The notes below the pieces were generated by a model, which made no database searches, was not told the origin of the DNA, and was given only the letters and a program-made list of their open reading frames with translations. Source: Streptomyces sp. NBC_01463 (lineage in GTDB: Bacteria > Actinomycetota > Actinomycetes > Streptomycetales > Streptomycetaceae). Taken from it: a stretch of 64,000 bases of DNA. Shown in pieces: positions 1 to 64,000 of the stretch (positions are counted from its first letter, which is position 1; the number at the start of each line of letters is the position of its first letter). The stretch is from assembly GCA_036227345.1 (NCBI GenBank), contig CP109468.1, positions 8,370,001-8,434,000 on the forward strand, in the 5' to 3' direction. Both the position numbers and the translations under genes were made by a program.

Positions 1-1
1 C

Positions 2-490
2 CGGGGCCAGGCCATGCGCCGCACCCTCGGCCGCGCCGAGGAGCTCTTCGTCTCGGACAAGGGCGACGTGCCCCCGCCGAGTTGGATGCAGATGTTCGAC
101 GAGGCCGATCTGCACGGTATGCAGGCCCTGGCGTTCCGCACGCTGGCCGAGCACGACCCCTCGGCGGCCGTCATGGCCCAGCGCCACGCCAAGCAGGCGC
201 TGGAGCTGCGGGTCAACGGACGCCAGCGGTCCAAGATCTTCGACTACATCTCGCTGGCCTCGGCCTGCTTCATCGCCGACGACCCCGAGCAGGCCGACCG
301 CTATGCCCGGCTCGCCCTGGTGACGATGGGGGAGACCTCCTCGCACCGCACCTGGGACCGGCTGCGCGAGATGTACCGGCTGACCGGTCAGTTCGCCGGC
401 TACGCGAAGATCGAGGACCTGCGCGAGGAGATCCAGCTCTCGCTGCCGCAGAGCTCCATCATCAAGAGGCCCAGGAGTTCCGGGATCTGA
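2..490 (+). CDS. TPR-type transcriptional regulator, C-terminal part (cut by window start)
   Basis: Only the C-terminal ~160 residues lie in the window; the frame is open to the left edge. The helical pattern, with motifs such as HAKQALELR and DPEQADRYARLAL, resembles tetratricopeptide repeats found behind an N-terminal XRE-type helix-turn-helix in many Streptomyces regulators. The DNA-binding part is not visible, so the family is inferred from the repeat region only. It ends at 490, convergent with the phosphatase gene. A short GGCGCC/GGCGCC hairpin at 497-518 lies just after the stop but is weak as a terminator. Confidence 0.6.
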   Translation, partial: RGQAMRRTLGRAEELFVSDKGDVPPPSWMQMFDEADLHGMQALAFRTLAEHDPSAAVMAQRHAKQALELRVNGRQRSKIFDYISLASACFIADDPEQADRYARLALVTMGETSSHRTWDRLREMYRLTGQFAGYAKIEDLREEIQLSLPQSSIIKRPRSSGI

Positions 491-569
491 CCTGCTGGCG
501 CCACGACGGGGAGGCGCCGTCCCTCGACACCCGTGCCGTGCCGTCGCGCGGGGTACGTCCGTGCTGCCG

Positions 570-2039
570 CTACGCCCCGATGCGGGCGATGAGCACACAC
601 GCGTCGTCCAGACGCTCGGTGCCGCCGAACTCCTCGACGACGGTCCGTACGCACTCCTGCGCGGTACGGGCCTCGGCGAAGCGCGGCGCGAGTCCGAGCA
701 GTGTCTCCGTGCCCGGGCGCAGGCCGTTGCGCGTGTTCCCGTTGTCCCGGGCCAGCCCGTCGGTGTGCAGGACCAGCACGTCACCGGGCAGCAGGTGCAG
801 TTCTTCCTGCTCGTAGGTGACCCCGGACGCCGCTCCGAGCAGCACCCCGTCCGGCGGAGGGACCGGGCGCCCGGCCCCGTCGCGGAAGAGCAGCGGTGCC
901 GGGTGTCCGGCCTGCGCCCAGTCCAGCCTGCGGGTGGCGGGGTCGAACCGGCAGCACACCGCGCTGCCCAGCGCGGGCTGGATCGATGTCTCCAGTAACT
1001 GGTTGAGGTGCCCCATCAGCGCCCCGGGTTCGATCCCGGCCACGGCCATGCCGCGCAGCGCACCGAGGATCATCGCCATGGCGGAGGTGGCCTGGATGCC
1101 GTGACCGGTGAGATCGCCGACCGTGAGCAGCGTCCTGCCGTCCGGCAGTTCCATCGCGTCGTACCAGCCGCCACCGATCAGGGCGCTCGATTCCGAGGGC
1201 AGGTAGTGGGCCGCGATGTCCAGGGCCCCGGGCCCCTGGTCCGGGAGGCGCAGCGAGCCCCGCCACGGCGGGAGCACGGCCTCCTGCAGATCCATGGCCA
1301 TCCGGCGCTCGGCCCGGGCGATGTCCTGCTGGCGGCGGGCCGACTCCTGCGTCCGGCGTACCGTCTGCCGGCTGCGGTGCAGCGCGCTGACATCGCGCAG
1401 GACCGCCCACATGGAGGCGGTGCAGCCGTCCGCGTCGAGCACGGGCTCGCCCATCATGTGCAGGCTCCGCATCCGCCCGTCCGGGCGCAGGATGCGGAAT
1501 TCACCGTCTATCGGCTTGCCGTCGACGAGGCAGTCGGTCACCAGCGCGGTGAGCAGCGGCTGGTCCTCGGGCAGGAGTACGGCGGGCAGGTCGTCCAGGG
1601 AGAGCGGTCCGGCCTCGGCGGTGCGGCCGAAGATCTGGAACAGTTCGTCGGACCAGGTCACCTCGTCGGTGAGCAGATTCCATTCGGCGCTGCCCACCCG
1701 GCCGATCAGGGAGCCCGGCTGCTCGTCGGCGATCGGCTCCTGGCCGGTCAGCGGGGCCGTCCGCGCAGCGAGCTGTTCCGCCGCCTCGGGCGAGAGCCCT
1801 TCCTTCAGCTGTCCCAGATGTGCGCCCAGATCGTCGAGCTGATGCACCGCGAGATCGCAGAGCGCGCGCTGCCAGCGCAGCTGCGGGTCGTCCTCGTCGA
1901 CCAGGACGGTGTCGCGCCGCACCGCGTCCACGTCGCCGCGCAGCCGACGCGTCCGGCTGATCAACGCGTCTACGGCATCACCGGCATCGCGCTCGGGCGG
2001 CTGGGGTGCGGGGCGGTCCGCGGACAGGTGGGGCGGCAT
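570..2039 (-). CDS. PAS-SpoIIE (PPM-type) phosphatase with an altered metal site
   Basis: 489 residues from the ATG at 2039, preceded by GGAG seven bases upstream; longer starts lack a good ribosome site. A PAS-like segment (about 110-235) precedes a SpoIIE/PP2C domain (about 260-489). In Streptomyces such proteins usually dephosphorylate anti-anti-sigma factors. The domain keeps GDLTGHG, but the usual GGDWYDA motif reads GGGWYDA: residue 291 (codon 1169-1167) is Gly instead of the metal-binding Asp. SpoIIE needs the equivalent Asp (D610), so this protein may be inactive or use another metal geometry. It has no anti-sigma partner next door. The family call is firm; activity is uncertain. Confidence 0.9.
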
Positions 2040-2384
2040 GTCGTACTCCGATACAGGCGCGGTACAACCAGGGTCTGAGGGTGGACCGAATACGACTGTT
2101 GCACAGCCGAAGGGACCCCGTAAGTGGTTTGGCAACACTCGATGCGTTCTTGCACCCGTCATATGCCAGCGGCTGACCGGAACGGCGATCCGTCGAACAC
2201 CCTTGCTGGATGCGGGTGTTGATGCAAGTCATCCGGCGCGCGGTGACGGTCGAGCGCCTGTGCGAGCCGGTTGCGCGCGGTGCGCGCGGGCGGCCGAGGG
2301 GCATATGCGGCCGGAGCCCCCGCGACCGGCGGGGGCTCCGGGGCCGGCCGGTCCGGTCCGCCGGGGCGGTGGCGGCCGGTGGGA
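2040..2384. other. Intergenic region between two leftward genes
   Basis: 345 bases. It holds a strong terminator hairpin (2311-2341) for the gene to the right. Roughly 2085-2165 is less G+C-rich than its surroundings and probably contains the phosphatase promoter, but I could not assign a convincing -35/-10 pair. No credible small gene was seen. Confidence 0.5.
2311..2341 (-). terminator. Strong intrinsic terminator hairpin
   Basis: A 13-bp perfect stem (CCGGAGCCCCCGC / GCGGGGGCTCCGG) with a 5-base loop, 44 bases after the stop of the tendamistat-like gene. There is no T-tract, as is common in Streptomyces. Confidence 0.75.
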
Positions 2385-2678
2385 TCAGCAGAGTGCGATA
2401 CGGCCGTACGAGCCCATCTTCCACTTCCATTCGAGGGTCTCGCCGGGGGTGGTGGTCCAGCAGCTCCGGTCGGGGCCGTGGTCGATGACCAGCTGGATGT
2501 GCATGTTGCGGCCGCAGTTGTTGGTCGTCCAGGCGGTCTTGTTCTGCTTGATGACCTCGCGCGCCACGCAGGCGGGCGCGGTGTCACCCGCGGCGGCCGC
2601 CGGGCCGGCCGCGGTGATCGAACAGGCGGCGATCATGGCGGTGGCCGCCAGCGTGGTCAGGGCGTTCTTCAGGCGCAT
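2385..2678 (-). CDS. Small secreted tendamistat-like peptide
   Basis: 97 residues: a signal peptide ending near AGPAAAA (about residue 29), then a ~65-residue mature peptide with four cysteines arranged C-x17-C ... C-x23-C. This spacing and the predicted all-beta character resemble the proteinaceous alpha-amylase inhibitor tendamistat, which has two disulfides in a similar order. The tendamistat amylase-binding WRY motif is absent, so amylase inhibition should not be assumed. It is single-gene, with its own terminator. Start chosen at the ATG with GAGGA about 9 bases upstream. The fold assignment is an inference from cysteine spacing. Confidence 0.65.
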
Positions 2679-2834
2679 GGCTCACATTCCTCGGGAGGTC
2701 CTCTGCTGTGTCGGGCACAGCGATCAACGAGCGTCGCCGCCCCGCGTGACGGCGTCACGGAAGCGCGTTGGGCGCCCCGTGCGGGAGTGCGGAGGGGGCG
2801 GGAATGCTCCGGGCCGTGCCCGCGTTACACGACC

Positions 2835-2857
2835 GGAACGAAAACGAATCCCGTTCC
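2835..2857 (+). promoter_or_regulatory. Candidate Zur operator upstream of zinc-free L33/L31
   Basis: Inverted repeat GGAACG-N11-CGTTCC with an A-rich core (GAAAACGAATCC) 42 bases before the L33 start. Aligned to the Streptomyces Zur consensus (ATGAAAATCATTTTCAT) it matches at 10 of 17 positions, with mostly transition differences. Cysteine-free L33/L31 paralogues are classically Zur-repressed, which supports the call. By eye only. Confidence 0.5.
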
Positions 2858-2898
2858 CATCAAGGGTCCGGGATCGCTGTACGAGTCCGGAGGTGCCC

Positions 2899-3063
2899 AT
2901 GGCCCGCAGTGAAGCCCGTCCCGTCGTCACCCTCCGCTCGACCGCCGGAACGGGGCAGAGCTACGTGACGCGTAAGAGCCGTCGCAACAACCCCGACCGG
3001 CTGGTCCTGCGCAAGTTCGACCCCGCGGCCGGCCGCCACGTGCTGTTCCGCGAGGAACGCTGA
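2899..3063 (+). CDS. rpmG: 50S ribosomal protein L33, zinc-free (C-) paralogue
   Basis: 54 residues with the L33 pattern ([30 protein letters not shown]) and no cysteine, so it is the type that does not bind zinc. The start ATG follows GGAGG with good spacing. It lies 62 bases before an L31 type B gene, and the two very likely form one transcript. In actinobacteria such alternative ribosomal proteins replace the zinc-binding versions during zinc starvation under Zur control. The candidate Zur site at 2835-2857 fits this. Confidence 0.9.
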
Positions 3064-3125
3064 CCGGCGGCCGAGCAGGCCGCACCGCCGTCCGCCCACT
3101 CCACCGCATCAGGGAAGGAACATCC

Positions 3126-3389
3126 ATGAAGTCCCGAATCCACCCCGTCTCCCGTCCGGTGGTCTTCCGTGACCGCGCCTCGGGGGCTGCCTTCCTCACC
3201 CGGTCGACCGCCGACTCGGATCAGCGTGTGACCTGGGAGGACGGCCGGAGCTATCCCGTCATCGACGTGGAGACCTCCTCGGCGAGCCACCCGTTCTACA
3301 CGGGGAACCAGCAGGTGCTGGACACGGCCGGCCGGATCGAGCAGTTCAACCGTCGCTACGGCACCGGGGTGTCCGCCCCCGGGGCGTGA
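3126..3389 (+). CDS. rpmE2: 50S ribosomal protein L31 type B (zinc-free)
   Basis: 87 residues, with typical L31 type B features: N-terminal [23 protein letters not shown], and [10 protein letters not shown] near the end. The CxxC zinc motif of type A L31 is missing. It follows AAGGAA and sits directly behind rpmG, so the pair probably acts together as a zinc-sparing ribosome remodelling set. An S14 or L28 partner often seen in such operons is not present here. Confidence 0.92.
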
Positions 3390-3568
3390 CGCCGAGTCGT
3401 ACCGCCCGGCCTTCCGTGCCCTGGATCACAGTCCGGGGTGCGGATTCCCGGGAACAGGAGTCGGTGGTTTATCGTTCACCTATATGTGGACGATGCGCTG
3501 AGCGCCGCCACCTGAGCCGCCCCGGCTGGATTCCCCCGATCCGGCCGGGGCTTCCTTCTGCCCGGGGC

Positions 3569-4258
3569 CTACGGCCCCTCGCGCGCCGGAACCGCACGCC
3601 GCCCCGTCGCTTCGACGAGCAGCGCCGCAGCGGCCAGCGCGGCCGCCGGCACGGCCCCGGCCGCCGGCCACAGGCGCACCGCCAGCGCGGCCACCGCCGC
3701 ACCCGCCACCACGGAGACCAGCCGGCCGACGACCCAGCCGTCCCCGCGGCGCAGGGCCCCCCGGGCGAGCCGCCCGACCAGTGAGGTCAGCGTCCCGGTG
3801 AAGTAGTTCGTGGGAGTGGCACGCACCCGTCCCTGGATGCCCATCGCCAGCGCCATGAGCACCAGCAGGCCCAGTGACTCGCCGTCCGAGGTGATCACGC
3901 CGCAGGCCCACAGCACCGCGCCGGCGGCCAGCAGCACCACCTCGGCCAGCAGCATCACCGGCAGCCGCCACCACGTCCGCTCACCCGCCACCGCGCCCCA
4001 GGCCACCCCGCAGCCGTAACCGGCCAGCGCGGTGACCACGCGCAGCGCGACTCCGTCCTCCCCGGCCCCCGCCGCCGAGGCGCCCAGCAGCACAAGGTTG
4101 CCCGTCATCACCCCGGCGAAGACCTGGCCGACCCGGAGGAACACGAAGGCGTCCGCCGCCCCGGAGGCAGCCGACAGCAGCAGGAGCGCCGCATGCCCGC
4201 GGGGATCGTCCGCGGTGTCGCGGCCGGCCGGATCGGTGGAGGCGGTGGAGGTCGGCAC
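3569..4258 (-). CDS. DUF1275 (YoaK-like) membrane protein
   Basis: 229 residues with about six hydrophobic segments and DUF1275 signatures near the N-terminus (SGAADAFVFLRVGQVFAGVMTGN) and in the middle (GIQGRVRATPTNYFTGTLT). The family is integral to the membrane and has no firmly established function. A GTG start at 4258 was chosen; an in-frame extension cannot be excluded. The gene lies downstream of the photolyase, with a GGCGC tandem repeat in the 108-base gap. Confidence 0.85.
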   Translation of the reverse strand: MPTSTASTDPAGRDTADDPRGHAALLLLSAASGAADAFVFLRVGQVFAGVMTGNLVLLGASAAGAGEDGVALRVVTALAGYGCGVAWGAVAGERTWWRLPVMLLAEVVLLAAGAVLWACGVITSDGESLGLLVLMALAMGIQGRVRATPTNYFTGTLTSLVGRLARGALRRGDGWVVGRLVSVVAGAAVAALAVRLWPAAGAVPAAALAAAALLVEATGRRAVPAREGP

Positions 4259-4304
4259 GTCAGCATCTTCGCCGCCATCCCGCAGGCCGGGCGACGTTGC
4301 CCCC

Positions 4305-4346
4305 GGCGCGGCGCGGCGCGGCGCGGCGCGGCGCGGCGCGGCGCGG
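4305..4346. repeat. (GGCGC)8 pentanucleotide tandem repeat
   Basis: Eight perfect copies of GGCGC plus two bases, in the gap between the photolyase stop (4367) and the DUF1275 start (4258). Copy number could vary by slippage and change the distance or leader of the downstream gene. Confidence 0.9.
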
Positions 4347-4366
4347 TGCCGGGTCCGGACCCGGCC

Positions 4367-5740
4367 TCAGTCCAGGCCGCGCGCCCGCCGGAAGCGGGCC
4401 AGCCCGTCGGACAGTTCCACGATCGGCTCCGGATAGTCCGGGCGGTCGCTCTCCGGCCCCCGGAGCTTCCAGGGCTCGTGCACGGCGGGCCCGGACACTC
4501 CCGCCAGTTCCGGCACCCAGCGACGCACATAGCTGCCGTCCGGGTCGTAGCGCCGGGCCTGCGTCACGGGGTTGAGCACCCGGTTGGGGCGGCTGTCCGT
4601 GCCTGTTCCCGCCATCCACTGCCAGTTCAGCTGGTTGTTGGCGACGTCTCCGTCGACCAGCAGGTCCAGGAAGTGCTGTGCGCCGATGCGCCAGTCCACG
4701 TACAGGGTCTTGGTCAGGAAGCCCGCGGCGAGGAGCCGGCCGCGGTTGTGCATCCAGCCCTCATGGAGCAGCTGGCGCAGCGCGGCGTCGACCACCGGGT
4801 AGCCGGTGCGCCCCTGCCGCCAGGCCTCGATCTCCTCGGCCGCGTCCGCCTCGGACCGCCACCGGTCGTGCCGGGTGCGGTAGTCCTCGTGGGACACGGC
4901 GGGCCGGGCCGCGAGGACCTGGTGGTGGAACTCGCGCCAGCACAGCTGCCGGACGAAGGCGTCGGCTCCGGTCCCGCCGGCGGAACGGGCCCGGTGGACG
5001 AGCTCGACGGGGGACAGGGTGCCGAAGTGCAGATGCGGCGAGAGCCGGGACGTCGCGTCCCCGGCCAGGTCGTCGTGCCCGTCCTCGTACGCCGTGATCC
5101 CGTGCCGCCGCCACGCCGTCAGCCGGGTACGGGCCTGTCGTTCCCCGCCTTCGGCGAGCCCCGGCGAGACCCCGGACACGTCCGGGCGGAGCGGCACCGG
5201 CTCGGACCCGGGCCCGTCCGGGACCGGTACGGAGCGGGGCGCGCCGAACGCGTCCCTGATCCGTTCCGTGGACCAGTGCCTGAAGTACGGGGTGAACACC
5301 GCGAAGTGGTCCGACGCGGCGGGCGTCACGGCACCGGGCGCCACCGCCGTGACCACGCCGTCGTGGACGTGCAGCCGCCGGCCGCCGGACTCCAGCGCCG
5401 CGCGCAGCCGTTCCTCGCGGCGGCGGGCGTAGGCGCTGACGCCCGCGGCCACATGGACGTCGCCGGCGCCGGTCTCGGAGACGATCCGCCCCACCTCTTC
5501 GACGACATCGCCCGAGCGGATCACCAGCCGTCCGCCCCGCTCGCGCAGCCCGGCGTCGAGGTCTCTCAGACAGTCCGCGAGGAAGGCCAGTCGGTTGGGG
5601 GCACCGAATCCGGCCTCCGTGATCGCCCGGTCGCGGACGAAGAGAGGCACGACCTCGTCAGCCGCCGCGAGGGCCGCCCGCATCGGCGGGTGGTCGTGGA
5701 GCCGGAGATCGGCGGTGAACAGGACGACCGCTACGGTCAT
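4367..5740 (-). CDS. phr: Deoxyribodipyrimidine photo-lyase
   Basis: 457 residues from the ATG at 5740, which has AGGAG eight bases upstream. It has the N-terminal antenna-chromophore Rossmann domain (VLFTADLRLHDHP) and the C-terminal FAD-binding domain with conserved pieces such as SPHLHFGTLSP, FVRQLCWREFHHQ, and the stretch MHNRGRLLAAGFLTKTL followed by DWRIG. It repairs cyclobutane pyrimidine dimers using light. The gene is 67 bases downstream of an SDR/DUF2867 gene in the same direction, a pairing seen in other actinobacteria, so the two are probably co-transcribed. Confidence 0.93.
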   Translation of the reverse strand: MTVAVVLFTADLRLHDHPPMRAALAAADEVVPLFVRDRAITEAGFGAPNRLAFLADCLRDLDAGLRERGGRLVIRSGDVVEEVGRIVSETGAGDVHVAAGVSAYARRREERLRAALESGGRRLHVHDGVVTAVAPGAVTPAASDHFAVFTPYFRHWSTERIRDAFGAPRSVPVPDGPGSEPVPLRPDVSGVSPGLAEGGERQARTRLTAWRRHGITAYEDGHDDLAGDATSRLSPHLHFGTLSPVELVHRARSAGGTGADAFVRQLCWREFHHQVLAARPAVSHEDYRTRHDRWRSEADAAEEIEAWRQGRTGYPVVDAALRQLLHEGWMHNRGRLLAAGFLTKTLYVDWRIGAQHFLDLLVDGDVANNQLNWQWMAGTGTDSRPNRVLNPVTQARRYDPDGSYVRRWVPELAGVSGPAVHEPWKLRGPESDRPDYPEPIVELSDGLARFRRARGLD

Positions 5741-5807
5741 GGCGCTACTCCTGAGGGGGCCGGGGACTGCCATGCTGCCGTCCCCCGACCGCCCGCGGGC
5801 CCATCGG

Positions 5808-7337
5808 TCAGGGTGACACCGGTGCGCTCGCCCGTTCGGGTGATGCCGCGCCCTCTGCCGTACGGGCGATGTTGCGGGCCATCCCGCCGAACACGACCGA
5901 GTGGAACGGCCACACGCTCCACCAGTACGCGTGACCCAGCAGTCCGCGCGGGTGGAAGAGGGCGCGCTGGCGGTACCGCGCCCGGCCGCGGCCGTCGGGC
6001 TCCACGTGCATCTCCAGCCACGCCAGCCCCGGCAGCCGCATCTCCGCGCGCAGCCGCAGCAGGCGGCCAGGCTCGATCTCCTCGACGCGCCAGAAGTCGA
6101 GCGAGTCACCCACCCTCAGCCGGTCGGTGTCACGCCGCCCGCGCCGCAGGCCGACACCTCCCACCAGCCGGTCGAGCCACCCGCGCACCGCCCAGGCGAG
6201 CGGGAAGGAATACCAGCCGTGGTCGCCGCCGATCCCCTCGACGACGCGCCAGAGGGCCTCCGCGGACGCCTCGACCTCGCGGCCGCGCACGTCCGTGTAC
6301 AGGCTGCCGCCGGCCCAGTCGGGGTCGGTGGGCAGCGGATCGCTGGGCACGCCGGGGATCGACGCGGAGGACCACCGGGTGGTGACCCGGGCCTCCCGGA
6401 CGCGTTGCAGCGCCAGTTCCAGCGCCTTGTCGAGGCCGAACGGCTGCCCGGGACCTTCGGGGACGTACCGGGCGATGTCGTGTTCCCGGCAGACGACCTC
6501 GTACCGCAGGGACTCCGCGAGCGGGCGCGCGATCGCCCGCGGCACCGGCGTGACCAGCCCGATCCAGTGGCTGGACAGCCGCGGGGTCAGCATCGGGACG
6601 GGCAGGATCAGCCGGTGCGGAAGCGCCGCGATCTCCGCGTAGCGCTGCATCATGTCGCGGTAGGTGACGATGTCGGGTCCGCCGATGTCGAACGTGCGGC
6701 TGACCTCGCCCGGCAGCCGGGCGCTGCCGACCAGGCAGCGCAGCACGTCCCGCACCGCGACCGGCTGGATCCGTGTCGAGACCCAGCTCGGCGTCACCAT
6801 CACGGGCAGCCGTTCGGTCAGGTACCGCAGCATCTCGAACGACGCCGATCCGGATCCGATGATGACCGCGGCCCGCAGCGCGGCGGTCGGGACGCCGGAG
6901 TCCAGCAGGATCCTGCCGACCTCGGCCCGCGACCGCAGATGGGGCGACAGCTCGTGCTCGGGCACGTCGGACGGGGTGAGACCGCCGAGGTAGACGATCC
7001 GGCCGACGTGCGCGGCACGCGCCTGCTCACCGAAGACCGTGGCGGCCCTGCGGTCCGTCTCCTCGAAACCCTCGCCGGACGTCAGCGCGTGGACGAGGTA
7101 GTACGCCACGTCGATGCCCCGCAGCGCGGGCGCGAGCGAATCCGCGTCCGTGACGTCACCGCGGACGATCTCCACCTCGCCCGCCCACGGGTAGTCCCGC
7201 AGCTTCTCCGGAGTACGCGCCAGACAGCGCACCCGGTGCCCCGCCGCCAGCAGCTCCGGGACCAGCCGCCCCCCGATGTAGCCCGTGGCGCCGGTGACCA
7301 GACAGTGCAGCGGCTGATTCCCGCGGTCGCTCGTCAT
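5808..7337 (-). CDS. NAD(P)-binding SDR-family protein with DUF2867 domain
   Basis: 509 residues. An atypical SDR / NmrA-like Rossmann domain occupies the N-terminal ~300 residues, with the dinucleotide motif VTGATGYIGG at about 15-24. A DUF2867 domain follows (about 350-490), with SLYTDVRGREVEASAEALW, WYSFPLAWAVRGWLDRL and FHPRGLLGHAYWW. The substrate is unknown. It is the first gene of a probable operon with phr and is divergent from the VanZ-like gene. Co-location with photolyase suggests light or stress induction, but no operator was recognised. Confidence 0.85.
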   Translation of the reverse strand: MTSDRGNQPLHCLVTGATGYIGGRLVPELLAAGHRVRCLARTPEKLRDYPWAGEVEIVRGDVTDADSLAPALRGIDVAYYLVHALTSGEGFEETDRRAATVFGEQARAAHVGRIVYLGGLTPSDVPEHELSPHLRSRAEVGRILLDSGVPTAALRAAVIIGSGSASFEMLRYLTERLPVMVTPSWVSTRIQPVAVRDVLRCLVGSARLPGEVSRTFDIGGPDIVTYRDMMQRYAEIAALPHRLILPVPMLTPRLSSHWIGLVTPVPRAIARPLAESLRYEVVCREHDIARYVPEGPGQPFGLDKALELALQRVREARVTTRWSSASIPGVPSDPLPTDPDWAGGSLYTDVRGREVEASAEALWRVVEGIGGDHGWYSFPLAWAVRGWLDRLVGGVGLRRGRRDTDRLRVGDSLDFWRVEEIEPGRLLRLRAEMRLPGLAWLEMHVEPDGRGRARYRQRALFHPRGLLGHAYWWSVWPFHSVVFGGMARNIARTAEGAASPERASAPVSP

Positions 7338-7480
7338 GGGGTCTCCGCATCAGTCGGTCCTGCCGTGTCCGGCGTACTGCTCGCACACCGGCCCGCTCCG
7401 ACCAGTCTGGCTTCCGATCCGCCGCGACGCAGTGTGCCGCCGGCAGGTGTGACGTGGCCGGTCGTGGGCAACTGTCGGCC

Positions 7481-8155
7481 ATGAATGCAGAGGCTGGAAG
7501 AGGTCCGCGCAACGGAACGCGGCACAGGACATGGGGCCGTGTGCTGCTCCAGGTCAGCATCCTGGTACTGGCCCTCCTGGCCATGGTCGGTTTCTCCGTC
7601 GTCCTGGCGAAGGTGACGCTCACACCGTCGCCCGCGTCGGAGGACATCGTCACGTCGAACCTGCGCCCGGGGCGCTCGCTGCGGCAGTACGCCGAGGACT
7701 ACACGTTCCTCGCCGCCTGCAAACAGGCGGGCGGCAACCTGGTGCTGGGCATGCCGTTCGGCGTTCTGCTGCCCATCCTCGTGCCGCGGCGGCTGCGCAT
7801 GGTCCGCATGGTGCTGCTGACCGTCCTGGTCATCGTCGTGGTGGAACTGGTGCAGGGAGCCCTCGTCGCTGGGCGCGCGTTCGACATCGACGACGTCATC
7901 CTCAACACGGCCGGCGCGCTGCTCGGTTATCTGCTGGTGGGGCGGCGGCTGAGCCACCGCTACCACGTGCTCGCCGCCGGACCCGAGCCCGAGCCGGCTC
8001 CGGCCCGCAAGAAGGAGGCTCCGGCGCGCAAACCGCGTCCGAAGCCCGCCCGTCCCCGGACCGGGAAGCCGACCGGCCGGGCGGCCACGTCCTGGACGCG
8101 GGTGCGCCAGGGAGTACGGGCCGGCTTCACCCGGACACGCGTCCGCAAGGGCTGA
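7481..8155 (+). CDS. VanZ-like membrane protein with basic tail
   Basis: About 224 residues. Hydrophobic segments at about 20-45, 85-100, 110-130 and 140-160 contain VanZ-like features (GGNLVLGMPFGVLLPIL, VVELVQG, FDIDDVILNTAGALLGYLL). The last ~65 residues are a very basic Lys/Arg/Pro tail (EPEPAPARKKEAPARKPRP), unusual for plain VanZ. The start is ambiguous: ATG 7481 is used here; GTG 7454 in frame is the alternative and neither has a strong ribosome site. VanZ relatives may affect teicoplanin resistance, but most are uncharacterised. Confidence 0.8.
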   Translation: MNAEAGRGPRNGTRHRTWGRVLLQVSILVLALLAMVGFSVVLAKVTLTPSPASEDIVTSNLRPGRSLRQYAEDYTFLAACKQAGGNLVLGMPFGVLLPILVPRRLRMVRMVLLTVLVIVVVELVQGALVAGRAFDIDDVILNTAGALLGYLLVGRRLSHRYHVLAAGPEPEPAPARKKEAPARKPRPKPARPRTGKPTGRAATSWTRVRQGVRAGFTRTRVRKG

Positions 8156-8156
8156 C

Positions 8157-8202
8157 CCACGGCCGGGGCCCGGCGGAGCAGCCGCCCGGGCCCCGGCCGT
8201 GG
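8157..8202 (+). terminator. Very strong terminator hairpin
   Basis: A 17-bp perfect inverted repeat (CCACGGCCGGGGCCCGG and its complement) with a 12-base loop, starting two bases after the VanZ-like stop codon. No T-tract. Confidence 0.85.
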
Positions 8203-8314
8203 CACCCGATCGGACCGTGGCCGTTTGCAGGCCGTCCCCGGCGGTCCCAGCGTGGGGTGACTGTGACGCCGCATCTCCCGCAGGCGTACGGACCACCTGC
8301 CGAGGAGAAGCGAC

Positions 8315-9097
8315 ATGGCCGACGCGCAATGGAGCCCGGGGCGAAGGACCGGGGACGCGGACGAATTCCTGCCCGTCCTGGACATCATCGAGCCCACGCG
8401 CCAGCGGCGGCTCACCGTCCTGGTCCGCCTCCTCCTGCTGATCCCGCACTTCATCGTGCTGTTCGTCCTGGAGATCGCGGCCTTCTTCACCGTGGTGTTC
8501 GGCTGGTTCGCGGCCCTCGTCCTGGGCCGGCTGCCCGAACCCGTCTTCCGCTTCCTCGCGGCGGTCCTCGCCTACCGCACCCGGGTCGCCGCGAGCGGCA
8601 TGCTCCTCGTCGACCGCTATCCGCCGTTCACCTTGACCCAGCCGTCCGGCTACCCGGTCGCGATCGACGTCCGTCCGACGCGGCTCAACCGGCTGGCCGT
8701 GTTCTTCCGGCTGATCCTGGTGATTCCCGCCGCCATCCTGCAGAGCCTCGCCACGTCCGGCTGGTGCGTCCTGGCGGTCGTGTGGTGGCTGATCACGCTG
8801 ATCCTGGGCCGGATGCCCCGCCCCCTGTTCGAGGCGACCGCGGCCACCCTGCGCTACGAGATGCGGGTGTCCGCCTATCTCTCGATGCTCACCCCCGCCT
8901 ACCCCAAGGGGTTCTTCGGCGAGGACGCCCTGTCCGTACCGCAGCAGCAGGGACGGTCCGCGACCCGCCCCCTGGTCATGAGCACCGCGGGCAAGGTGCT
9001 GCTGGTCCTCTTCCTCGTCCTCGGGCTCGTCAGCAGCGTGACGACGTCGGTGACCCGCTCGTCGTCCGACGACAGCGACTACCACGCGCGGGGATAA
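8315..9097 (+). CDS. DUF4389 membrane protein
   Basis: 260 residues, preceded by GAGGAG. Two similar halves each contain a hydrophobic hairpin (LTVLVRLLLLIPHFIVLF and LAVFFRLILVIPAAILQSL) followed by a LGRLPEP/LGRMPRP motif and an aromatic YRTRV/YEMRV segment, the DUF4389 pattern. A fifth hydrophobic segment lies near the C-terminus (VLLVLFLVLGLVS). Function is unknown; proteins of this type are common in actinobacteria. It stands alone between a strong terminator and a DinB gene. Confidence 0.85.
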   Translation: MADAQWSPGRRTGDADEFLPVLDIIEPTRQRRLTVLVRLLLLIPHFIVLFVLEIAAFFTVVFGWFAALVLGRLPEPVFRFLAAVLAYRTRVAASGMLLVDRYPPFTLTQPSGYPVAIDVRPTRLNRLAVFFRLILVIPAAILQSLATSGWCVLAVVWWLITLILGRMPRPLFEATAATLRYEMRVSAYLSMLTPAYPKGFFGEDALSVPQQQGRSATRPLVMSTAGKVLLVLFLVLGLVSSVTTSVTRSSSDDSDYHARG

Positions 9098-9138
9098 AGC
9101 GCTCGTGCGATTCACCCGCATGCAGGCATGATCACCCG

Positions 9139-9654
9139 ATGACATGGACAGCACCTGAAGCCGAACGCATGGGCGGCTCACTCGTCGCCCAAGAGCGGGA
9201 CATGCTCACCGGATACCTCGGCTGGTTCCGCGCCACCCTCCTCCAGAAGTGCGCCGGCCTGACCGGCGAACAGCTCGCCGAGCGGACCACGCCCCCGTCG
9301 AACCTCTCGCTGCTCGGACTCGTCCGCCACATGGCCAAGGTCGAACGCACCTGGTTCCGGCAGCGGTTCGCCGGTGAGGACCTCGCCCCGATGTACGACC
9401 CGGAGAAGGGCAGGGACGCGGACTTCGAGGACCTCGACCCGGCCCGGGCCGCCGAGGACTACGCCCGGCTGGTCGAGGAGTGCCGGCTGGCGGACGAGAT
9501 CGTCGCGGGCGCCTCGTTCGACGACACCTTCGTCCACGACGGCGAGGTCTTCTCGCTGCGGCTCGTACACGTCCACATGATCGGCGAGTACGCACGCCAC
9601 ATCGGCCACGCCGACCTGGTGCGCGAGCGGCTGGACGGGGTCACCGGGGCGTGA
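9139..9654 (+). CDS. DinB/DUF664 family protein
   Basis: 171 residues from ATG 9139. It has the four-helix DinB-like pattern: an N-terminal helix starting DMLTGYLGWFRATLLQK, a loop with SNLSLLGLVRHMAKVERTWFRQRFAG, and C-terminal LRLVHVHMIGEYARHIGHADLVRE. The three histidines (RHMA, HVHM and HIGH) are placed as metal ligands in this superfamily, which includes mycothiol-dependent enzymes. The exact substrate cannot be read. A short gap (115 bases) separates it from the next rightward gene. Confidence 0.88.
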   Translation: MTWTAPEAERMGGSLVAQERDMLTGYLGWFRATLLQKCAGLTGEQLAERTTPPSNLSLLGLVRHMAKVERTWFRQRFAGEDLAPMYDPEKGRDADFEDLDPARAAEDYARLVEECRLADEIVAGASFDDTFVHDGEVFSLRLVHVHMIGEYARHIGHADLVRERLDGVTGA

Positions 9655-9769
9655 GGGGCTGCGGCGAACGGTGACGGTACGTCCGGTGCGTCTGCGCCGC
9701 CGTACGGAACCTGACGCAATTCGCACCGGCAGGCGGCGTGAATCCCCCGTGCCGGGTCACACGGAGAGT

Positions 9770-10489
9770 ATGACGTCCACCGACCCGGCAACGGACCAGT
9801 CCCGACAGCCCGACGACACCGCAGCCCCCGGCCGCGTCCGGGACCGCCGCACCCATCGATGGGGGAGGATCGCGGCCATCGCCGCGGCCGCCCTCGTCCT
9901 GCTGCTCCTCGGCACCCGCCTCAGCCTGCTCCCGGGGCTCTCCGACGTCTTCGGCGAGGAGACCCGGGACCGCTCGGGTCCCGCCGTGCTGAAGTCGATC
10001 CAGGACATGAGCCGGTACGAGGCGGCGGCGGGCAACTTCCAGGTCGTCGTCGACCTGGAGAAGGACACGAAGTTCCTCCCCGACGCGATCCGCGGCTCGC
10101 GCACGCTGTACGTCGGCGCCGGCACCGTCGGCGCCTCCGTGGACCTGGGCAGGACCGCGCGCAACGGCGTCGTCGTCAACGACGACCGCACGGAGGCCGA
10201 GATCAGGCTGCCGCACGCCGTCCTGGGCAAGGCCGCACTCGACCCGGACCGCTCGTACGCGGTGTCCAAGCAGCGCGGACTCTTCGACCGGATCGGGGAC
10301 TTCTTCTCCGACAACCCGGGCAGCGAGCAGGCGGTCAACAAACTCGCCGCCCAGCACATCGGTGAAGCGGCCAAGGAGAGCGGCCTGACGCAGCGCGCCG
10401 AGAAGAACACCACCGCGATGCTCCAGGGACTGCTCGGCTCACTCGGCTTCGAGAAGGTCACCGTCCACTACGGCGAGGCACCCCGCTGA
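9770..10489 (+). CDS. DUF4230 single-pass membrane protein
   Basis: 239 residues from ATG 9770 (GGAGAG just upstream); a longer start at 9671 adds a basic, non-conserved stretch and is less likely. A transmembrane helix at about 35-55 (IAAIAAAALVLLLLGTRL) is followed by an extracellular or periplasmic DUF4230 domain with YEAAAGNFQVVVDLEKDTKFLP and GVVVNDDRTEAEIRLP. Function unknown. No operon partner is evident. Confidence 0.85.
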   Translation: MTSTDPATDQSRQPDDTAAPGRVRDRRTHRWGRIAAIAAAALVLLLLGTRLSLLPGLSDVFGEETRDRSGPAVLKSIQDMSRYEAAAGNFQVVVDLEKDTKFLPDAIRGSRTLYVGAGTVGASVDLGRTARNGVVVNDDRTEAEIRLPHAVLGKAALDPDRSYAVSKQRGLFDRIGDFFSDNPGSEQAVNKLAAQHIGEAAKESGLTQRAEKNTTAMLQGLLGSLGFEKVTVHYGEAPR

Positions 10490-10564
10490 GGGCTGTCCGG
10501 CGGATCACGGCCGACAGGGCCCAGAACCGGCCACACGCGTGAACTCCCCTTCTCCGCGGCGCCC

Positions 10565-10592
10565 TTGACGGTCATCCCTCGATGGGTATGGT
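10565..10592 (+). promoter_or_regulatory. Promoter of the AA10 oxidase gene
   Basis: TTGACG (10565-10570), a 16-base spacer and TATGGT (10587-10592) make a good sigma-HrdB type promoter about 170 bases upstream of the chitin-oxidase start. The -10 hexamer overlaps the dre site. Confidence 0.6.
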
Positions 10593-10600
10593 CTAGGCCA
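10589..10600 (+). promoter_or_regulatory. DasR-responsive element (dre) candidate
   Basis: TGGTCTAGGCCA differs at one position from the dyad core TGGTCTAGACCA of the DasR consensus. It overlaps the -10 box of the promoter driving an AA10 chitin oxidase, as expected for a repressor that senses glucosamine phosphates and controls chitin use in Streptomyces. Confidence 0.75.
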
Positions 10601-10764
10601 AGTGCAGGGCCGGCGCCGGAAGCCCGCGTTCCAGCGGGTTGTCCGGCCACGCATCCTGCCGTGCCCTTCGCGCCTCTTGGCCCCACACCTGAGAGGCCGG
10701 TCTGCCGCTCCCGGACCCCCCACGGTCCGCCCGCGCGCAGCGACGCCTCATGTGAAGGAGAAGC

Positions 10765-11280
10765 ATGCACGCGAAAAGGAAGACCGCAGCAGCCATCGGT
10801 GCCGTACTCGCACCGGTCCTCGCCCTGACCCTCCCGGTGAGCTCCGCCAGCGCCCACGGCTACATCTCCTCGCCGCCCAGCAGGCAGGCGCAGTGTGCCG
10901 CCGGCACCGTCAGCTGCGGCGACATCACGTACGAACCCCAGAGCGTGGAAGGCCCCAAGGGGCTGACCAGCTGCAGCGGCGGCAACAGCAGGTTCGCCGA
11001 TCTCGACGACGACTCCAAGGGCTGGCACGTCACCCCGGTGAGCCGGAGCACCTCCTTCCAGTGGGTGCTCACCGCCCGCCACTCCACCAGCACCTGGCAG
11101 TACTTCGCCGGAGGCCAGAAGATCGCCGAGTTCAACGACAACGGCGCCCAGCCCGGCGCCACCGTCACCCACCAGGTGGACTTCGGCAGTCACACCGGCA
11201 AGCAGAAGGTCCTCGCGGTGTGGAACATCGCAGACACGTCCAACGCCTTCTACGCCTGCATCGACGTCGACGTCAGCTGA
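10765..11280 (+). CDS. AA10 lytic polysaccharide monooxygenase (chitin-active type)
   Basis: 171 residues, with a Sec signal peptide ending SASA so the mature protein begins at His31 (HGYISSPPSR). His31 and His106 (LTARHSTSTW) form the copper histidine brace, and the C-terminal NAFYACIDVDVS supplies the axial aromatic residue. There is no extra carbohydrate-binding module. The enzyme oxidatively cleaves crystalline chitin (some relatives act on cellulose) outside the cell. It is monocistronic, with a dre-overlapped promoter upstream and a terminator downstream. Start preceded by GAAGGAGAAG. Confidence 0.93.
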   Translation: MHAKRKTAAAIGAVLAPVLALTLPVSSASAHGYISSPPSRQAQCAAGTVSCGDITYEPQSVEGPKGLTSCSGGNSRFADLDDDSKGWHVTPVSRSTSFQWVLTARHSTSTWQYFAGGQKIAEFNDNGAQPGATVTHQVDFGSHTGKQKVLAVWNIADTSNAFYACIDVDVS

Positions 11281-11299
11281 CCGGACACCGGTACGAACA

Positions 11300-11331
11300 G
11301 GAGCCCCCGCTCTGCGTAGGGTGGGGGCTCC
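11300..11331 (+). terminator. Intrinsic terminator
   Basis: A 9-bp stem GGAGCCCCC / GGGGGCTCC around a 14-base loop, 20 bases after the AA10 stop. Confidence 0.75.
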
Positions 11332-11392
11332 GACGACGGCGCCGGCCTGCGAACCTCTCGTCCCGGCGTGCGGGACGGATGGAGGACGCATC

Positions 11393-11905
11393 ATGGCCGA
11401 CACCTGGGTGAGGCTGGAACTCGACCTGGCCGCCTTCGACACGGACCGGTTCGAGCGGCACGTGACCAAGTGCCGTGACGAGGGCATCCGCCTGACCACC
11501 CTCGCCGATCTGGGGGACACCCCGGAGCACCGGCGTGCGCTGTACGCACTCAACAAGGAGTGCTCGGCCGACATCCCGGAGCGGGGCGAGTTCTTCTCGT
11601 ACGAGGAGTTCTGCACACGCCGCTTCGACACCCCTTCGTACGATCCGCGGGGCGTCGTGATCGCCCTGGACGGCGACGAGTGGATCGGCATGGCGGCCAC
11701 CTCGAACCACGGGGACTTCCTGTTCAACGAGATGACCGGGGTGCGGGCGGCCCACCGGGGCCGCGGCATCTCGCTCGCGATGAAGACGTTCGGGATGCGG
11801 TTCGCCGCCGAGAGCGGCGTGCGGCGGATCCGTACCTTCCACCATCCGGCGAACGACAGCGCCATCGGGATGAACCGGACCCTCGGGTACGCCGACACCG
11901 AATGA
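11393..11905 (+). CDS. GNAT-family N-acetyltransferase
   Basis: 170 residues from the ATG at 11393, with GGAGG seven bases upstream. The acetyl-CoA binding motif A is clear (MTGVRAAHRGRGISLAMK), followed by motif B-like FHHPANDSAIGMNRTLGY. The N-terminal part (ADTWVRLELDLAAFDTDRF) is variable. The acceptor substrate cannot be predicted. It lies between the AA10 terminator and a wall-anchored hydrolase with no evident link to either. Confidence 0.85.
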   Translation: MADTWVRLELDLAAFDTDRFERHVTKCRDEGIRLTTLADLGDTPEHRRALYALNKECSADIPERGEFFSYEEFCTRRFDTPSYDPRGVVIALDGDEWIGMAATSNHGDFLFNEMTGVRAAHRGRGISLAMKTFGMRFAAESGVRRIRTFHHPANDSAIGMNRTLGYADTE

Positions 11906-12033
11906 CCCGGCGCCGGGCGGCCAGCGGCACCCGGATGGCCGCCGCCGTCACCCGCGTGCTCCCCGGGCCGCGCCGCACCGGCCGGGTCCGGCGACGCTGA
12001 GGGCGTCACGGCGTCTGAAGAATCGGGATCGGC

Positions 12034-13005
12034 ATGCGCATACCGGCCTTCCTCGGCCAGCGGGGTACGCGACGCGGATGTGCCCTCGCGGCCGCCCTCA
12101 CCGCAGTGCTGTACGGGGCGGCCGCACCCGCCGCGGCCGCCCGGGGCGAGGACGGGCACCCCAGGCCGACGGTGGTGCTGGTGCACGACGCCTTCGCCGA
12201 CGCGTCCGGCTGGAACGCGGTCGCCGAGCGACTGCAGCGCCACGGATACACGGTCGTCGCCCCCGCCAACCCGCTCCGTGGCCTCGCTGCGGACGCCGCC
12301 GGAGCGGCCGACGTGCTCAAGCGCATCACGGGCCCCGTCGTGCTCGTGGGCCACGGCTACGGGGGAGCGGTCATCGGCGTCGCGGCAGCGGGCAATCCGC
12401 ACGTCACGTCCCTGGTCTACATATCCGCCCTGATGCCGGACCGGGGCGAGGCGCTCGGACCACTCAGCTCGCGCTTCCCGGGCAGCGGACTCGGTGCGGC
12501 GCTCAGGCGCACACCCGTCCGGAACGCCGACGGGACACCGGGCGCCGACCTCTACATCCAGAACGCCAGATTCCACGCCCTCGTCGCCGCGGACCGGCCC
12601 CGAGCGGCCGCCGCCGTCATGGCGGCCTCCCAACGCCCCCTGAACGCATCAGCGTTCGGGGAAAGGGCCGCCGCGGCCGCCTGGCGGACCATCCCCTCCT
12701 GGGCGCTGGTCGCGACCGGCGACAGGATCGTGCCGCCCCGTCTGGCCCGCTTCCAGGCTGACCGCGCCCACGCCCACACCGTCGAGGTGAACTCCTCGCA
12801 CGTCGCCATGGCCTCCCGCCCCGACGCGGTCACCGACCTCATCCTCGCCGCCGCAGGAGACACCCCTCCCGCACAGCGGCCCCTCGCCGCGACGGGAACC
12901 AGAACGCTCGTCCTCGCGCTGACCGGCTGCGCCGCAGGGCTCGCCGTGTTCCTCGGCGGCGGACTCGTGTCGTCCGCCCGCCGCCGCGACAGCTTCGCCC
13001 GCTGA
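12034..13005 (+). CDS. Secreted, sortase-anchored alpha/beta-hydrolase-fold protein lacking the catalytic serine
   Basis: 323 residues. A signal peptide (about 1-37) precedes an alpha/beta-hydrolase domain close to the GHSYGG esterase group. The nucleophile elbow reads VGHGYGG: residue 108 is Gly (codon ggc), not Ser. The acid (ATGDRIVPP) and the histidine region (NSSHVAMASRPDAV) remain. The C-terminus carries LAATG (284-288), a hydrophobic helix and RRR, the LAXTG class E sortase signal known from Streptomyces chaplins. The protein should therefore be covalently wall-attached but catalytically dead, perhaps a binding protein. No sortase E gene is adjacent. Confidence 0.88.
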   Translation: MRIPAFLGQRGTRRGCALAAALTAVLYGAAAPAAAARGEDGHPRPTVVLVHDAFADASGWNAVAERLQRHGYTVVAPANPLRGLAADAAGAADVLKRITGPVVLVGHGYGGAVIGVAAAGNPHVTSLVYISALMPDRGEALGPLSSRFPGSGLGAALRRTPVRNADGTPGADLYIQNARFHALVAADRPRAAAAVMAASQRPLNASAFGERAAAAAWRTIPSWALVATGDRIVPPRLARFQADRAHAHTVEVNSSHVAMASRPDAVTDLILAAAGDTPPAQRPLAATGTRTLVLALTGCAAGLAVFLGGGLVSSARRRDSFAR

Positions 13006-13181
13006 CCGTCGCCCGGACTCCCTTGCCAGCAGGGCCGGTTCCTCGCGCCGACGGCGGCGGACCGTTCGCGCGACACGTCGGCCGTGCCCGGATTTTCCGT
13101 CGGCCGGCGGTGTTGAAGTCATGATGAGGGTCCGCGGCCGACACGTCGCCGCGGCCGCACACCGACGACGGGACAGTTGCC

Positions 13182-13628
13182 ATGCCGCTCCAGGGCGAGT
13201 ACGAGCCGAGCCCCACCCCATGGGTTCGTGACCAGGTCGAGCAGTACGAGAGCTCGGGCGGAACGGAGGGGACGACGCTGCGGGACATGCCCGTCATCGT
13301 CCTGACGACGCTGGGCGCCAGGAGCGGGAAGATCCGCAAGACACCCCTGATGCGGGTCGAGCACAACGGCTCGTACGCGGTGGTCGCCTCGCAGGGCGGG
13401 GCGCCGAAGCACCCCGTCTGGTACCACAACCTCACGGCCGACCCGCGCGCCGAACTGCAGGACGGGCCGGTCCGCCAGGACATGACCGCCCGTGAGGTGA
13501 CGGGGGACGAGAAGGCGCAGTGGTGGGAGCGCGCCGTGGCGGCGTACCCCGACTACGCCGACTACCAGAAGAAGACCGACCGGCAGATCCCGGTCCTCGT
13601 CCTGGAACCGGCGGACACCCCGCACTGA
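13182..13628 (+). CDS. Deazaflavin (F420)-dependent nitroreductase/quinone-reductase-type protein
   Basis: 148 residues with Ddn-family motifs: [39 protein letters not shown], and a central AELQDG strand. Members bind F420H2 and reduce quinones, nitro compounds or other acceptors; the family also includes proteins of unknown specificity. ATG at 13182 was chosen. It converges on the P450 gene with a shared bidirectional terminator. Confidence 0.9.
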
Positions 13629-13634
13629 GCGGCA

Positions 13635-13670
13635 GGGACGGACGGGCCGAAACGCCCGCCCGTCCGTCCC
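13635..13670. terminator. Bidirectional terminator between convergent genes
   Basis: A 13-bp perfect stem GGGACGGACGGGC / GCCCGTCCGTCCC with a 10-base loop, between the stops of the F420-type oxidoreductase (13628) and the P450 (13672). Confidence 0.8.
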
Positions 13671-13671
13671 G

Positions 13672-14910
13672 CTACGCGGAACCCGAAGGGCCGGCCAGGT
13701 GCACCGGAAGCCGGTCGTGCCCGTTCGAGATGAAGGACGGCAGCGGCCGGAGCTCGCTCTCCGGCACCGCGAGCGTGAGACCGGGGAACCGGCCGAACAG
13801 CCCGCGCAGCGCCGTCTCCGCCTCCAGCCGGGCCAGCGGCGCTCCCAGGCACAGGTGGACCCCGTGACCGAACGACAGATGCTCCTTGTCCGCACGGGTG
13901 AGGTCGAACCGGTCGGCCGTGGCCCCGTGCAGTTCGGGGTGGCGGCCGGCCGCGGCGAGCCCGGCGATGATCGCCTCGCCCCGGCGTATCACCTGCCCGT
14001 CGGACAGGGTGATGTCCTCCACGGCGTAACGCAGCGGGAGATGGGCGACGGGAGCGTCGCGGCGCAGGGTCTCCTCCACCACATCGCTCCACCGCGCCCG
14101 GCCGCTGCGCACCAGTTCGCGCTCGTCGGGGTGGGTGAGCAGATTCGTGATGGCCTGGTCGAGGAGGTTGACCGTCGTCTCGTACCCCGCGCTGATCACG
14201 AGCAGCAGGGTGTCCAGCAACTCGTCCTCGGTCAGGGCGCTGCCGTCGCCCTCCGAATCGCGTGCGGCGATGAGCACGGACGTCATGTCCTCGCCGGGGT
14301 CGGTCCGCTTCGACGCGACCAGATCGTGCAGGACGGTGTAGAGCGCCGCGCTGTTGGCCTTTTCCTCCTCCGGGGTGAGGTTGGTCGAGAAGACGTTGTC
14401 GATCAGCCGGCGGAACGTGCTCTGCGAGGCGTCCGGGAGACCCATCAGGTGGCTGATGACCCGGATGGGCAGCGGGTAGCAGAAGCGCTCCCTGAGATCG
14501 ACGGCAGTCCCGTCAGGACTGGCGGCCAGGTCGTCCAGCAGCGACTCCGTGATCTCTTCCACGACCGTGGTCATGGCCCGGACGCGCCGCGCCGTGAACG
14601 CGGGCCGGACCAGCCGGCGCAGCCGCCGGTGGTCGTCGCCGAAGGCGGTGAACATGTTGTTCACGGCCACCCACAGCACCAGGGGCCAGCTGCCGACGAC
14701 CTCGTCCGGGAATAACGGCCAGTGCTTGCGCGGGTCCTTGGAGACGCGCGGATCGGTGAGCAGCTGCCGCAGGAGCTCGGGCTGAGTGACGGCCCAGGCC
14801 TCGACGCCCAGCACGTCGACGCGAGTGGCGGGCCCGCGGTTACGGAGACCGGCGTCCTCCCGGACCCGGTCGAGCGCCAAGGGGTCCAGGACGTGGGGAG
14901 CGGCATGCAT
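13672..14910 (-). CDS. Cytochrome P450 with a TTA leucine codon
   Basis: 412 residues from ATG 14910 (GGAG 8 bases upstream). P450 signatures are complete: I-helix AGYETT, K-helix EETLRR, and heme loop [10 protein letters not shown] with the thiolate cysteine. Leu66 is encoded by TTA (14715-14713), so translation should depend on the bldA tRNA, typical of developmentally timed Streptomyces genes. No ferredoxin or other biosynthetic gene sits beside it, so the substrate is unknown. It is divergent from a DUF6221 gene. Confidence 0.93.
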
Positions 14911-15121
14911 CGGGGTTCTCCTTGCCGGCGAACGTTGCCGGCTCCGTCCGAGCCGACCGCGGGGACACTGCCCACCCGCCGCACGCTCGCAACCCCGGAC
15001 GGGATGTCGCTGCGCACTTTCACAGACTGTGCGCAAAGGCGCCGAGAGCGGCTGCGGGACGAGGACGGCGCGACGGGATACTGTCCACCACGGCTCCTGA
15101 GGCGCGGAGCCGAGCGGAAGG

Positions 15122-15532
15122 ATGCACAACCAGATGACTGACAACTCCGACATGGTCGCGTTCGTCCGGGCGCGTCTCGACGAGGAAGAGGGGATCGCGC
15201 GGGCGGCGGGCGGCGAGGGGTGGCGCTGCCCGGCCGAGGTGCCCGGCGAGATCCACGACCGGGGCGGCGCCATCGCCTTCACCCTGAGGACGCACGGCTA
15301 CGACCACCACATCGCCTTGCAGGATCCCGCCCGGACCCTCCAGCGCATCGAGACCAGCAGGGTGCTCTTGGACGAGTACGCGGAGGTCGCGGAGCTCGAT
15401 GTCGACCGCCCCCAGCGGGACTTCGCGTCCGGCCGGGCCTTCGGGCTGGGGTTCGTGGTCCGGCAGATGGCGGCGGAACACGCGGGGCACCCGGGCTACC
15501 GGGTGAAGTGGCTGCCGAGGTTCACGCAGTAG
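15122..15532 (+). CDS. DUF6221 family protein
   Basis: 136 residues. The N-terminal [13 protein letters not shown] and the later [14 protein letters not shown] pattern match the DUF6221 proteins that are abundant in Streptomyces and often found near phage-like or accessory genes. No enzyme motif is visible. An in-frame ATG ten residues downstream (MVAFV) is a possible alternative start. Confidence 0.75.
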
Positions 15533-15632
15533 CTCGTAGCTCTCGGTTCCGTGGTTCTTTGGCTCAATGCGGGCCGGCGCCCCCTCGTACCCATGACAGG
15601 GGACACCGGTCCGCAAGGAGCGCCACGGCAGG

Positions 15633-15821
15633 TCAGAGCGGGTTCGTGCCGCCCTCGCCCTTGGTGGAGACCTGATCGCTTCGTTCCTCCAGCCGGTGCG
15701 CCTTGTCCTTGAGGCGCTGCCGCTCCTGAGGATCGGAGACCCGCTCGGCGGCCTCCTTCATTTCCTGCGCCTTGGCGCGGATACGCTCGGCGCGGCCGCC
15801 GGTTTCGTCCGCAATGCTCAT
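15633..15821 (-). CDS. Small charged helical protein (DUF6381-like)
   Basis: 62 residues, start ATG 15821 with AGGAG five bases upstream. Almost entirely helical and charged (RIRAKAQEMKEAAERVSDPQ, then RLKDKAHRLEERSDQ), likely a coiled coil. Similar small Streptomyces proteins are labelled DUF6381; that match is from memory of the pattern. Function unknown. It converges on the DUF6221 gene. Confidence 0.65.
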   Translation of the reverse strand: MSIADETGGRAERIRAKAQEMKEAAERVSDPQERQRLKDKAHRLEERSDQVSTKGEGGTNPL

Positions 15822-16281
15822 GGTCACTCCTGGGTCTCGGGGGGAGAGCCGACCTCACCAGCGAATCAGCGCACCACCTCAACTGCATCTCGAGCGGTCA
15901 CGCGCCGCTACGGAATACGGTGCGCAACGCCGCGACGGCTCCGGTGCGCACAACGCTCATGCCCCCGGTTCGCCCGCACCTATGCTCTGTGTATCGGGAC
16001 CGCGCGGTCCCGTAGGTCGCGCGGCCGTGGCAGAGCGGCCCATTGCGATCGTCGTGGGGGAGGTCCCCCTCGCGACGACTGACGGGGTGCGGGCGGACCT
16101 GCCCCTGCCTGTCCGCGGGTTCGAATCCCGTCGGCCGCGCGACCGCCCGGCTCCCTGCGCCCCCGGTGCGATCCGCGCCGCCCCTTCTGGCAGGATCGTG
16201 CGCTTGAACGCACAGCCCGCTCACAGGAGTCGATGCTTCCGGCGGGCGAACGAGCACGTACGAACGGGGAACGAGGAACAC
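15822..16281. other. Intergenic region carrying a tRNA-like RNA locus
   Basis: 460 bases between the small helical protein and the lipoprotein. Contains TATGCT (15981-15986, possible -10 without a good -35), a perfect 16-bp palindrome GGGACCGCGCGGTCCC (15996-16011), the tRNA-like element (16015-16144) and the lipoprotein leader. No convincing coding region. Confidence 0.6.
16015..16144 (+). ncRNA. tRNA-like RNA without an anticodon loop
   Basis: The core (16021-16138) has a 7-bp acceptor stem (GCGGCCG/CGGCCGC), U8, a 3-bp D stem 16030-16032/16044-16046 with a GG-containing D loop, and a canonical T arm 16115-16131 with loop TTCGAAT. The acceptor pairing extends without mismatch to 13 bp (16015-16027/16132-16144). 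Where the anticodon arm belongs there is a long hairpin: TCGTCG/CGACGA (16049-16054/16073-16078) topped by GGGGG-AGGT-CCCCC. A long variable-arm-like hairpin follows (16081-16113, inner stem GGGC/GCCC). No 7-base anticodon loop can be drawn. It could be a class II tRNA derivative, a regulatory mimic or a decayed gene. Strand is inferred from the D and T arms. Confidence 0.6.
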
Positions 16282-16869
16282 ATGCGTACATGGACGCGCG
16301 CCGTGCCTGCGGCGATGGGCGCGCTTGCGCTGGCCGTGGTGCTGAGCGGCTGCAACGGCACGGACTCGGCCAAGGACGGAAAGGGCTCCGGCTCGTCCGA
16401 CGACAAGAAGACCTACCGCCTGGGCGAGGCGAGCCCGGCGCAGGAAAGCACCATGAAGGAGTCGAAGGGCAGCACGTTCACCGTCACACCCACGAAGGTG
16501 GCGACGGGAACGAAGGCGGACATGGACAATTCCGGCCTGGACAAGGACAAGGACAAGAGCCCCAAGATCCCGGTGTACGTGTGGGCGACCGTCACGCACA
16601 AGAGCGGCAAGGCCATGGAGGTCGGCGACATGGACGACGACCTGGTCGTGAAGACGGACAAGGGTGAGCGCACGAAGGCCCTGATCGTCATCATGGGTGA
16701 GGCGAAGTGGCCGGACTGCCCGGCGCCCGACTCGCTCAAGAAGCTGACCGCGGGCCAGTCGGAGAAGATCTGCAAGGCTTTCCTGATCCCCGAGGGGCAG
16801 AAGGCCGCCGCGGTCCAGCTGAGCCAGGGCTTCTACGACGAGCCCCTGGAGTGGCCGGCCGCCGGCTGA
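16282..16869 (+). CDS. Predicted lipoprotein
   Basis: 195 residues, with a lipobox VVLSGC after a signal helix and a low-complexity Gly/Ser/Lys/Asp linker (KDGKGSGSSDDKK). The mature part has a beta-rich pattern ending in QGFYDEPLEWP, with two further cysteines (PDCPAPD and KICKAF) that could form a disulfide. It resembles DUF4352-like immunoglobulin-fold lipoproteins but I cannot name the family. Start ATG 16282 follows GAGGA. The tRNA-like element lies 138 bases upstream and could be in its leader. Confidence 0.85.
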   Translation: MRTWTRAVPAAMGALALAVVLSGCNGTDSAKDGKGSGSSDDKKTYRLGEASPAQESTMKESKGSTFTVTPTKVATGTKADMDNSGLDKDKDKSPKIPVYVWATVTHKSGKAMEVGDMDDDLVVKTDKGERTKALIVIMGEAKWPDCPAPDSLKKLTAGQSEKICKAFLIPEGQKAAAVQLSQGFYDEPLEWPAAG

Positions 16870-16903
16870 CGACCGGCCGGGCCCGCTGCGCCGGGGACAC
16901 CGC

Positions 16904-17503
16904 TCAGGGGCGGAAGGCCCTGAGCCAGACGTCGACGAGTGAGTCCGCGTACGCGGCGGTCAGCGGGCCCGAGCGGTGCAGCCAGCGCTGGAACAGGGGC
17001 GCGTAGAGCACTTCCAGGGCCAGATCGAGATCGGCGTCCGCGGCCAGCTGGCCGGCCCGCTGCGCGCTGCGGAGCCGTTCCTTCTTGGCCTCGTCCACGG
17101 GCCGGGCCAGCTTCTCGTGGTACTGCGCGGCGAGGCCGGGATCGTTGCTGATCTCGTTGTTGAGCGCACGGACCGGCCTCTCGAACTCCGGGTCGGCGAA
17201 CTCGGCGGCCGTCGCGCGCATGACCGCTTTCAGGTCGGCCTCGATGTCGCCGGTGTCCGGCAGCGCCGTGCCCTGCCCCTCGGCGCCCTCGCTCAGCGCC
17301 AGGAACGCGTCGAAGATGACGGCACCCTTGGACGGCCACCAGCGGTAGATCGTCTGCTTGCCGACCCCTGCCCGGGCGGCGATGGTCTCGATCGCCACCT
17401 TCCCGTACCCGACCTCCGAGACCAGTGCCCGGGTCGCCTCGAGGATCGCCTGACGGGAGCGCTCGCTGCGGCGGGAGCGATCGGGCTTCATCGGCTGGGT
17501 CAT
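16904..17503 (-). CDS. TetR-family repressor
   Basis: 199 residues. N-terminal helix-turn-helix is clear (AILEATRALVSEVGYGKVAIETIAARAGVGKQTIYRWWPSKG shows the TetR core, here split by function). The C-terminal ligand domain resembles the TetR_C_11/16 type (ALNNEISNDPGLAAQYHEKL). It is divergent from an SDR gene, and two near-identical dyads in the shared 125-base region (17525-17543 and 17583-17599) are likely its operators, giving autoregulation and control of the SDR. Confidence 0.92.
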   Translation of the reverse strand: MTQPMKPDRSRRSERSRQAILEATRALVSEVGYGKVAIETIAARAGVGKQTIYRWWPSKGAVIFDAFLALSEGAEGQGTALPDTGDIEADLKAVMRATAAEFADPEFERPVRALNNEISNDPGLAAQYHEKLARPVDEAKKERLRSAQRAGQLAADADLDLALEVLYAPLFQRWLHRSGPLTAAYADSLVDVWLRAFRP

Positions 17504-17524
17504 GGGACTCAGGCTAGCACTTCA

Positions 17525-17543
17525 ACGAGACGGACCGTTTCGT
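17525..17543. promoter_or_regulatory. TetR operator 1
   Basis: ACGAGACG-GAC-CGTTTCGT, an 8+8 inverted repeat with one mismatch, beside the tetR start and immediately before the TTGACA (17545-17550) that is likely the SDR promoter -35 box. Confidence 0.65.
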
Positions 17544-17582
17544 ATTGACAAGAGCGGTGCGAGCCTGCAGGCTGAATCGAAG

Positions 17583-17599
17583 CGAGACGAACCGTCTCG
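17583..17599. promoter_or_regulatory. TetR operator 2
   Basis: Perfect 7+7 inverted repeat CGAGACG-AAC-CGTCTCG, near the expected transcription start of the SDR gene. Same half-site as operator 1. Confidence 0.75.
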
Positions 17600-17628
17600 T
17601 TTCAAGAAGCTGCAGGAAGTGGGATTGC

Positions 17629-18450
17629 ATGACGACCGCCAGAGTCTGGTTCATCACCGGTGCCTCCCGGGGGCTGGGCAGAGCGTTCACCGAAGCCGCT
17701 CTGGCCGCCGGGGACCGGGTCGTGGCCGCGGCACGCAACACCGAGCCGCTCGCGGCCCTGTCCCGGGAGTATCCGGACACGCTCGTCCCGCTCGCGCTGG
17801 ACGTCTCCGACCGCCGCGCCGTGTTCGACGGCGTGGAGCGCGCGGCCGCGGCCTTCGGACGGCTCGACATCGTGGTCAACAACGCCGGGGGACTGCTCTA
17901 CGGGATGGTGGAGGAGGCCACGGAGGAGCAGATCCGGTCCCATCTGGACGTGAACTTCTTCGGCGCGGTCTGGGTGGCCCAGGCCGTCCTGCCGCACATG
18001 CGCGCCCAGGGGTCCGGCCGCATCCTGCAGATCACCTCGATGGGCGCCGCCGGCGGCATGGCGTCCGTGGGCTTCTACGGTGCGGGCAAGGTGGCGCTCG
18101 ACTCGGTCAGCGAGGCGCTGGCGATGGAGGTGGTACCGCTCGGCATCAAGGTCACCATCGTGGAGATGGGGGGCTACGACACCGGCCTGTTCACCCAGGG
18201 CACCACGGCGACGGAGGCGCTCCCGCACTACGCGCCCCTGCGGGCCCAGCTGGCCGAGATGTGGGGCGACGAGACCGGGCCGGACCCGAGCACGGCCGCC
18301 CCCGTCATCATGGAACTGGCGTCACTGCCGGATCCGCCCCGACGGCTCATCGTCGGCGACCGGTCCTTCGACCAGGTCCAGGAACTGGTCCAGGGCCGGG
18401 CCGAGGTCTACCGGGCATGGGAAGCACTCAGCCGCAAGGCCCCGGGCTGA
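17629..18450 (+). CDS. Short-chain dehydrogenase/reductase
   Basis: 273 residues, ATG 17629 with AGGAAG upstream. Classical SDR features: TGASRGLG cofactor motif, NNAGG, and a catalytic region ITSMGAAGG...VGFYGAGKVAL with Ser, Tyr and Lys in the usual Yx3K spacing (YGAGK). Arg at AARN suggests NADPH preference. It is probably induced when the neighbouring TetR repressor binds its ligand. The substrate is unknown. Confidence 0.92.
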   Translation: MTTARVWFITGASRGLGRAFTEAALAAGDRVVAAARNTEPLAALSREYPDTLVPLALDVSDRRAVFDGVERAAAAFGRLDIVVNNAGGLLYGMVEEATEEQIRSHLDVNFFGAVWVAQAVLPHMRAQGSGRILQITSMGAAGGMASVGFYGAGKVALDSVSEALAMEVVPLGIKVTIVEMGGYDTGLFTQGTTATEALPHYAPLRAQLAEMWGDETGPDPSTAAPVIMELASLPDPPRRLIVGDRSFDQVQELVQGRAEVYRAWEALSRKAPG

Positions 18451-18451
18451 C

Positions 18452-18469
18452 CCCGGGCGGCGGCCCGGG
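18452..18469 (+). terminator. Short hairpin after the SDR gene
   Basis: A 7-bp stem CCCGGGC / GCCCGGG with a 4-base loop, right after the stop codon. Confidence 0.5.
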
Positions 18470-18558
18470 CCCCTGCGGACGCGAGCCCTCGGCGCCCGGG
18501 CGACTGCGGCCGTGACCGCGACGGGCGCGTGAGCCGCGGTGGACCGTGGTCAGGCACC

Positions 18559-18900
18559 ATGTCCCAGGTGATCACCATTCATCTGAAGTACGAGATCGAC
18601 CCCGACCGCATCGAGGACTTCGAGGAGTACGGCCGTCGGTGGGTCGTGCTCGTCAACCGGTTCGGCGGCACCCACCACGGATACTTCCTGCCCAGCGAGG
18701 GAGACAGCGACATCGCCTACGCCCTCTTCTCGTTCCCCGGCTTCGCGGAGTACGAGCGCTACCGCGCGGACAGCGTCACCGACCCCGAGTGCCAGGCGGC
18801 GTTCGAACTGGCGCGCCGCACGAAGTGCATCCGCCGGTACGAACGCCGGTTCCTGCGCCCGCTCGACGACGGCACGTCACAGGCCCCGAGCGGCCTCTGA
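18559..18900 (+). CDS. NIPSNAP-family protein
   Basis: 113 residues with the NIPSNAP dimeric alpha-beta pattern: VITIHLKYEIDPDRIEDFEEYGRRWV, NRFGGTHHGYFLPSEG, ALFSFPGFAEYERYRA, and a C-terminal RRYERRFLRPL. The family has no established bacterial enzyme activity. ATG 18559 was chosen; the upstream ribosome site is weak. It converges on the deformylase gene. Confidence 0.85.
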   Translation: MSQVITIHLKYEIDPDRIEDFEEYGRRWVVLVNRFGGTHHGYFLPSEGDSDIAYALFSFPGFAEYERYRADSVTDPECQAAFELARRTKCIRRYERRFLRPLDDGTSQAPSGL

Positions 18901-18917
18901 CGGCAGAGTCACAGGCG

Positions 18918-19577
18918 CTACTTGCCCAGTTTCCCGGCGAGGGCGGCCCGTCGCGCGAACACCTCGTCCTTCGACGCGGCCATCTCGCGCAGGGCCGTCT
19001 TCCGGTCCCGCTGCGCCAGCCGGTCCAGATAGAGGTGGCCGCGGAGGTGGTCCGTCTCGTGCTGGAGGCACCGGGCGAAGTAGCCCCGGCCCTCGATGAC
19101 CAGTGGTTCGCCGTTCACGTCGAAGCCCCGCACGACGGCGTGGTCGAGGCGGGGCACGACCCGGTAGGGGCCGGGAACGGAGAGGCATCCCTCGGACTCC
19201 TCGACCAGGCTCCGCCGCTCCGCCGGAACCTCCTCCAGGACCGGATTGGCGATGTGCCCGACGTGCCGCACCCCCCACTCGTCGACGATGTCCCACACGA
19301 ACAACCGCAGGTCCACATCGACCTGATTGGCGGCGAGCCCGGCGCCCTCCGCCACCCGGTTCGTGGCGAACATGTCGTCGACCAGCCGCGACAGTTCCGG
19401 CGTGCCGAAGCCGGTGACCTCGCGGCACCGCCGCCGCAGGATCTCCTCCCCGGCCACCGTGATGCGGCGCACCGCGCCCCGTTCGGCCTCGGGCGGAACA
19501 CGGGGGTAGGAGTCCACCGGTTCACCCATGACACGCACCCGGCGGTCCTGCGGGGTGTCGTCGAACGGGACGGTCAT
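18918..19577 (-). CDS. def: Peptide deformylase
   Basis: 219 residues from ATG 19577 (alternative ATG at 19601). All three deformylase motifs are intact: GAGLAANQ (78-85), EGCLS (129-133) and HETDH (173-177), which provide the Fe/Zn ligands Cys and two His and the catalytic Glu. It removes N-formyl from nascent proteins. The N-terminal ~35 residues extend beyond the usual core. It is divergent from an ArsR-type regulator, an unusual setting for a housekeeping enzyme, so this may be a secondary or antibiotic-resistant copy. Confidence 0.92.
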   Translation of the reverse strand: MTVPFDDTPQDRRVRVMGEPVDSYPRVPPEAERGAVRRITVAGEEILRRRCREVTGFGTPELSRLVDDMFATNRVAEGAGLAANQVDVDLRLFVWDIVDEWGVRHVGHIANPVLEEVPAERRSLVEESEGCLSVPGPYRVVPRLDHAVVRGFDVNGEPLVIEGRGYFARCLQHETDHLRGHLYLDRLAQRDRKTALREMAASKDEVFARRAALAGKLGK

Positions 19578-19659
19578 GGGGTACCAGCGCCTTCCGCACA
19601 TGTCTCGGACAGCCGAAGCGCGGATCCGCGGCCGGTCCGCGGCGCAGCTTGACCGAATG

Positions 19660-19686
19660 CTTTGCAAAGTAGCACCCTTTGCAAAA
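19660..19686. promoter_or_regulatory. Paired palindromes CTTTGCAAAG / CTTTGCAAAA at an ArsR-type gene start
   Basis: Perfect palindrome CTTTGCAAAG (19660-19669) and a copy CTTTGCAAAA (19677-19686) 17 bases apart, the second running into the start codon of the regulator. These A/T-rich dyads stand out in this genome and are likely operators. A TTGACC -35-like box lies at 19649-19654. Confidence 0.65.
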
Positions 19687-20252
19687 TGAGCGAGGAGAAT
19701 CGTCAAGTCCCGTCCATGGACCCCCGGCTGCACCGAGTCCGCCGGTCCCTCCCCGACCACCCGGTGCGAGTGGCCCTCCTGGACCTGCTCGCGGAGGTCG
19801 GCACGGTCACCTCCACCCAGGCCGCCGCCCGCCTCGGACACAGCTCCGGCCTCTGCTCCTTCCACCTGCGCCAACTCGCCCGGCACGGCCTCATCGAGGA
19901 GGCGCCGCACAGCGGTGGCAGGGCGCGGCCGTGGCAGCTGCGCTGGGAGCACTCCGGTGAGGTGAGCGGCCGGGAAGCGCCGCAGGAGTTCGCCGCGCTG
20001 GCGCGTGGACTTGAGGACGAGAGCTACCAGCACTGGCTGGCACGCCGGGAACAGGCGCCGAGCGTGTGGCAACGGGACGAGTCGTTCAGCACCGTGGTCC
20101 ACCTGACCCCGGCGGAGACGGCCGAACTCGGCGCGTCCGTCCGCCGCCTGCTGGCCGGGTACCGCGACCGGGACCACGACCCCGCCGCGCGTCCCGCCGG
20201 CACGGTGGCCGTGGCCGTGGTCACGCGCCTGTTCCCGCTCCTGGAGGAGTGA
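19686..20252 (+). CDS. ArsR-type winged-helix regulator
   Basis: 188 residues. The N-terminal winged helix has HPVRVALLDLLAEVGTVTSTQAAARLGHSSGLCSFHLRQLARHGLIEE in ArsR/HTH_20 style; the rest is an uncharacterised C-terminal domain with YQHWLARREQAP and VHLTPAETAELGASVRRLL. No cysteine metal site like classical ArsR. ATG 19686 overlaps the second palindrome, so the transcript may be nearly leaderless. Probably regulates itself and the divergent peptide deformylase. Confidence 0.85.
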   Translation: MSEENRQVPSMDPRLHRVRRSLPDHPVRVALLDLLAEVGTVTSTQAAARLGHSSGLCSFHLRQLARHGLIEEAPHSGGRARPWQLRWEHSGEVSGREAPQEFAALARGLEDESYQHWLARREQAPSVWQRDESFSTVVHLTPAETAELGASVRRLLAGYRDRDHDPAARPAGTVAVAVVTRLFPLLEE

Positions 20253-20271
20253 GCCGGCCGTCCTCCCCGCC

Positions 20272-20700
20272 TCAGGCTTCGCCGAGGTCCGAACTGAGCC
20301 AGTGCTGGGGCCGCATGTGGATGACCACCTGCTCACCGTGCTCCCGCCAGGCGAGATCGACGTAGCCGTCGACCCGCTCCGCGGGGAGATAGCGCGTCGA
20401 GATCTCCACCAGTTGCTCGCGGGTGGCCGCGTGGGTCGCGATGACGGGACCTTCGACGGAGACGTACCGAACGGTCGGCGTGACCCGGTCGACCATCAGC
20501 GAGAACCGGCCTGCCGCGGCGATCGAGATCCCCTTCCGTGAGTGACGTCCCGTCATGATCCAGATGTCGCCGCCCGGTTCGTACGCGTACCAGATCGGCA
20601 CGGTGAGAGGGGCGCGGTCCGTCTCCGTCGCGTTCACGGCCAGCGCGGCGACATGGGGTTCGGCCAGGAACTGCTCGCGCTCTTCACGGGTCAAGGGCAT
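20272..20700 (-). CDS. Pyridoxamine 5'-phosphate oxidase-like (split beta-barrel) protein
   Basis: 142 residues, ATG 20700 preceded by AAGGAG six bases upstream. Split-barrel flavin/F420-binding pattern: FLAEPHVAALAVN, PLTVPIWYAYEPGGDIWIMTG, and RYVSVEGPV. Members bind FMN, F420 or heme; the exact cofactor and substrate cannot be read. It converges on the ArsR-type gene with only a 19-base gap. Confidence 0.88.
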   Translation of the reverse strand: MPLTREEREQFLAEPHVAALAVNATETDRAPLTVPIWYAYEPGGDIWIMTGRHSRKGISIAAAGRFSLMVDRVTPTVRYVSVEGPVIATHAATREQLVEISTRYLPAERVDGYVDLAWREHGEQVVIHMRPQHWLSSDLGEA

Positions 20701-20911
20701 GAATGACTCCTTCGGGCTCGTTCTCGGGATCTCCAGGTGTCGCATTATGCAACGTTCGCCCCGCTTCTGCCGGTGGTGCGGTGAGCGTGGCCGAAGGGCG
20801 ATGCCCGCCGGGCGGGCCACCGGGCTCCGTCCGCGACCCGTTCGCACGGACCGTTGTCAGTGGCGTGGTGCAGGATCGGGACATCGGCTTCCGAAGGAGT
20901 GGGGGATCACT

Positions 20912-21253
20912 GTGTCGATCGCGAACCAGCAGGTGATGGGGTACGCGTTCCTGCATGGGCTGTACGCGGACGCGTATTTCCCGGATCGCGTCGTGGACAA
21001 GGGCAGGAAGATCCTCCTGGACCTCTGCGAGCGGATCGAGGCGGAACAGCCTTCGGACCTCACGGCGTTGTACGCCCTCACGGAAGCGGCGACGAAGCAG
21101 TTCAACGCGCTGGAGGGGGAGTTCGAGGCGGCGGGAAGCGAGATCGAGACCGTCGCGCGCGAGGAGATAGCCGAGGACTTCTGGTTCGTCGCAACGGCCT
21201 ACGGTTTCGGCGACGCGGAGGTGGAGGCGCTCATCGCCGCTCGTGAATGGTGA
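20912..21253 (+). CDS. DUF5713 family protein
   Basis: 113 residues from GTG 20912 (GAAGGAG upstream). The pattern YAFLHGLYADAYFPDRVVDKGRKILLDLCERIE and later ALTEAATKQFNALEGEFE, EDFWFVATAYGF matches DUF5713, small proteins of unknown function. Monocistronic. Confidence 0.8.
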   Translation: MSIANQQVMGYAFLHGLYADAYFPDRVVDKGRKILLDLCERIEAEQPSDLTALYALTEAATKQFNALEGEFEAAGSEIETVAREEIAEDFWFVATAYGFGDAEVEALIAAREW

Positions 21254-21356
21254 GGCGTCCGGCCGGAACAGGTGGCCATCACGTCAATGGGGAGGCGACG
21301 GGGCACACGGGGGCGGGCGGCTCACCGGAGCCGCTGCGCCGCCGTCGTGATGCGCA

Positions 21357-21734
21357 CTACGCCGGCTCGGCGGAGGCGCGGCCCGCCGCCGTGTCGATGA
21401 CCTGTTCCAGGACCTCACGGGAGCGCAGCAGGTCGTTGATGCTGCCGTCGATCCGGTCCCGCTCGGTGGTGAGTTCGGCCACCAGCTCCGGAGTGGCCCG
21501 CAGGGACGGACCGCCGTCCTCGTCCCTCATGCAGGGCAGGATCCGGGCGATCCTCGAACTGTGCAGGCCGGCCGCGTAGAGCTCCTGGATGCGGATGACG
21601 CGGTCGACCGCCTTCTCGGGGTAGTCGCGGTGGCCGCCGGGCGTCCGGTCGGCTGTCAGCAGGCCCTGTTCCTCGTAGTAGCGAAGCGACCGTTCGCCGA
21701 CGCCGGTACGTGCCGCCAGTTCGCCGATGCGCAT
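21357..21734 (-). CDS. MerR-family regulator
   Basis: 125 residues. Classical MerR winged helix (MRIGELAARTGVGERSLRYYEEQGLL) and C-terminal dimerisation coiled coil (AELTTERDRIDGSINDLL). Only one cysteine (ILPCM), so it is not a SoxR or metal-thiolate sensor of the usual kind. It is divergent from an old-yellow-enzyme gene with a textbook MerR promoter between them, indicating it activates that gene in response to an electrophile or similar ligand. Confidence 0.93.
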   Translation of the reverse strand: MRIGELAARTGVGERSLRYYEEQGLLTADRTPGGHRDYPEKAVDRVIRIQELYAAGLHSSRIARILPCMRDEDGGPSLRATPELVAELTTERDRIDGSINDLLRSREVLEQVIDTAAGRASAEPA

Positions 21735-21749
21735 GCCCCACCCCTCGAC

Positions 21750-21781
21750 TTGAATCTGACACCAATGTCAGGTTCTACGTT
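21750..21781 (+). promoter_or_regulatory. MerR-type promoter with dyad in a long spacer
   Basis: TTGAAT (21750-21755) and CTACGT/TACGTT (21775-21781) are separated by 19-20 bases holding the perfect dyad CTGACA-CCAA-TGTCAG (21756-21771). The overlong spacer with a central dyad is the hallmark of MerR-activated promoters. Confidence 0.88.
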
Positions 21782-21787
21782 ACCGGC

Positions 21788-22903
21788 ATGACGCACACCG
21801 AGCAGGAATCCACCGCATCCCGCCTCTTCGAATCCGTCCGCCTCGGCCGGCTGGACCTGCCCAGTCGCCTGGTCATGGCGCCGCTGACACGCAACCGTGC
21901 CGGAGCGGACGGTGTCCCCGGCGAACTCATGGCCACCCACTACGCCCAGCGCTCATCGGCCGGTCTGATCATCGCCGAGGCGACGACACCCAACGCCGTC
22001 GGCCAGACCTACCCCCACATTCCGGGTATCCACAACGCCGCGCAGACCGCCGGCTGGCGCCGCGTCACCGACGCGGTGCGCGCGGCCGCCGGCGAGAGCC
22101 GGATGTTCCTCCAACTGCAGCACGGCGGCCGGGTCGGCCACCCCGACACCAGCGGCCACATCCCGCACGCACCGTCCCCCGTGCGCTTCCCGGAGACACT
22201 GCACACACCGAGCGGGCTCCAGGATGCCGTCGAGCCCATCGAGATGTCCGCCGAGGACGTCAGGTCCACCATCGCCGACTTCGCCACCGCCGCCCGCAAC
22301 GCCGTGTCCGCCGGCTTCGACGGTGTGGAGGTCCACTCGGCCAACGGCCATCTGCTGCACCAGTTCCTCGCCAAGAGCACCAACCGCCGGACCGACGAGT
22401 GGGGCGGTCCGGCGGAGAACCGCATCCGCTTCACCGTCGAGGTGGTGCGGGCCGTCGCGGAGGCCATCGGCCCGGAACGGGTCGGCGTACGCATCTCGCC
22501 CGGACTGGGCGTCAACAGCATCGACGAGGGGGACACCGAGGACATCTACGCGGCGCTGCTGCCGTCTCTCGCCCGCATCGACCCGGTCTATCTGCACCTG
22601 ATCTACGCCGATCCGGACCAGCCGCTCTTCTCCACCATCCGCAAGGAGTGGCCCGGCACACTGATCGCCAACCCGGCGCTCTCCCGCGAGGACCTGGCGG
22701 CAGACGGCGGCATGCGCCGCGGGGAGCGCCTCCTGGCCGAAGGCGCCGACCTGATCGCGCTGGGCCGCGGGTTCCTCGCCAACCCCGACCTCGTGGAGCG
22801 GCTGCGCACGGGCGCGCCGCTCAACCCGATCCGCCCGGAGTTCCTGATGCACGTGCACGGAGCCGAGGGGTACAACGACTACCCGACCCTGGCGGAACTC
22901 TGA
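21788..22903 (+). CDS. Old yellow enzyme family oxidoreductase
   Basis: 371 residues. FMN-dependent OYE/NemA barrel with MAPLTRNRA at the N-terminus, QLQHGGRVG, the catalytic region VEVHSANGHLLHQFLAKSTNRRTDEWGG (split here by role: substrate-binding His/Asn), and ALGRGFLANPDLVERL at the phosphate site. Such enzymes reduce activated alkenes or nitro compounds with NAD(P)H. Driven by the MerR promoter just upstream; the transcript begins very close to the start codon. Confidence 0.94.
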   Translation: MTHTEQESTASRLFESVRLGRLDLPSRLVMAPLTRNRAGADGVPGELMATHYAQRSSAGLIIAEATTPNAVGQTYPHIPGIHNAAQTAGWRRVTDAVRAAAGESRMFLQLQHGGRVGHPDTSGHIPHAPSPVRFPETLHTPSGLQDAVEPIEMSAEDVRSTIADFATAARNAVSAGFDGVEVHSANGHLLHQFLAKSTNRRTDEWGGPAENRIRFTVEVVRAVAEAIGPERVGVRISPGLGVNSIDEGDTEDIYAALLPSLARIDPVYLHLIYADPDQPLFSTIRKEWPGTLIANPALSREDLAADGGMRRGERLLAEGADLIALGRGFLANPDLVERLRTGAPLNPIRPEFLMHVHGAEGYNDYPTLAEL

Positions 22904-22943
22904 CTCCGGGCTCCGAACCGTGAGCCGGAGCCGGAGCCCGGAG
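22904..22943 (+). terminator. Hairpin and CCGGAG repeats after the OYE gene
   Basis: A 12-bp perfect stem CTCCGGGCTCCG / CGGAGCCCGGAG with a 16-base loop, starting at the stop codon; CCGGAG/CCCGGAG units continue to about 22965. Confidence 0.65.
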
Positions 22944-23065
22944 CCCGGAGCCGGAGTCCGGATCCGGTGAGGACCGCGGCCGGGCGGTGTCCGGGGGCAA
23001 CGTAACGTCGTGCGTGAGCCCCCGCCGTATCCGGCCCTCACCGGCCACCGCTCCAGGAGGAACCC

Positions 23066-24502
23066 ATGGCCAGCCGCGACCCCGAACGCCCCAACGTCCT
23101 GCTGATCCTCTCGGACGACCAGGGACAGTGGGCGATGGGGTGCTCCGGGAACGACGAGATCCGCACACCGCACCTGGACGCCCTCGCGGACCGCGGCATC
23201 CGCTTCAGCCGGTTCTTCTGCACCTCGCCGGTCTGCTCGCCCGCCCGCGCCTCGCTCTTCACCGGCGAACTCCCCTCCCAGCACGGGGTCCACGACTGGC
23301 TGTCCTACCACCACGCAGGACGGACGGGCGTCGACTTCCTCTCCGGACGGACGCTCTTCACGGATCTCCTGGCGGACGAGGGATACCGGCTCGGGCTCAG
23401 CGGCAAGTGGCACCTCGGTGCCAACGACCGCCCGCGCAGGGGGTTCGTCCACTGGTACGCGCACGAGAGCGGCGGCGGGCCGTACTACGGGGCGCCGATG
23501 TACCGCGACGGCACCCGGACCGAGGAACCCGCCTACCTGACCGACGCCCTCGCGGACGACGCCGAGGCGTTCCTCACCGCCGAGTCGGACCGGCCGGAGC
23601 CCTTCCACCTGTCCCTCCACTTCACCGCACCGCACAAGCCCTGGCACGGCCAGCACCCCGACGCGTACACGGCGTTGTACGAGGACTGCGCCTTCGACAC
23701 CTGCCCGCAGGAGCCGGCCCACCCCTGGCAGCCGCTGGACGAGAACGGCGCTCCGGTCGGGGGCGAGGGCGACGCCCGGCAGGCGCTCATCGGCTACTTC
23801 GCCGCCACCACGGCCATGGACGCCTCCATCGGCCGGGTCCTGGACCGGCTCGACGCGCTCGGCCTCACCGAGTCCACGCTCGTGATCTTCACCAGCGACA
23901 ACGGCTTCAACGCCGGCCACCACGGCATCTGGGGCAAGGGCAACGGGACGTTCCCGCAGAACATGTACGACAGTTCGGTCCTGGTGCCCTGCCTGATCTC
24001 GCAGCCCGGGCGCATACCGGCGGGACGCCACTGCGACGCGCTGCTCTCCCAGTACGACGTGCTGCCCACACTCGTCGAACACCTCGGCCTCGACCACACC
24101 CACGACCCACGCCTGCCGGGCCGGTCGTTCGCGGACATCCTCACCGGGGCGGCCGGAGACCCCGACGAGGAACGGGAGCGGGAGAGGGAACGGGTCGTCG
24201 TCTACGACGAGTACGGACCGGTGCGGATGATCCGGACCCGGGACCGCAAGTACGTCCACCGTTACCCGCACGGCCCGCACGAGCTCTACGACCTGACGGC
24301 CGACCCGGGGGAGCGGGACAACCTGGCCGACCGGCCCTCCCGCGCGGCCGAACGCACCGAGCTCGCGGCCCGGCTCGACGCCTGGTTCGCCACGTACGTC
24401 GATCCGGCCCTGGACGGCGCCCGGCTCCCCGTCACCGGCTCCGGCCAGCGGACCCCGGTCACGCCCGGCTCCCTCGCGACCTCCTTCGAACCGGCGCCGT
24501 AG
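23066..24502 (+). CDS. Sulfatase (alkaline phosphatase superfamily)
   Basis: 478 residues, no signal peptide. N-terminal metal ligands NVLLILSDDQG, the formylglycine motif CSPAR (Cys57) that requires activation by formylglycine-generating enzyme, and later GKWHLG and TSDNGFNAGHHGIWGKG. It hydrolyses a sulfate ester; some relatives act on choline sulfate or sugars. No sulfatase-activating gene or transporter is adjacent, so the substrate is unknown. AGGAGG precedes the start. Confidence 0.92.
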   Translation: MASRDPERPNVLLILSDDQGQWAMGCSGNDEIRTPHLDALADRGIRFSRFFCTSPVCSPARASLFTGELPSQHGVHDWLSYHHAGRTGVDFLSGRTLFTDLLADEGYRLGLSGKWHLGANDRPRRGFVHWYAHESGGGPYYGAPMYRDGTRTEEPAYLTDALADDAEAFLTAESDRPEPFHLSLHFTAPHKPWHGQHPDAYTALYEDCAFDTCPQEPAHPWQPLDENGAPVGGEGDARQALIGYFAATTAMDASIGRVLDRLDALGLTESTLVIFTSDNGFNAGHHGIWGKGNGTFPQNMYDSSVLVPCLISQPGRIPAGRHCDALLSQYDVLPTLVEHLGLDHTHDPRLPGRSFADILTGAAGDPDEERERERERVVVYDEYGPVRMIRTRDRKYVHRYPHGPHELYDLTADPGERDNLADRPSRAAERTELAARLDAWFATYVDPALDGARLPVTGSGQRTPVTPGSLATSFEPAP

Positions 24503-24608
24503 CAAGCCGCACGTCCACAGGCGAGCGGCCCCGCGGACGGCAATCGAGGACGGAGCGGTGATCGCCGGGCCGCCGGCGCACCTGGGCTGCTCCGACCTGT
24601 CCGCCCGG

Positions 24609-24640
24609 ACATGACCCATCCAGGACAGGATGGGTCATGT
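24609..24640. promoter_or_regulatory. 13-bp perfect inverted repeat over a start codon
   Basis: ACATGACCCATCC and its exact complement, 6-base spacer. The right arm contains the ATG (24630) and the alternative GTG start of the serine hydrolase, so in RNA the start would be paired; in DNA it could be a repressor operator. Confidence 0.7.
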
Positions 24641-25733
24641 GAACAGCCCCTCGCTGCAGCAGAAGGTCCAAACCGTTCTCGACGAGCTCGTCGACACCGG
24701 TGCCGAAACCGGCCTGCAGGTGGCCGTCCACCACCGCGGCGACCTTGTGGTCGACGCCGTCGCCGGTATCGCCGACGCCGGGACGGGCCGCACGATGACT
24801 CCGGAGACTCCGGTCTTCAGCTTTTCCTCCGGCAAGGTCATGACATCACTCCTGGCCCACCTGCTCGTGGGGACCGGTGCGGTCGGGTACGAGACTCGCG
24901 TGGCCGACCTGTGGCCGGAGTTCGGTGCCCGCGGCAAGGCGACCGCGACTCTCCGGCACGTGCTGACGCACTCGGTCGGCGTGCCGGCGATGCCTCGCGA
25001 CATCGGCCCGGCCGACCTGCCCGACTGGCCGAGGGTCTGCACCGCGCTGGCCGACGCCGAACCGCGGTGGCGTCCCGGAGCCGAGACCGGGTACCACGCG
25101 TTCACCTTCGGCTTCCTCGTCGGCGAGTTCGCACGCAGGGCCACCGGCAGAGCGATGCACCGGCTCCTGCACGACTGGGTCACCGCGCCCCTGGGGCTGG
25201 AGAGCGACCTGTACTTCGGGGTGCCCCGATCCGACCTGGCCCGGCTGGCACGACTGGAGGACGGCACGCCGGGCCCTGTCGCCGGACCCGACGGTGATGC
25301 CGTGCTTGCGCCTTGGGAAATGCGACCCACCGCCGCGCTGGGGAACAACCAGGAGATCCTGCAAGCGGACATCCCGTCGGTCGGCACCTTCACCGCGCGC
25401 GGAATCGCGGCCATGAACGCCGCGGTCCTCGACGGCCGGCTCATCGACGCACAGCGGCTCGAAACGCTGACGACGGTGGCCTTCGAGGGCACCGACCGGG
25501 TCTTCGGCAACCCTGCACGGCTGGCCCTCGGCTATCCCGTCGGCCGCATCGGCACCCGGCCGGACGAGACACCCACCACGTTCGGCTGGGTGGGTGGCGG
25601 CGGCAGCTACGTCTACGCCGACACCGCGACCGGCACCTCCTTCGCCCTGACCAAGACCCTTCTCACCCCTCACTTCGACACCGCACGACGACTCGCGGAC
25701 ATGACCTCGGCGGCGCTCGGCCCACGTGTCTGA
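24630..25733 (+). CDS. Serine hydrolase, beta-lactamase / class C (EstB-like)
   Basis: 367 residues, cytosolic (no signal). SxxK motif SSGK (Ser66-Lys69) in the class C beta-lactamase/esterase fold, a YHA element where Tyr-x-Asn/Ala is usual, and a C-terminal GWVGGGGSY that replaces KTG. Such proteins are mostly esterases or D-aminopeptidases rather than true beta-lactamases. Its start codon is buried in a strong inverted repeat, suggesting operator or translational control. GTG 24642 is the fallback start. Confidence 0.9.
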   Translation: MGHVNSPSLQQKVQTVLDELVDTGAETGLQVAVHHRGDLVVDAVAGIADAGTGRTMTPETPVFSFSSGKVMTSLLAHLLVGTGAVGYETRVADLWPEFGARGKATATLRHVLTHSVGVPAMPRDIGPADLPDWPRVCTALADAEPRWRPGAETGYHAFTFGFLVGEFARRATGRAMHRLLHDWVTAPLGLESDLYFGVPRSDLARLARLEDGTPGPVAGPDGDAVLAPWEMRPTAALGNNQEILQADIPSVGTFTARGIAAMNAAVLDGRLIDAQRLETLTTVAFEGTDRVFGNPARLALGYPVGRIGTRPDETPTTFGWVGGGGSYVYADTATGTSFALTKTLLTPHFDTARRLADMTSAALGPRV

Positions 25734-25828
25734 GTGACGCGTGGCGTGCTGTTCGCCCATGGCCGGGCCGGGCGGCCGCCCCGGGGAATCGCCCGCGACG
25801 TCCGGGCCGTTCCGGCGTGCTACCCGCC

Positions 25829-26467
25829 TCAGGAGCCGGTGTTCCCCGGCGCGCGGCGTCGCAGCAGCTCCGAGACCTTCCGTCGCGGGGGACGGGCGGT
25901 GATGTCGCCGCCGCGGGACTGGCCCGACACGCGCACCTGGAGGGTGAGAGGGGCGTCCGGTTCCGGCACGGGACGGATCTTGATCTCGCCGCTGCTGCGT
26001 TCCAGGCCATCGGTGTCGACGAGGATCCCCGGCCTGGTCACCAGGGTCAGGTTCCCCCCGACGCGCAGATCGACATCGAGGTGAAGGGTGCCGTGGGTGA
26101 TCACCGCTTCCGTGAAGTCGAGCTTCGCGTCGCAGAACATCAGCCGGATCTCCATCCGGCGGGGAACGAGCCAACGGCCGGTGCGGGTCACGTCGCCGAA
26201 TCGCTGGTCGATCCTGACCAGTTCCTTGGCCTGCGGCGGCATTCCGTCCGACGGCAGATCGGCCGTCAGGACGGTCAGTTCTCCCATGGTGCGGGCGGAG
26301 AGCGCGGCGTCCAGCCGTTCGTCCAGCTCGGTGGCGGTGAGCCGGCCGTCGCCCGCTGCGACCTGCAGGACCTCCACGACCTGGTCCCGGTCCCGGTCGG
26401 AGGCCCGCAGTTCGGGCCTGGTGTCGCGTCCGGAGGAGTCGTCGGCAGCCCGCGGTTCACCCGTCAT
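25829..26467 (-). CDS. DUF1707 protein with LiaF-like C-terminal domain
   Basis: 212 residues. DUF1707 near the N-terminus (LRASDRDRDQVVEVLQVAAGDGRLTATELDERLDAALSART is the diagnostic pattern, quoted here as RASDRDRD and GRLTATELDERL), then a beta-rich region with MEIRLMFCDAKLDFTEA like the LiaF/DUF2154 cell-wall-active domain. No membrane helix is visible, so it is probably cytosolic or membrane-peripheral. Function unknown; related proteins are linked with envelope stress sensing. Confidence 0.85.
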   Translation of the reverse strand: MTGEPRAADDSSGRDTRPELRASDRDRDQVVEVLQVAAGDGRLTATELDERLDAALSARTMGELTVLTADLPSDGMPPQAKELVRIDQRFGDVTRTGRWLVPRRMEIRLMFCDAKLDFTEAVITHGTLHLDVDLRVGGNLTLVTRPGILVDTDGLERSSGEIKIRPVPEPDAPLTLQVRVSGQSRGGDITARPPRRKVSELLRRRAPGNTGS

Positions 26468-26553
26468 AGCGGCATTCTGGTGCAGTTCCCGGGGCCTCGC
26501 AATGTTGATTGATCAGGACGGCGAAGGGGGCCGCAGCCGGCCGCGCCCGCGGG

Positions 26554-27480
26554 TCACGGCGTAGGCGCCGGGAAGGCCGGTCCGGCCTCGGTCTCCCGGT
26601 TGGCCGCCGCGCGCAGCAGCTCCCGCAGTTCAAGGGCGGCCGGCAACGGGGCGGTGGGCAGCGCGACATGCAGCGTCCGGCGCAGGGCCGGGTCGGTGAG
26701 CCGGCGCAGGACGAGGGTGCCGGGGATCGCGCCTGCGGCGAGTGAGGGGACGAGCGCCACGCCGAGGCCCGCTGCGACATAGCCGAACTTCCCGGTCCAC
26801 TCCGCGATACGGATGATCTTCCTCGGGCTGAAGCCCGCCCGGGTACAGGCATCGGCGAGCATCGTCGGACGGTCGCCGTACGCGCTCTGGAGCCAGGCCT
26901 CGTCGCGCAGTTCACGCAGGTCGACGGCGTCGGCCCCGGCCAGCCGGTGTCCCCGGGGAAGTGCGACGCGCAGCTCGTCCTCGCACAGCACCGTCGTGCC
27001 GACACCGTCGGCCTCCGGCAAGCCGGACGGGTAGTCGCTGACGACGGCGAGGTCGAGAGCCCCGTCGACAAGTCGCCTTACCAAGGTCTCGGTCGGGCCC
27101 TCCGTGGCCTCCACCTCGATCTTCGGTCTGGCGTCCCGGAGCGCTCTCAGCGCGGTCGGAACCAGCGAGATGTTGGCGGTGGCGAACGCGCCCACGTGCA
27201 GTGGACCGCCCTTTCCGGCGTGGAGTTCGGCCAGTTCCCGCTCCGCCCTCGACAGCCGGTCCAGGACCTCCGTGGCGTGCCGGTGCAGCGTCCGGCCGGC
27301 GGGGTTGAGCCGTACGCCTCTCGGGAGCCGGTCGAACAGAGGCCCGCCCGCCTGCTGCTCCAGCGCGGCGATACGCCGCGACACCGCGGACTGCGTGTAG
27401 TTGAGCCGGATCGCGGCTCGGGTGAACGAACCGCTCTCCGTCACGGCCACGAGCAGTCGCAGCGCATCGTTCTCGAACAC
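26554..27480 (-). CDS. LysR-family regulator
   Basis: 308 residues, N-terminal helix-turn-helix (FTRAAIRLNYTQSAVSRRIAALE) with a periplasmic-binding-like effector domain. It is divergent from an M20 peptidase gene, which is probably its target. The shared region has three ATGC-type boxes at 27535-27562, including ATGC-N7-GCAT with the T-N11-A pattern typical of LysR sites. Confidence 0.93.
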   Translation of the reverse strand: MFENDALRLLVAVTESGSFTRAAIRLNYTQSAVSRRIAALEQQAGGPLFDRLPRGVRLNPAGRTLHRHATEVLDRLSRAERELAELHAGKGGPLHVGAFATANISLVPTALRALRDARPKIEVEATEGPTETLVRRLVDGALDLAVVSDYPSGLPEADGVGTTVLCEDELRVALPRGHRLAGADAVDLRELRDEAWLQSAYGDRPTMLADACTRAGFSPRKIIRIAEWTGKFGYVAAGLGVALVPSLAAGAIPGTLVLRRLTDPALRRTLHVALPTAPLPAALELRELLRAAANRETEAGPAFPAPTP

Positions 27481-27534
27481 CCGGTTGCCGCCCCTCCGTT
27501 ATCTGCGTCCTCGCCCGTCATTGTGGCCCCATCC

Positions 27535-27549
27535 ATGCATCAGGCGCAT
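27535..27549. promoter_or_regulatory. Candidate LysR box
   Basis: ATGC-N7-GCAT with T-N11-A geometry in the gap between the divergent lysR and M20 peptidase genes; a further CCATGCAA lies at 27555-27562. Confidence 0.4.
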
Positions 27550-27685
27550 GCCTTCCATGCAATCCAGTCGCTGGTGGAATGTCAGGCCCCGTCCTAACGT
27601 CGTCCGTACGGCGCTGTTGCCGCAGAGATGCGGGCTCCGCCACTCCATCCATGCTCCAAGTGACCCAAGGGGGACGTGTGTTGTC

Positions 27686-28846
27686 ATGTCAGTGGATGCT
27701 GTCCGGGCGCGACCGATGACCGGGGAGCGGGGGCCTTCGCTGCCCGCGATGCTGGAGGACCTGGAAGAGCTCGTGCGCTGCGAGTCCTTCTCGGCCGACC
27801 TCGATGCGGTGGCGCGCAGCGCGGAGGTGGTCGCCGGCCTCGGGACGAGGCTGCTGGGGGCGGCACCCGAGAGGATCGTGGTCCGGGGGGTGAGCCATCT
27901 GCGCTGGTCCTTCGGCACCCCGAAGGTCCTGCTGGTCGGGCACCACGACACGGTGTGGCCCATGGGCTCGATCCGGACGCGCCCCTGGTCGGTGACGGAC
28001 GGGCGGGCGCGGGGGCCCGGGGTTCTGGACATGAAGGCCGGGCTGGTGCAGATGTTCCACGCACTGGCCTCCCTGCCCTCGCCCGAGGGGGTGTGTGTGG
28101 TGGTCAACGGGGACGAGGAGGTCGGCTCGACGACCTCGCGGCAGCTGATCGAGGAGTCGGCCGCCGGGTGTGCGGCGGCCTTCGTGCTGGAGGCTTCGGC
28201 CGACGCCACGGGTGCGCTCAAGACCGCGCGCAAGGGCACCTCACGGTACGAGATCGTGGTGCACGGCAGAGCCGCGCACGCGGGCCAGGAGCCGGAGAAC
28301 GGGGTGAACGCCACCATCGAGGCGGCCCACCAGGTACTGGCCGTCGCCGGCCTCGGTGCCTCCTTCGCCGCGGCGGACGACAGTCCGCTGGGCGCGGCGA
28401 CCGTCACACCCACCCTGCTGTCGGCGGGGAGCGCCCGTAACACCGTGCCCGCGCTGGCGCGCTTGTCGGTGGACGTACGGGTGCCCAGCACCGCGGCCCA
28501 GGAGACGGCCGATGTCCTGTTGCGTGGGCTGAGCCCCCGGACTCCCGGCGCGCGGCTGGAGGTGCGGGGTGGCCGCCGGCGTCCGCCGATGGGGCCGGAG
28601 TCCTCCGTCGCGCTGTTCGCCCTCGCGTCCCGCATCGCCGCGGAGCAGGGTTCGGGGCCACTCGGCGGTGCCTCCGTCGGCGGGGCCTCCGATGCCAACT
28701 ACACGGCGGCGCTCGGCTGTCCGACGCTGGACGGCCTGGGCGGCGTGGGCGCCGGCGCGCACGCGGACTCCGAGTACGTGGAGGTCGCCCGGATGGTTGC
28801 CCGGACCCGGCTGCTCGCCGAACTCGTCGCACGGACGAGGTCATGA
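27686..28846 (+). CDS. M20-family metallopeptidase (glutamate carboxypeptidase type)
   Basis: 386 residues from ATG 27686. M20/CPG2 features: VLLVGHHDTVWP with the metal His and Asp, GVLDMKAGLVQM with the bridging Asp, NGDEEVGS with the catalytic Glu, AAHAG in the dimerisation domain, and the final GGVGAGAHADSEYVEV with a metal His. It cleaves C-terminal glutamate or similar N-acyl amino acids. Likely controlled by the divergent LysR; its last bases overlap the next gene (ATGA), so the two are co-translated. Confidence 0.9.
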   Translation: MSVDAVRARPMTGERGPSLPAMLEDLEELVRCESFSADLDAVARSAEVVAGLGTRLLGAAPERIVVRGVSHLRWSFGTPKVLLVGHHDTVWPMGSIRTRPWSVTDGRARGPGVLDMKAGLVQMFHALASLPSPEGVCVVVNGDEEVGSTTSRQLIEESAAGCAAAFVLEASADATGALKTARKGTSRYEIVVHGRAAHAGQEPENGVNATIEAAHQVLAVAGLGASFAAADDSPLGAATVTPTLLSAGSARNTVPALARLSVDVRVPSTAAQETADVLLRGLSPRTPGARLEVRGGRRRPPMGPESSVALFALASRIAAEQGSGPLGGASVGGASDANYTAALGCPTLDGLGGVGAGAHADSEYVEVARMVARTRLLAELVARTRS

Positions 28847-29421
28847 CGTACTCCCCGGCCCTGCCGGCCGCACAGACCGCGGCGACCATGCAGCCCGATG
28901 CAGTTCTCCAGGAGGCGATTCGGATGAGATCAGGTGTGAACGGGTTCGGACTGGGCGAGATGTGCGGCGACTACGCCGTCGCGGGAGTGGGAGGCGCGCT
29001 CGCGCAGACGGGGCGGCGGGCGCTCACCGGGCTGTGCCTGGTCCTGTTGGTGCTCCTGGTCGTGAAAAGGCCCTCGGGAGCCCCGGTCAAGGGCGCGATC
29101 GTCGTCGGGATCTTGCTCGTCGTGTGGGGACTGACCCGCGCGTGGGGCCTCGTGTCCGCCAGGCTCGGGCTCCGCAGGTGCTACCTGTTCACGGGCGGAC
29201 TGGTCGTCACCGGACTGTTCGGCCGGCCGCGGGGAGTCGTGGCGTGGGGCGATGTGACGGCCCTGAACGTGCTGGTCACCGGGTCGCTCCTGATGGCCTT
29301 TCACCGGTTCGAGATCGATCGGCGAGCGGCCGGGCGGCTGGCGTTCCTGGCCATGGGCATGCAGCCCGCCCTGGTGGAGCCCCTGCTGAGCCGGGCGGCG
29401 GCGCACGGCGTGGGGCGGTGA
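28843..29421 (+). CDS. Uncharacterised small membrane protein
   Basis: 192 residues, overlapping the M20 stop by ATGA. Two or three hydrophobic segments (GLCLVLLVLLVV, AIVVGILLVVWGL, CYLFTGGLVVTGLF), then a hydrophilic C-terminus. A later ATG (28924, MRSGV) is a possible start. It may be translationally coupled to the peptidase, but no family was recognised. Confidence 0.65.
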   Translation: MTYSPALPAAQTAATMQPDAVLQEAIRMRSGVNGFGLGEMCGDYAVAGVGGALAQTGRRALTGLCLVLLVLLVVKRPSGAPVKGAIVVGILLVVWGLTRAWGLVSARLGLRRCYLFTGGLVVTGLFGRPRGVVAWGDVTALNVLVTGSLLMAFHRFEIDRRAAGRLAFLAMGMQPALVEPLLSRAAAHGVGR

Positions 29422-29434
29422 CGGCAGCTGCCGC

Positions 29435-29467
29435 GGCCTTCTCCGGTCACCCTGACCGGAGAAGGCC
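29435..29467. terminator. Bidirectional terminator
   Basis: A 15-bp perfect stem GGCCTTCTCCGGTCA / TGACCGGAGAAGGCC around CCC, between the convergent membrane-protein (ends 29421) and DUF2470 (ends 29479) genes. A TTC tail follows. Confidence 0.9.
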
Positions 29468-29478
29468 TTCGTGCCCGG

Positions 29479-30186
29479 TCAGGCGAGCAGCCGGTTGGGG
29501 TGGGAGGCGCGCCGCGCGGCGGCCAGCAGGGCATGGATCCGGGGCCCCGCCTGATCCATGTCGGTGACCGGCGTCGCGAACGGCAGCCGTACGTCTCGGC
29601 GCGTGCGGGGGTACTCCAGGCGCAGGGTGATGCCGTAGCGGTCCAGTGCCACGGGCAGGGCCCGCAGCATGGTCCTGTCCGGCCTGGGGCGTACGAGGCG
29701 CAGGAGCATGGGGACGAGTTCGCTGTGGCTGTCCATGAGGTGGGTCAGCATGTCCGCCTCGTGCACGGAGACCGGGTCGGGGGCCGCCGCTTCGAGTGCG
29801 GACAGCGTGACGAACGTACGGCCGCCGCGGTCGTCGAGGACGGCCTGGCCGAACTCCATGCAGATGCTGTCGGCGGCGTCGGCGTCGTAGGGGGCGGCCA
29901 GCAGGCCGGTCAGCGTGACGCGGGCGCGCAGCCGGTCGCGTACGGGTGTGGGGGCGACGTCCGTGAACTCCAGCCGGACGGGAACGGGGGCGGCCGGGTG
30001 CGCCGGTCCGGTCCCGGACGGTTCGTGCAGGTGGATGTGGCCCATCGCGCCCGTGCCGTCGAGCCGGTGCACCTCGACGGGGTCGAGGCCGTCGCTCACC
30101 ACCGTCATCGAATGGGCGGCGATCAGGATCGACCGCATGCGCTCGGCGGGGGTCGGCTGTGTGGCGCGGGCACTGAAGGGGCGCAT
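29479..30186 (-). CDS. DUF2470 protein, iron-regulated
   Basis: 235 residues. Split-barrel-like N-terminal half (RLEFTDVAPTPVRDRLRARVTLTG) and a C-terminal DUF2470 domain (EADMLTHLMDSHSELVPMLLRLV; RYGITLRLEYPRTRRDVRLPF). DUF2470 is joined to heme-binding or heme-degrading HugZ-type proteins elsewhere. The near-perfect iron box 45 bases upstream implies DmdR/IdeR repression by iron, supporting a role in heme or iron handling. Confidence 0.85.
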   Translation of the reverse strand: MRPFSARATQPTPAERMRSILIAAHSMTVVSDGLDPVEVHRLDGTGAMGHIHLHEPSGTGPAHPAAPVPVRLEFTDVAPTPVRDRLRARVTLTGLLAAPYDADAADSICMEFGQAVLDDRGGRTFVTLSALEAAAPDPVSVHEADMLTHLMDSHSELVPMLLRLVRPRPDRTMLRALPVALDRYGITLRLEYPRTRRDVRLPFATPVTDMDQAGPRIHALLAAARRASHPNRLLA

Positions 30187-30230
30187 CCAAGTTCTCCTGA
30201 GGAGCGGTGACGAGACCTGATGACAGTTAC

Positions 30231-30249
30231 TTAGGTATGCCTAACCTAA
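30231..30249 (-). promoter_or_regulatory. DmdR/IdeR iron box
   Basis: TTAGGTATGCCTAACCTAA matches 16 of 19 positions of the consensus TTAGGTTAGGCTAACCTAA, 45 bases upstream of the DUF2470 start. Confidence 0.85.
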
Positions 30250-30484
30250 CTCATCGGTCGAGGGTTGTGGAACAGGCCGGCAGCAGGGGATGTCTGCACC
30301 GCCGAGGCGGCGCGTCGGCGGTGCCGTGCGGGGTGTGAGGGTGCTGCTCCATTCGGCTGCGGGTGCACCCCGGTCGAATGGCGGGCCGTCAGGGCGGCGC
30401 CTAGCGTCGCCTGGGCCGAGGGGCATTGCTCGCTTGTATGGACAAAAGGTCCGCAGCTGTCTCTCGAGGACCCGGAGAAACATC

Positions 30485-31006
30485 ATGCGCGTGATACGTG
30501 TCGCTTCCGCCGCCCTGCTCGGTGCCGCCGCCCTCGGACTCGCCGCTCCGGCGGCCCTCGCCGACGACGGCAACCACAACATCACGTCGTTCGGCTTCAC
30601 GGTCTCCCCGTCGACGGTGGCCCCCGGCGGAACCGTCACCCTCAACGCCACCGGGTGCGAGGTCCCGTCCGTGACGGTCACCTCGGGCGTGTTCGACACC
30701 GTCAGGCTCGAGGAGGGCCACTCGGCCACCGCACGCGTCGACGACGACGCCAAGCCCGGTGCCGAGTACGACGTGACCTTCGACTGCAAGGGCGAGAAGG
30801 GCACCACGCCGCTGACCATTCGCGAGGGTTCCGGCCACGGCGACCACACGGGCTCCGTGATGCCCGGCAACGGCGTCCGGGCCGGCGCCGGAGGCAGCTT
30901 CTCCGGCATGAGCCCGGGTGAGATCGGCGCGGGCGCCGCCCTCGTCGCGGGCGCGCTGGGATTCGGCGCCCACAAGATGCGCCGCCGCTCCGGCGGCAAC
31001 GTCTGA
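30485..31006 (+). CDS. Secreted/surface protein paired with a class F sortase
   Basis: 173 residues. Signal peptide ending ALA (about 26), an Ig-like beta domain (FTVSPSTVAPGGTVTLNATGCE, with a second Cys in FDCKGEK for a probable disulfide), a Gly-rich spacer, and a C-terminal hydrophobic helix with RRR. No LPXTG or LAXTG motif was found before the helix. It lies immediately upstream of a class F sortase gene, a conserved Streptomyces arrangement, so it may still be the sortase substrate or partner. Confidence 0.8.
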   Translation: MRVIRVASAALLGAAALGLAAPAALADDGNHNITSFGFTVSPSTVAPGGTVTLNATGCEVPSVTVTSGVFDTVRLEEGHSATARVDDDAKPGAEYDVTFDCKGEKGTTPLTIREGSGHGDHTGSVMPGNGVRAGAGGSFSGMSPGEIGAGAALVAGALGFGAHKMRRRSGGNV

Positions 31007-31020
31007 CCGAGCGTGCGCCG

Positions 31021-31052
31021 ACGGACCGGGCCCCGTCGCGGGCCCGGTCCGT
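31021..31052 (+). terminator. Strong hairpin between surface protein and sortase
   Basis: A 13-bp perfect stem ACGGACCGGGCCC / GGGCCCGGTCCGT with a 6-base loop. It could end or attenuate transcription before the sortase, giving more surface protein than enzyme. Confidence 0.75.
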
Positions 31053-31080
31053 GACCACATGACCGGGAAGCGGAGAAGAC

Positions 31081-31833
31081 GTGCACAGAGCCGTGTGGCA
31101 CGAGTGGATCGAACCCGCCGAACCCCCTGAGCCGGTGCGCCGGGGCCTGTTCGGGCGCCGCCCCGCCAAGGACGACGGGGACCCGGGGGCGACGGACGGC
31201 GGCCGCCGCGGGCCCGGCTGGGGCACCCTCGCGGTCGTCCTGCTCCTCGGACTGTCCCTGCTCCGGCAGGGGTTCGGAGGCGACGGCGGGCCCCCGCAGC
31301 CCGCATCGGCCGTGGGCGACCGGTCCGGCGCCTCGGGCGCCGGGACCTGGCCGCAGGGACCGGCACCCGAACCGCTGAGCCGCTCCCTGCCCCAGCGGAT
31401 CACGATCCCCTCGATCGACGTCCGGGCACCGGTCGGCGAGGTGGCTCTGGGCGCGGACGGGTGGATCGACGCCCCGCCGCTGTCCGACAACAACCTGGCC
31501 GCCTGGTACGAGGGTTCCGTCACCCCGGGCGAACCCGGCACCTCCGTCGTGGTGGGGCATGTCGACAACACCGCGGGCCCCGCCGTCTTCTACGGTCTCG
31601 GCGCGCTCGGCAAGGGCCGCCGCATCGAGATCCGCCGCGCCGACGGCAGCACCGCCGTCTTCACCGTCTACGCCGTGGAGGTCGTCAGCAAGGCCGGATT
31701 CCCCGCGGACCGCGTCTACGCGAACGCGGCCGACCCGGAGCTGCGCGTCCTCACGTGCGGCGGCGGCTACTCGCGGAAGACGGGCTACGACGGCAACGTC
31801 GTCGCGTACGCCCGGCTCACCTCCGTCCGTTGA
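31081..31833 (+). CDS. srtF: Class F sortase
   Basis: 250 residues, GTG start after GGAGAAG. N-terminal cytosolic part, a single membrane anchor (TLAVVLLLGLSLL, about 48-62), a Pro/Gly-rich linker, then the sortase barrel with IPSIDVRAPV, the catalytic His160 (VVGHVD) and Cys226 (LTCGGGY). The conserved Arg region is YDGNVVAYA. Class F enzymes are specific to actinobacteria and mostly uncharacterised. The adjacent upstream gene is the expected substrate. Confidence 0.9.
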   Translation: MHRAVWHEWIEPAEPPEPVRRGLFGRRPAKDDGDPGATDGGRRGPGWGTLAVVLLLGLSLLRQGFGGDGGPPQPASAVGDRSGASGAGTWPQGPAPEPLSRSLPQRITIPSIDVRAPVGEVALGADGWIDAPPLSDNNLAAWYEGSVTPGEPGTSVVVGHVDNTAGPAVFYGLGALGKGRRIEIRRADGSTAVFTVYAVEVVSKAGFPADRVYANAADPELRVLTCGGGYSRKTGYDGNVVAYARLTSVR

Positions 31834-31925
31834 TCCCGGTCCGTGCCAGGCGAAGCCTTGTCCGCCCGATGATCATGGGATAGGTTCCCCGGGCACGAAT
31901 CAGGGGATCATGGTGGGTGGGGGAC

Positions 31926-32642
31926 ATGGGCGACGAAATCAGCACGGCCGCGAAGAGCAAGGGGCCGAGCGCATGGGCGCAGGCATCCGCGGCTCTGGTG
32001 CTGGTGGCGGCACTCGGTGGCGGTGTGTGGGCGCTCGGAGGCACCACGCCATCCGATCGCGAACCGACGCCGGCCGCCTGCTCGGGCGGGGAGCCCGGGA
32101 AGGACGCGAAGAAGTCCGCCGAATCGTCCCGGACCGTCTCCGGGGCGCGTCTGTGCGCGGTACTGAACCGCTCCGACCTCGCTGAACTGCTGGGCACACC
32201 CGGAGAGATCGCCAAGTCCGCGAGCGGCAGCGACGCGTCCACCGGGCCGGCCGGCGCCAAGGAGATCGCCACGCCCTCGGCGCGCGTCGAGTTCGAGTCG
32301 TACACCGTGACGCTCTCGGCGTCCTATGACCGGTTCCCGGTGAAGGGCTCGGCCACCCTGCTGGGGTACGGCGCACAGGAACGGACCTTCCTGGGACGCC
32401 CGGCGGTCCTCTACTCGCAGCAGACCGTCAGCATCGGTTTCCGTCTCGACGGGAGCGACGCCACCACCGGACCCGGCGTCCCGGCCCGTGCCCTCACCGT
32501 CGCCCGCGACGCGAAGGACGGCGGCGGCTCCTACGACGTGACCGTGTGGCGCGAGGACGGCAGGGCACCGGACGACGCGGTGCTGCTCCGCGTCGCCGAG
32601 AAGCTGTTCCCGACGATTCCCGGGTGGGCTGCCGGGAAGTGA
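31926..32642 (+). CDS. DUF6215 membrane-anchored protein
   Basis: 238 residues from ATG 31926 (GTG 31917 also possible). One N-terminal membrane helix (ASAALVLVAALGGGVWALGG), then an extracytoplasmic domain with VSGARLCAVLNRSDLAELLGTP and two cysteines. The pattern matches DUF6215 proteins of Streptomyces, of unknown function. It is followed by an imperfect terminator hairpin. Confidence 0.75.
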   Translation: MGDEISTAAKSKGPSAWAQASAALVLVAALGGGVWALGGTTPSDREPTPAACSGGEPGKDAKKSAESSRTVSGARLCAVLNRSDLAELLGTPGEIAKSASGSDASTGPAGAKEIATPSARVEFESYTVTLSASYDRFPVKGSATLLGYGAQERTFLGRPAVLYSQQTVSIGFRLDGSDATTGPGVPARALTVARDAKDGGGSYDVTVWREDGRAPDDAVLLRVAEKLFPTIPGWAAGK

Positions 32643-32643
32643 G

Positions 32644-32676
32644 GGTGACGGGATGCGGGGGGTTTCGTCCGTCACC
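32644..32676 (+). terminator. Imperfect terminator hairpin
   Basis: GGTGACGGGA / TCCGTCACC pair with a one-base bulge, right after the DUF6215 stop. Confidence 0.5.
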
Positions 32677-32743
32677 GTCGCCTCTCGCGTACCAATGAAC
32701 GCAGGAGAGGTTCGGACGGAGCGAAATCGAGCAGGCGAGAGGT

Positions 32744-33463
32744 ATGAGTTCACACTCGCGCACCACTTCGACACCGTCCGCGCGATTGCTCCGGTCCCGG
32801 GGCCGTAGGACGGCCGGCAAGCCCGCAGTGCTCCGCCGGCAGGTCCTCGTCCCGGTCGCGATCGCCTCGATCACGCTCGTCACGGCAGGCTGCGGCGGCA
32901 CCGACGTCCCCGCCGAGCCGTCCGCCGCGTCGCGCCCCGCGTCGGCCGGCTCCGCACCGGGCAGCGCCACCCCGTCCGGCACGGACTCCGCCGCCCCCAC
33001 CCCCGCCGCCACCGGCGGATCCGCCGACCCGAAACCGGCCGGCACCGCCGGAGCGGGGTCGACCGACCGGCGGTGCAAGGCAGAAGGGCTGAAGATGAGT
33101 CTCGGCCGCAGCGACGCCGGTGCGGGGCAGATCTACTACCGGCTCACGCTCACCAACGAGTCCGGCGCCGCATGCACCCTGCGCGGCTTCCCCGGTGTCT
33201 CACTGATCAAGCGCGACGGCAGCGTGATCGGGGTACCGGCCGAACGTGAGGGCGGGATGCCGGAGCAGACGGTGATCGGTCCCGGCCGGACCGCGGGGGT
33301 CACCCTGCACACCCTGAACCAGGGAATCAAGGACTCCGGCTGCTGGGCCCGGCCCGACTACCTCAGGGTGTACCCGCCCGGCTCCAGGGACGCACTGACC
33401 CTGCGGACCTCCCTGCCCCACATATGCGGCGACCGGTTCACCACCACGGCCGTGGCCGGCTGA
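32744..33463 (+). CDS. DUF4232 lipoprotein
   Basis: 239 residues. After a basic N-terminus comes a signal with lipobox VTAGC (Cys about 50), a long Pro/Ala/Ser/Thr spacer, and a DUF4232 domain with YYRLTLTNESGAACTLRGFPGVS and PHICGD. DUF4232 proteins are abundant lipoproteins of unknown role in Streptomyces. It converges on the MFS gene. Confidence 0.88.
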   Translation: MSSHSRTTSTPSARLLRSRGRRTAGKPAVLRRQVLVPVAIASITLVTAGCGGTDVPAEPSAASRPASAGSAPGSATPSGTDSAAPTPAATGGSADPKPAGTAGAGSTDRRCKAEGLKMSLGRSDAGAGQIYYRLTLTNESGAACTLRGFPGVSLIKRDGSVIGVPAEREGGMPEQTVIGPGRTAGVTLHTLNQGIKDSGCWARPDYLRVYPPGSRDALTLRTSLPHICGDRFTTTAVAG

Positions 33464-33495
33464 CAGACGTACGGGGACGTCCCCACCCCGTCTGC

Positions 33496-34680
33496 TCACC
33501 GGTTCCGTGCGGATCCCGGGTGGCCCCTGCCCGGCAGCAGCCACCCCGCGAGCAGCACCGCACCGGATCCGACGGTCAGCAAACCGCCGGCCAGGAAGGT
33601 GCCCCGCACGCCCGCGAGCGGCAGGACCAGCCCGCCGAGCGCCGCACCGGCCGCGATCCCGGCGTTGTAGGAACCGGAGTTGGCGGCGAGCGCCATATCG
33701 GTGCGGCCCGGCGCACACCGCAGCATCGCGTTCTGCGTCGTCATGAACACCGGCCCGAGCGCCCCGCCCATGAGGACGAGGAAGAACACCGCGGCCACCG
33801 GAGCCGTGCCGGACGCGTACAGACCGAGCATGCCCACGGCCTGCGTGGCCACGGCTGCGCTCGGCGCACCGTCCGGGAACCGGTCCAGCAACGCCCCCGT
33901 GATGCTCACCCCGGCCAGACACGCGACACCGAAGGCGACGAGCAGCACGCCGACCGTGCCCGGCGCGAAGCCGCTCACATCGCCGAGGAACTTCACCATG
34001 TACGTGAACCCGGCGAACGCCCCCGTGGCGGACAGCGTTCCGGCCGCCAGCACGACCCCGAACCGGCGGGCGTCCGGGTGGGTTCCGTACGCCGCGCGCT
34101 CCTCCTCCGGGCGTGACGTCGGCAGCAGGACGGCGATCGTCACCAGGGAGACGAGGCCCAGAACCGCGAGACCGGCGACCGGCACGGGCCAGCCGCTGTG
34201 CCGGCCCAGCCAGGTGCCGGCCGGCAAGCCGAGCACGAGGGCGCACGAACCGGCCACCGAGAGCGCCCCCACCACACGCCCGCGGCCCTCGGGTGCGAAA
34301 AGCCCCACCGCGACCGGGCCCATCACGGCCCAGAACAACGCCTGGGCGAGCGCCGTCAGCAGCCGGGCCACCAGGAGCAGGCCGTAGGAGTCCGCCAGGG
34401 CCGCGAGCAGGCTGGACACGACCAGCGCGCCCAGCACCCCCGTGAGCACATGCCGCCGGGGCACGGCCCGCATGACATGGGCGAGCGGCAGCGACACCAC
34501 GGCCACCGTCAGGCCGTAACCGGTGACGAGAAGGCCGACCGCCGGCACCGACACCGACAGGCTCTCGGAGATCAGTTCCAGGAGGCCGACCGGCAGGTTC
34601 TCCGCGGTGTTGAAGGTGAAGGCCGCCAGCATCAGGGCCGCGAGCACCGCGGATGCGTGCCACGGCGCCGGCTGTGCCAC
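33496..34680 (-). CDS. MFS exporter (DHA1-like)
   Basis: About 394 residues from GTG 34680; the exact start is uncertain because no clear ribosome site is seen. Twelve hydrophobic segments, with the MFS loop motif GLFAPEGRGRVVGALSVAGS and LDRFPDG. Typical arabinose-efflux/multidrug-type carrier. It lies 41 bases downstream of a pucR gene in the same direction and may be co-transcribed with it. Confidence 0.85.
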   Translation of the reverse strand: MAQPAPWHASAVLAALMLAAFTFNTAENLPVGLLELISESLSVSVPAVGLLVTGYGLTVAVVSLPLAHVMRAVPRRHVLTGVLGALVVSSLLAALADSYGLLLVARLLTALAQALFWAVMGPVAVGLFAPEGRGRVVGALSVAGSCALVLGLPAGTWLGRHSGWPVPVAGLAVLGLVSLVTIAVLLPTSRPEEERAAYGTHPDARRFGVVLAAGTLSATGAFAGFTYMVKFLGDVSGFAPGTVGVLLVAFGVACLAGVSITGALLDRFPDGAPSAAVATQAVGMLGLYASGTAPVAAVFFLVLMGGALGPVFMTTQNAMLRCAPGRTDMALAANSGSYNAGIAAGAALGGLVLPLAGVRGTFLAGGLLTVGSGAVLLAGWLLPGRGHPGSARNR

Positions 34681-34721
34681 GACCGGACGGCCGCGTCCCG
34701 TCGTCGCCCGGCCGGTGCGGA

Positions 34722-35945
34722 TCAGTGCGGGCCCAGTTCGATGGCCCGCACCCCGGCGTAGAGGGCGGCGACGTCCGAGGGCCTGAGCAGAGAGCGTCCG
34801 GTGAGGCGGGAGACGCGGTCGAGGCGGTTGCGCACCGTGTTGCGGTGGCAGTAGAGAATCTCCGCGATCTCGGACGTCGACCCCGTCGTCGACTCCAGCC
34901 ACGCGGTGAGGGTCTCCATGAGGTCCTTGCGGTCGGGTACGGCCAGGACGGGTTCGAGCAGCGTGAGGGCCATCCGCAGTGCCAGGTCGTGCCCGGCCGC
35001 GACCAGTGCCGCGGCCGGATCGTGGTCGAGGGTGACCGCCCCGCGCGTGCCCGCGGGCAGTGAGGACCGGGCCACTGTCGCCAGGCGCAGGGCATCGGCG
35101 CTGTCCCGGAGCCGGGTGTAGGCGGGGCTGAGCCCAGCGCGCCCCGTCGTCGCGGAACCGACGGCCGCCACGACCGCACCGGTTCCCGGCACCTGCGCGG
35201 AACCGGCGGCCGGGCCGGGCAGCGCGACGATGCCGGCGAGACCGTCGGGACGAGGACGCCACGCCGAGCGCAGTCCGCTGCGCAGCAGGGCCTGTTCCAG
35301 CGCGGTGACGTCGCTGTGCTCGGCGACGACGCAGACGTACGGCCCCTGCTCGGGCAGGCCCAGAGAGGCCGCGGTCCCGCCGAGCATCGCCCAGTCGGCC
35401 GTCTTGCCGGTGAGGAGGGCGTCCAGGAGCAGCAGCCGCTGGAGCTCGTCGGCCCGCGCCAGACCGACCAGGGTGTCCCGGTACACGTCGTTGACCGTCT
35501 GCGACGCGGCATCGAGCAGGGACCAGATCGACATGGAGGCCTGCGCGATGTCGTCCATCGTCGTGCCCGGCCGCTCCTTGGCCCGTCCGATGAGGGCGTG
35601 GGCCAGCAGGCGGTAACCGATCCGGAAGGCGTGCAGGACCGCGTCGAGAGGAACACCCTGCGTGGCACGGCGGCGCACACACTGCCGGGTGCTGTCCGTG
35701 GCCATCGGACGGCGGTGCGCCATGCAGGTCAGCTGCTCCCGCAGATTGCGTTCGTTGAAGTCGCGTACGTCCGCCCTGACCTCATCGCTCAGCCGCGCGT
35801 ACGGGGCGACCTCGGCGGTGATCGCACGGAACAGGTCGTCGGCGAGGTCGTCGACGCGATCCAGCAGTTCGGCGGCGCACACCGACAACAGCGGGGGAAC
35901 GATCAGACCGTCCTCGGCAAGCTGCACTGGCATGCCGGTCAGCAT
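34722..35945 (-). CDS. PucR/CdaR-type regulator 1
   Basis: About 407 residues (start ATG 35945; 35933 also possible). C-terminal helix-turn-helix (EIAEILYCHRNTVRNRLDRVSRLTG) with an upstream GGDEF-like and diacid-sensing region, as in PucR-family activators. It is divergent from an acyl-CoA ligase gene; a dyad TTGTGC-AGTC-GCACAA lies between them. Likely controls the ligase and possibly the MFS gene. Confidence 0.88.
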   Translation of the reverse strand: MLTGMPVQLAEDGLIVPPLLSVCAAELLDRVDDLADDLFRAITAEVAPYARLSDEVRADVRDFNERNLREQLTCMAHRRPMATDSTRQCVRRRATQGVPLDAVLHAFRIGYRLLAHALIGRAKERPGTTMDDIAQASMSIWSLLDAASQTVNDVYRDTLVGLARADELQRLLLLDALLTGKTADWAMLGGTAASLGLPEQGPYVCVVAEHSDVTALEQALLRSGLRSAWRPRPDGLAGIVALPGPAAGSAQVPGTGAVVAAVGSATTGRAGLSPAYTRLRDSADALRLATVARSSLPAGTRGAVTLDHDPAAALVAAGHDLALRMALTLLEPVLAVPDRKDLMETLTAWLESTTGSTSEIAEILYCHRNTVRNRLDRVSRLTGRSLLRPSDVAALYAGVRAIELGPH

Positions 35946-35968
35946 ACGGTTCAGCCGCCGGGCCGCAA

Positions 35969-35984
35969 TTGTGCAGTCGCACAA
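35969..35984. promoter_or_regulatory. Dyad between pucR 1 and the acyl-CoA ligase
   Basis: Perfect 6+6 inverted repeat TTGTGC-AGTC-GCACAA in the divergent promoter region; candidate PucR operator. Confidence 0.55.
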
Positions 35985-36073
35985 GGAGGGTGCCGCATCC
36001 GAGGTCGTCCGCCCACCGCCGACGCGGCCCGCTGTGCCTCAGCATCTACTCACCAGCCGCTGAGGAGAAACCG

Positions 36074-37600
36074 ATGCTGAACCTGTCGTCCCTGCTGGAG
36101 CACAGCGCCCGGGAACACCCCGGCCGCACCGCCCTGGTCTTCGGTGACACCCGCCAGACCTACGCCGCACTGCTCGCACGGTCCCGGGACATCGCCCGCA
36201 CACTGAGGCGCCACGGAGTGGGCCGGGGCGACAAGGTGGCACTGTCCTGTCCCAACGTGCCCGACTTCCCGGCCGCCTACTTCGCCATCCTCCGGGTCGG
36301 CGCCGTCGTCGTGCCGCTCAACGTGCTGCTGCGCCCGCAGGAGGTCGCGTACCACCTCGACGACTCCCGGGCCAAGGCCTTCCTCTGCTTCGAGGGCACC
36401 CCGCAGCTCCCCCTGGCCGAGGTGGGCAGGGCCGGCTTCGACCGGGCGGACGGCTGTGCGCACTTCCTGCTGCTGGGCCGGGCCGGACACCAGGAGGACG
36501 ACGGTACGGAGCCCGTCGAGACGGTCGCCACGGCCGCGGAGGAGACGGCCGTGATCCTCTACACCAGCGGCACGACGGGACGGCCCAAGGGGGCCGAACT
36601 CAGCCACGGCAGCATGGTGATGAACGCGATGGTCGCCGACCGGCTGTTCACGGCCGCGCAGGACGAGGTGATGCTGGCCTCGCTGCCGCTGTTCCACGCC
36701 TTCGGCCAGAGCGCGGTCATGAACATGGGTCTGCTCCGGGGCGCCACCCTCGTCCTCCAGCCCCGCTTCGACGCGGACGAGGCACTCCGGCTCATGCACC
36801 GGGAAGGAGTGACGTTCTTCGCCGGGGTACCGACGATGTACTGGGCCCTGCTCGGCGCACACGCCACCCGCGAAGGACAGGCGCCGCCGCCGCTGCGCAC
36901 CGCCGTCTCCGGCGGAGCCGCCCTGCCCGTCGAGGTCCTCCAGCGGTTCGGGAAGGCCTTCGGTGTGGACGTACAGGAGGGGTACGGCCTGTCGGAGACC
37001 TCACCCGTCGCCTGCTTCAACCCGCCCGGACTGCCCCCGCGGCCCGGGTCCATCGGCCGGCCCGTGTGGGGCGTCGAGATGAAGCTCATCGACGACTCCT
37101 GGCAGACCGTCCCGGACGACGGCCGGGGCGAGATCGCGATCCGCGGCCACAACATCATGAAGGGCTACCACCGGCGGCCCCACGACACGGCGTCGGTGGT
37201 ACGCGACGGATGGTTCCGCACCGGGGACATCGCCCGGCGGGACGAGGACGGCTACTACTACGTCGTCGACCGGGTCAAGGACCTGATCATCCGCGGCGGG
37301 TTCAACGTCTACCCGCGCGAGATCGAAGAGGTCCTGACCACGCATCCGGGCGTCGGCATGGCCGCCGTGGTGGGCGTACCCCACGCCACGCACGGCGAGG
37401 ACGTCAAGGCCTACGTCATCCCCGCGCCCGGCACGGAGCTGAGCGAGGCGGACCTGATCGCCTGGTGCCGTGAGCGCATGGCCGCCTACAAGTACCCCCG
37501 CAGCGTGGAGTTCCGCGACAGCCTCCCCCTGACGTCCACCGGCAAGATCCTCAAGCGCGAACTGGCCGCGGAGAACCACGGCGACACCGCCCCCGCCTGA
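36074..37600 (+). CDS. Long-chain acyl-CoA ligase family enzyme
   Basis: 508 residues, ATG 36074 with GAGGAGAAA upstream. Adenylating (ANL) superfamily: P-loop LYTSGTTGRPKG, YGLSETSP, GWFRTGDIARRDEDGYY, and C-terminal STGKILKREL with the catalytic Lys. It activates a carboxylic acid to the acyl-AMP and then CoA thioester. The exact acid is unknown. It faces a PucR regulator and is followed by two esterases, suggesting ester or fatty-acid catabolism. Confidence 0.94.
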   Translation: MLNLSSLLEHSAREHPGRTALVFGDTRQTYAALLARSRDIARTLRRHGVGRGDKVALSCPNVPDFPAAYFAILRVGAVVVPLNVLLRPQEVAYHLDDSRAKAFLCFEGTPQLPLAEVGRAGFDRADGCAHFLLLGRAGHQEDDGTEPVETVATAAEETAVILYTSGTTGRPKGAELSHGSMVMNAMVADRLFTAAQDEVMLASLPLFHAFGQSAVMNMGLLRGATLVLQPRFDADEALRLMHREGVTFFAGVPTMYWALLGAHATREGQAPPPLRTAVSGGAALPVEVLQRFGKAFGVDVQEGYGLSETSPVACFNPPGLPPRPGSIGRPVWGVEMKLIDDSWQTVPDDGRGEIAIRGHNIMKGYHRRPHDTASVVRDGWFRTGDIARRDEDGYYYVVDRVKDLIIRGGFNVYPREIEEVLTTHPGVGMAAVVGVPHATHGEDVKAYVIPAPGTELSEADLIAWCRERMAAYKYPRSVEFRDSLPLTSTGKILKRELAAENHGDTAPA

Positions 37601-37809
37601 CGCGCACCGATGAGCCGGTGGAAACGACGCCGCGGACCGAGCATGACAGCACCGCCCGGTCCCCGGCTGTCGGCAGGTTGCACAAACCCGGCCGTCCGTC
37701 ATTGCCGCGATTGCGCAGAGACTGCCGGGCCCCGCTCGCCCAGGATGTGCCATCGAACACCGATGTGATCCGGACGACCCGTCAGGATCGCCCCGACCCA
37801 GGAGCCGCC

Positions 37810-38703
37810 ATGTCATGGAGAAGGAAACTGCTCGTCCCGTTGGCCGCACTCGCTCTCGTCCTGTCGGCGCCGGCCGGCGCGGGAGCCGTGACGGGGTCCG
37901 CCGCCCCGGCCGGCGCTGCGGCGGTCGCCAACGGTGCCCCCACCGCGTTGGCCGCCACCGACTTCGGCGCCCCCGGCCCGTACGCCACCGCGGTCGAGGT
38001 CGGCGCGGTCACCACCCTGTACTACCCGCGTGACATCGCCACCAGCGACCGAAGCCACCCCGTGATCGTCTGGGGCAACGGCACGTTCGCCTTCCCCGTC
38101 GTCTACCGGGACCTGCTGCTGCACTGGGCCAGCCAGGGCTTCATCGTCGCCGCGGCGAACACCCCGCAGTCCAACCTCGGCATCTCCATGCGCGCGGGCA
38201 TCGACATGCTCACCCAGCGCAACGCCGACCCGAACAGCATCTTCCACCACCACGTCGACCTGGAACACATCGGCGCCTCGGGCCACTCGCAGGGTGGTGC
38301 GGCCGCCATCGTCGTCGGCTCGGACCCCCGCATCGACGCCATCCTGCCGATCCAGCCCGGACCGCTGGCCAACATCAACTCGGTGCACGTCCCCGCGCTC
38401 CTGCTGGCCGGTCAGAAGGACAGCATCGTCTTCCCCTTCCTCGTCAAGGCCTTCTACGACGCCGCCGACCACATACCGGCGCTGTACGGCGAGGTGCGCG
38501 GAGCCGACCACTTCACGGTCGTGGGCGACGCCGGCCCGTTCGCCGCGCCGACCACGGCGTGGTTCCGCGCCCAGCTCATGGGCGACCAGGAGGCCCGCGC
38601 CCAGTTCTTCGGCCCCGGCTGCGGCATCTGCACCGACACCGCCACCTGGTCCGACGTCCGGCGCAACGACCTGGCGCTGAGCGTCCCGGCCACCGCTCCG
38701 TAA
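37810..38703 (+). CDS. Secreted alpha/beta hydrolase (cutinase/polyesterase-like)
   Basis: 297 residues, AGGAG before ATG 37810. Signal peptide ending GAGA (about 26), then a hydrolase core with IVWGNGTFAFP, nucleophile elbow GHSQGG, and LLAGQKDSIVFPF near the acid. Catalytic His is in ADHFTVVG. A C-terminal CGICTD segment may form a disulfide. Related to secreted lipase/cutinase/PET-hydrolase-type alpha/beta hydrolases; substrate not known. Confidence 0.88.
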   Translation: MSWRRKLLVPLAALALVLSAPAGAGAVTGSAAPAGAAAVANGAPTALAATDFGAPGPYATAVEVGAVTTLYYPRDIATSDRSHPVIVWGNGTFAFPVVYRDLLLHWASQGFIVAAANTPQSNLGISMRAGIDMLTQRNADPNSIFHHHVDLEHIGASGHSQGGAAAIVVGSDPRIDAILPIQPGPLANINSVHVPALLLAGQKDSIVFPFLVKAFYDAADHIPALYGEVRGADHFTVVGDAGPFAAPTTAWFRAQLMGDQEARAQFFGPGCGICTDTATWSDVRRNDLALSVPATAP

Positions 38704-38716
38704 CCGTCCACCCGCC

Positions 38717-38738
38717 GCGCCGCGGCTCCCCGCGGCGC
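38717..38738 (+). terminator. Terminator hairpin
   Basis: A 9-bp perfect stem GCGCCGCGG / CCGCGGCGC with a 4-base loop, 13 bases after the secreted hydrolase stop. Confidence 0.65.
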
Positions 38739-38811
38739 CCCGCCCCCCTGTACCCGCCTCCCGGTCGTCTCCGCGACAGGGAGGCGGGCACCACGCGTGA
38801 AAGGACCCGCA

Positions 38812-40212
38812 ATGGACACCATCGCGACCACGAGCCGGGGCAAGGTCCGCGGCCGCGTCGTCGACCGCGTCGCCGCCTTCCTCGGAATCCCCTACGCCGC
38901 CCCGCCGTTCGGCGCCCACCGCTTCCGGGCCCCCGCGCCCGTCGAGCCCTGGGAAGGGGTGCGGGACGCGCTGGAATTCGGTCCGACCGCGCCGCAGCGT
39001 CCCTACCGGCCCCCGCTCGACCGGCTGATCCCCGATGTGCGCATCCCGGGCGAGGACTGCCTCACCCTCAACGTCTGGACCCCCGACGCCGGCGGAGGGC
39101 CGCTGCCGGTGATGGTGTGGATCCACGGCGGCTCCCTGCGCAACGGCTCCGCCGCCATGCCGCTGTACGACGGCCGGGCCTTCGCGCGCGACGGTGTGGT
39201 CCTGGTCTCGGTCAACTACCGTCTCGGCGTCGAGGGGTTCGGCGTGTTCCCCGACGCCCCCGACAACCGGGGCCTGCTGGACCAGATCGCCGCCCTGACC
39301 TGGGTCCGGGACAACATCACCGCGTTCGGTGGCGACCCCGCGAACGTCACGGTGTGCGGCGAGTCCGCCGGAGCGATCAGCATCGCCGCCCTGACGGTCT
39401 CCCCACGCGCGGCCGGCCTGTTCCACCGGGCCGTCCTGCAGAGCGGCCCCCCGCACACGGTGCCGCGCGACCGGGCCGCGAAGACCGTGCACGCGATCGC
39501 GAAGGAACTCGGCGTGCCCGCCACGGCCGAGGCGTTCGCCGCCGTGGACCGCGAGCGGCTGCTCGACGCTCAGACCGCGGTGACGGGCAGGGCCGATCCG
39601 ATCAGCGGGGGCCCGGGCTTCGACATCGTGGCCGACGACGACGTCGTACCGGCGCAGCCCCCGCTGCCCACGGTCGATCTGCTGCTGGGCTGCAACCGGG
39701 AGGAGTACCGCCTCTGGTTCGTACCGAGCGGGGCGGTGGACCGCGTCAGCGGGATCACGCTGCGGATGGCCCTGCTGAAGCTCCGGATCCCGTGGCGGGT
39801 GGCGCGGCTGTACCGGGCCGCCCGGCCGGACGCGAGCCCCGGGGTGGTCCTCGGTGAGATGGCCACGGACCTGCTGCTGCGCGGCCCCCTCAACCGCCTC
39901 GCCGACGCCCGGCCGGCCCGGACCTTCCTGTACGAGTTCGCCTGGCGCTCGCCCGTCCTGGACCTGGGCGCCTGCCACGCCCTGGAGATCGGCTTCGTCT
40001 TCGACAACCTCCGCCACGGCGAGTCGCTGTCCGGCCCGGACGCTCCCCAGCCGCTCGCCGACACCATGCACCGGGCCTGGGTCGCCTTCGCCACCACGGG
40101 CGACCCGGGCTGGCCGGCCTGGGACGCACGCCGCCCGGTGAAGGTGTTCGACCACCCCGACACGGGCCTCGTCCTCGCACCCCGACAGGAGGAACTGGCC
40201 GCCTGGCTCTAG
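38812..40212 (+). CDS. Type B carboxylesterase
   Basis: 466 residues, ATG 38812 after AAAGGA. Carboxylesterase/lipase type B: GIPYAAPPFG, EDCLTLNVWTPD, oxyanion IHGG, nucleophile GESAGA, and a His region GACHALEIGFVFDN. No signal peptide, so it is intracellular. It follows the secreted hydrolase and precedes a GntR gene, so it may hydrolyse imported esters. Confidence 0.93.
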   Translation: MDTIATTSRGKVRGRVVDRVAAFLGIPYAAPPFGAHRFRAPAPVEPWEGVRDALEFGPTAPQRPYRPPLDRLIPDVRIPGEDCLTLNVWTPDAGGGPLPVMVWIHGGSLRNGSAAMPLYDGRAFARDGVVLVSVNYRLGVEGFGVFPDAPDNRGLLDQIAALTWVRDNITAFGGDPANVTVCGESAGAISIAALTVSPRAAGLFHRAVLQSGPPHTVPRDRAAKTVHAIAKELGVPATAEAFAAVDRERLLDAQTAVTGRADPISGGPGFDIVADDDVVPAQPPLPTVDLLLGCNREEYRLWFVPSGAVDRVSGITLRMALLKLRIPWRVARLYRAARPDASPGVVLGEMATDLLLRGPLNRLADARPARTFLYEFAWRSPVLDLGACHALEIGFVFDNLRHGESLSGPDAPQPLADTMHRAWVAFATTGDPGWPAWDARRPVKVFDHPDTGLVLAPRQEELAAWL

Positions 40213-40237
40213 GAGAGATGTGCTCTTGACGCTGTGC

Positions 40238-40247
40238 GTAGTGCTAC
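40238..40247. promoter_or_regulatory. Possible GntR operator
   Basis: GTAG-TG-CTAC, a 4+4 dyad just downstream of a TTGACG -35-like box (40226-40231), in the leader of the GntR gene. Short and unproven. Confidence 0.35.
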
Positions 40248-40335
40248 TCCAGCAGCTTTTCGCCGGTGAAGTAGCTTTCCCTCACTCCCTGGGAGCGACC
40301 CACTGCCGTCACGCAGGACAACCGGAGGTTCACCC

Positions 40336-41094
40336 ATGCCCCGAGCGGCTCCGTACCTCACCGTGGCCGACGTGCTGCGCGCACGGATTCTCGCCGGGGA
40401 GTGGGGGACCGGGGAGCGGTTGCCGTCCCGGGCACGGCTCGCCGAGGAGTACGGGGTCGGGCGCAACGTCATGCAGCGGGCCATGGACCGGCTGATCACC
40501 GACGGCCTCCTCGAAGGCCGTGCCGGCTCGGGCACCTTCGTCCGCGCGCCCCGCGAGCGCCTGCGGCTGGTCCGCTCGCGGCACCGCGAACGCCGGGAGA
40601 GCCCTGCGCTCCGCTCCGCCACCCGGGAGCGGGGCGGAGCCGACGCCTGGGACGCGCACAGTCAGGTGCGGGTGCCCGCCCCCGAGACCATCGCCCGGCG
40701 CCTGGACATCGGCGCCGGAGACCTCTGTGTGCACACGCACTACGAGTTCCTGGCCGGCGGCCACCCCGTCCAACTGTCCGACTCCTGGGAGCCGATGGCG
40801 ATCACGGAGGGAACGCCCGTCGTGCTGCCCGAGAAGGGGCCTCTGGCGGGAAAGGGCGTGGTCGAGCGCATGCGCTCCATAGGTGTGACCGTGTCGACGG
40901 TGATCGAGGTACCGCACCCGGCCCGCGCCACACCTGTGCAGGCACACCTGCTGGGCATCGGCGCGGGCGACCTCGTGCTGCAGATCGAGCGGACCATCCA
41001 CGACGCGGACGGACGTCCCGTCGAGACGGCCGACATGGTCATTCCGGACGCACGCAGGGAAGTGGTCTACGAGTTCGCGGCCGACCACCCGTAG
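40336..41094 (+). CDS. GntR-family regulator (HutC/UTRA type)
   Basis: 252 residues. N-terminal winged helix (LRARILAGEWGTGERLPSRARLAEEYGVGRNVMQRAMDRLITDG in pieces: GTGERLPSRARLAEE) and C-terminal UTRA effector domain (ETIARRLDIGAGDL; QIERTIHDADGRPVETADMV). HutC members sense small acids or sugars. Probably controls the MFS gene just downstream; a possible operator is at 40238-40247. Confidence 0.92.
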   Translation: MPRAAPYLTVADVLRARILAGEWGTGERLPSRARLAEEYGVGRNVMQRAMDRLITDGLLEGRAGSGTFVRAPRERLRLVRSRHRERRESPALRSATRERGGADAWDAHSQVRVPAPETIARRLDIGAGDLCVHTHYEFLAGGHPVQLSDSWEPMAITEGTPVVLPEKGPLAGKGVVERMRSIGVTVSTVIEVPHPARATPVQAHLLGIGAGDLVLQIERTIHDADGRPVETADMVIPDARREVVYEFAADHP

Positions 41095-41144
41095 ACCGGA
41101 ACCCGCGTCAGCGGAAATCATCCCGACGAACGTGAGGCACCCGC

Positions 41145-42404
41145 ATGCCGAAATCGTCCCGGCCCGGTCTCCTGCGGCAGCCGGACTTCCGCCGTCTGGT
41201 CGCCGCCACCGCGGTCGGTCAGCTGGGCGACCGCATCATCTTCCTGGCGTTGCCCTTCGTCGCCGTCTCGGCCCTGCACGCCGATGAGTTCCAGGTCGGA
41301 CTGCTGACGGCCGCCGCTGCCGCGGGCTCGCTCCTGGTCGGACTGCCGGCGGGAGCGTGGGTGGACCGCATGCGCAAGCGGTCGGTGATGATCGGCACCG
41401 ATCTCGCCCGCGCGCTGATCCTCCTGACGGTTCCGCTGGGCTGGTGGTCCGGCCGGCTGGAGGTCCGGTGGCTCTACGCCGTCGCCCTGGCCCATGGGGT
41501 GCTGACCGTCTTCTTCGATGTCGCGTACGTCAGTTATCTCCCGCATCTGGTGGGCCGCGGAAGCCTGATGGAGGGAAACGCGAAACTGTCGGCGACGCGC
41601 TCGGTGACCAGCGTCGGCGGGCCCGCCCTCGCAGGGCCGCTGATCGGGCTGGTGGGCGCCCCCGTGACGCTGCTGGCCGGTTCGGCAGGGATGGCGATGT
41701 CGGGCCTGCTCGCGATGACCGTCCGGAAGCGGGAGGAGATGCCGGAGCCGCGGGGGCGGCCCCGGCTGGGCCGGGAGATCGAAGAGGGCCTGAAGTTCGT
41801 CCTGAAGCACCCCACCCTGCGTTCCATCGTCCTCGCGGACGCGGTCTTCAACATCTCTCTGGCCGCATATCAGAGCATGCTGCTGGTGTTCCTGGACCGG
41901 CAGCTCGGCCTCCGTCCCTTCGAGGTCGGTCTCGTTCTGTCGGGAATGGGGTGCGGTGCCCTGCTCGGCGCGCTGACGGCCACCACGCTCTCGAAGCGGG
42001 CCGGCCAGGGACGGGTGATCTGGCTGGCGTCCCTGGTCACCTGTCCGCTGACCGCCGTCATGCCGATGGCGCGACCGGGCTGGAGCATGTACGCCGCCGC
42101 GACGGGGCTCGCGGCCCTGTCGTTCGGGGGAGTGGTCCGCGTGGTGGCCCAGTCGAGCCTCCAGCAGGCCCTTACGCCGGATCGGCTCATGGGCCGGATG
42201 AGCGCGACGACCCGGTTCGTGGCGTGGGGCGGCGTCCCGCTCGGTGGGCTTCTGGGCGGGGCGTCGGGGACGGCGTTCGGAGCGGCGGGCACCCTGTGGA
42301 TCGGCGCGGCCGGCATGACCTCGAGCGTTCTGCCGACCTTCCTGTCACCCCTGCGCACCCTGCGCGGATCGCCCGTCGAAACGGCTCCGGAGCCCGCGCG
42401 CTGA
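41145..42404 (+). CDS. MFS exporter (EntS/DHA3-like)
   Basis: 419 residues, 50 bases after gntR and probably in its operon. MFS DHA3/EntS pattern: FRRLVAATAVGQLGDRIIFLALPF, GAWVDRMRKR, LKFVLKHPTLRSIV, and RLMGRMSATTRFVAWG. Such carriers export siderophores, macrolides or other small molecules. The GntR neighbour is the likely regulator. Confidence 0.92.
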   Translation: MPKSSRPGLLRQPDFRRLVAATAVGQLGDRIIFLALPFVAVSALHADEFQVGLLTAAAAAGSLLVGLPAGAWVDRMRKRSVMIGTDLARALILLTVPLGWWSGRLEVRWLYAVALAHGVLTVFFDVAYVSYLPHLVGRGSLMEGNAKLSATRSVTSVGGPALAGPLIGLVGAPVTLLAGSAGMAMSGLLAMTVRKREEMPEPRGRPRLGREIEEGLKFVLKHPTLRSIVLADAVFNISLAAYQSMLLVFLDRQLGLRPFEVGLVLSGMGCGALLGALTATTLSKRAGQGRVIWLASLVTCPLTAVMPMARPGWSMYAAATGLAALSFGGVVRVVAQSSLQQALTPDRLMGRMSATTRFVAWGGVPLGGLLGGASGTAFGAAGTLWIGAAGMTSSVLPTFLSPLRTLRGSPVETAPEPAR

Positions 42405-42444
42405 GCGGTCACGACCCGCAGGTCCGCGCAGGACCGGCCGTCCG

Positions 42445-43557
42445 TCAGGAGAGGTCCCGGGCGACGAGCGCCGCCTGGAGCAGCCGCGCCTCGGCGGGGA
42501 CCGCGAGGTCCAGTCCGGTCAGCGTGCTCACCCGGTGCAGCCGGTAGTCCAGGGTGTTGCGGTGGATGCAGAGCTCCAGGGCGCTCCGGCGCCGGTTGTG
42601 CCCGTGCTCGACGAACACCCGCAGGGTCTCCAGCAGATACGGATGCCCCGCCAGCGGGTCGAGCTTGGCCGCCAGCCGCCGCAGCGCGTCACCGGGGCGC
42701 GCGAGCTGGTATTCCAGCAGGACGTCGTCGAGGCGGTACAGCCCCGGTGGCCGGCCCAGTCGCTGGACGAGTTCCAGCACCCGCCCCGCCTCCGCCGCCG
42801 CCGTGGGGACGGCTGCCGGTGTCGAGGCCGGGGCGGCGGCCGCGTACACGTGCTGCCCCACCTCCTTCCCGAGCGTCTCCGCCAGACCGGTCACGCCGCA
42901 ACTGCCCGGCAGCAGGGCGATTCCGGCGACGTGGTCCATCAGCACCGGCACACCGGCCCGCGCTTCGAGCGAGGACTGCACCAGTCTGGCCGCGGGGTTC
43001 GACTCGAAGGCCAGGGCGACCACCTCGTGCGCGCCGTCCACCGTGACCCCTGCCGCCTCCGCCAGTTCCTCGTGCGGGCGACCGGTCAGCAGGGCGGTCA
43101 GCAGCGCCCGGCGCACCCGCTTGTCCTCGCTGTGGATGTCCTCCTGGGCGTTGCGGTGGGCGAGGACGACCGCCGGCATGGCCGAGTGCAGGCAGGCCAG
43201 CAGCCGTGCTCCCGCTCCGGTCAGCTCCTCGGGCTCCGCCGTCTCGGACAGGGCCCGCCACCACTCCTCGGCGCCGATGAGATAGGCGGCGATCACCGCC
43301 TCCAGGGGCACGCGTTCCTCGGCCCTGCGGCCCGACCACTCGATGAGGCGCGTGAGGTCTCCCGGGTCCATCGCCCCGCCGTCACGCAGGGCCCGCAGCA
43401 GCAGTTCGTAGACCGCGGCGATCGACCGCTTCACCTCACCATCGAGTGTGTGGCGCGGCAGCTCCCCGTAGAACGGCACTTCCGCCGCACAGCGAGCGAC
43501 GACGTCCGCGGTGAGATCGCTGCTGCGCACGGCCATGCGTGCATGTAGCCCAAGCAT
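42445..43557 (-). CDS. PucR/CdaR-type regulator 2
   Basis: 370 residues from ATG 43557 (43536 also possible). C-terminal helix-turn-helix (ALELCIHRNTLDYRLHRVSTLTG) and a PucR-like sensor half with RRALLTALLTGRPHEELAEAAG. A second PucR within 8 kb of the first, but only moderately similar in sequence. It is divergent from the pectate lyase gene, though the long intergenic region carries a LacI-type operator instead. Confidence 0.87.
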   Translation of the reverse strand: MLGLHARMAVRSSDLTADVVARCAAEVPFYGELPRHTLDGEVKRSIAAVYELLLRALRDGGAMDPGDLTRLIEWSGRRAEERVPLEAVIAAYLIGAEEWWRALSETAEPEELTGAGARLLACLHSAMPAVVLAHRNAQEDIHSEDKRVRRALLTALLTGRPHEELAEAAGVTVDGAHEVVALAFESNPAARLVQSSLEARAGVPVLMDHVAGIALLPGSCGVTGLAETLGKEVGQHVYAAAAPASTPAAVPTAAAEAGRVLELVQRLGRPPGLYRLDDVLLEYQLARPGDALRRLAAKLDPLAGHPYLLETLRVFVEHGHNRRRSALELCIHRNTLDYRLHRVSTLTGLDLAVPAEARLLQAALVARDLS

Positions 43558-43787
43558 CGGCGCATCGTCACACCGCCCCCTGCCTGCGTCAATCGCTGCC
43601 CGCCGCGCTGAGACGACCGGCACACGGAATGGCAGGTCGAAAGAATGCGCTTGCACGCAATGATCCACCGGATCAGGAGCGGCGCGGGAGCCCCGTCGGT
43701 CATGGTTGCGGTGCGTGGGATTGCCGCCAAAGTCCCATAATAATAAGGCTGTTGCCCACGAGATGCGGGCACTGTCGGTCCAGAGTC

Positions 43788-43817
43788 TTGCCAGCCCGTC
43801 GCGAGCGGTCCTATCCT
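43788..43817 (+). promoter_or_regulatory. Promoter upstream of the pectate lyase
   Basis: TTGCCA (43788-43793), an 18-base spacer and TATCCT (43812-43817) give a good vegetative promoter. The LacI-type palindrome follows at the expected transcription start. Confidence 0.6.
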
Positions 43818-43832
43818 CACGGGCAGACAGCA

Positions 43833-43846
43833 GGAAAGCGCTTTCC
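43833..43846. promoter_or_regulatory. LacI-family operator
   Basis: Perfect palindrome GGAAAGCGCTTTCC, the central-CG LacI/GalR type, about 16 bases after the -10 box. Used by many Streptomyces sugar-catabolism repressors. No LacI gene lies in this window. Confidence 0.75.
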
Positions 43847-44080
43847 ATCTTCATCAGACCCCGCCGGTGACAGTGGAGTCCTGGCAGCCCGCCGTGACTC
43901 CGCAAGCGAGCCGCCATCGATCCGGCGGGGGCTGTGGGCGCGGTGCCGGTACGTCATGGGGTCCTGGACGCACGTCATGACGGCGACACATCGCGCCGCT
44001 CTTCACGCTTCGACGGTGACGGCCCTCCGGGGTGCGGCACGCGACGGGGTTTGGCATGTCATGAACATGTCACTCAAGCG

Positions 44081-44134
44081 TTCGGTCATTCAGTCATTCG
44101 GTCACCAGTCATCAGTCACTCGGGCGTTCAGTCA
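44081..44134 (+). repeat. Array of TTC(G/A)GTCA 8-mers
   Basis: TTCGGTCA, TTCAGTCA, TTCGGTCA, CCAGTCA, TCAGTCA, CTCGGGCG, TTCAGTCA run in phase of 7-8 bases, ending 34 bases before the pectate lyase start. Possible binding array or recombination repeats. Confidence 0.7.
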
Positions 44135-44168
44135 CCCGCCCTCCGCAGACGGACCAAGGAGAACGAAC

Positions 44169-45716
44169 ATGAAGAGACGAGTCGCCCTGCGACTTCAGGC
44201 GGCGCTGGCCACGGCCGCCCTCGCCGCCGCGGCCGGTGTCGTCGTGACGATGCCCTCGGCATCGGCCGCGACCGGTGGCGCCACCGGCTACGCCACCCAG
44301 AACGGCGGAACCACCGGCGGAGCGGGCGGTGCGACGGTGCGGGCCACGACGGGCACCGCGATCCACCAGGCCCTGTGCGGCCGGGCCAGCAGCAGTACCC
44401 CGATCACCATCGAGGTCGAGGGGACCATCAACCACGGCAACACCACCAAGGTGTCAGGCGACAGCTGCAACACCGCCGCCGGAGTGATCGAGCTCAAGCA
44501 GATCAGCAACGTCACGATCGTCGGTGTCGGCAGCGGCGCCGTCTTCGACCAACTGGGCATCCACATACGCCAGTCCAGCAACATCATCATCCAGAACGTG
44601 ACCGTGAAGAACGTCAAGAAGTCGGGCTCGCCCACCTCCAACGGCGGTGACGCGATCGGTATGGAGAGCGACGTCCGCAACGTCTGGGTCGATCACACCA
44701 GTCTGGAGGCCTCGGGCGGGGAGTCGGAGGGGTTCGACGGTCTCTTCGACATGAAGGACAACACCCAGTACGTGACCCTGTCGTACAGCACCCTGCGCAA
44801 CTCGGGCCGCGGCGGCCTCATCGGTTCCAGTGAGACCGAACTGTCCAACGGCTTCGTCACCTTCCACCACAACCTGTACGAGAACCTCGACTCCCGGACC
44901 CCTCTGCTGCGGGGCGGCATCGCGCACATCTACAACAACTACTACGTGAAGCTCAACGAGTCAGGGATCAACTCCCGGGCCGGGGCCCGCGCGAAGGTGG
45001 ACAACAACTACTTCAAGGACTCCAAGGACGTCCTGGGCACCTTCTACACGGACGCGGCCGGCTACTGGCAGGTCAGCGGCAACACGTTCGACAACGTGAC
45101 GTGGTCCGCCCCCGGCAGCGAGAACAACCCGGCCGGACCCGACCCAAAGTCCAACACCACCGTCAGCATCCCCTACTCCTACCGCTTGGACACGGCCGCC
45201 TGCGTACCCGGCATCGTGGCCGCGACGGCAGGCGCCAACAAGGGCCTGAAGGTGTCGGACGGCAACTGCTCGACGCAGACGCCCACACCGGACCCGACCG
45301 ACCCCACGCCCGACCCCACCGACCCCACACCGGACCCGACCGGGCCCACCGGCACCAACCTCAGCATCGGCGCCGGCGCCGACGGGACCAGCAAGGCCTC
45401 CGGGACGAGCTACGGCAACGTGCGCGACGGTGACCTGAGCACCTACTGGTCACCCGCAGGGGCCACCGGCTCCGTCTCGGTCAAGTGGGCCGCGGCCACC
45501 TCCGTCTCCTCGGTCGGCATCCGGGAGGCGTCCGGCTCCGCCGGCAGCCTCGGGTCCTGGCGGCTGGTCAACGGCGACACCGGTGCCGTTCTGACCTCCG
45601 GCACGGGGGCGGGCGACATCACGATCCCACCGACCTCGCTGCGCAAGATCACCTTCCAGATCACCGGCTCGACCGGCACCCCGAAGATCGCCGAGTTCGA
45701 GACCTACGGCAGCTAG
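44169..45716 (+). CDS. Secreted pectate lyase PL1 with C-terminal F5/8-type module
   Basis: 515 residues, ATG 44169 with AAGGAG. Signal peptide to about 33; PL1 beta-helix with VWVDHTSLE and the catalytic RTPLLR (Arg243-Arg248); a Pro/Asp/Thr linker of repeated TPDPTDP units; and a C-terminal F5/8 type C (discoidin-like) sugar-binding module (NLSIGAGADG and FEIAEFETYG-like end). It cleaves polygalacturonate by calcium-dependent elimination outside the cell. Control by a LacI repressor and an 8-mer array is suggested upstream. Confidence 0.93.
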   Translation: MKRRVALRLQAALATAALAAAAGVVVTMPSASAATGGATGYATQNGGTTGGAGGATVRATTGTAIHQALCGRASSSTPITIEVEGTINHGNTTKVSGDSCNTAAGVIELKQISNVTIVGVGSGAVFDQLGIHIRQSSNIIIQNVTVKNVKKSGSPTSNGGDAIGMESDVRNVWVDHTSLEASGGESEGFDGLFDMKDNTQYVTLSYSTLRNSGRGGLIGSSETELSNGFVTFHHNLYENLDSRTPLLRGGIAHIYNNYYVKLNESGINSRAGARAKVDNNYFKDSKDVLGTFYTDAAGYWQVSGNTFDNVTWSAPGSENNPAGPDPKSNTTVSIPYSYRLDTAACVPGIVAATAGANKGLKVSDGNCSTQTPTPDPTDPTPDPTDPTPDPTGPTGTNLSIGAGADGTSKASGTSYGNVRDGDLSTYWSPAGATGSVSVKWAAATSVSSVGIREASGSAGSLGSWRLVNGDTGAVLTSGTGAGDITIPPTSLRKITFQITGSTGTPKIAEFETYGS

Positions 45717-45757
45717 CGGCCACCTGTCCCCGCCCGGCCCCGGGGAGTGACCCGCGG

Positions 45758-45787
45758 CCGTTCCCGAGGGCGTGCCCCCGGGAACGG
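45758..45787 (+). terminator. Terminator of the pectate lyase gene
   Basis: A 9-bp stem CCGTTCCCG / CGGGAACGG, 42 bases after the stop codon. Confidence 0.75.
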
Positions 45788-45791
45788 TCCC

Positions 45792-45824
45792 CGGCCCGGC
45801 CATCGCGCGGCGGTGGCCGGGCCG
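45792..45824 (-). terminator. Terminator of helR
   Basis: An 11-bp perfect stem CGGCCCGGCCA / TGGCCGGGCCG with an 11-base loop, just before the leftward helR stop. Back-to-back with the pectate lyase terminator. Confidence 0.75.
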
Positions 45825-45832
45825 CGACGGCG

Positions 45833-47974
45833 TCAGCTCGTGAGGACGACGAGCTGCTGTGTCGCGCGGGTCATCGCGACATAGCGGTCGACCGCCCCTT
45901 CGATGCCCGTGCCGAACCCGGCCGGATCCACGAGGACCACCAGGTCGAACTCGAGCCCCTTCGACAGCTCCGGGGTCAGCGAACGGACCCGGGGCGTCGC
46001 CCTGAACGTGGGATCGCCGATGACGCAGGCGATCCCGTCGGCGTGCGCGGCGAGCCAGGTGCCGAGGACCTCGTCGAGATCCTTCGCCGCTCCGTGGACG
46101 ACGGGGAGACCGCTGCCGCGGACGGACGTCGGCACGTTGGCGTCCGGGAGCGCCGCCAGGATGACCGGCTCGGCCTCCGCCATGATCTCCTCCGGTGTCC
46201 GGTAGTTGATGCTCAGGGAGGCCAGGCGGATCCGGTCGAGCCCGACCCGCTCCAGCCGCTCCTGCCAGGACTCCGTGAAGCCGTGCCTGGCCTGCGCGCG
46301 GTCCCCGACGATGGTGAAGCTCCTGGACGGGCAGCGGAGCAGCAGCATCTGCCACTCCGCGTCGGTGAGTTCCTGCGCCTCGTCCACGACGACATGGGCG
46401 AACGGGCCGGCGAGCAGGTCCGGTTCGGCCCCGGGCAGCTCCGTGCCGTCGACCAGGGTGTCCTTGAGGTCCTGCCCGTGCAGCATCGTGACCGCGCCCT
46501 CCCCGTCGGCGTCGGCTTCGAGCAGGGAGTCGATGACGTGGGCCATGTGTTCGCGTTCGGCGGCGACGGTCGCCTGGTGCCGGCGTCTGCGCAGCGATGC
46601 CTCCGGGTCGCCGAGCCGCTGGCGCGCCGCGTCCAGGAACGGCAGATCGGAGACGGTCCAGGCCCGGGCGTCGGCACGCTGCAGCCGTGACACGTCGTCC
46701 CGGTCGAGCCAGGGCGCACAGATACGCAGGTAGGCGGGCACCGACCACAGGTCGCCCACGAGATCGGCGGCCTCGACGAGCGGCCACGCGCCGTCGAATA
46801 CCTGCAGCAGCTCCCGGTTCTGCAGCAGGGACTTGCGGAGCAGTCCCTCCGGGGCGCCGCCGTCGTGCTTGTCCATCAGGAGGGTGACCAGTTCCTCCAG
46901 GACCTGGTCGCGCGCCTCGTTGTGCGGGACACCCGGTGCCGCTTCGAACGCCACCGCCCAGTCGGCGGCGGTCACCCGGACATCCGACCACGGGGTGGTG
47001 ACCGTCATGCCCTCGGTGGGCGGGTCCTCGTAGAACCTGACGGCCGCCTCGACCGCCCGCACCAGATCCGCGGACGACTTCAGGCGGGCCACGTCCGGGT
47101 CCCCCTCGGCCGTCGCCGCGGCTCCCTCGGCGACGAGATCGCGCAGGGTGCACGTCTGCACGCCCTCCTCACCGAGGCTCGGCAGCACGTCGGCCACGTA
47201 CCCGAGGTACGGCTCGTGGGGGCCGACGAACAGCACACCGCCCCGGTGGTGGCCGAGCCGGGGATCGGAGTAGAGGAGATAGGCGGAGCGGTGCAGGGCG
47301 ACGACGGTCTTTCCCGTACCGGGGCCGCCGTCGACGACGAGAGCGCCGCGTGATCCCGCCCGGATGATGGCGTCCTGATCGGCCTGGATGGTGCCGAGCA
47401 CGTCCCGCATCCGGGCCGACCGGTTCCCGCCGAGGGTGGCGATGAAGGCGGACTGGTCGTCGAGAGCGGCATGCCCGGCCACCCCGTCGGGGGTGAACAC
47501 CTCGTCCCAGTAGTCGCTGATCCGGCCGTGGGTCCAGCGGTACCTGCGGCGGCTCGCCAGCCCCATCGGGCTGGCGTGGGTCGCTCCGAAGAACGGTTCG
47601 GCCGCGGGGGAACGCCAGTCGAGCAGCAGCCTGCGGCCGGAACTGTCCGTGAGACCGAGCCGGCCGACGTACACGGGCTCCGAACCGTCGGCGCCGACCA
47701 TGTGCCCCAGGCACAGGTCGAGCCCGAACCGGCGCAGCGTGCGCAGGCGGGCGGTGAGCCGGTGGATCTCGATGTCCCGGTCCATCGCCTGACGCCCCAT
47801 GCCGCCGGGCGCCCTGCGTTCGGCGTCGAGGCGCTCGGACAGCTCGGCGACCGACTCCTCGAGGCAGGTGGCGATGGCCGCGAAATGCTCCTCGTCGCCG
47901 GCGATCAGCTTCGGCTCGGCCTTGGGGGAGAGGCGGTCGGGAAGGCCGAAGGCACTGGTGGTGAGAGAGGTCAT
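45833..47974 (-). CDS. helR: HelR, RNA polymerase-recycling / rifamycin-resistance helicase-like ATPase
   Basis: 713 residues, ATG 47974. UvrD/PcrA-like SF1 core with Walker A GGPGTGKT near residue 215 and Walker B-like VVVDEAQE near 528. The N-terminal coiled region (SELSERLDAERRAPGG) is the arm that reaches into RNA polymerase in HelR/HelD-type proteins. HelR of Streptomyces displaces rifamycins from RNA polymerase. The rifamycin-associated element about 210 bases upstream strongly supports this call. Confidence 0.93.
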   Translation of the reverse strand: MTSLTTSAFGLPDRLSPKAEPKLIAGDEEHFAAIATCLEESVAELSERLDAERRAPGGMGRQAMDRDIEIHRLTARLRTLRRFGLDLCLGHMVGADGSEPVYVGRLGLTDSSGRRLLLDWRSPAAEPFFGATHASPMGLASRRRYRWTHGRISDYWDEVFTPDGVAGHAALDDQSAFIATLGGNRSARMRDVLGTIQADQDAIIRAGSRGALVVDGGPGTGKTVVALHRSAYLLYSDPRLGHHRGGVLFVGPHEPYLGYVADVLPSLGEEGVQTCTLRDLVAEGAAATAEGDPDVARLKSSADLVRAVEAAVRFYEDPPTEGMTVTTPWSDVRVTAADWAVAFEAAPGVPHNEARDQVLEELVTLLMDKHDGGAPEGLLRKSLLQNRELLQVFDGAWPLVEAADLVGDLWSVPAYLRICAPWLDRDDVSRLQRADARAWTVSDLPFLDAARQRLGDPEASLRRRRHQATVAAEREHMAHVIDSLLEADADGEGAVTMLHGQDLKDTLVDGTELPGAEPDLLAGPFAHVVVDEAQELTDAEWQMLLLRCPSRSFTIVGDRAQARHGFTESWQERLERVGLDRIRLASLSINYRTPEEIMAEAEPVILAALPDANVPTSVRGSGLPVVHGAAKDLDEVLGTWLAAHADGIACVIGDPTFRATPRVRSLTPELSKGLEFDLVVLVDPAGFGTGIEGAVDRYVAMTRATQQLVVLTS

Positions 47975-48182
47975 GGTCAGCGGCTCCGTTCCGAGGTGGT
48001 GTCCGTGAAGTCCGCCGGTGTGCACTCCCACACCTCCGCGCGCCGTGCCCACGACCGTGAGGGGATTCCCCGTATCGGTTCCACGTCGCCGCACGACCCG
48101 AGAACCGACAAAAACATATGCACTTCGTGAATCTCCCATTTCCTCAGCTTCTGGCCTCGAAGGGTGATTGTGCGGTACACCC

Positions 48183-48202
48183 GGGGCCTTGCCGCAAGCC
48201 CC
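48183..48202 (-). promoter_or_regulatory. Rifamycin-associated element (RAE)
   Basis: GGGGCCTTGC-CGCAAGCCCC, the reverse complement of the published 20-base RAE (GGGGCTTGCGGCAAGGCCCC), about 210 bases upstream of helR in helR orientation. In other actinobacteria this dyad makes rifamycin-resistance genes inducible by rifamycins. Confidence 0.92.
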
Positions 48203-48223
48203 CCACTGCGCTATAAGTTGAAA

Positions 48224-48254
48224 GCGGCAAGAGGTGGGAGTTCCCCCTTGCCCG
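48224..48254 (-). terminator. Probable terminator of the ATP-grasp operon
   Basis: GCGGCAAGAGG pairs with CCCCCTTGCCCGC with one mismatch and one bulge, 60 bases after the operon's last stop and before the RAE. Confidence 0.5.
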
Positions 48255-48314
48255 CATTCCCGCCGACGGACGCCGCGGAGGAGAGCGCTCCGCCGAGCTC
48301 GTTCCCGGCGAAGG

Positions 48315-49679
48315 TCACCTGTCCGCTTCGTCGTCGGTGTCATCGAAGAGGAACACGGTCCCGAGACGTCCGCCCTTGCCCGAGCTGATGACCCCGCTGT
48401 CAAGCTCGGGCGTGCCCCGGAGGTACGCACCGCCGTAACCGTGGCCGGCCAGGAAGACACCCCAGGTGAGCACCCCCGGTTCGGTCGGTCCGCCGCCCGG
48501 CGCAGGGAACTCCTCCGGCACGGGACGCACCCGGCGCTGGAGGATGGACGGGCCGCCCACCGCCGCGCGCACCTGGGCTGACCATTCGCCGGCGGATGTC
48601 CGCCACCCCGCGAGCACGTCCAGGCCGCTGTGCGAACTGCTCGCCTTGAGCACCAGGTCCTCGCGGTGCGCCAACGCGAAGCGGACGAGGTCCACGCGCT
48701 CGCCCGCGACCTCGGTCTTCTCGTCCCGGACCAGCCGGGTCCACGGGAGCAGGCCGTCGATGACCTCCAGTTCCCCAGCGTCGAACAGGGACCGGTTCCG
48801 CGTGTCACTGAGGAGGGCCAGCGCGGCCTTGCTGCCGTACACCTCGTTCTCCAGCGGAGTGAACAGACTGACCAGCCCCCGGTCCGCCGCCCGGGAGAGG
48901 GGCGCGAGCAGGGCCACGTCCTCCGTGTCGGCGACGTCGTTGATGACGAACCAGCGGTGTACGAGGTCGACCCGGCGACCGGCCACGTGGACCCCGTCCG
49001 CGCGGTACTCCACCTCTCCGAGATGGCAGGGCACCGCGTCGATGCCGTGGGGTGCGAGCAGGGCGGCCATGCGGCGCAGGTGCGGCTCCATCGACGCGTA
49101 GCTGCCGGGCCACTCGACCAGGGCGACCACCGGGTTCGCGGAGCGGTCGAAGTCTGGGAACGACTCCTCCCACAGGTCCAGCAGCACCTCGGTCCCGTCG
49201 GTGAACCGCAGGCCGTGTTCCGCAGCGAAGGAGGCGATGTAGGGCTCGCGCAACAGGGCGTGGTTGAGCAGCGCGATGTCCCAGCCGCCGAGCGGGCTGC
49301 CGCCGTTGAGTTCGAGGAGGCGGAAGCCGTCCCGCTCGCGGTAGAGGTCGGCGCGGGCGCTGCGAGGGAGTACACGAGGCCGGCCGTCGGCCCGGAGCGC
49401 GGCGCCGGTCCGTACCGCAGGCCAGCCGAGGGCAGCGGTGAAGGCGCGCAGGTCACCGCCGTGGAACCGTTCGGGAAGCGTCAGAAGGAGGTCGTACAGG
49501 CGGCTCAGCCTCGCACCGGCCCGCCGGCTCTCCTCGTGGCCGAGGAAGACCGGACGGGTCAGGAACTCGCTTCCGTAGATGTCCCCGGCGAGGGGCGAGT
49601 CCGCGCACACGCGTTCCGGGGTGCAGCCGGCCGGCAGTCCTGTCAGGTAGTCCCGGACCAGCCGGGCCGCGGCGGACAT
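48315..49679 (-). CDS. Glutathionylspermidine-synthase-like (circularly permuted) ATP-grasp protein
   Basis: 454 residues. Features of the GspS/CP-ATP-grasp group: LLELNGGSPLGGWDIALLNHALL, DLVHRWFVINDV, NEVYGSKAALALLSD, VLKASSSHSGLDVLAGW and ILQRRVRPVPEEF. These proteins activate a carboxylate as acyl phosphate and join it to an amine. Its ATG overlaps the stop of the preceding ATP-grasp gene (ATGA), so the two are translationally coupled. Last gene of the leftward unit of a probable biosynthetic cluster. Substrate unknown. Confidence 0.75.
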   Translation of the reverse strand: MSAAARLVRDYLTGLPAGCTPERVCADSPLAGDIYGSEFLTRPVFLGHEESRRAGARLSRLYDLLLTLPERFHGGDLRAFTAALGWPAVRTGAALRADGRPRVLPRSARADLYRERDGFRLLELNGGSPLGGWDIALLNHALLREPYIASFAAEHGLRFTDGTEVLLDLWEESFPDFDRSANPVVALVEWPGSYASMEPHLRRMAALLAPHGIDAVPCHLGEVEYRADGVHVAGRRVDLVHRWFVINDVADTEDVALLAPLSRAADRGLVSLFTPLENEVYGSKAALALLSDTRNRSLFDAGELEVIDGLLPWTRLVRDEKTEVAGERVDLVRFALAHREDLVLKASSSHSGLDVLAGWRTSAGEWSAQVRAAVGGPSILQRRVRPVPEEFPAPGGGPTEPGVLTWGVFLAGHGYGGAYLRGTPELDSGVISSGKGGRLGTVFLFDDTDDEADR

Positions 49680-50923
49680 CAGGCGACCTCGATGCGGACA
49701 TCCGCGAGCACCTGGGCCGCGGCCGTGTTCACCTCGGCGGCGGTGCCGGCGTGCAGGATCACGTATCCGACCCGTGAGTCGTTGTCCCCGGGCGCGCGCA
49801 CGTGGCCGCCCGGCTGGACGGTGAGCCTGCTCCGTGCCACCGCGTCCGAGTCGCCGATCCCGCTGACCGAGCGGAGGACCCCGCCCCGGGGCGGGGTCAG
49901 GAAGCGGATTCCGGCCGCCGTGTCGGCGGTGGGAGCGAGGGACGGCTCCTCGCCGAGTGCGATCTGTACGTAGATCCTCGCCTCGTCGATCCCGCGGGCC
50001 TGCCGCATGAGGGCGACGATGTGGTCCCCGGGCAGCCGGGCCCCGAGTTCGATGATGCGGGTGGTGCCGTCGGGGAGCAGCTTGAGTTCGGTGTGGGCGA
50101 TGCCGTTCGTGATGCCGAGGGCGTGCGCGGCCGCCACCGCAGCCTGCTGCAGGGTGCGTACCGACGCCTCGTCCAGTTCCGCCGGCACGGTGTGCCCGAA
50201 CTCGGCCCGTGCGGCGCCTTCGGTGGTGAACTTGTCGTAGGGCGGCAACGGCGTCGCCACGCCCCCGACCACCACCGTCTCGATGCTGAACTCGGTGCCG
50301 CCGACGTACTCCTGGACGATCACATGGGCGTCCAGCGGGATGCCGTGCGGCATCTGGAAGAGATGGGACCTGGCGGTCGCGAAGGCCGTCGCCAGCTCCT
50401 CGTCACTGCCGACCACGGACACTCCCCAGGAGCCGGACTGCTCGGAGGGCTTCACGACGACGGGGTAGGCCAGGCCTGCCGTGTCCACCAACTGGTACGC
50501 CTCTTCGAGGGTGCGTGCGGCCAGGGTCAGCGGGGCCGGAATGCCCTGTTCGGTGAAGGCGCGCGCCATGATGCGCTTGTTACGGCAACTGAGCGCCCGG
50601 GTCGGGTCGTTGCCAGGAAGTCCGAGTGCGGCGGCAAGCTGCGCCACCAGCGGGGTCAGGAACTCCCAGCAGGCGACGACACCGTTGACGTCCTCGGCCC
50701 GTGCCAGCTCGGCGAGCCGGCGCAGTGCGCCCTCGCTGTCGGAGAGATCGACGAAGACGAGCTTTCCGGCTTCCTCGATCTTGTGCTTGAGCGTGGGGGA
50801 GTACCACTCCTCGTAGACGTCCGGGTGCGTGACGACGACGACTTCCACGTCGAGGTCCCGAGCGGCGTCGATGACGTACTCGCCGGTGTTCCCCATCGCT
50901 TCGAGGAGAAGGAGCTTGGGCAT
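49679..50923 (-). CDS. ATP-grasp ligase (L-amino acid ligase / BacD-carnosine synthase type)
   Basis: 414 residues from ATG 50923 with GGAAGG upstream. Pre-ATP-grasp domain (LLLEAMGNTGEYVIDAARDLDV), central ATP-binding YPVVVKPSEQSGSWGVSVV and VQEYVGGTEFSIE, and metal site GIAHTELKL...IIELGARLPGDH. This family links free amino acids into dipeptides through acyl phosphates. It lies between DUF1152 and a second ATP-grasp protein in a coupled operon. Confidence 0.9.
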   Translation of the reverse strand: MPKLLLLEAMGNTGEYVIDAARDLDVEVVVVTHPDVYEEWYSPTLKHKIEEAGKLVFVDLSDSEGALRRLAELARAEDVNGVVACWEFLTPLVAQLAAALGLPGNDPTRALSCRNKRIMARAFTEQGIPAPLTLAARTLEEAYQLVDTAGLAYPVVVKPSEQSGSWGVSVVGSDEELATAFATARSHLFQMPHGIPLDAHVIVQEYVGGTEFSIETVVVGGVATPLPPYDKFTTEGAARAEFGHTVPAELDEASVRTLQQAAVAAAHALGITNGIAHTELKLLPDGTTRIIELGARLPGDHIVALMRQARGIDEARIYVQIALGEEPSLAPTADTAAGIRFLTPPRGGVLRSVSGIGDSDAVARSRLTVQPGGHVRAPGDNDSRVGYVILHAGTAAEVNTAAAQVLADVRIEVA

Positions 50924-51004
50924 GGTGGTGGGGCCTTCCTCGGCGGTCGGTGTGCTGGTGGCGCCGTTGTGCCGGCGTGGCATTCGGGTGTGGGTGTGTG
51001 TGGG

Positions 51005-52096
51005 TCACAGGGCGAACAGCGGGGCCGCGTACTGTTGCGGGCGCTGACTGATGAGACGTGCGCGCAGGGCGCGGGCCGCGTCGCCGGTGAGACCGAGGCC
51101 TTCGGCCACGCAGCGGAACGTGACGTAGCGGGCCTGCGCGTCGTCGGTCCGCAGGCGGGCCAGCCACGGGTCCAGGCGGCGCATGGCCTCGGTCACCGAG
51201 CCGTCGGGTGAGCCCAGTGCGTCCGGCCGCGACGACAGGTCGCGCTCGCGCTGGAGTTCTGAGAACCCGCAGACGTCCCGACTGACCCGCTCGGCTTCGT
51301 CGAGAGTGTCCACAGCACGCGAACAGAGAGCGCCCGCGAGCCGGTTGCGGTCCAGGACCTGCTGGATGCTGCGGCGGTAGACGCGGGGACTGGCGTCGGT
51401 GAGGACCACCGGCCTGCCGGTGTCCCGTACGACGCACCCACCACGCCGGCCGCGGGCGGCGGCCACCAGGAGCGCACTGGCCTCCGAGGGATGCCAGGCG
51501 AAGACGTGCTCGACACAGGTGGTGTCGTCCTCGGTGAGAGTGAAGTAGTCGGTGCCCAGGCCGGGCAGCAGATCGTGCTCCGGGATCTCGCAGTCGAGCC
51601 CCGGGCCCGCGAGGTGGAGGGTGGCCCGCACGCCTGCCGTGGCGCACGCCGCGATCACCAGGGCGTCCGGCAGCGGACTGAGCAGCGTGGGCTCGTCACC
51701 GCGGGCGAAGACGTCCCCTCCGACATCGACGACCTCGACCTCGTCGACGTCGTACCTCTCGGCTGTCTCCGCGATCTGGCGGGCCAGTTGAGTGACTCCT
51801 CCGTACGGATCGAGCAGCCCCAGCGTGACAGGGAGCTCGGCGGCCAGCCGCGGAAGCGTGGAGCCTCCCGGCGCGAGGGCGGCCGAGTCCGCGGTGATCC
51901 GGGAGACACTCGGGGTGAGGGGCCGAAGGCGTGTGAAGTCCCGCGCGGAACGAGGGCCGGGGAGCGGGTCGACGACCAGACGTTCCCACGCGTAGCTGAG
52001 CACCACCGCCGGTTCGTCGCCGTGCAGCGCGCGGTGCACGAGGGTCGTGCCGATCACGTCGCCGCCGCCGCCCGCGGCGATCAGGAGCTGGGTCAT
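51005..52096 (-). CDS. DUF1152 family protein
   Basis: 363 residues, ATG 52096. Rossmann-like start LLIAAGGGGDVIGTTL and VVDVGGDVFARGDEPTLLSPLPDAL match DUF1152, an uncharacterised family found beside natural-product and nucleotide-type enzymes. A glycine-rich N-terminal loop suggests nucleotide binding. In the leftward operon between radical SAM and ATP-grasp genes. Role unknown. Confidence 0.85.
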   Translation of the reverse strand: MTQLLIAAGGGGDVIGTTLVHRALHGDEPAVVLSYAWERLVVDPLPGPRSARDFTRLRPLTPSVSRITADSAALAPGGSTLPRLAAELPVTLGLLDPYGGVTQLARQIAETAERYDVDEVEVVDVGGDVFARGDEPTLLSPLPDALVIAACATAGVRATLHLAGPGLDCEIPEHDLLPGLGTDYFTLTEDDTTCVEHVFAWHPSEASALLVAAARGRRGGCVVRDTGRPVVLTDASPRVYRRSIQQVLDRNRLAGALCSRAVDTLDEAERVSRDVCGFSELQRERDLSSRPDALGSPDGSVTEAMRRLDPWLARLRTDDAQARYVTFRCVAEGLGLTGDAARALRARLISQRPQQYAAPLFAL

Positions 52097-52354
52097 TGCG
52101 CACCCTTCGGTCGTTGGAGGATTCCACCGGAGACAGCGGCGGAATGTGGTGGATGGCCGTGAACCAGCCCCGTACAAGGTCTCAATGGCCGAATGTGCGA
52201 GGTGCCCGGCATGAATCGGTCGGTGCGTGAGGTGGGCGGTCCGCGTGCGGAATGCAGGCCTTACGGGTTTCCGGGCAAACGCATACCACCGGCCCGGCGC
52301 GGTCACCGGCGTCTCTTCGATGACCGCACCGGGAGGAGTGGCTGAGAAAGGCAG

Positions 52355-53788
52355 TCAGGCCTTTACGGTTTTCAGCCCTGAGATACTGAGCGGTTCGCTG
52401 CCCATGTGCTTCTGCGCGCGCTTGTTGCTCATGTGCAGGCCGGCATAATATTCGCGGTCCAGATCGATGACCTTCTTCGAGAAGAGCATCCACGACAGGG
52501 TGTCGCGATACTTGAAACCGGCCGGCGTGAGCTGAATGCGGTTGGTCGGCAGCCTGCGAAGAAGCCCGACCTCCTCCGCCGCGTCGAGTACCGGCTCGAA
52601 GAGATGCGCCATCTCCTGGTATCCGAAGCGGTTGAGCTCGTTCAGGTCCAGATCGAAGGAGTCGAGGACGAGCCGCTTGCGGACGATTTCCTCGTCGTTG
52701 AGGACGAAGCCGGTGAGCGGGGTCAGTTCGTGGGCCCGTGCCTTGGTGATGTAGTCCGCCACCTCGGTCAGGCTCGGCTTCACGCTGCCGACCATGTAGT
52801 CGACCGAACTGGTGTAACTGCGCGCGCCGGCTCCGAGCCCCAGCAGCGGAACACCGTGGAAGGTCAGAACCTTCTGCTGGTATCCGCCACGGCCCAGCTT
52901 CTTGTAGCGGACGTTCGACTCCTGCACGTAACCGGCCTCGCGGAACGTGGCGTTCGCGTAGTCGTACCGTTCGTACAGGTCCGGACTCATCATGTACTGG
53001 TACGCGCCGGTCTTGGAGAACCACGCGTCCGGCCGGACGGTCAGGAAGTACGTGCTGATCGTCTCGGGGGCGAGCGCCGCCAGTTCGTCGACGGAGTGCC
53101 GCCAGCTCTCCGGCGTCTGCCCCGCGAAGCCCATGATCAAGTCGGTACTGAGATTGGGCAGTTGCTTCTCGCGGGTTATCTCGATGGCCCGGCGGATGAC
53201 CTGCTCTCCCGCCTGGCCGCGGCCGGCTTCCCGGATCTCGGAGGGCACCAGCGACTGGATGCCGATGTTCGCCCTGGTGAGACCCAGGTCGATGAGCCCC
53301 TCCAGGGTGCCGGGCTCCTTCACGATGGAGTCCGGGGTGGCCTCGATGGCCACCTCCTCCACCGTGCTGCGCCAGTTGGGGTACACCTCGTCGAAGGTGG
53401 CGAAGAGCTGCTCGAAGTGACGCAGGCTCAGCAGGCTGGGAGTGCCGCCACCGATGTAGATGGTGCGCAGGCGGCGGCTCTGGATGATCTCCGTGTGGTC
53501 GCGGATCTGCGTGCACAGCGCGTCCATGTACGCGTCGTACACGTCCATGTCCTCGGAGATGACGGTGTACAGGTTGCAGAATCCGCACTTGTATCGACAG
53601 AAGGGCACGTGCAGGTACAGGTTGAGTTCGGGAACCGGGTGTCGCTGCAGATCCTCTGCCCAGATCTCCCCGATGTTCCGGGTTCCGTTCAGTGGGCGGT
53701 AGGCGGAGCGGGAAGGGTACGCGTAGTTGAAGGGCGGTATGACGCCCTGCTCGATGTGCCTGGCGAGCTCGTCGCGAATAGCGCTCAA
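52355..53788 (-). CDS. HemN/HemW-like radical SAM enzyme, TTG start
   Basis: 477 residues. Radical SAM Cx3CxxC cluster site HVPFCRYKCGFCNLYT near residue 60, GGGTPSLL in the SAM-binding region, and a C-terminal domain like that of HemN/HemW. In natural-product pathways, HemN-like members methylate or cyclopropanate unactivated carbons (for example NosN, C10P, Jaw5), while HemW itself is a heme chaperone. The TTG start has AAGGATCAGG upstream. First gene of the leftward unit, next to ATP-grasp ligases and DUF1152 rather than heme genes, so a biosynthetic role is favoured. Confidence 0.9.
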   Translation of the reverse strand: MSAIRDELARHIEQGVIPPFNYAYPSRSAYRPLNGTRNIGEIWAEDLQRHPVPELNLYLHVPFCRYKCGFCNLYTVISEDMDVYDAYMDALCTQIRDHTEIIQSRRLRTIYIGGGTPSLLSLRHFEQLFATFDEVYPNWRSTVEEVAIEATPDSIVKEPGTLEGLIDLGLTRANIGIQSLVPSEIREAGRGQAGEQVIRRAIEITREKQLPNLSTDLIMGFAGQTPESWRHSVDELAALAPETISTYFLTVRPDAWFSKTGAYQYMMSPDLYERYDYANATFREAGYVQESNVRYKKLGRGGYQQKVLTFHGVPLLGLGAGARSYTSSVDYMVGSVKPSLTEVADYITKARAHELTPLTGFVLNDEEIVRKRLVLDSFDLDLNELNRFGYQEMAHLFEPVLDAAEEVGLLRRLPTNRIQLTPAGFKYRDTLSWMLFSKKVIDLDREYYAGLHMSNKRAQKHMGSEPLSISGLKTVKA

Positions 53789-54706
53789 CGTGCCTGATCC
53801 TTACGTACGGAGGTACGGCTTCGGACTGCCTGCCGGCCGGGAGCGATGCCGCAGATCAAGGCGGCACGGAATGAGGTGTGGAGTGAACGGGCGTGTTCAG
53901 GGACACGCGCGGGAATTCGTATGGGCGGTGCCCCGCCCCGCAAGCCACTTCCCCCGGCGGCTCTGCTCTCGCCCAACTGCCACGCAAATCAAGCTTGTCG
54001 GTCGATGCGTACAGCAATGGCGGAGGCTTTTTCAGTAGAGCGGTGGGAGCGAGGGGGCCGACAGGAACAGAACCTACGACGATCTCGGGTGTCCACTGTT
54101 GCCTTCTCCGAACTTGTCCGCACTGTGAGACCGCCCGGAGGAAGGGTGATCTGCCGGCGCTCGTACGGTTACGGTCGCCGGACCGAACAGGCCGACTCAG
54201 GAGGCGAGTTGAGGTACCGGAAAGCAGTGGCGCCGCGAAGACACGTTGAATTTTGAAGGACACGAATTCGCTTTCCGGGCCATCGGCCGGGAAGGGCGTG
54301 AGCGGCCTGCGCGCTGTGCACACGCGCCCCGCTCGAGAAGTGACCGGCCTTCGGGTCGCCAGGGCGCCGCCGGCCTTGCTGCGGCCATTGCCGACATGAG
54401 TGCCAACAGGCCTGCTGAGCCGTACGAAGTCGAAGTACCCGGTCCTGACCCGCTCGCGAACACCGCCTCCGTCCATCCGTTCTGCCCTGCCCGCACATGC
54501 GGTTGGCGGGGCGCCTCCCGCAGGGTCAACCCCCCGGGGCGGGGCGCGGAAACCGGTGCCGTCGCGCCCCACCCGCGTGACCGGCACCGCCACGGCCGGG
54601 ACGGGTCAGGGACGTCCGGGTGATTCCGCGCGCCCCCATCCCGCACGGGACCGGCCGAGTGCCGGATGCCGCCGGCGCCGAGCTCACGATCGAACTGGAG
54701 TGACCC
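53789..54706. other. Large divergent intergenic region of the ATP-grasp cluster
   Basis: 918 bases between the two units. I saw no open frame with Streptomyces codon use. A weak small frame (54396-54623) and a 9-bp repeat CCGGAAAGC (54217) / GCTTTCCGG (54270) flanking an A/T-rich patch (TTGAATTTTGAAGG) are the only notable items. Both promoters and any regulator sites should lie here. Confidence 0.6.
54396..54623 (+). CDS. Possible small peptide gene (weak)
   Basis: 75 residues from ATG 54396, ending 83 bases before the ATP-grasp gene. The N-terminal part (acidic PYEVEVPGPDP, then CPARTC) could suggest a precursor peptide, but there is no ribosome site, the first 25 codons have poor third-position GC, and the C-terminus is low-complexity His/Arg/Gly. 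Listed only as a candidate; probably non-coding. Confidence 0.2.
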   Translation: MSANRPAEPYEVEVPGPDPLANTASVHPFCPARTCGWRGASRRVNPPGRGAETGAVAPHPRDRHRHGRDGSGTSG

Positions 54707-56002
54707 ATGACCGCGTCAGACATCAAGCGCATCGCGTACATCCGATCGATCCCGATCTCGCGCGCCGGCCCCTACATACCGGCGTTGGCCCGGACCGTCA
54801 CGGACACCGGCCGGGACGCCCACATCCTGTACACCGACGGTGACTGCGCCACCGAGGACTTCCCCGGCGGCACCTGGGAGAAGCTGCCCGAGGACGCCAC
54901 CCCCGACCAGATCGTCGAGCGAGTACTCGCCTGGGGTGCCGACGGCGTCGTCTCGCTGGCCTTCCCCGACGAGGCCGGGCTGCGCGACGCGGTGGTGAAG
55001 GCGAAACTCGCCCGGCACGGCATCCCGATGGTCTCCAACGGACTGGAACCCTCGCGGCTGCTGGCCGACAAATGGGAGACGAAGAAGATCCTGGCCGACC
55101 ACGGCCTGGACACCCCGCAGGGCATGCTCATCGACGGCACACTGCTGAAGAACGGTGCGGCCGAGGTCCCGGTCTACGCGGACATCATCCGGCTCAAGGC
55201 GGCGGAGATCGGCTTCCCGCTCCTCACCAAGGCGGTATGGGGAAGCTCGGGCAACGGCATCCGTTTCATCCGCGACCATGCGGATCTGGAGGAGTACCTG
55301 GCGACCCCCGACGAGGGGAACTTCGTCCTGGAACAGTGCGTCACCGGCGAGCTGTGCACGGTCGAACTCGTGGGAGCGGACGGCGAGTACGCCGTGCAGC
55401 CGCTCTGCTTCACCGGTCCGACCGGCGGCAAGCCCACCTTCGCCTTCTGGGAGCTGCGCTCATCGGCGCCACGCCCCGCGGACGACGCCGCCTTCGCGCC
55501 GGTCGCGGAGAAGCTGAAGAAGCTGTGCACCACCCTGGGCGTCACCGGTGTCATCAACCTGGACATCATCTACAGCCGCGGCACCTACTACGTCCTGGAG
55601 ATCAACCCACGGGTCTCCGGTGCCACCGCCCTCGGCGTGGCCGCCTCGGACCACAACACGTACCTGAGCATGACCGAGATCCTGCTCGGCCAGTGGAAGG
55701 CGCCGGCCGAGCCGGTGCTGCCCCGGCGCCGCTGGTCCCTGGAGTTCCCGGTCAACAACGTGACCGACGCCTTCACCAAGGAAGCCGAACAGGCCCTGGA
55801 CGTCGTACAGATCACCCCCACCCTCGTGGTCGACGGGCGCGAGTACGGCGGACTGATGATCGTCTCCTGCGAGTACGGCGCCGAGGCCGGCTTCCTCCGG
55901 CGGATCACGTCCCTGGACGCGGCCCACCACGTTCTCTCCCCGGCCATGCTGGCGCTGCTCGAAGGGCTGCTCGCCACCCCGGCCCCGCAGGCCGTCGGCT
56001 GA
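54707..56002 (+). CDS. ATP-grasp ligase (carbamoyl-phosphate-synthase / PylC-like)
   Basis: 431 residues, ATG 54707 (ACTGGAG upstream). Pre-ATP-grasp region with IAYIRSIPISRAGPYIPAL, ATP-binding DKWETKKILADHGLDTP and GFPLLTKAVWGSSGNGI, EQCVTGELCTVELV, and metal site YYVLEINPRVSGATAL. Distinct from the other two ATP-grasp proteins. Heads the rightward unit, followed by a 2OG dioxygenase, exporters, ferredoxin and a FemAB-like transferase. Probably joins amino acids or a side-chain amine. Confidence 0.9.
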   Translation: MTASDIKRIAYIRSIPISRAGPYIPALARTVTDTGRDAHILYTDGDCATEDFPGGTWEKLPEDATPDQIVERVLAWGADGVVSLAFPDEAGLRDAVVKAKLARHGIPMVSNGLEPSRLLADKWETKKILADHGLDTPQGMLIDGTLLKNGAAEVPVYADIIRLKAAEIGFPLLTKAVWGSSGNGIRFIRDHADLEEYLATPDEGNFVLEQCVTGELCTVELVGADGEYAVQPLCFTGPTGGKPTFAFWELRSSAPRPADDAAFAPVAEKLKKLCTTLGVTGVINLDIIYSRGTYYVLEINPRVSGATALGVAASDHNTYLSMTEILLGQWKAPAEPVLPRRRWSLEFPVNNVTDAFTKEAEQALDVVQITPTLVVDGREYGGLMIVSCEYGAEAGFLRRITSLDAAHHVLSPAMLALLEGLLATPAPQAVG

Positions 56003-56055
56003 CCGGCGGATCCAGTGTCCTCGGCCCCGCCCCGCACGAAAGGCCTCTACGCCCG

Positions 56056-56757
56056 ATGTCCGATCCGTACGTCCACCTGCCTGCCGCCGACGTCCTGGAG
56101 TCCCTCGCCGCACACGGCGAGTCCGAGATCAAACAGCTCCGGGAGTCCTGGGACGGCCTCCGGGCCGACCGCTACCTGAAGGACGGCGCCGGCTACCGCC
56201 GTCGCCGCTACAGCGAATTCCACCTGACCGGCAAGGGCCTGGTCCGCGCCCCGCACGGAGCGTTCCGCCAGGCACTGGCGGTCAACCCCCTGCACGGCGG
56301 GGTGGACCGGGAGTTCGCGCCCATCGAGCAGGAGGTGGCGGCCTCGCCCCTGCTCACCGCTCTCGTCCGCACGCTCCTCGCCCGGCTCCCCGGCACCTTC
56401 GACATCGACTCCGGCGCCATCGGCATCCACCAGATCCGCATCCTCGCCTCCCGCGACTCCGAGGGACTGCCGGCGCCGGAGGGCGTGCACGAGGACGGCC
56501 ACCACTTCGTCGCCCAAGTCCTCATGCGCAGGCAGGACGTCCGCGGTGGTGTGTCCCAGTTGTACGGCCGGGACAGGAGCCCGCTCCTGCGCACACTGCT
56601 CAGCGAGCCCTTCGACACGCTCATCATCGACGACCGGCGCGTGTTCCACGGTGTGTCGCCGGTCGAGGTGACCGACGGGATGCCCGTGGGGGTGAGGGAC
56701 ATGCTGCTCGTCGACTTCTTCCCGCGCGGTGGCGAGCCGGACGGGGCGGGTGCATGA
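56056..56757 (+). CDS. 2-oxoglutarate/Fe(II) dioxygenase (isoleucine-dioxygenase family)
   Basis: 233 residues, ATG 56056. The PF10014-type core has EGVHEDGHHFV (metal His and Asp) and distal His in RRVFHGVSPVEVTDG, with a final Arg for 2-oxoglutarate in VRDMLLVDFFPRGG. The family hydroxylates free amino acids such as isoleucine, leucine or methionine. Next to an ATP-grasp ligase, it probably makes a hydroxy-amino-acid building block or modifies the product. Confidence 0.88.
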   Translation: MSDPYVHLPAADVLESLAAHGESEIKQLRESWDGLRADRYLKDGAGYRRRRYSEFHLTGKGLVRAPHGAFRQALAVNPLHGGVDREFAPIEQEVAASPLLTALVRTLLARLPGTFDIDSGAIGIHQIRILASRDSEGLPAPEGVHEDGHHFVAQVLMRRQDVRGGVSQLYGRDRSPLLRTLLSEPFDTLIIDDRRVFHGVSPVEVTDGMPVGVRDMLLVDFFPRGGEPDGAGA

Positions 56758-56872
56758 GCCCGCTGCCGGGCCGGCCGGACACCCGTGACGTTCCGTCGGG
56801 TGGCAAGGGCGTCGACGGGACGGGCCGAAGCCGCCGGGGAGCGGCCGGCTCCGGTGACCGCGGAGGGCCGCG

Positions 56873-58150
56873 ATGAGAGGGCGGGAGGTCCTGGAGAAGT
56901 GGGGGCTGCCCGACCTGGCGGGGAACGGCCGCTTCGTCTCCGCGAACATCATGGACAGCCTCGGCAACGGGCTGGTTCTCGCCTTCACCGTCATCTACTT
57001 CACCACCACGACCTCGCTGTCGCTCGGCTCGATCGGCGCCGCCCTGTCGCTGGGGCAGTTGCTCGCCCTGCCCACCCCCGTACTGGCGGGCTCACTGATC
57101 GACCGGCTCGGCGCCCGCAAGGTCGTCATCGCCGCCAACCTCATCTCGGCGGCCGGCTTCACCGCCTTCCTGGCAGCGGACACCGTAGGGAAGATCGTCG
57201 TCGTCCAGTTCGTCGTCCAGGCGGGCTCCAGCATCTACTGGACCGCCGGCCGCGGCCTCGTCCTCCTGGCCGCACACAGTCACGACCAGGCCCGCTGGTT
57301 CGGCTTCATCGGCGCGCTGCGCAACATCGGGGGCGGGTTCGGAGCGGCCGTCGCCTCGCTGGCCCTCGCGGTCGGCAGCGACTGGATCCGGCTGCTGATC
57401 GTGGTCAACGCGGCCAGTTTCGTGATCGCCGCATGCCTGATCGCCGGCTGGCGACCCGTGACGGAGGACCGGTCGCCCCGGCACATCCGTACGCGGAAGG
57501 GCGAGGGGTACGCCGTCGTACTGCGCGACACGCGCTACCTGCGGCTGGTCCTCGCGAACCTGGCATTCGTGCTCGCCGCGAGCGTGCTGCCGGTCCTTCT
57601 CGCCGTCTACCTCACCGAATCCCTGCACGTCGCCACGTGGCTGGTGGGAGCCTGCACGGTCGGCAACATGGCCCTCGTCGCTCTCGTGCAGACCCTCGTC
57701 GCCCGGATGACCGAACGCCGCCGCCCGACCCGGGTACTGGCACTGGCCGGTGTGGTCAACGCCGTCGCGTTCACCGTGTTCGGGCTGCTGCTCGCGGTGC
57801 CCGGCTGGGTCGTCGTCGCAGGCCTGGTGCCGGCGATGGCGGCGTTCACGGTTGCCGAGATGCTCAGCGTGCCGTCGAGCGGCGAGCTGAGCGCCTCCCT
57901 GGCACCGGAGCACATCCGGGGCCGCTACCTCGGCGCCTTCCAGCTGTCCTGGACCCTCGGGAACGCCATGGCCCCGGCTCTGCTCACCATGCTCCTGGGG
58001 CACGGGCCCGCCTGGCCCTGGGTGGTCCTCGGGGCGCTGAACCTGCTGGTGGTGCCGCTGGTGCTGAGCCTCGGCGACGCCCCTGCGCAGGACGGTCCAC
58101 GGACGGAGAAGGCCGCCGCCCCCACAGCCGAGCCGGTCGAACGCCCTTAG
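56873..58150 (+). CDS. MFS exporter (cluster, first)
   Basis: 425 residues. DHA3-like MFS with IMDSLGNGLVLAFTVIYFTTT, GSLIDRLGARKVVIAANL and PEHIRGRYLGAFQLSW. ATG 56873 chosen. Likely exports the cluster product and may also give self-protection. Confidence 0.9.
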   Translation: MRGREVLEKWGLPDLAGNGRFVSANIMDSLGNGLVLAFTVIYFTTTTSLSLGSIGAALSLGQLLALPTPVLAGSLIDRLGARKVVIAANLISAAGFTAFLAADTVGKIVVVQFVVQAGSSIYWTAGRGLVLLAAHSHDQARWFGFIGALRNIGGGFGAAVASLALAVGSDWIRLLIVVNAASFVIAACLIAGWRPVTEDRSPRHIRTRKGEGYAVVLRDTRYLRLVLANLAFVLAASVLPVLLAVYLTESLHVATWLVGACTVGNMALVALVQTLVARMTERRRPTRVLALAGVVNAVAFTVFGLLLAVPGWVVVAGLVPAMAAFTVAEMLSVPSSGELSASLAPEHIRGRYLGAFQLSWTLGNAMAPALLTMLLGHGPAWPWVVLGALNLLVVPLVLSLGDAPAQDGPRTEKAAAPTAEPVERP

Positions 58151-58210
58151 TGAACTCCCTTTGTCAAAGCCCCTGTTGAACCCGTCGCCCATCCGATTGG
58201 ATACGATCAA

Positions 58211-59467
58211 GTGCCGGCATTCACTGGCCTTCGGGCAGTCACACAGATCGCGGGCCCCGCGCTGCCCGTCATCTCCTTCGCGGCGCGCCTGCCCGCAGCG
58301 ATCTGCCCCATCGCCACTCTCCTGATGCTGACCGAGCTGGACAGCATCGGCACCGCGGGAATCGCGGCCGGAATGCTGTGGACCGGCCAGGCCGTGGGCG
58401 GCCCGTTCCTCGGCCGCTACGCCGACCGCCGAGGCCACCGGCCCGTCATCCTGGCAGCCTCCCTCGCGAACGCGGCCGCCCTGGCTCTGTTCGTCGCAGC
58501 GGCGCTCACCGGCACGCCGCTCGTCGTACAAGCCGTGCTCGCCGCGGTCGTCGGTCTCACCGTGCCGCAGATCGGGCCGCTCTCCAGGACACGGTGGGTG
58601 GTGCTGACCGGACCTGCCGACGGGAAGGCCGGCACGGGCACCCGGGAACTGACCCGCCGCGCGCTCTCCTTCGACACCGCAGTCGACGAACTCAGCTTCA
58701 TGGCAGGACCCGCCCTCGCCGGGATGACCGTGGTCCTGATCCACCCCGCGGCCGGACTCGTCCTGGCGGGAGCGGTCATCGCCGTCTTCGGGACCCTCTT
58801 CGCCCTCCACCCCACGGCCCCACGGGGCAGAACCACACAGACCTCCGCACGCGGGAGGCTGCTGCATCCCGCACTGATCGCCGTCTTCGCCATGGCGCTG
58901 CTCCAGGGAATGATCTGGGGAAGCGCCAACGCCGGCACGAGCGCACTCTCCGAACACCTCGGCGACACCGGAATGGCCGGTCTGGTGTGGGGCGCGATGG
59001 CGGTGACCAGCTCACTCATCGGCCTCGCCATGACGATGCGTCCGAGCGCGATGGAGCTGACACTCCAGCTCCGTCTCGCCATCGCCGCGCAGGCGCTCCT
59101 CCTGCTCCCGCTGCTCCTCGTCGACAGCTTCATCGGCGCCACCGCGGCCATCGCAGGTATCGGGTTCGCGGTGGCCCCGCACCTCATCGCGGTGTTCAAC
59201 CTCGGGGAACACATCGCCCCGATGGAGCGCATGGGGGAAGCCATGGCCTTCCTCGGCAGCGGACTCATCATCGGCCAGGGCGTCGCCGCACTGGCGGCAG
59301 GACAGCTGGCCGAGCACTACGGCCACCACAGCGCCTTCCTGCTCACCTGCGCCTCGGGAGCGGCAGCGCTCGTCGTCGCCCTCGTCTGCGTACGCCCCGG
59401 AATCATCGAAACGCACCGCGCCCCCCGCGCGGCGGAGAGCGGACTCGCCGAAGCCTCCGCCGGCTGA
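58211..59467 (+). CDS. MFS exporter (cluster, second)
   Basis: 418 residues, GTG 58211. Different MFS subgroup: PALPVISFAARLPAAICPIATLLM, GRYADRRGHRPVILAASL, and FMAGPALAGMTV. A TTGAAC (58176) and GGATACGAT just before the start suggest a leaderless or near-leaderless second promoter here. Two exporters in tandem are unusual and may handle product and intermediate separately. Confidence 0.88.
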   Translation: MPAFTGLRAVTQIAGPALPVISFAARLPAAICPIATLLMLTELDSIGTAGIAAGMLWTGQAVGGPFLGRYADRRGHRPVILAASLANAAALALFVAAALTGTPLVVQAVLAAVVGLTVPQIGPLSRTRWVVLTGPADGKAGTGTRELTRRALSFDTAVDELSFMAGPALAGMTVVLIHPAAGLVLAGAVIAVFGTLFALHPTAPRGRTTQTSARGRLLHPALIAVFAMALLQGMIWGSANAGTSALSEHLGDTGMAGLVWGAMAVTSSLIGLAMTMRPSAMELTLQLRLAIAAQALLLLPLLLVDSFIGATAAIAGIGFAVAPHLIAVFNLGEHIAPMERMGEAMAFLGSGLIIGQGVAALAAGQLAEHYGHHSAFLLTCASGAAALVVALVCVRPGIIETHRAPRAAESGLAEASAG

Positions 59468-59514
59468 CCCCGCGCAACTGCCCGGACGGCCTCGCGCCGG
59501 AGAGAGGAAACCCG

Positions 59515-59820
59515 ATGACGTACGTCATTGCAGAGCCATGTGTGGACCTCAAGGACAAGGCCTGCATCGAGGAGTGTCCCGTCGACTGCATCTACGAGGG
59601 CCGGCGGTCCCTGTACATCCACCCGGACGAATGCGTCGACTGCGGAGCCTGCGAGCCGGTCTGCCCGGTCGAGGCGATCTTCTACGAGGACGACACCCCG
59701 GAGGAGTGGAAGGACTACTACAAAGCGAACGTCGAGTTCTTCGACGACCTGGGATCGCCCGGTGGCGCCGCGCGGCTCGGCCCGATCGACAAGGACCACC
59801 CCCATGTCGCGGCGCGATGA
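59515..59820 (+). CDS. fdxA: 7Fe ferredoxin (FdxA type)
   Basis: 101 residues, ATG 59515 after GAGAGG. Cysteines in CVDLKDKACIEECPVDC and CVDCGACEPVCPVEA give one 3Fe-4S and one 4Fe-4S cluster. A soluble electron carrier; in this cluster it could feed the radical SAM enzyme or another redox step. It lies 47 bases after the MFS gene. Confidence 0.93.
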   Translation: MTYVIAEPCVDLKDKACIEECPVDCIYEGRRSLYIHPDECVDCGACEPVCPVEAIFYEDDTPEEWKDYYKANVEFFDDLGSPGGAARLGPIDKDHPHVAAR

Positions 59821-59850
59821 CATGGCGGCCGGCGCCGCGGAGGTGCGGCC

Positions 59851-60852
59851 GTGAACCTCACCCTCGTCGACGACATACGGCGCATCCCCGCCCACTCATG
59901 GGACGCGCTGTCCGGTCCGGCGGGCCTCTACCTCTGCCACCAGTGGCTCGCCGCCCAGCAGGACGATCCCACCGCCCAGGTCCGGTACGCACTGGTCCAC
60001 GATGACGGCCTGCTGATCGCCGCCGTCCCGCTCCACGTGGTCGACAGCGAGCCCAACGACCTCTACCGCGTGCACGAGGTCGTCCCCGGCAGGCCTCCGG
60101 TCAGGACCCTCCTGGCGGGCGCCCGCCGCGGCTACCTGAACGCCCCGCTCCTGCACCCCGCCCTCACCCCTGACCGCAGGCGCGAGGCGCTGCACCACCT
60201 CGTGACGGCGGTCCGGTCCCTCGCCGCCGCCGAGCAGGCCCAGCCGTGGTGGCTGTACGTCACCGACACGGCGGCCACCGAACTCGCCGACGTCTGCGGG
60301 ACCGAGCCCGTGCGGCTGAACGAGGACGCCCGCATCCCGCTTCCCGGCAGCACCTTCGCGGACTACCTCGCCGGCCTGCCCTCCAGACGACGCGTCGCCA
60401 TCCGCCGCGAACGCCGCGCGTTCGCGGAAGCCGGATACGAGCTGCGCACGCTACGTCTCTCCCAGTGCGCCGAGGCCGTCGGCGCACTGGCCGCACAACT
60501 CCAGGCCCGCCACGGCCACCCGGCCGACCCCGCCTTCATGACGCGGCTCATGCGCGACCAGGCCGACGGCATGGCCGACAGCGGAGTCGTCATCGCCGCC
60601 TTCGCCGAAGAACACATGGTCGCCTTCAGCCTCTTCTACCGCCACGCGGGAACCCTCTGGCTCCGCTCCACCGGATACGACTACGCGCAACTGCGAGGAG
60701 CACACGAGTACTTCAACCTGGTCTACTACCTCCCCATCGAGGACGCCTACGCCCAAGGCGCCACCGCGCTCCACCTCGGCATGGAGTCCCTCAGGGCCAA
60801 AACCCTCAGGGGAGCGGTCACTTCGCCGCTGTGGGCGCTCGAAGGGTCCTGA
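59851..60852 (+). CDS. FemAB/GNAT-like peptidoglycan-type transferase (DUF482-like)
   Basis: 333 residues, GTG 59851. Double-GNAT fold of the FemAB/peptidogalycan group: HSWDALSGPAGLYLCHQWL, YLAGLPSRRRVAIRRERRAF, and YDYAQLRGAHEYFNLVYYLPIEDAYAQGATALHLGMES. Some members transfer aminoacyl groups from tRNA; others are acyl-CoA dependent. Last gene of the rightward unit. Could add an amino acid using aminoacyl-tRNA, which would be notable beside ATP-grasp ligases. Confidence 0.82.
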   Translation: MNLTLVDDIRRIPAHSWDALSGPAGLYLCHQWLAAQQDDPTAQVRYALVHDDGLLIAAVPLHVVDSEPNDLYRVHEVVPGRPPVRTLLAGARRGYLNAPLLHPALTPDRRREALHHLVTAVRSLAAAEQAQPWWLYVTDTAATELADVCGTEPVRLNEDARIPLPGSTFADYLAGLPSRRRVAIRRERRAFAEAGYELRTLRLSQCAEAVGALAAQLQARHGHPADPAFMTRLMRDQADGMADSGVVIAAFAEEHMVAFSLFYRHAGTLWLRSTGYDYAQLRGAHEYFNLVYYLPIEDAYAQGATALHLGMESLRAKTLRGAVTSPLWALEGS

Positions 60853-60895
60853 CCTGACGACCCTGTTCCTGCGACGAGGCCGTAGGGTCCCTCGA

Positions 60896-61546
60896 ATGCG
60901 TATGTATCTCTCCTCCTTCCGCATGGGGAACCATCCCGACCAGCTGCTCGCCCTCCTGGACGCGCCCGGGCCCGCCGACATTGCGGTGATCGCCAACGCG
61001 ACGGACGACCAGCCCCCGGACCGACGCGCTGCCGGGGTGCGGCGGGAGACGGAGGCCCTCCACTCGATCGGGCTTCGGCCGGCCGAGATCGACCTGCGCG
61101 CGTACTTCGGCAGGCCGAGGGAGGACGTCGAGGCCGCGTTCGCCCCCTACCCTGCCGTCTGGGTGCGCGGCGGCAACGTGTTCATGCTCCGCCACGCCCT
61201 CGCCCGCAGCGGAGCGGACGCCGTGCTCGGCGCGCGGCTGCGCCGGGACGACCTGGTGTACGGCGGCTACAGCGCGGGCGCCTGCGTGCTCGCACCGAGT
61301 CTGCGCGGCCTGGAGCAGTGCGACGATCCGAACGCGGTCACGGAGACCTACGGCGATCCGGTCACCTGGGACGGGCTGGGCCTCCTGGACCACGTCGTGG
61401 TGCCGCACATCGACTCGCCCGGCCACCCCGAGTCCGAAGTTCTCGGACGGGTGGCCGCCGACTACCGCGCGAAGGGGATCGCGCACCGGACCCTGCGCGA
61501 CGGTCAGGTGCTGGTGGCCAAGGACGGCCGCACACGGGTCTGCTGA
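60896..61546 (+). CDS. pepE: Peptidase E (S51), type 1 glutamine-amidotransferase-like
   Basis: 216 residues. S51 fold with VWVRGGNVFMLRHAL, nucleophile GGYSAGA (Ser126) and PHIDSPGHPE. Cleaves Asp-X dipeptides in the classic enzyme. Its last 43 bases overlap the end of the convergent araC gene. Confidence 0.88.
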   Translation: MRMYLSSFRMGNHPDQLLALLDAPGPADIAVIANATDDQPPDRRAAGVRRETEALHSIGLRPAEIDLRAYFGRPREDVEAAFAPYPAVWVRGGNVFMLRHALARSGADAVLGARLRRDDLVYGGYSAGACVLAPSLRGLEQCDDPNAVTETYGDPVTWDGLGLLDHVVVPHIDSPGHPESEVLGRVAADYRAKGIAHRTLRDGQVLVAKDGRTRVC

Positions 61547-61953
61547 GGCCCGGTCGCCTGCCTCACCACGCGCGGCGCCGCCGCCGTCGCGCGGAGCCGG
61601 TACACGTCGGGCTGCATGCCGACGAGCTCGGTGAAGCGGGTGCTGAAGGTGCCGGTCGACGGGCAGCCGACGGCGAAGCAGACCTCGGTGATGCTGAGGC
61701 CACCGTGCCACAGCAGCACCGAGGCGCGCTCGACACGACGGGCCATCAGGTACGCGTACGGAGACCTGCCGTAGGCCAGCCGGAAGGACCGGCCCAGCTC
61801 TCCGGCGGTCATGCCCGCGTCGGCGGCGAGGGTTTCGACGTTCAGGGGGCGCGCGTACTCCCTGTCTATTCGGTCGCGGACACGGCGTAGCCGCGCCAGG
61901 TCGCTGAGGCGCTGCGCCGCGAGGCGCGCCCGCCCCCACGAGGGGTGACACAT
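61504..61953 (-). CDS. AraC-type DNA-binding protein
   Basis: 149 residues from ATG 61953 (GGAG 7 bases upstream). Only the C-terminal AraC helix-turn-helix pair is present (PLNVETLAADAGMTAGELGRSFRLAYGRSPYAYLM; SITEVCFAVGCPSTGTFSTRFTELVG). Downstream of a VOC gene and probably co-transcribed with it. Confidence 0.88.
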   Translation of the reverse strand: MCHPSWGRARLAAQRLSDLARLRRVRDRIDREYARPLNVETLAADAGMTAGELGRSFRLAYGRSPYAYLMARRVERASVLLWHGGLSITEVCFAVGCPSTGTFSTRFTELVGMQPDVYRLRATAAAPRVVRQATGPQQTRVRPSLATST

Positions 61954-62029
61954 GCGTGAACTCCGTTCGTCGGGGTCCGTGGGCACTCCGGTCCCGGCCT
62001 GGCCGGAGACGGTGCGGGTGCCGGACGGA

Positions 62030-62449
62030 TCAGCGAAGTTCCTGGATGCGGACCAGGTTGCCCGCGGGGTCGCGGAAGGCGCAGTCGCGGATGCCGTAGG
62101 GCTGCTCGGTCGGCTCCTGGACCACCTCGGTGTCGCCGGCCCGGACCTTCGCGAACGTACCGTCGAGATCCGGCGTGGCCAGCAGGATCCAGCCATAGGT
62201 GCCCTTGGCCATCATCTCGGTGATCGTGCGGCGCTCGTCCTCGGTGATGCCGGGGTCGACGGCGGGCGGCGCGAGCAGGATGGACGTACTGGGCTGACCG
62301 GCCGGACCGACCGTGATCCAGCGCATCTTGCCCTGGCCGACATCGCTGCGGACCTCGAAGCCGAGTACGTCGCGGTAGAAGGCCACGGAGGCGTCCGGGT
62401 CGTCGTGCGGGAGGAAGCTCGTGTGAATGCTGATGTCCATGGCGATCAT
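62030..62449 (-). CDS. VOC/glyoxalase-family protein
   Basis: 139 residues (ATG 62449; 62440 is an alternative). VOC fold with SVAFYRDVLGFEVRSDVG, ATPDLDGTFAKVRAG and CAFRDPAGNLVRIQE, suggesting a metal-binding dioxygenase or resistance-type protein. Followed 76 bases later by araC. Confidence 0.88.
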   Translation of the reverse strand: MIAMDISIHTSFLPHDDPDASVAFYRDVLGFEVRSDVGQGKMRWITVGPAGQPSTSILLAPPAVDPGITEDERRTITEMMAKGTYGWILLATPDLDGTFAKVRAGDTEVVQEPTEQPYGIRDCAFRDPAGNLVRIQELR

Positions 62450-62615
62450 GCTAGATCCGGCCCCATGGCCCGCGCTTCTCGATTCCTGACCGATCCGGCC
62501 GATCGGGTCGCGCGTCCCACGGCGCTCCGCCGGTTCGTTGGGCCGGGGTGGTGTCGGAGCCCGCTGGTAGCGTGCCGCATCCGGGTGAAACGATCATGAG
62601 GGGACGGCGAGGGCT

Positions 62616-63569
62616 GTGCGGGAAGTGATGTGCCACGAGGTCGGCACGCAGCGCAGGGAGGACGCGCTTGCGGACATCGCCGGACGGACCCATGGGCGAT
62701 GGCACTGGATGCGCTACGACGACGCGTCCCCGGGGAGGCTGCGGGAGACGTGTGACGAGCTCCTCGACCACGTCGCGGCCCGCACCGCGGAGGATTCCGC
62801 GCCCGACGAGGTCGCGCGCGCCGCTCTGCGGACCGCGGCCGAGTGCTCGCTCGGAGTGCTGAGCGTGGGCTGCTTCCCCAACGGCGACCAGGAGATCGCG
62901 TTTCCGCTGATCGACGAGGTGCTGAGCAGCGAGGACATAGCGTTCGGCGACCTCGTCGAGGCGGCTCCCACGGCGCGGACGTGGTGCGACGCGTTCGAGC
63001 TCTGCCTGGTCAGCGGTCTGGTGGGGGAATGGGAGCGGGTGATCGGCCTGCTGCTGCGGGAGGACTACGCGCCCGCGGTGCGCGACGGAGTGCCGTACTC
63101 GACGTTCGACTCCCTCTCCGAGCCGGCCGACCTGGCCGCGATGGACGCGCTGTGCGGCTATCTGACCGCGTCGTCCGGGCATCTGCCCCGCGACTGGCCG
63201 ACCGTGACGCTGTGCAAGCCCGACGTGGAGGAGCGGGCGGGGGCGGCTCGGAAACTGGACGCGGTAGGTCCCCTGACACCCGACCAGCGTCTCCTGCGCG
63301 TCCTTCTCGACGACGACCGTCACGCCTTCGACGAGGCGCTCGCGGCCCGGCTCGTCGAGCACCGGAAGAGCGTGGGACCCGATCCCGCCGCCAGGACCCT
63401 GCTGCCGCTCGGCACGCTCGCCCTCGCCGCCCTTGCCGTCCAGGTGCATGGATGGGACCTGGGCATCCGGTCCGGCTATCTGCCGCACGGACTACTGGGT
63501 TCCCCGGACGCGCTGCGACGGGCGGCGGAGGCCGGACGGAACGCCCTGGGCGGCTGGACCGCCAAGTAG
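62616..63569 (+). CDS. Immunity 49 (Imm49)-like protein
   Basis: 317 residues, GTG 62616. The pattern (MREVMCHEV start, AECSLGVLSVGCFPNGDQEIAFPLID, FELCLVSGLVGEWERVIGLL, and SVGPDPAARTLLPLGTLALAALAVQVHGWDLGIRSGYLP) matches Imm49 proteins of Streptomyces, which neutralise polymorphic toxins. No toxin is next to it, so it may be an orphan immunity gene. Confidence 0.7.
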   Translation: MREVMCHEVGTQRREDALADIAGRTHGRWHWMRYDDASPGRLRETCDELLDHVAARTAEDSAPDEVARAALRTAAECSLGVLSVGCFPNGDQEIAFPLIDEVLSSEDIAFGDLVEAAPTARTWCDAFELCLVSGLVGEWERVIGLLLREDYAPAVRDGVPYSTFDSLSEPADLAAMDALCGYLTASSGHLPRDWPTVTLCKPDVEERAGAARKLDAVGPLTPDQRLLRVLLDDDRHAFDEALAARLVEHRKSVGPDPAARTLLPLGTLALAALAVQVHGWDLGIRSGYLPHGLLGSPDALRRAAEAGRNALGGWTAK

Positions 63570-63633
63570 GGCGGAACGGGCACCGTGCCGGGCTGTCGGT
63601 GCCGTCGGACGCGGCCAGGGATGGCCGGGGCGG

Positions 63634-64000
63634 TCACGGCTTGCGTCCCCACGCCGAGATCATGGGCGAGGTCGCCAGGTCGAGGCTCCCGGTCGCGACG
63701 TTTGCCAGATGGCGGTCGATCTCCTCGTCGGTGGCGAGCCCCTCCGTCACCAGCAGGCCGCGGATCTGCCGTACGGTCGCGGCTTCGAGCACGGCACACG
63801 CGGGCGAGGTGATCGGGAAGTACGCGTCGGCCCTGACGTCCTCCAGACCGGCTTGGCGCAGCAGCCTGGGCAGGGTCCGTCCGTACGTCAGGTCCGCGCC
63901 GCGTGCCGCCATCAGCGCACGGAAACCGGAGCGCAGCCGGTTGGCGAGCCGCTGTTCGGGGCCGGACTCGTCCGGGCACAACAACGGCTGCAGGCCCGGA
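63634..64000 (-). CDS. SAM-dependent methyltransferase, C-terminal part (cut by window end)
   Basis: About 120 residues, the C-terminus of a class I methyltransferase (TYGRTLPRLLRQAGLEDVRADAYFPI and ATDEEIDRHLANVATGSLDLATSPMISAWGRKP). Its start and catalytic SAM motif lie beyond the window. Confidence 0.75.
   Translation of the reverse strand, partial: PGLQPLLCPDESGPEQRLANRLRSGFRALMAARGADLTYGRTLPRLLRQAGLEDVRADAYFPITSPACAVLEAATVRQIRGLLVTEGLATDEEIDRHLANVATGSLDLATSPMISAWGRKP

Follow-up and report, generated by a model that had tools for sequence, protein, structure and literature searches.

Background

What can an RNA with the shape of a tRNA do once it has no anticodon loop? The question is raised by a locus of Streptomyces sp. 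NBC_01463, carried by a 64,000-nucleotide stretch of contig CP109468.1 (hereafter the window, to which the coordinates of the locus refer). An earlier note, made from the letters of this stretch, had described tRNA-like arms in the correct order around two odd hairpins and proposed either a noncoding tRNA mimic or a structured leader for the lipoprotein gene downstream. To our knowledge, few bacterial tRNA mimics are known. In the open-access literature, no title or abstract among the matches listed describes this RNA, most subscription papers being outside the scope of that search. Through comparative analysis, we define here an RNA family that is real, conserved and not covered by a dedicated Rfam model. 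It represents tRNA mimicry in a new form, and we discuss its distribution, its association with mobile elements and its potential role.

Architecture of the locus

A structured RNA is encoded at 15995-16144 on the + strand. It opens with a 5′ hairpin and contains an acceptor-type stem together with D and T arms, a long arm standing where a tRNA has its anticodon arm. Its features are listed below, with the proportion of cells paired in relatives and the number of pairs changed on both sides (double-changed).

15981-15986, + strand: -10-like box TATGCT, the TAnnnT motif having a near-fixed spacing across loci
15995-16012, + strand: 5′ hairpin (helix 1; 96.4% of cells paired, 4/5 pairs double-changed), the palindrome of the earlier note
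16015-16027, + strand: 5′ strand of the 13-bp acceptor-type stem, GGTCGCGCGGCCG (helix 2; 98.2% paired, 8/13 pairs double-changed)
16028-16046, + strand: U8 and G9, then the D arm with A14, G15, G18, G19 and A21 (D stem 93.3% paired, 1/4 pairs double-changed)
16049-16078, + strand: arm at the anticodon-arm position, with a 10-bp stem and a 10-nt loop (helix 4; 94.3% paired, 10/10 pairs double-changed)
16061-16066, + strand: kissing strand AGGUCC, within the 10-nt loop of the preceding arm, pairing with 16095-16100
16081-16113, + strand: variable-arm hairpin with an outer 6-bp stem, an internal loop, an inner stem and a 6-nt loop (helices 6 and 7; 91.6% and 95.2% paired, 6/6 and 4/5 pairs double-changed)
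16095-16100, + strand: kissing strand GGACCU in the variable-arm loop, pairing with 16061-16066
16114-16131, + strand: C48 and the T arm with loop UUCGAAU (stem 99.8% paired, 1/5 pairs double-changed)
16132-16144, + strand: 3′ strand of the 13-bp stem, CGGCCGCGCGACC, with no encoded CCA (from the sequence and the covariation of helix 2)

Within these features, tRNA positions 1-7 correspond to the last 7 nt of 16015-16027, the D arm proper covers 16030-16046 (+) and the T arm proper 16115-16131 (loop TTCGAAT in the DNA), while the outermost model pair of helix 1 is unformed in the window copy. Most of the earlier description was confirmed, including the extended pairing of 16015-16027 with 16132-16144, both tRNA arms, the palindrome and the TATGCT box. 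By contrast, the hairpin of 6 plus 5 bp closed by AGGT that it drew at 16049-16078 gives way, by comparison, to a 10-bp stem with a 10-nt loop. This arm occupies the place of the 7-nt anticodon loop, whose absence had been correctly recognized, and no alternative fold with a normal anticodon loop appeared.

The folding energy of the locus is lower than expected by chance (z = -3.7 for 16015-16144 and -4.1 with the 5′ hairpin included). Since the opposite strand folds about equally well (z = -3.9, both strands being better than shuffles), energy alone cannot assign the strand of the RNA. In addition, the minimum-energy fold of the window copy taken alone keeps the 13-bp stem and the T arm and pairs the D-arm region otherwise, so that the tRNA-like core rests on comparison.

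Covariation supports the fold and its strand

Two alignments were used, A1 (24 sequences aligned with MAFFT) and A3 (90 covariance-model matches). In A3, 95.7% of the 4812 pair cells hold and 39 of the 54 pairs change on both sides, counts that lean towards the proposed structure because A3 was fitted to a structure derived from 24 of its own sequences. Double-sided changes are present in each of the eight helices; none of 500 shuffles reached any of five measures, and slid controls paired at 34-55%. In A1, 94.8% of cells are paired and 24 of the 54 pairs are double-changed. The compensatory changes that the earlier note proposed to look for in both odd hairpins are found in every pair of helices 4 and 6 and in four of the five pairs of helix 7, and the loss of stem conservation among homologues, named there as a ground for rejection, did not occur. 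G-U cells outnumber A-C cells in A3 (466 vs 42 of 4812) as in A1 (129 vs 16 of 1293), which identifies the + strand as the RNA and rules out the antisense strand.

Conservation of the RNA also stands out against its surroundings. In four groups of loci sharing a neighbourhood (8, 6, 5 and 4 loci), assembled by eye, the RNA is 85.5, 92.2, 93.4 and 87.3% identical, whereas the flanking 100 bases are 59-64% identical downstream and 53-58% upstream, against 52-54% in shuffles. The upstream 100 bases of the second group (B) are an exception, with 88.6% identity; the fourth (D) is held together by a single neighbour family, and one locus of the third (L115, group C) clustered with its group only under a looser neighbour rule. 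Comparison among relatives demonstrates the fold, the strand and the conservation against decayed flanks, and we regard it as virtually certain that the locus encodes a conserved structured RNA.

A tRNA core without decoding capacity

The nucleotides that build the tertiary core of tRNAs are present. U8, A14, G15, G18, G19, C48, U54, U55, C56 and A58 are invariant in the 90 rows of A3, and, in our numbering, positions 8-11, 13-15, 18, 19, 25, 48, 51-56, 58, 59, 61 and 62 are identical in all of them; A21 is conserved in 87 rows and position 26 is a G in 78. This invariance is inflated by the 46 rows that come from a pattern scan fixing several core letters. In the other 44, counted apart, U8, A14, G15, G18, G19, C48, G53-C56, A58 and C61 are found in 44/44 and A21 in 42/44.

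ARAGORN, which searches for tRNAs and tmRNAs, called nothing in the window and Rfam reported nothing there at gathering thresholds. Under permissive settings, the tRNA model (RF00005) reached 23.7 bits at the locus, below its cut-off of 29; that threshold was passed by two of eight related loci (32.6 and 31.5 bits) and by none of five further loci. A 10-bp arm with a 10-nt kissing loop takes the place of the 7-nt anticodon loop of this family, and none of the Rfam families fits the RNA. The true tRNAs that came closest to our covariance models were of the serine type, for all 17 best-scoring matches retrieved with model R1 and all eight with model R3. Like tRNA-Ser, the RNA has a tRNA core, a D arm and a long variable arm; it differs by the lack of an anticodon loop and of CCA, and by its 13-bp acceptor-type stem, its loop-loop kiss and its 5′ hairpin. 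The noncoding tRNA mimic without anticodon proposed initially is supported by the double-changed pairs in 8/8 helices and by the conserved tRNA core. As a separate observation, ARAGORN called an unusually long tRNA-Arg (tcg, 90 nt) at L045:10815-10904, about 700 bases from another RNA copy.

The two loops of the extra arms are predicted to kiss

The strand AGGUCC (16061-16066) faces GGACCU (16095-16100), and in A3 94.8% of the cells of this helix are paired and five of its six pairs double-changed, although the covariance model behind A3 contained no kissing pairs. One of 500 shuffles reached the five-pair count and none reached the other four measures, including the covariation score; slid controls paired at 36-58%. 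The combinations AGACTC/GGGTCT, GTGCCT/GGGCAC and AGGAAC/GGTCCT substitute for the common AGGTCC/GGACCT. Seven of the 90 rows form just four of the six pairs as aligned, four of these seven rows seeming shifted by one column, and the pair 87-131 fails in 11 cells. On the evidence of these covarying letters, the loop at the anticodon position kisses the loop of the variable arm, a contact that is new relative to the earlier note.

Distribution of the family

When 199 Streptomyces genomes were searched at the DNA level, 43 gave matches at E up to 0.001. By reading of the matches, full-length relatives occur in 23 of the 199, the remainder being partial or short matches and including some ordinary tRNAs (L030). 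Present at full length in a minority of genomes, the RNA is dispensable for the genus. A gapped pattern applied to one genome per species (84,980 species) retrieved 65 stretches, assigned by record title to Streptomyces (58), Yinghuangia (2), Actinacidiphila (2, from one isolate), Embleya (1), Kitasatospora (1) and Microtetraspora (1); the Microtetraspora record carries the same RNA copy as a genome (G076) placed in the genus of the window. In a separate search, four plasmid records matched (one of Embleya and three of Streptomyces). No annotated feature was found at these four sites, in gene tables that hold no RNA genes and with two of the records nearly unannotated. A phage origin was rejected, as blastn against 50,697 phage records gave no match and the exact pattern was absent from viral contigs.

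Among 297 genomes of the family, covariance model R1 matched 28 (29 loci) with at least 65 bits, the next match being at 49.4 bits. Among 394 genomes of the class, screened with stricter filters through which weak matches may escape, five exceeded 125 bits and the rest reached at most 61.6. This was also the highest R1 score outside the family, where the 15 matches retrieved were all tRNA-Ser. Eight of the 13 genomes matched by model R3, in a class search under similarly strict filters, were outside the family, and all eight matches retrieved were again tRNA-Ser. Strong matches fall in Streptomycetaceae, where the RNA occurs on both chromosomes and linear plasmids of Streptomyces and of genera related to it.

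In 15 genomes from two sister families of the same order, model R2 found three loci, all in one family (L226-L228, 62-64 bits), where ARAGORN made no tRNA call; a fourth match retrieved (L229) is a tRNA-Ser. The three loci, mutually similar and counted as one case, have a 9-10-bp acceptor stem, no visible 5′ hairpin, and loops GCACU and AGUGC that are complementary by eye, giving a 5-bp pair that differs from that of the main family. From these traits, they look like distant members of the family.

Putative promoter and genomic neighbourhood

The TAnnnT motif starts 10-13 nt before the start of the RNA model in 82 of 88 loci (two A3 rows without a 5′ end being dropped), including 80 at -12 or -11, whereas shuffles give a mean of 5.4 loci and a control stretch gives 1. 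About 30 nt ahead of this -10 box, there is a patch rich in A. No general terminator was found in the 70 nt downstream (mean z of -0.35, with 7 of 87 loci below -2). Three copies (L058, L152 and L174) have a very strong hairpin directly 3′ of the RNA, as if a terminator had been acquired; none of them has the terminal repeats described in the next section at the usual offset.

The genes next to the RNA, delineated with a simple home-made gene caller, vary from locus to locus. In 82 distinct pattern-matched loci (after merging, and with the window copy included), few neighbourhoods are shared and many are singletons. Under a loose rule, the 50 loci flanked by 2 kb or more in each direction form 38 neighbourhood clusters, of which 32 are single loci, and the 35 loci with 3 kb on each side form 28. 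We prefer the value of 38 for 50 loci to that of 49 clusters for all 82, which includes 32 loci with less than 2 kb on a side. The ORFs found in common among 31 loci overlap the RNA, come from close pairs, or belong to loosely related families (30-50% identity). For 125 nearest-neighbour proteins, a set that excludes fifteen loci of the four neighbourhood groups, no Pfam family occurred in more than four and PADLOC families reached at most two members each. This survey brought up no partner protein. With no neighbour common to most loci, an attachment site or a gene-cluster part was rejected. In the window, the upstream neighbour is a DUF6381 protein gene (15636-15821, - strand), and DNA similar to this interval recurs in other Streptomyces genomes, at several places in some.

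These neighbourhoods bear on the second proposal of the earlier note, a structured leader acting in cis on the gene that follows. In the window, the lipoprotein gene does start about 138 bases 3′ of the RNA on the same strand. However, the gene downstream shares the strand of the RNA in 26 of the 76 loci that have one and is opposite in 50 (it is absent from the stretch in 6), the 50 well-flanked loci fall into 38 clusters, and in another Streptomyces (G018) the match to the lipoprotein-coding region spans coding DNA only. That genome has no RNA match in the DNA search, its best R2 match (46.6 bits) being in the range of ordinary tRNAs. As gene neighbours vary, the RNA is not the leader of the lipoprotein, and a leader function in general appears highly improbable.

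The same data speak to the possibility of a relic, i.e. a decaying pseudo-tRNA, an intron-bearing tRNA or the remnant of an attachment site, which we consider scarcely conceivable. Partial copies truncated at differing points do exist in other Streptomyces (L022, L023, L024, L026 and L027), as a relic would leave, but 39 double-changed pairs are incompatible with decay, no anticodon loop is left, the extra arm carries a covarying kiss, and the lack of a gene common to most neighbourhoods means that there is no common integrase.

Association with ISL3-type MITEs

In Streptomyces sp. Tue 6430, two RNA copies, compared for matches lying no further than 400 bases from the units, are 95% identical over a common 350 bp, where the alignment ends. 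Inverted repeats of about 40 bp form the two ends of this common unit. Both inner terminal repeats are found at 17 of the 82 loci (with up to 7 mismatches in 22 positions) and some part of the repeats at 23; shuffled flanks, 164 in all, gave one inner and two outer hits. The other 59 loci showed none of these repeats. No terminal inverted repeats were found around the window copy, and no target-site duplication was evident by eye in the ends of other loci. At one locus (L205), a two-part ISL3 transposase is flanked by related repeats, the left one being imperfect. Related repeats also bound short elements that carry no RNA, some of them in the genome of the window, where the ISL3-type motif has 12 hits vs 3 for the reversed pattern. 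Facing pairs of the motif (2 mismatches each) occur in that genome at G000:C1:4925-5056, 58341-58474 and 9002073-9002204 and at G000:C2:14431-14565, close to the ends of the chromosome and also on the second contig, with too little room between them to hold the RNA.

In a tree built from the 90 sequences, 13 changes of the repeat label are counted, whereas shuffles give 19.9 (with a minimum of 15). Labelled sequences number 22, including three weak ones with one repeat part only (L146, L154 and L166) and omitting L174 (hit at another offset); they are in one part of the tree that also contains repeat-less copies and excludes the window. The smallest clade holding all 22 has a support of 0.00, and the next node, which adds L057 and L155, a support of 0.97. 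Judging from these repeats, some RNA copies, all of one clade, sit in ISL3-type MITEs, and that of the window does not.

Could the RNA then be a mere cargo, serving the movement or persistence of the MITE with no benefit to the host? The repeats at 17 loci against one hit in 164 shuffled flanks, the 350-bp unit repeated within one genome and the transposase found between related repeats elsewhere all fit this explanation. It is at odds with the 59 repeat-less loci, whose RNAs nevertheless retain the fold, with the restriction of labelled copies to one part of the tree, with the conservation of the RNA in shared neighbourhoods despite decayed flanks, and with the short elements that have the same repeats and no RNA. 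On balance, we find it quite unlikely.

Comparison with known RNA systems

The closest parallel in concept is the bacterial Y RNA YrlA, in which the Ro60-binding stem is said to replace the anticodon stem, leaving no free acceptor end. According to a review, YrlA is 90-150 nt long and combines a stem formed by its 5′ and 3′ ends with a tRNA-like domain; an end-paired stem and tRNA-like D and T arms are features of both RNAs. In the Streptomyces RNA, by contrast, the end pairing belongs to the acceptor stem, and the kiss closes the anticodon arm. If the RNA were a Y RNA of this type, its end-paired stem would hold Ro60/Rsr and its tRNA-like domain would be offered to a protein such as PNPase. 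A match to TROVE, the Ro60 family, does exist in the genome of the window. Nevertheless, TROVE matches, which cover about 60 residues of the family, occur in 12 of the 23 genomes with a full-length RNA and in 83 of the 176 others (Fisher p = 0.66), giving no association with a Ro60/Rsr partner, and TROVE is absent from the top 25 Pfam families of the RNA neighbours. The Rfam YrlA model (RF02553), run on the genome of the window at E up to 10 with 150 of 1143 first-look candidates scored, gave three places, none at this locus; nor was YrlA listed in the permissive Rfam scan of the locus, in which one lower match of the same clan was hidden. We therefore hold a Y RNA to be very unlikely. One other locus of this genome (L243, G000:C1:6134434-6134546) scored 38.4 bits with the YrlA model (gathering threshold 69; E = 2.4e-6), and the TROVE match of the genome, at 8059499, lies apart from it.

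Other tRNA-like RNAs offer more limited parallels. The pseudo-tRNA tRNA-Other of Bacillus cereus, located within a regulatory RNA, is likewise tRNA-like and is said to act outside translation (PMC3399842); it contains a Trp anticodon, whereas the Streptomyces RNA has none. The tmRNA carries the upper half of a tRNA-like structure (PMC3985003); in the window, neither ARAGORN nor Rfam at gathering called a tmRNA.

A probable trans-acting mimic of tRNA

We find it very probable that the RNA acts in trans, as an RNA. The locus would be a noncoding RNA gene that stands alone and has a promoter of its own, as the conserved -10 box suggests, presumably transcribed into a product of about 150 nt. This product would retain a tRNA core of the serine type and have lost decoding, its anticodon arm being sealed as a closed hairpin whose loop kisses that of the variable arm, and its acceptor end being a 13-bp helix without CCA, preceded by the 5′ hairpin. 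Proteins that read the elbow, the variable arm or the acceptor helix of tRNAs could bind such a fold. The RNA may thus present its tRNA elbow and its acceptor-T helix to a protein recognizing tRNA independently of the anticodon, and candidate partners include seryl-tRNA synthetase, RNase P, an elbow-modifying enzyme or a tRNA-cutting nuclease. The earlier note had named EF-Tu, an aminoacyl-tRNA synthetase or RNase P as possible binders. Any single partner, taken by name, is an unlikely guess.

We favour a decoy or scaffold over a substrate, given that a 13-bp helix would be expected to impede the usual processing of the ends; such processing, like charging, would be unlikely for this molecule. 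Taken as a whole, we lean towards a free-standing RNA with a tRNA core and no decoding, which would act in trans through a tRNA-recognizing protein, as a decoy or scaffold more than as a substrate. The part of this proposal that concerns a tRNA decoy or scaffold has about even chances of being right. More speculatively, and with a rather low probability, an RNA derived from tRNA-Ser and closed by the kiss might have been captured by an ISL3-type MITE in one lineage and have spread as a mobile cassette across the chromosomes and linear plasmids of Streptomyces; there, it would shield or divert a tRNA-recognizing enzyme, e.g. a tRNA-cutting nuclease of rivals or phages.

The sequence data support a full tRNA core whose decoding end is sealed by a loop-loop kiss, in a family that ARAGORN did not call at the tested loci and for which Rfam has no model of its own. 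If transcribed, this RNA would provide a direct test of what the tRNA shape can do without an anticodon, as well as an example of a structured RNA as transposon cargo.
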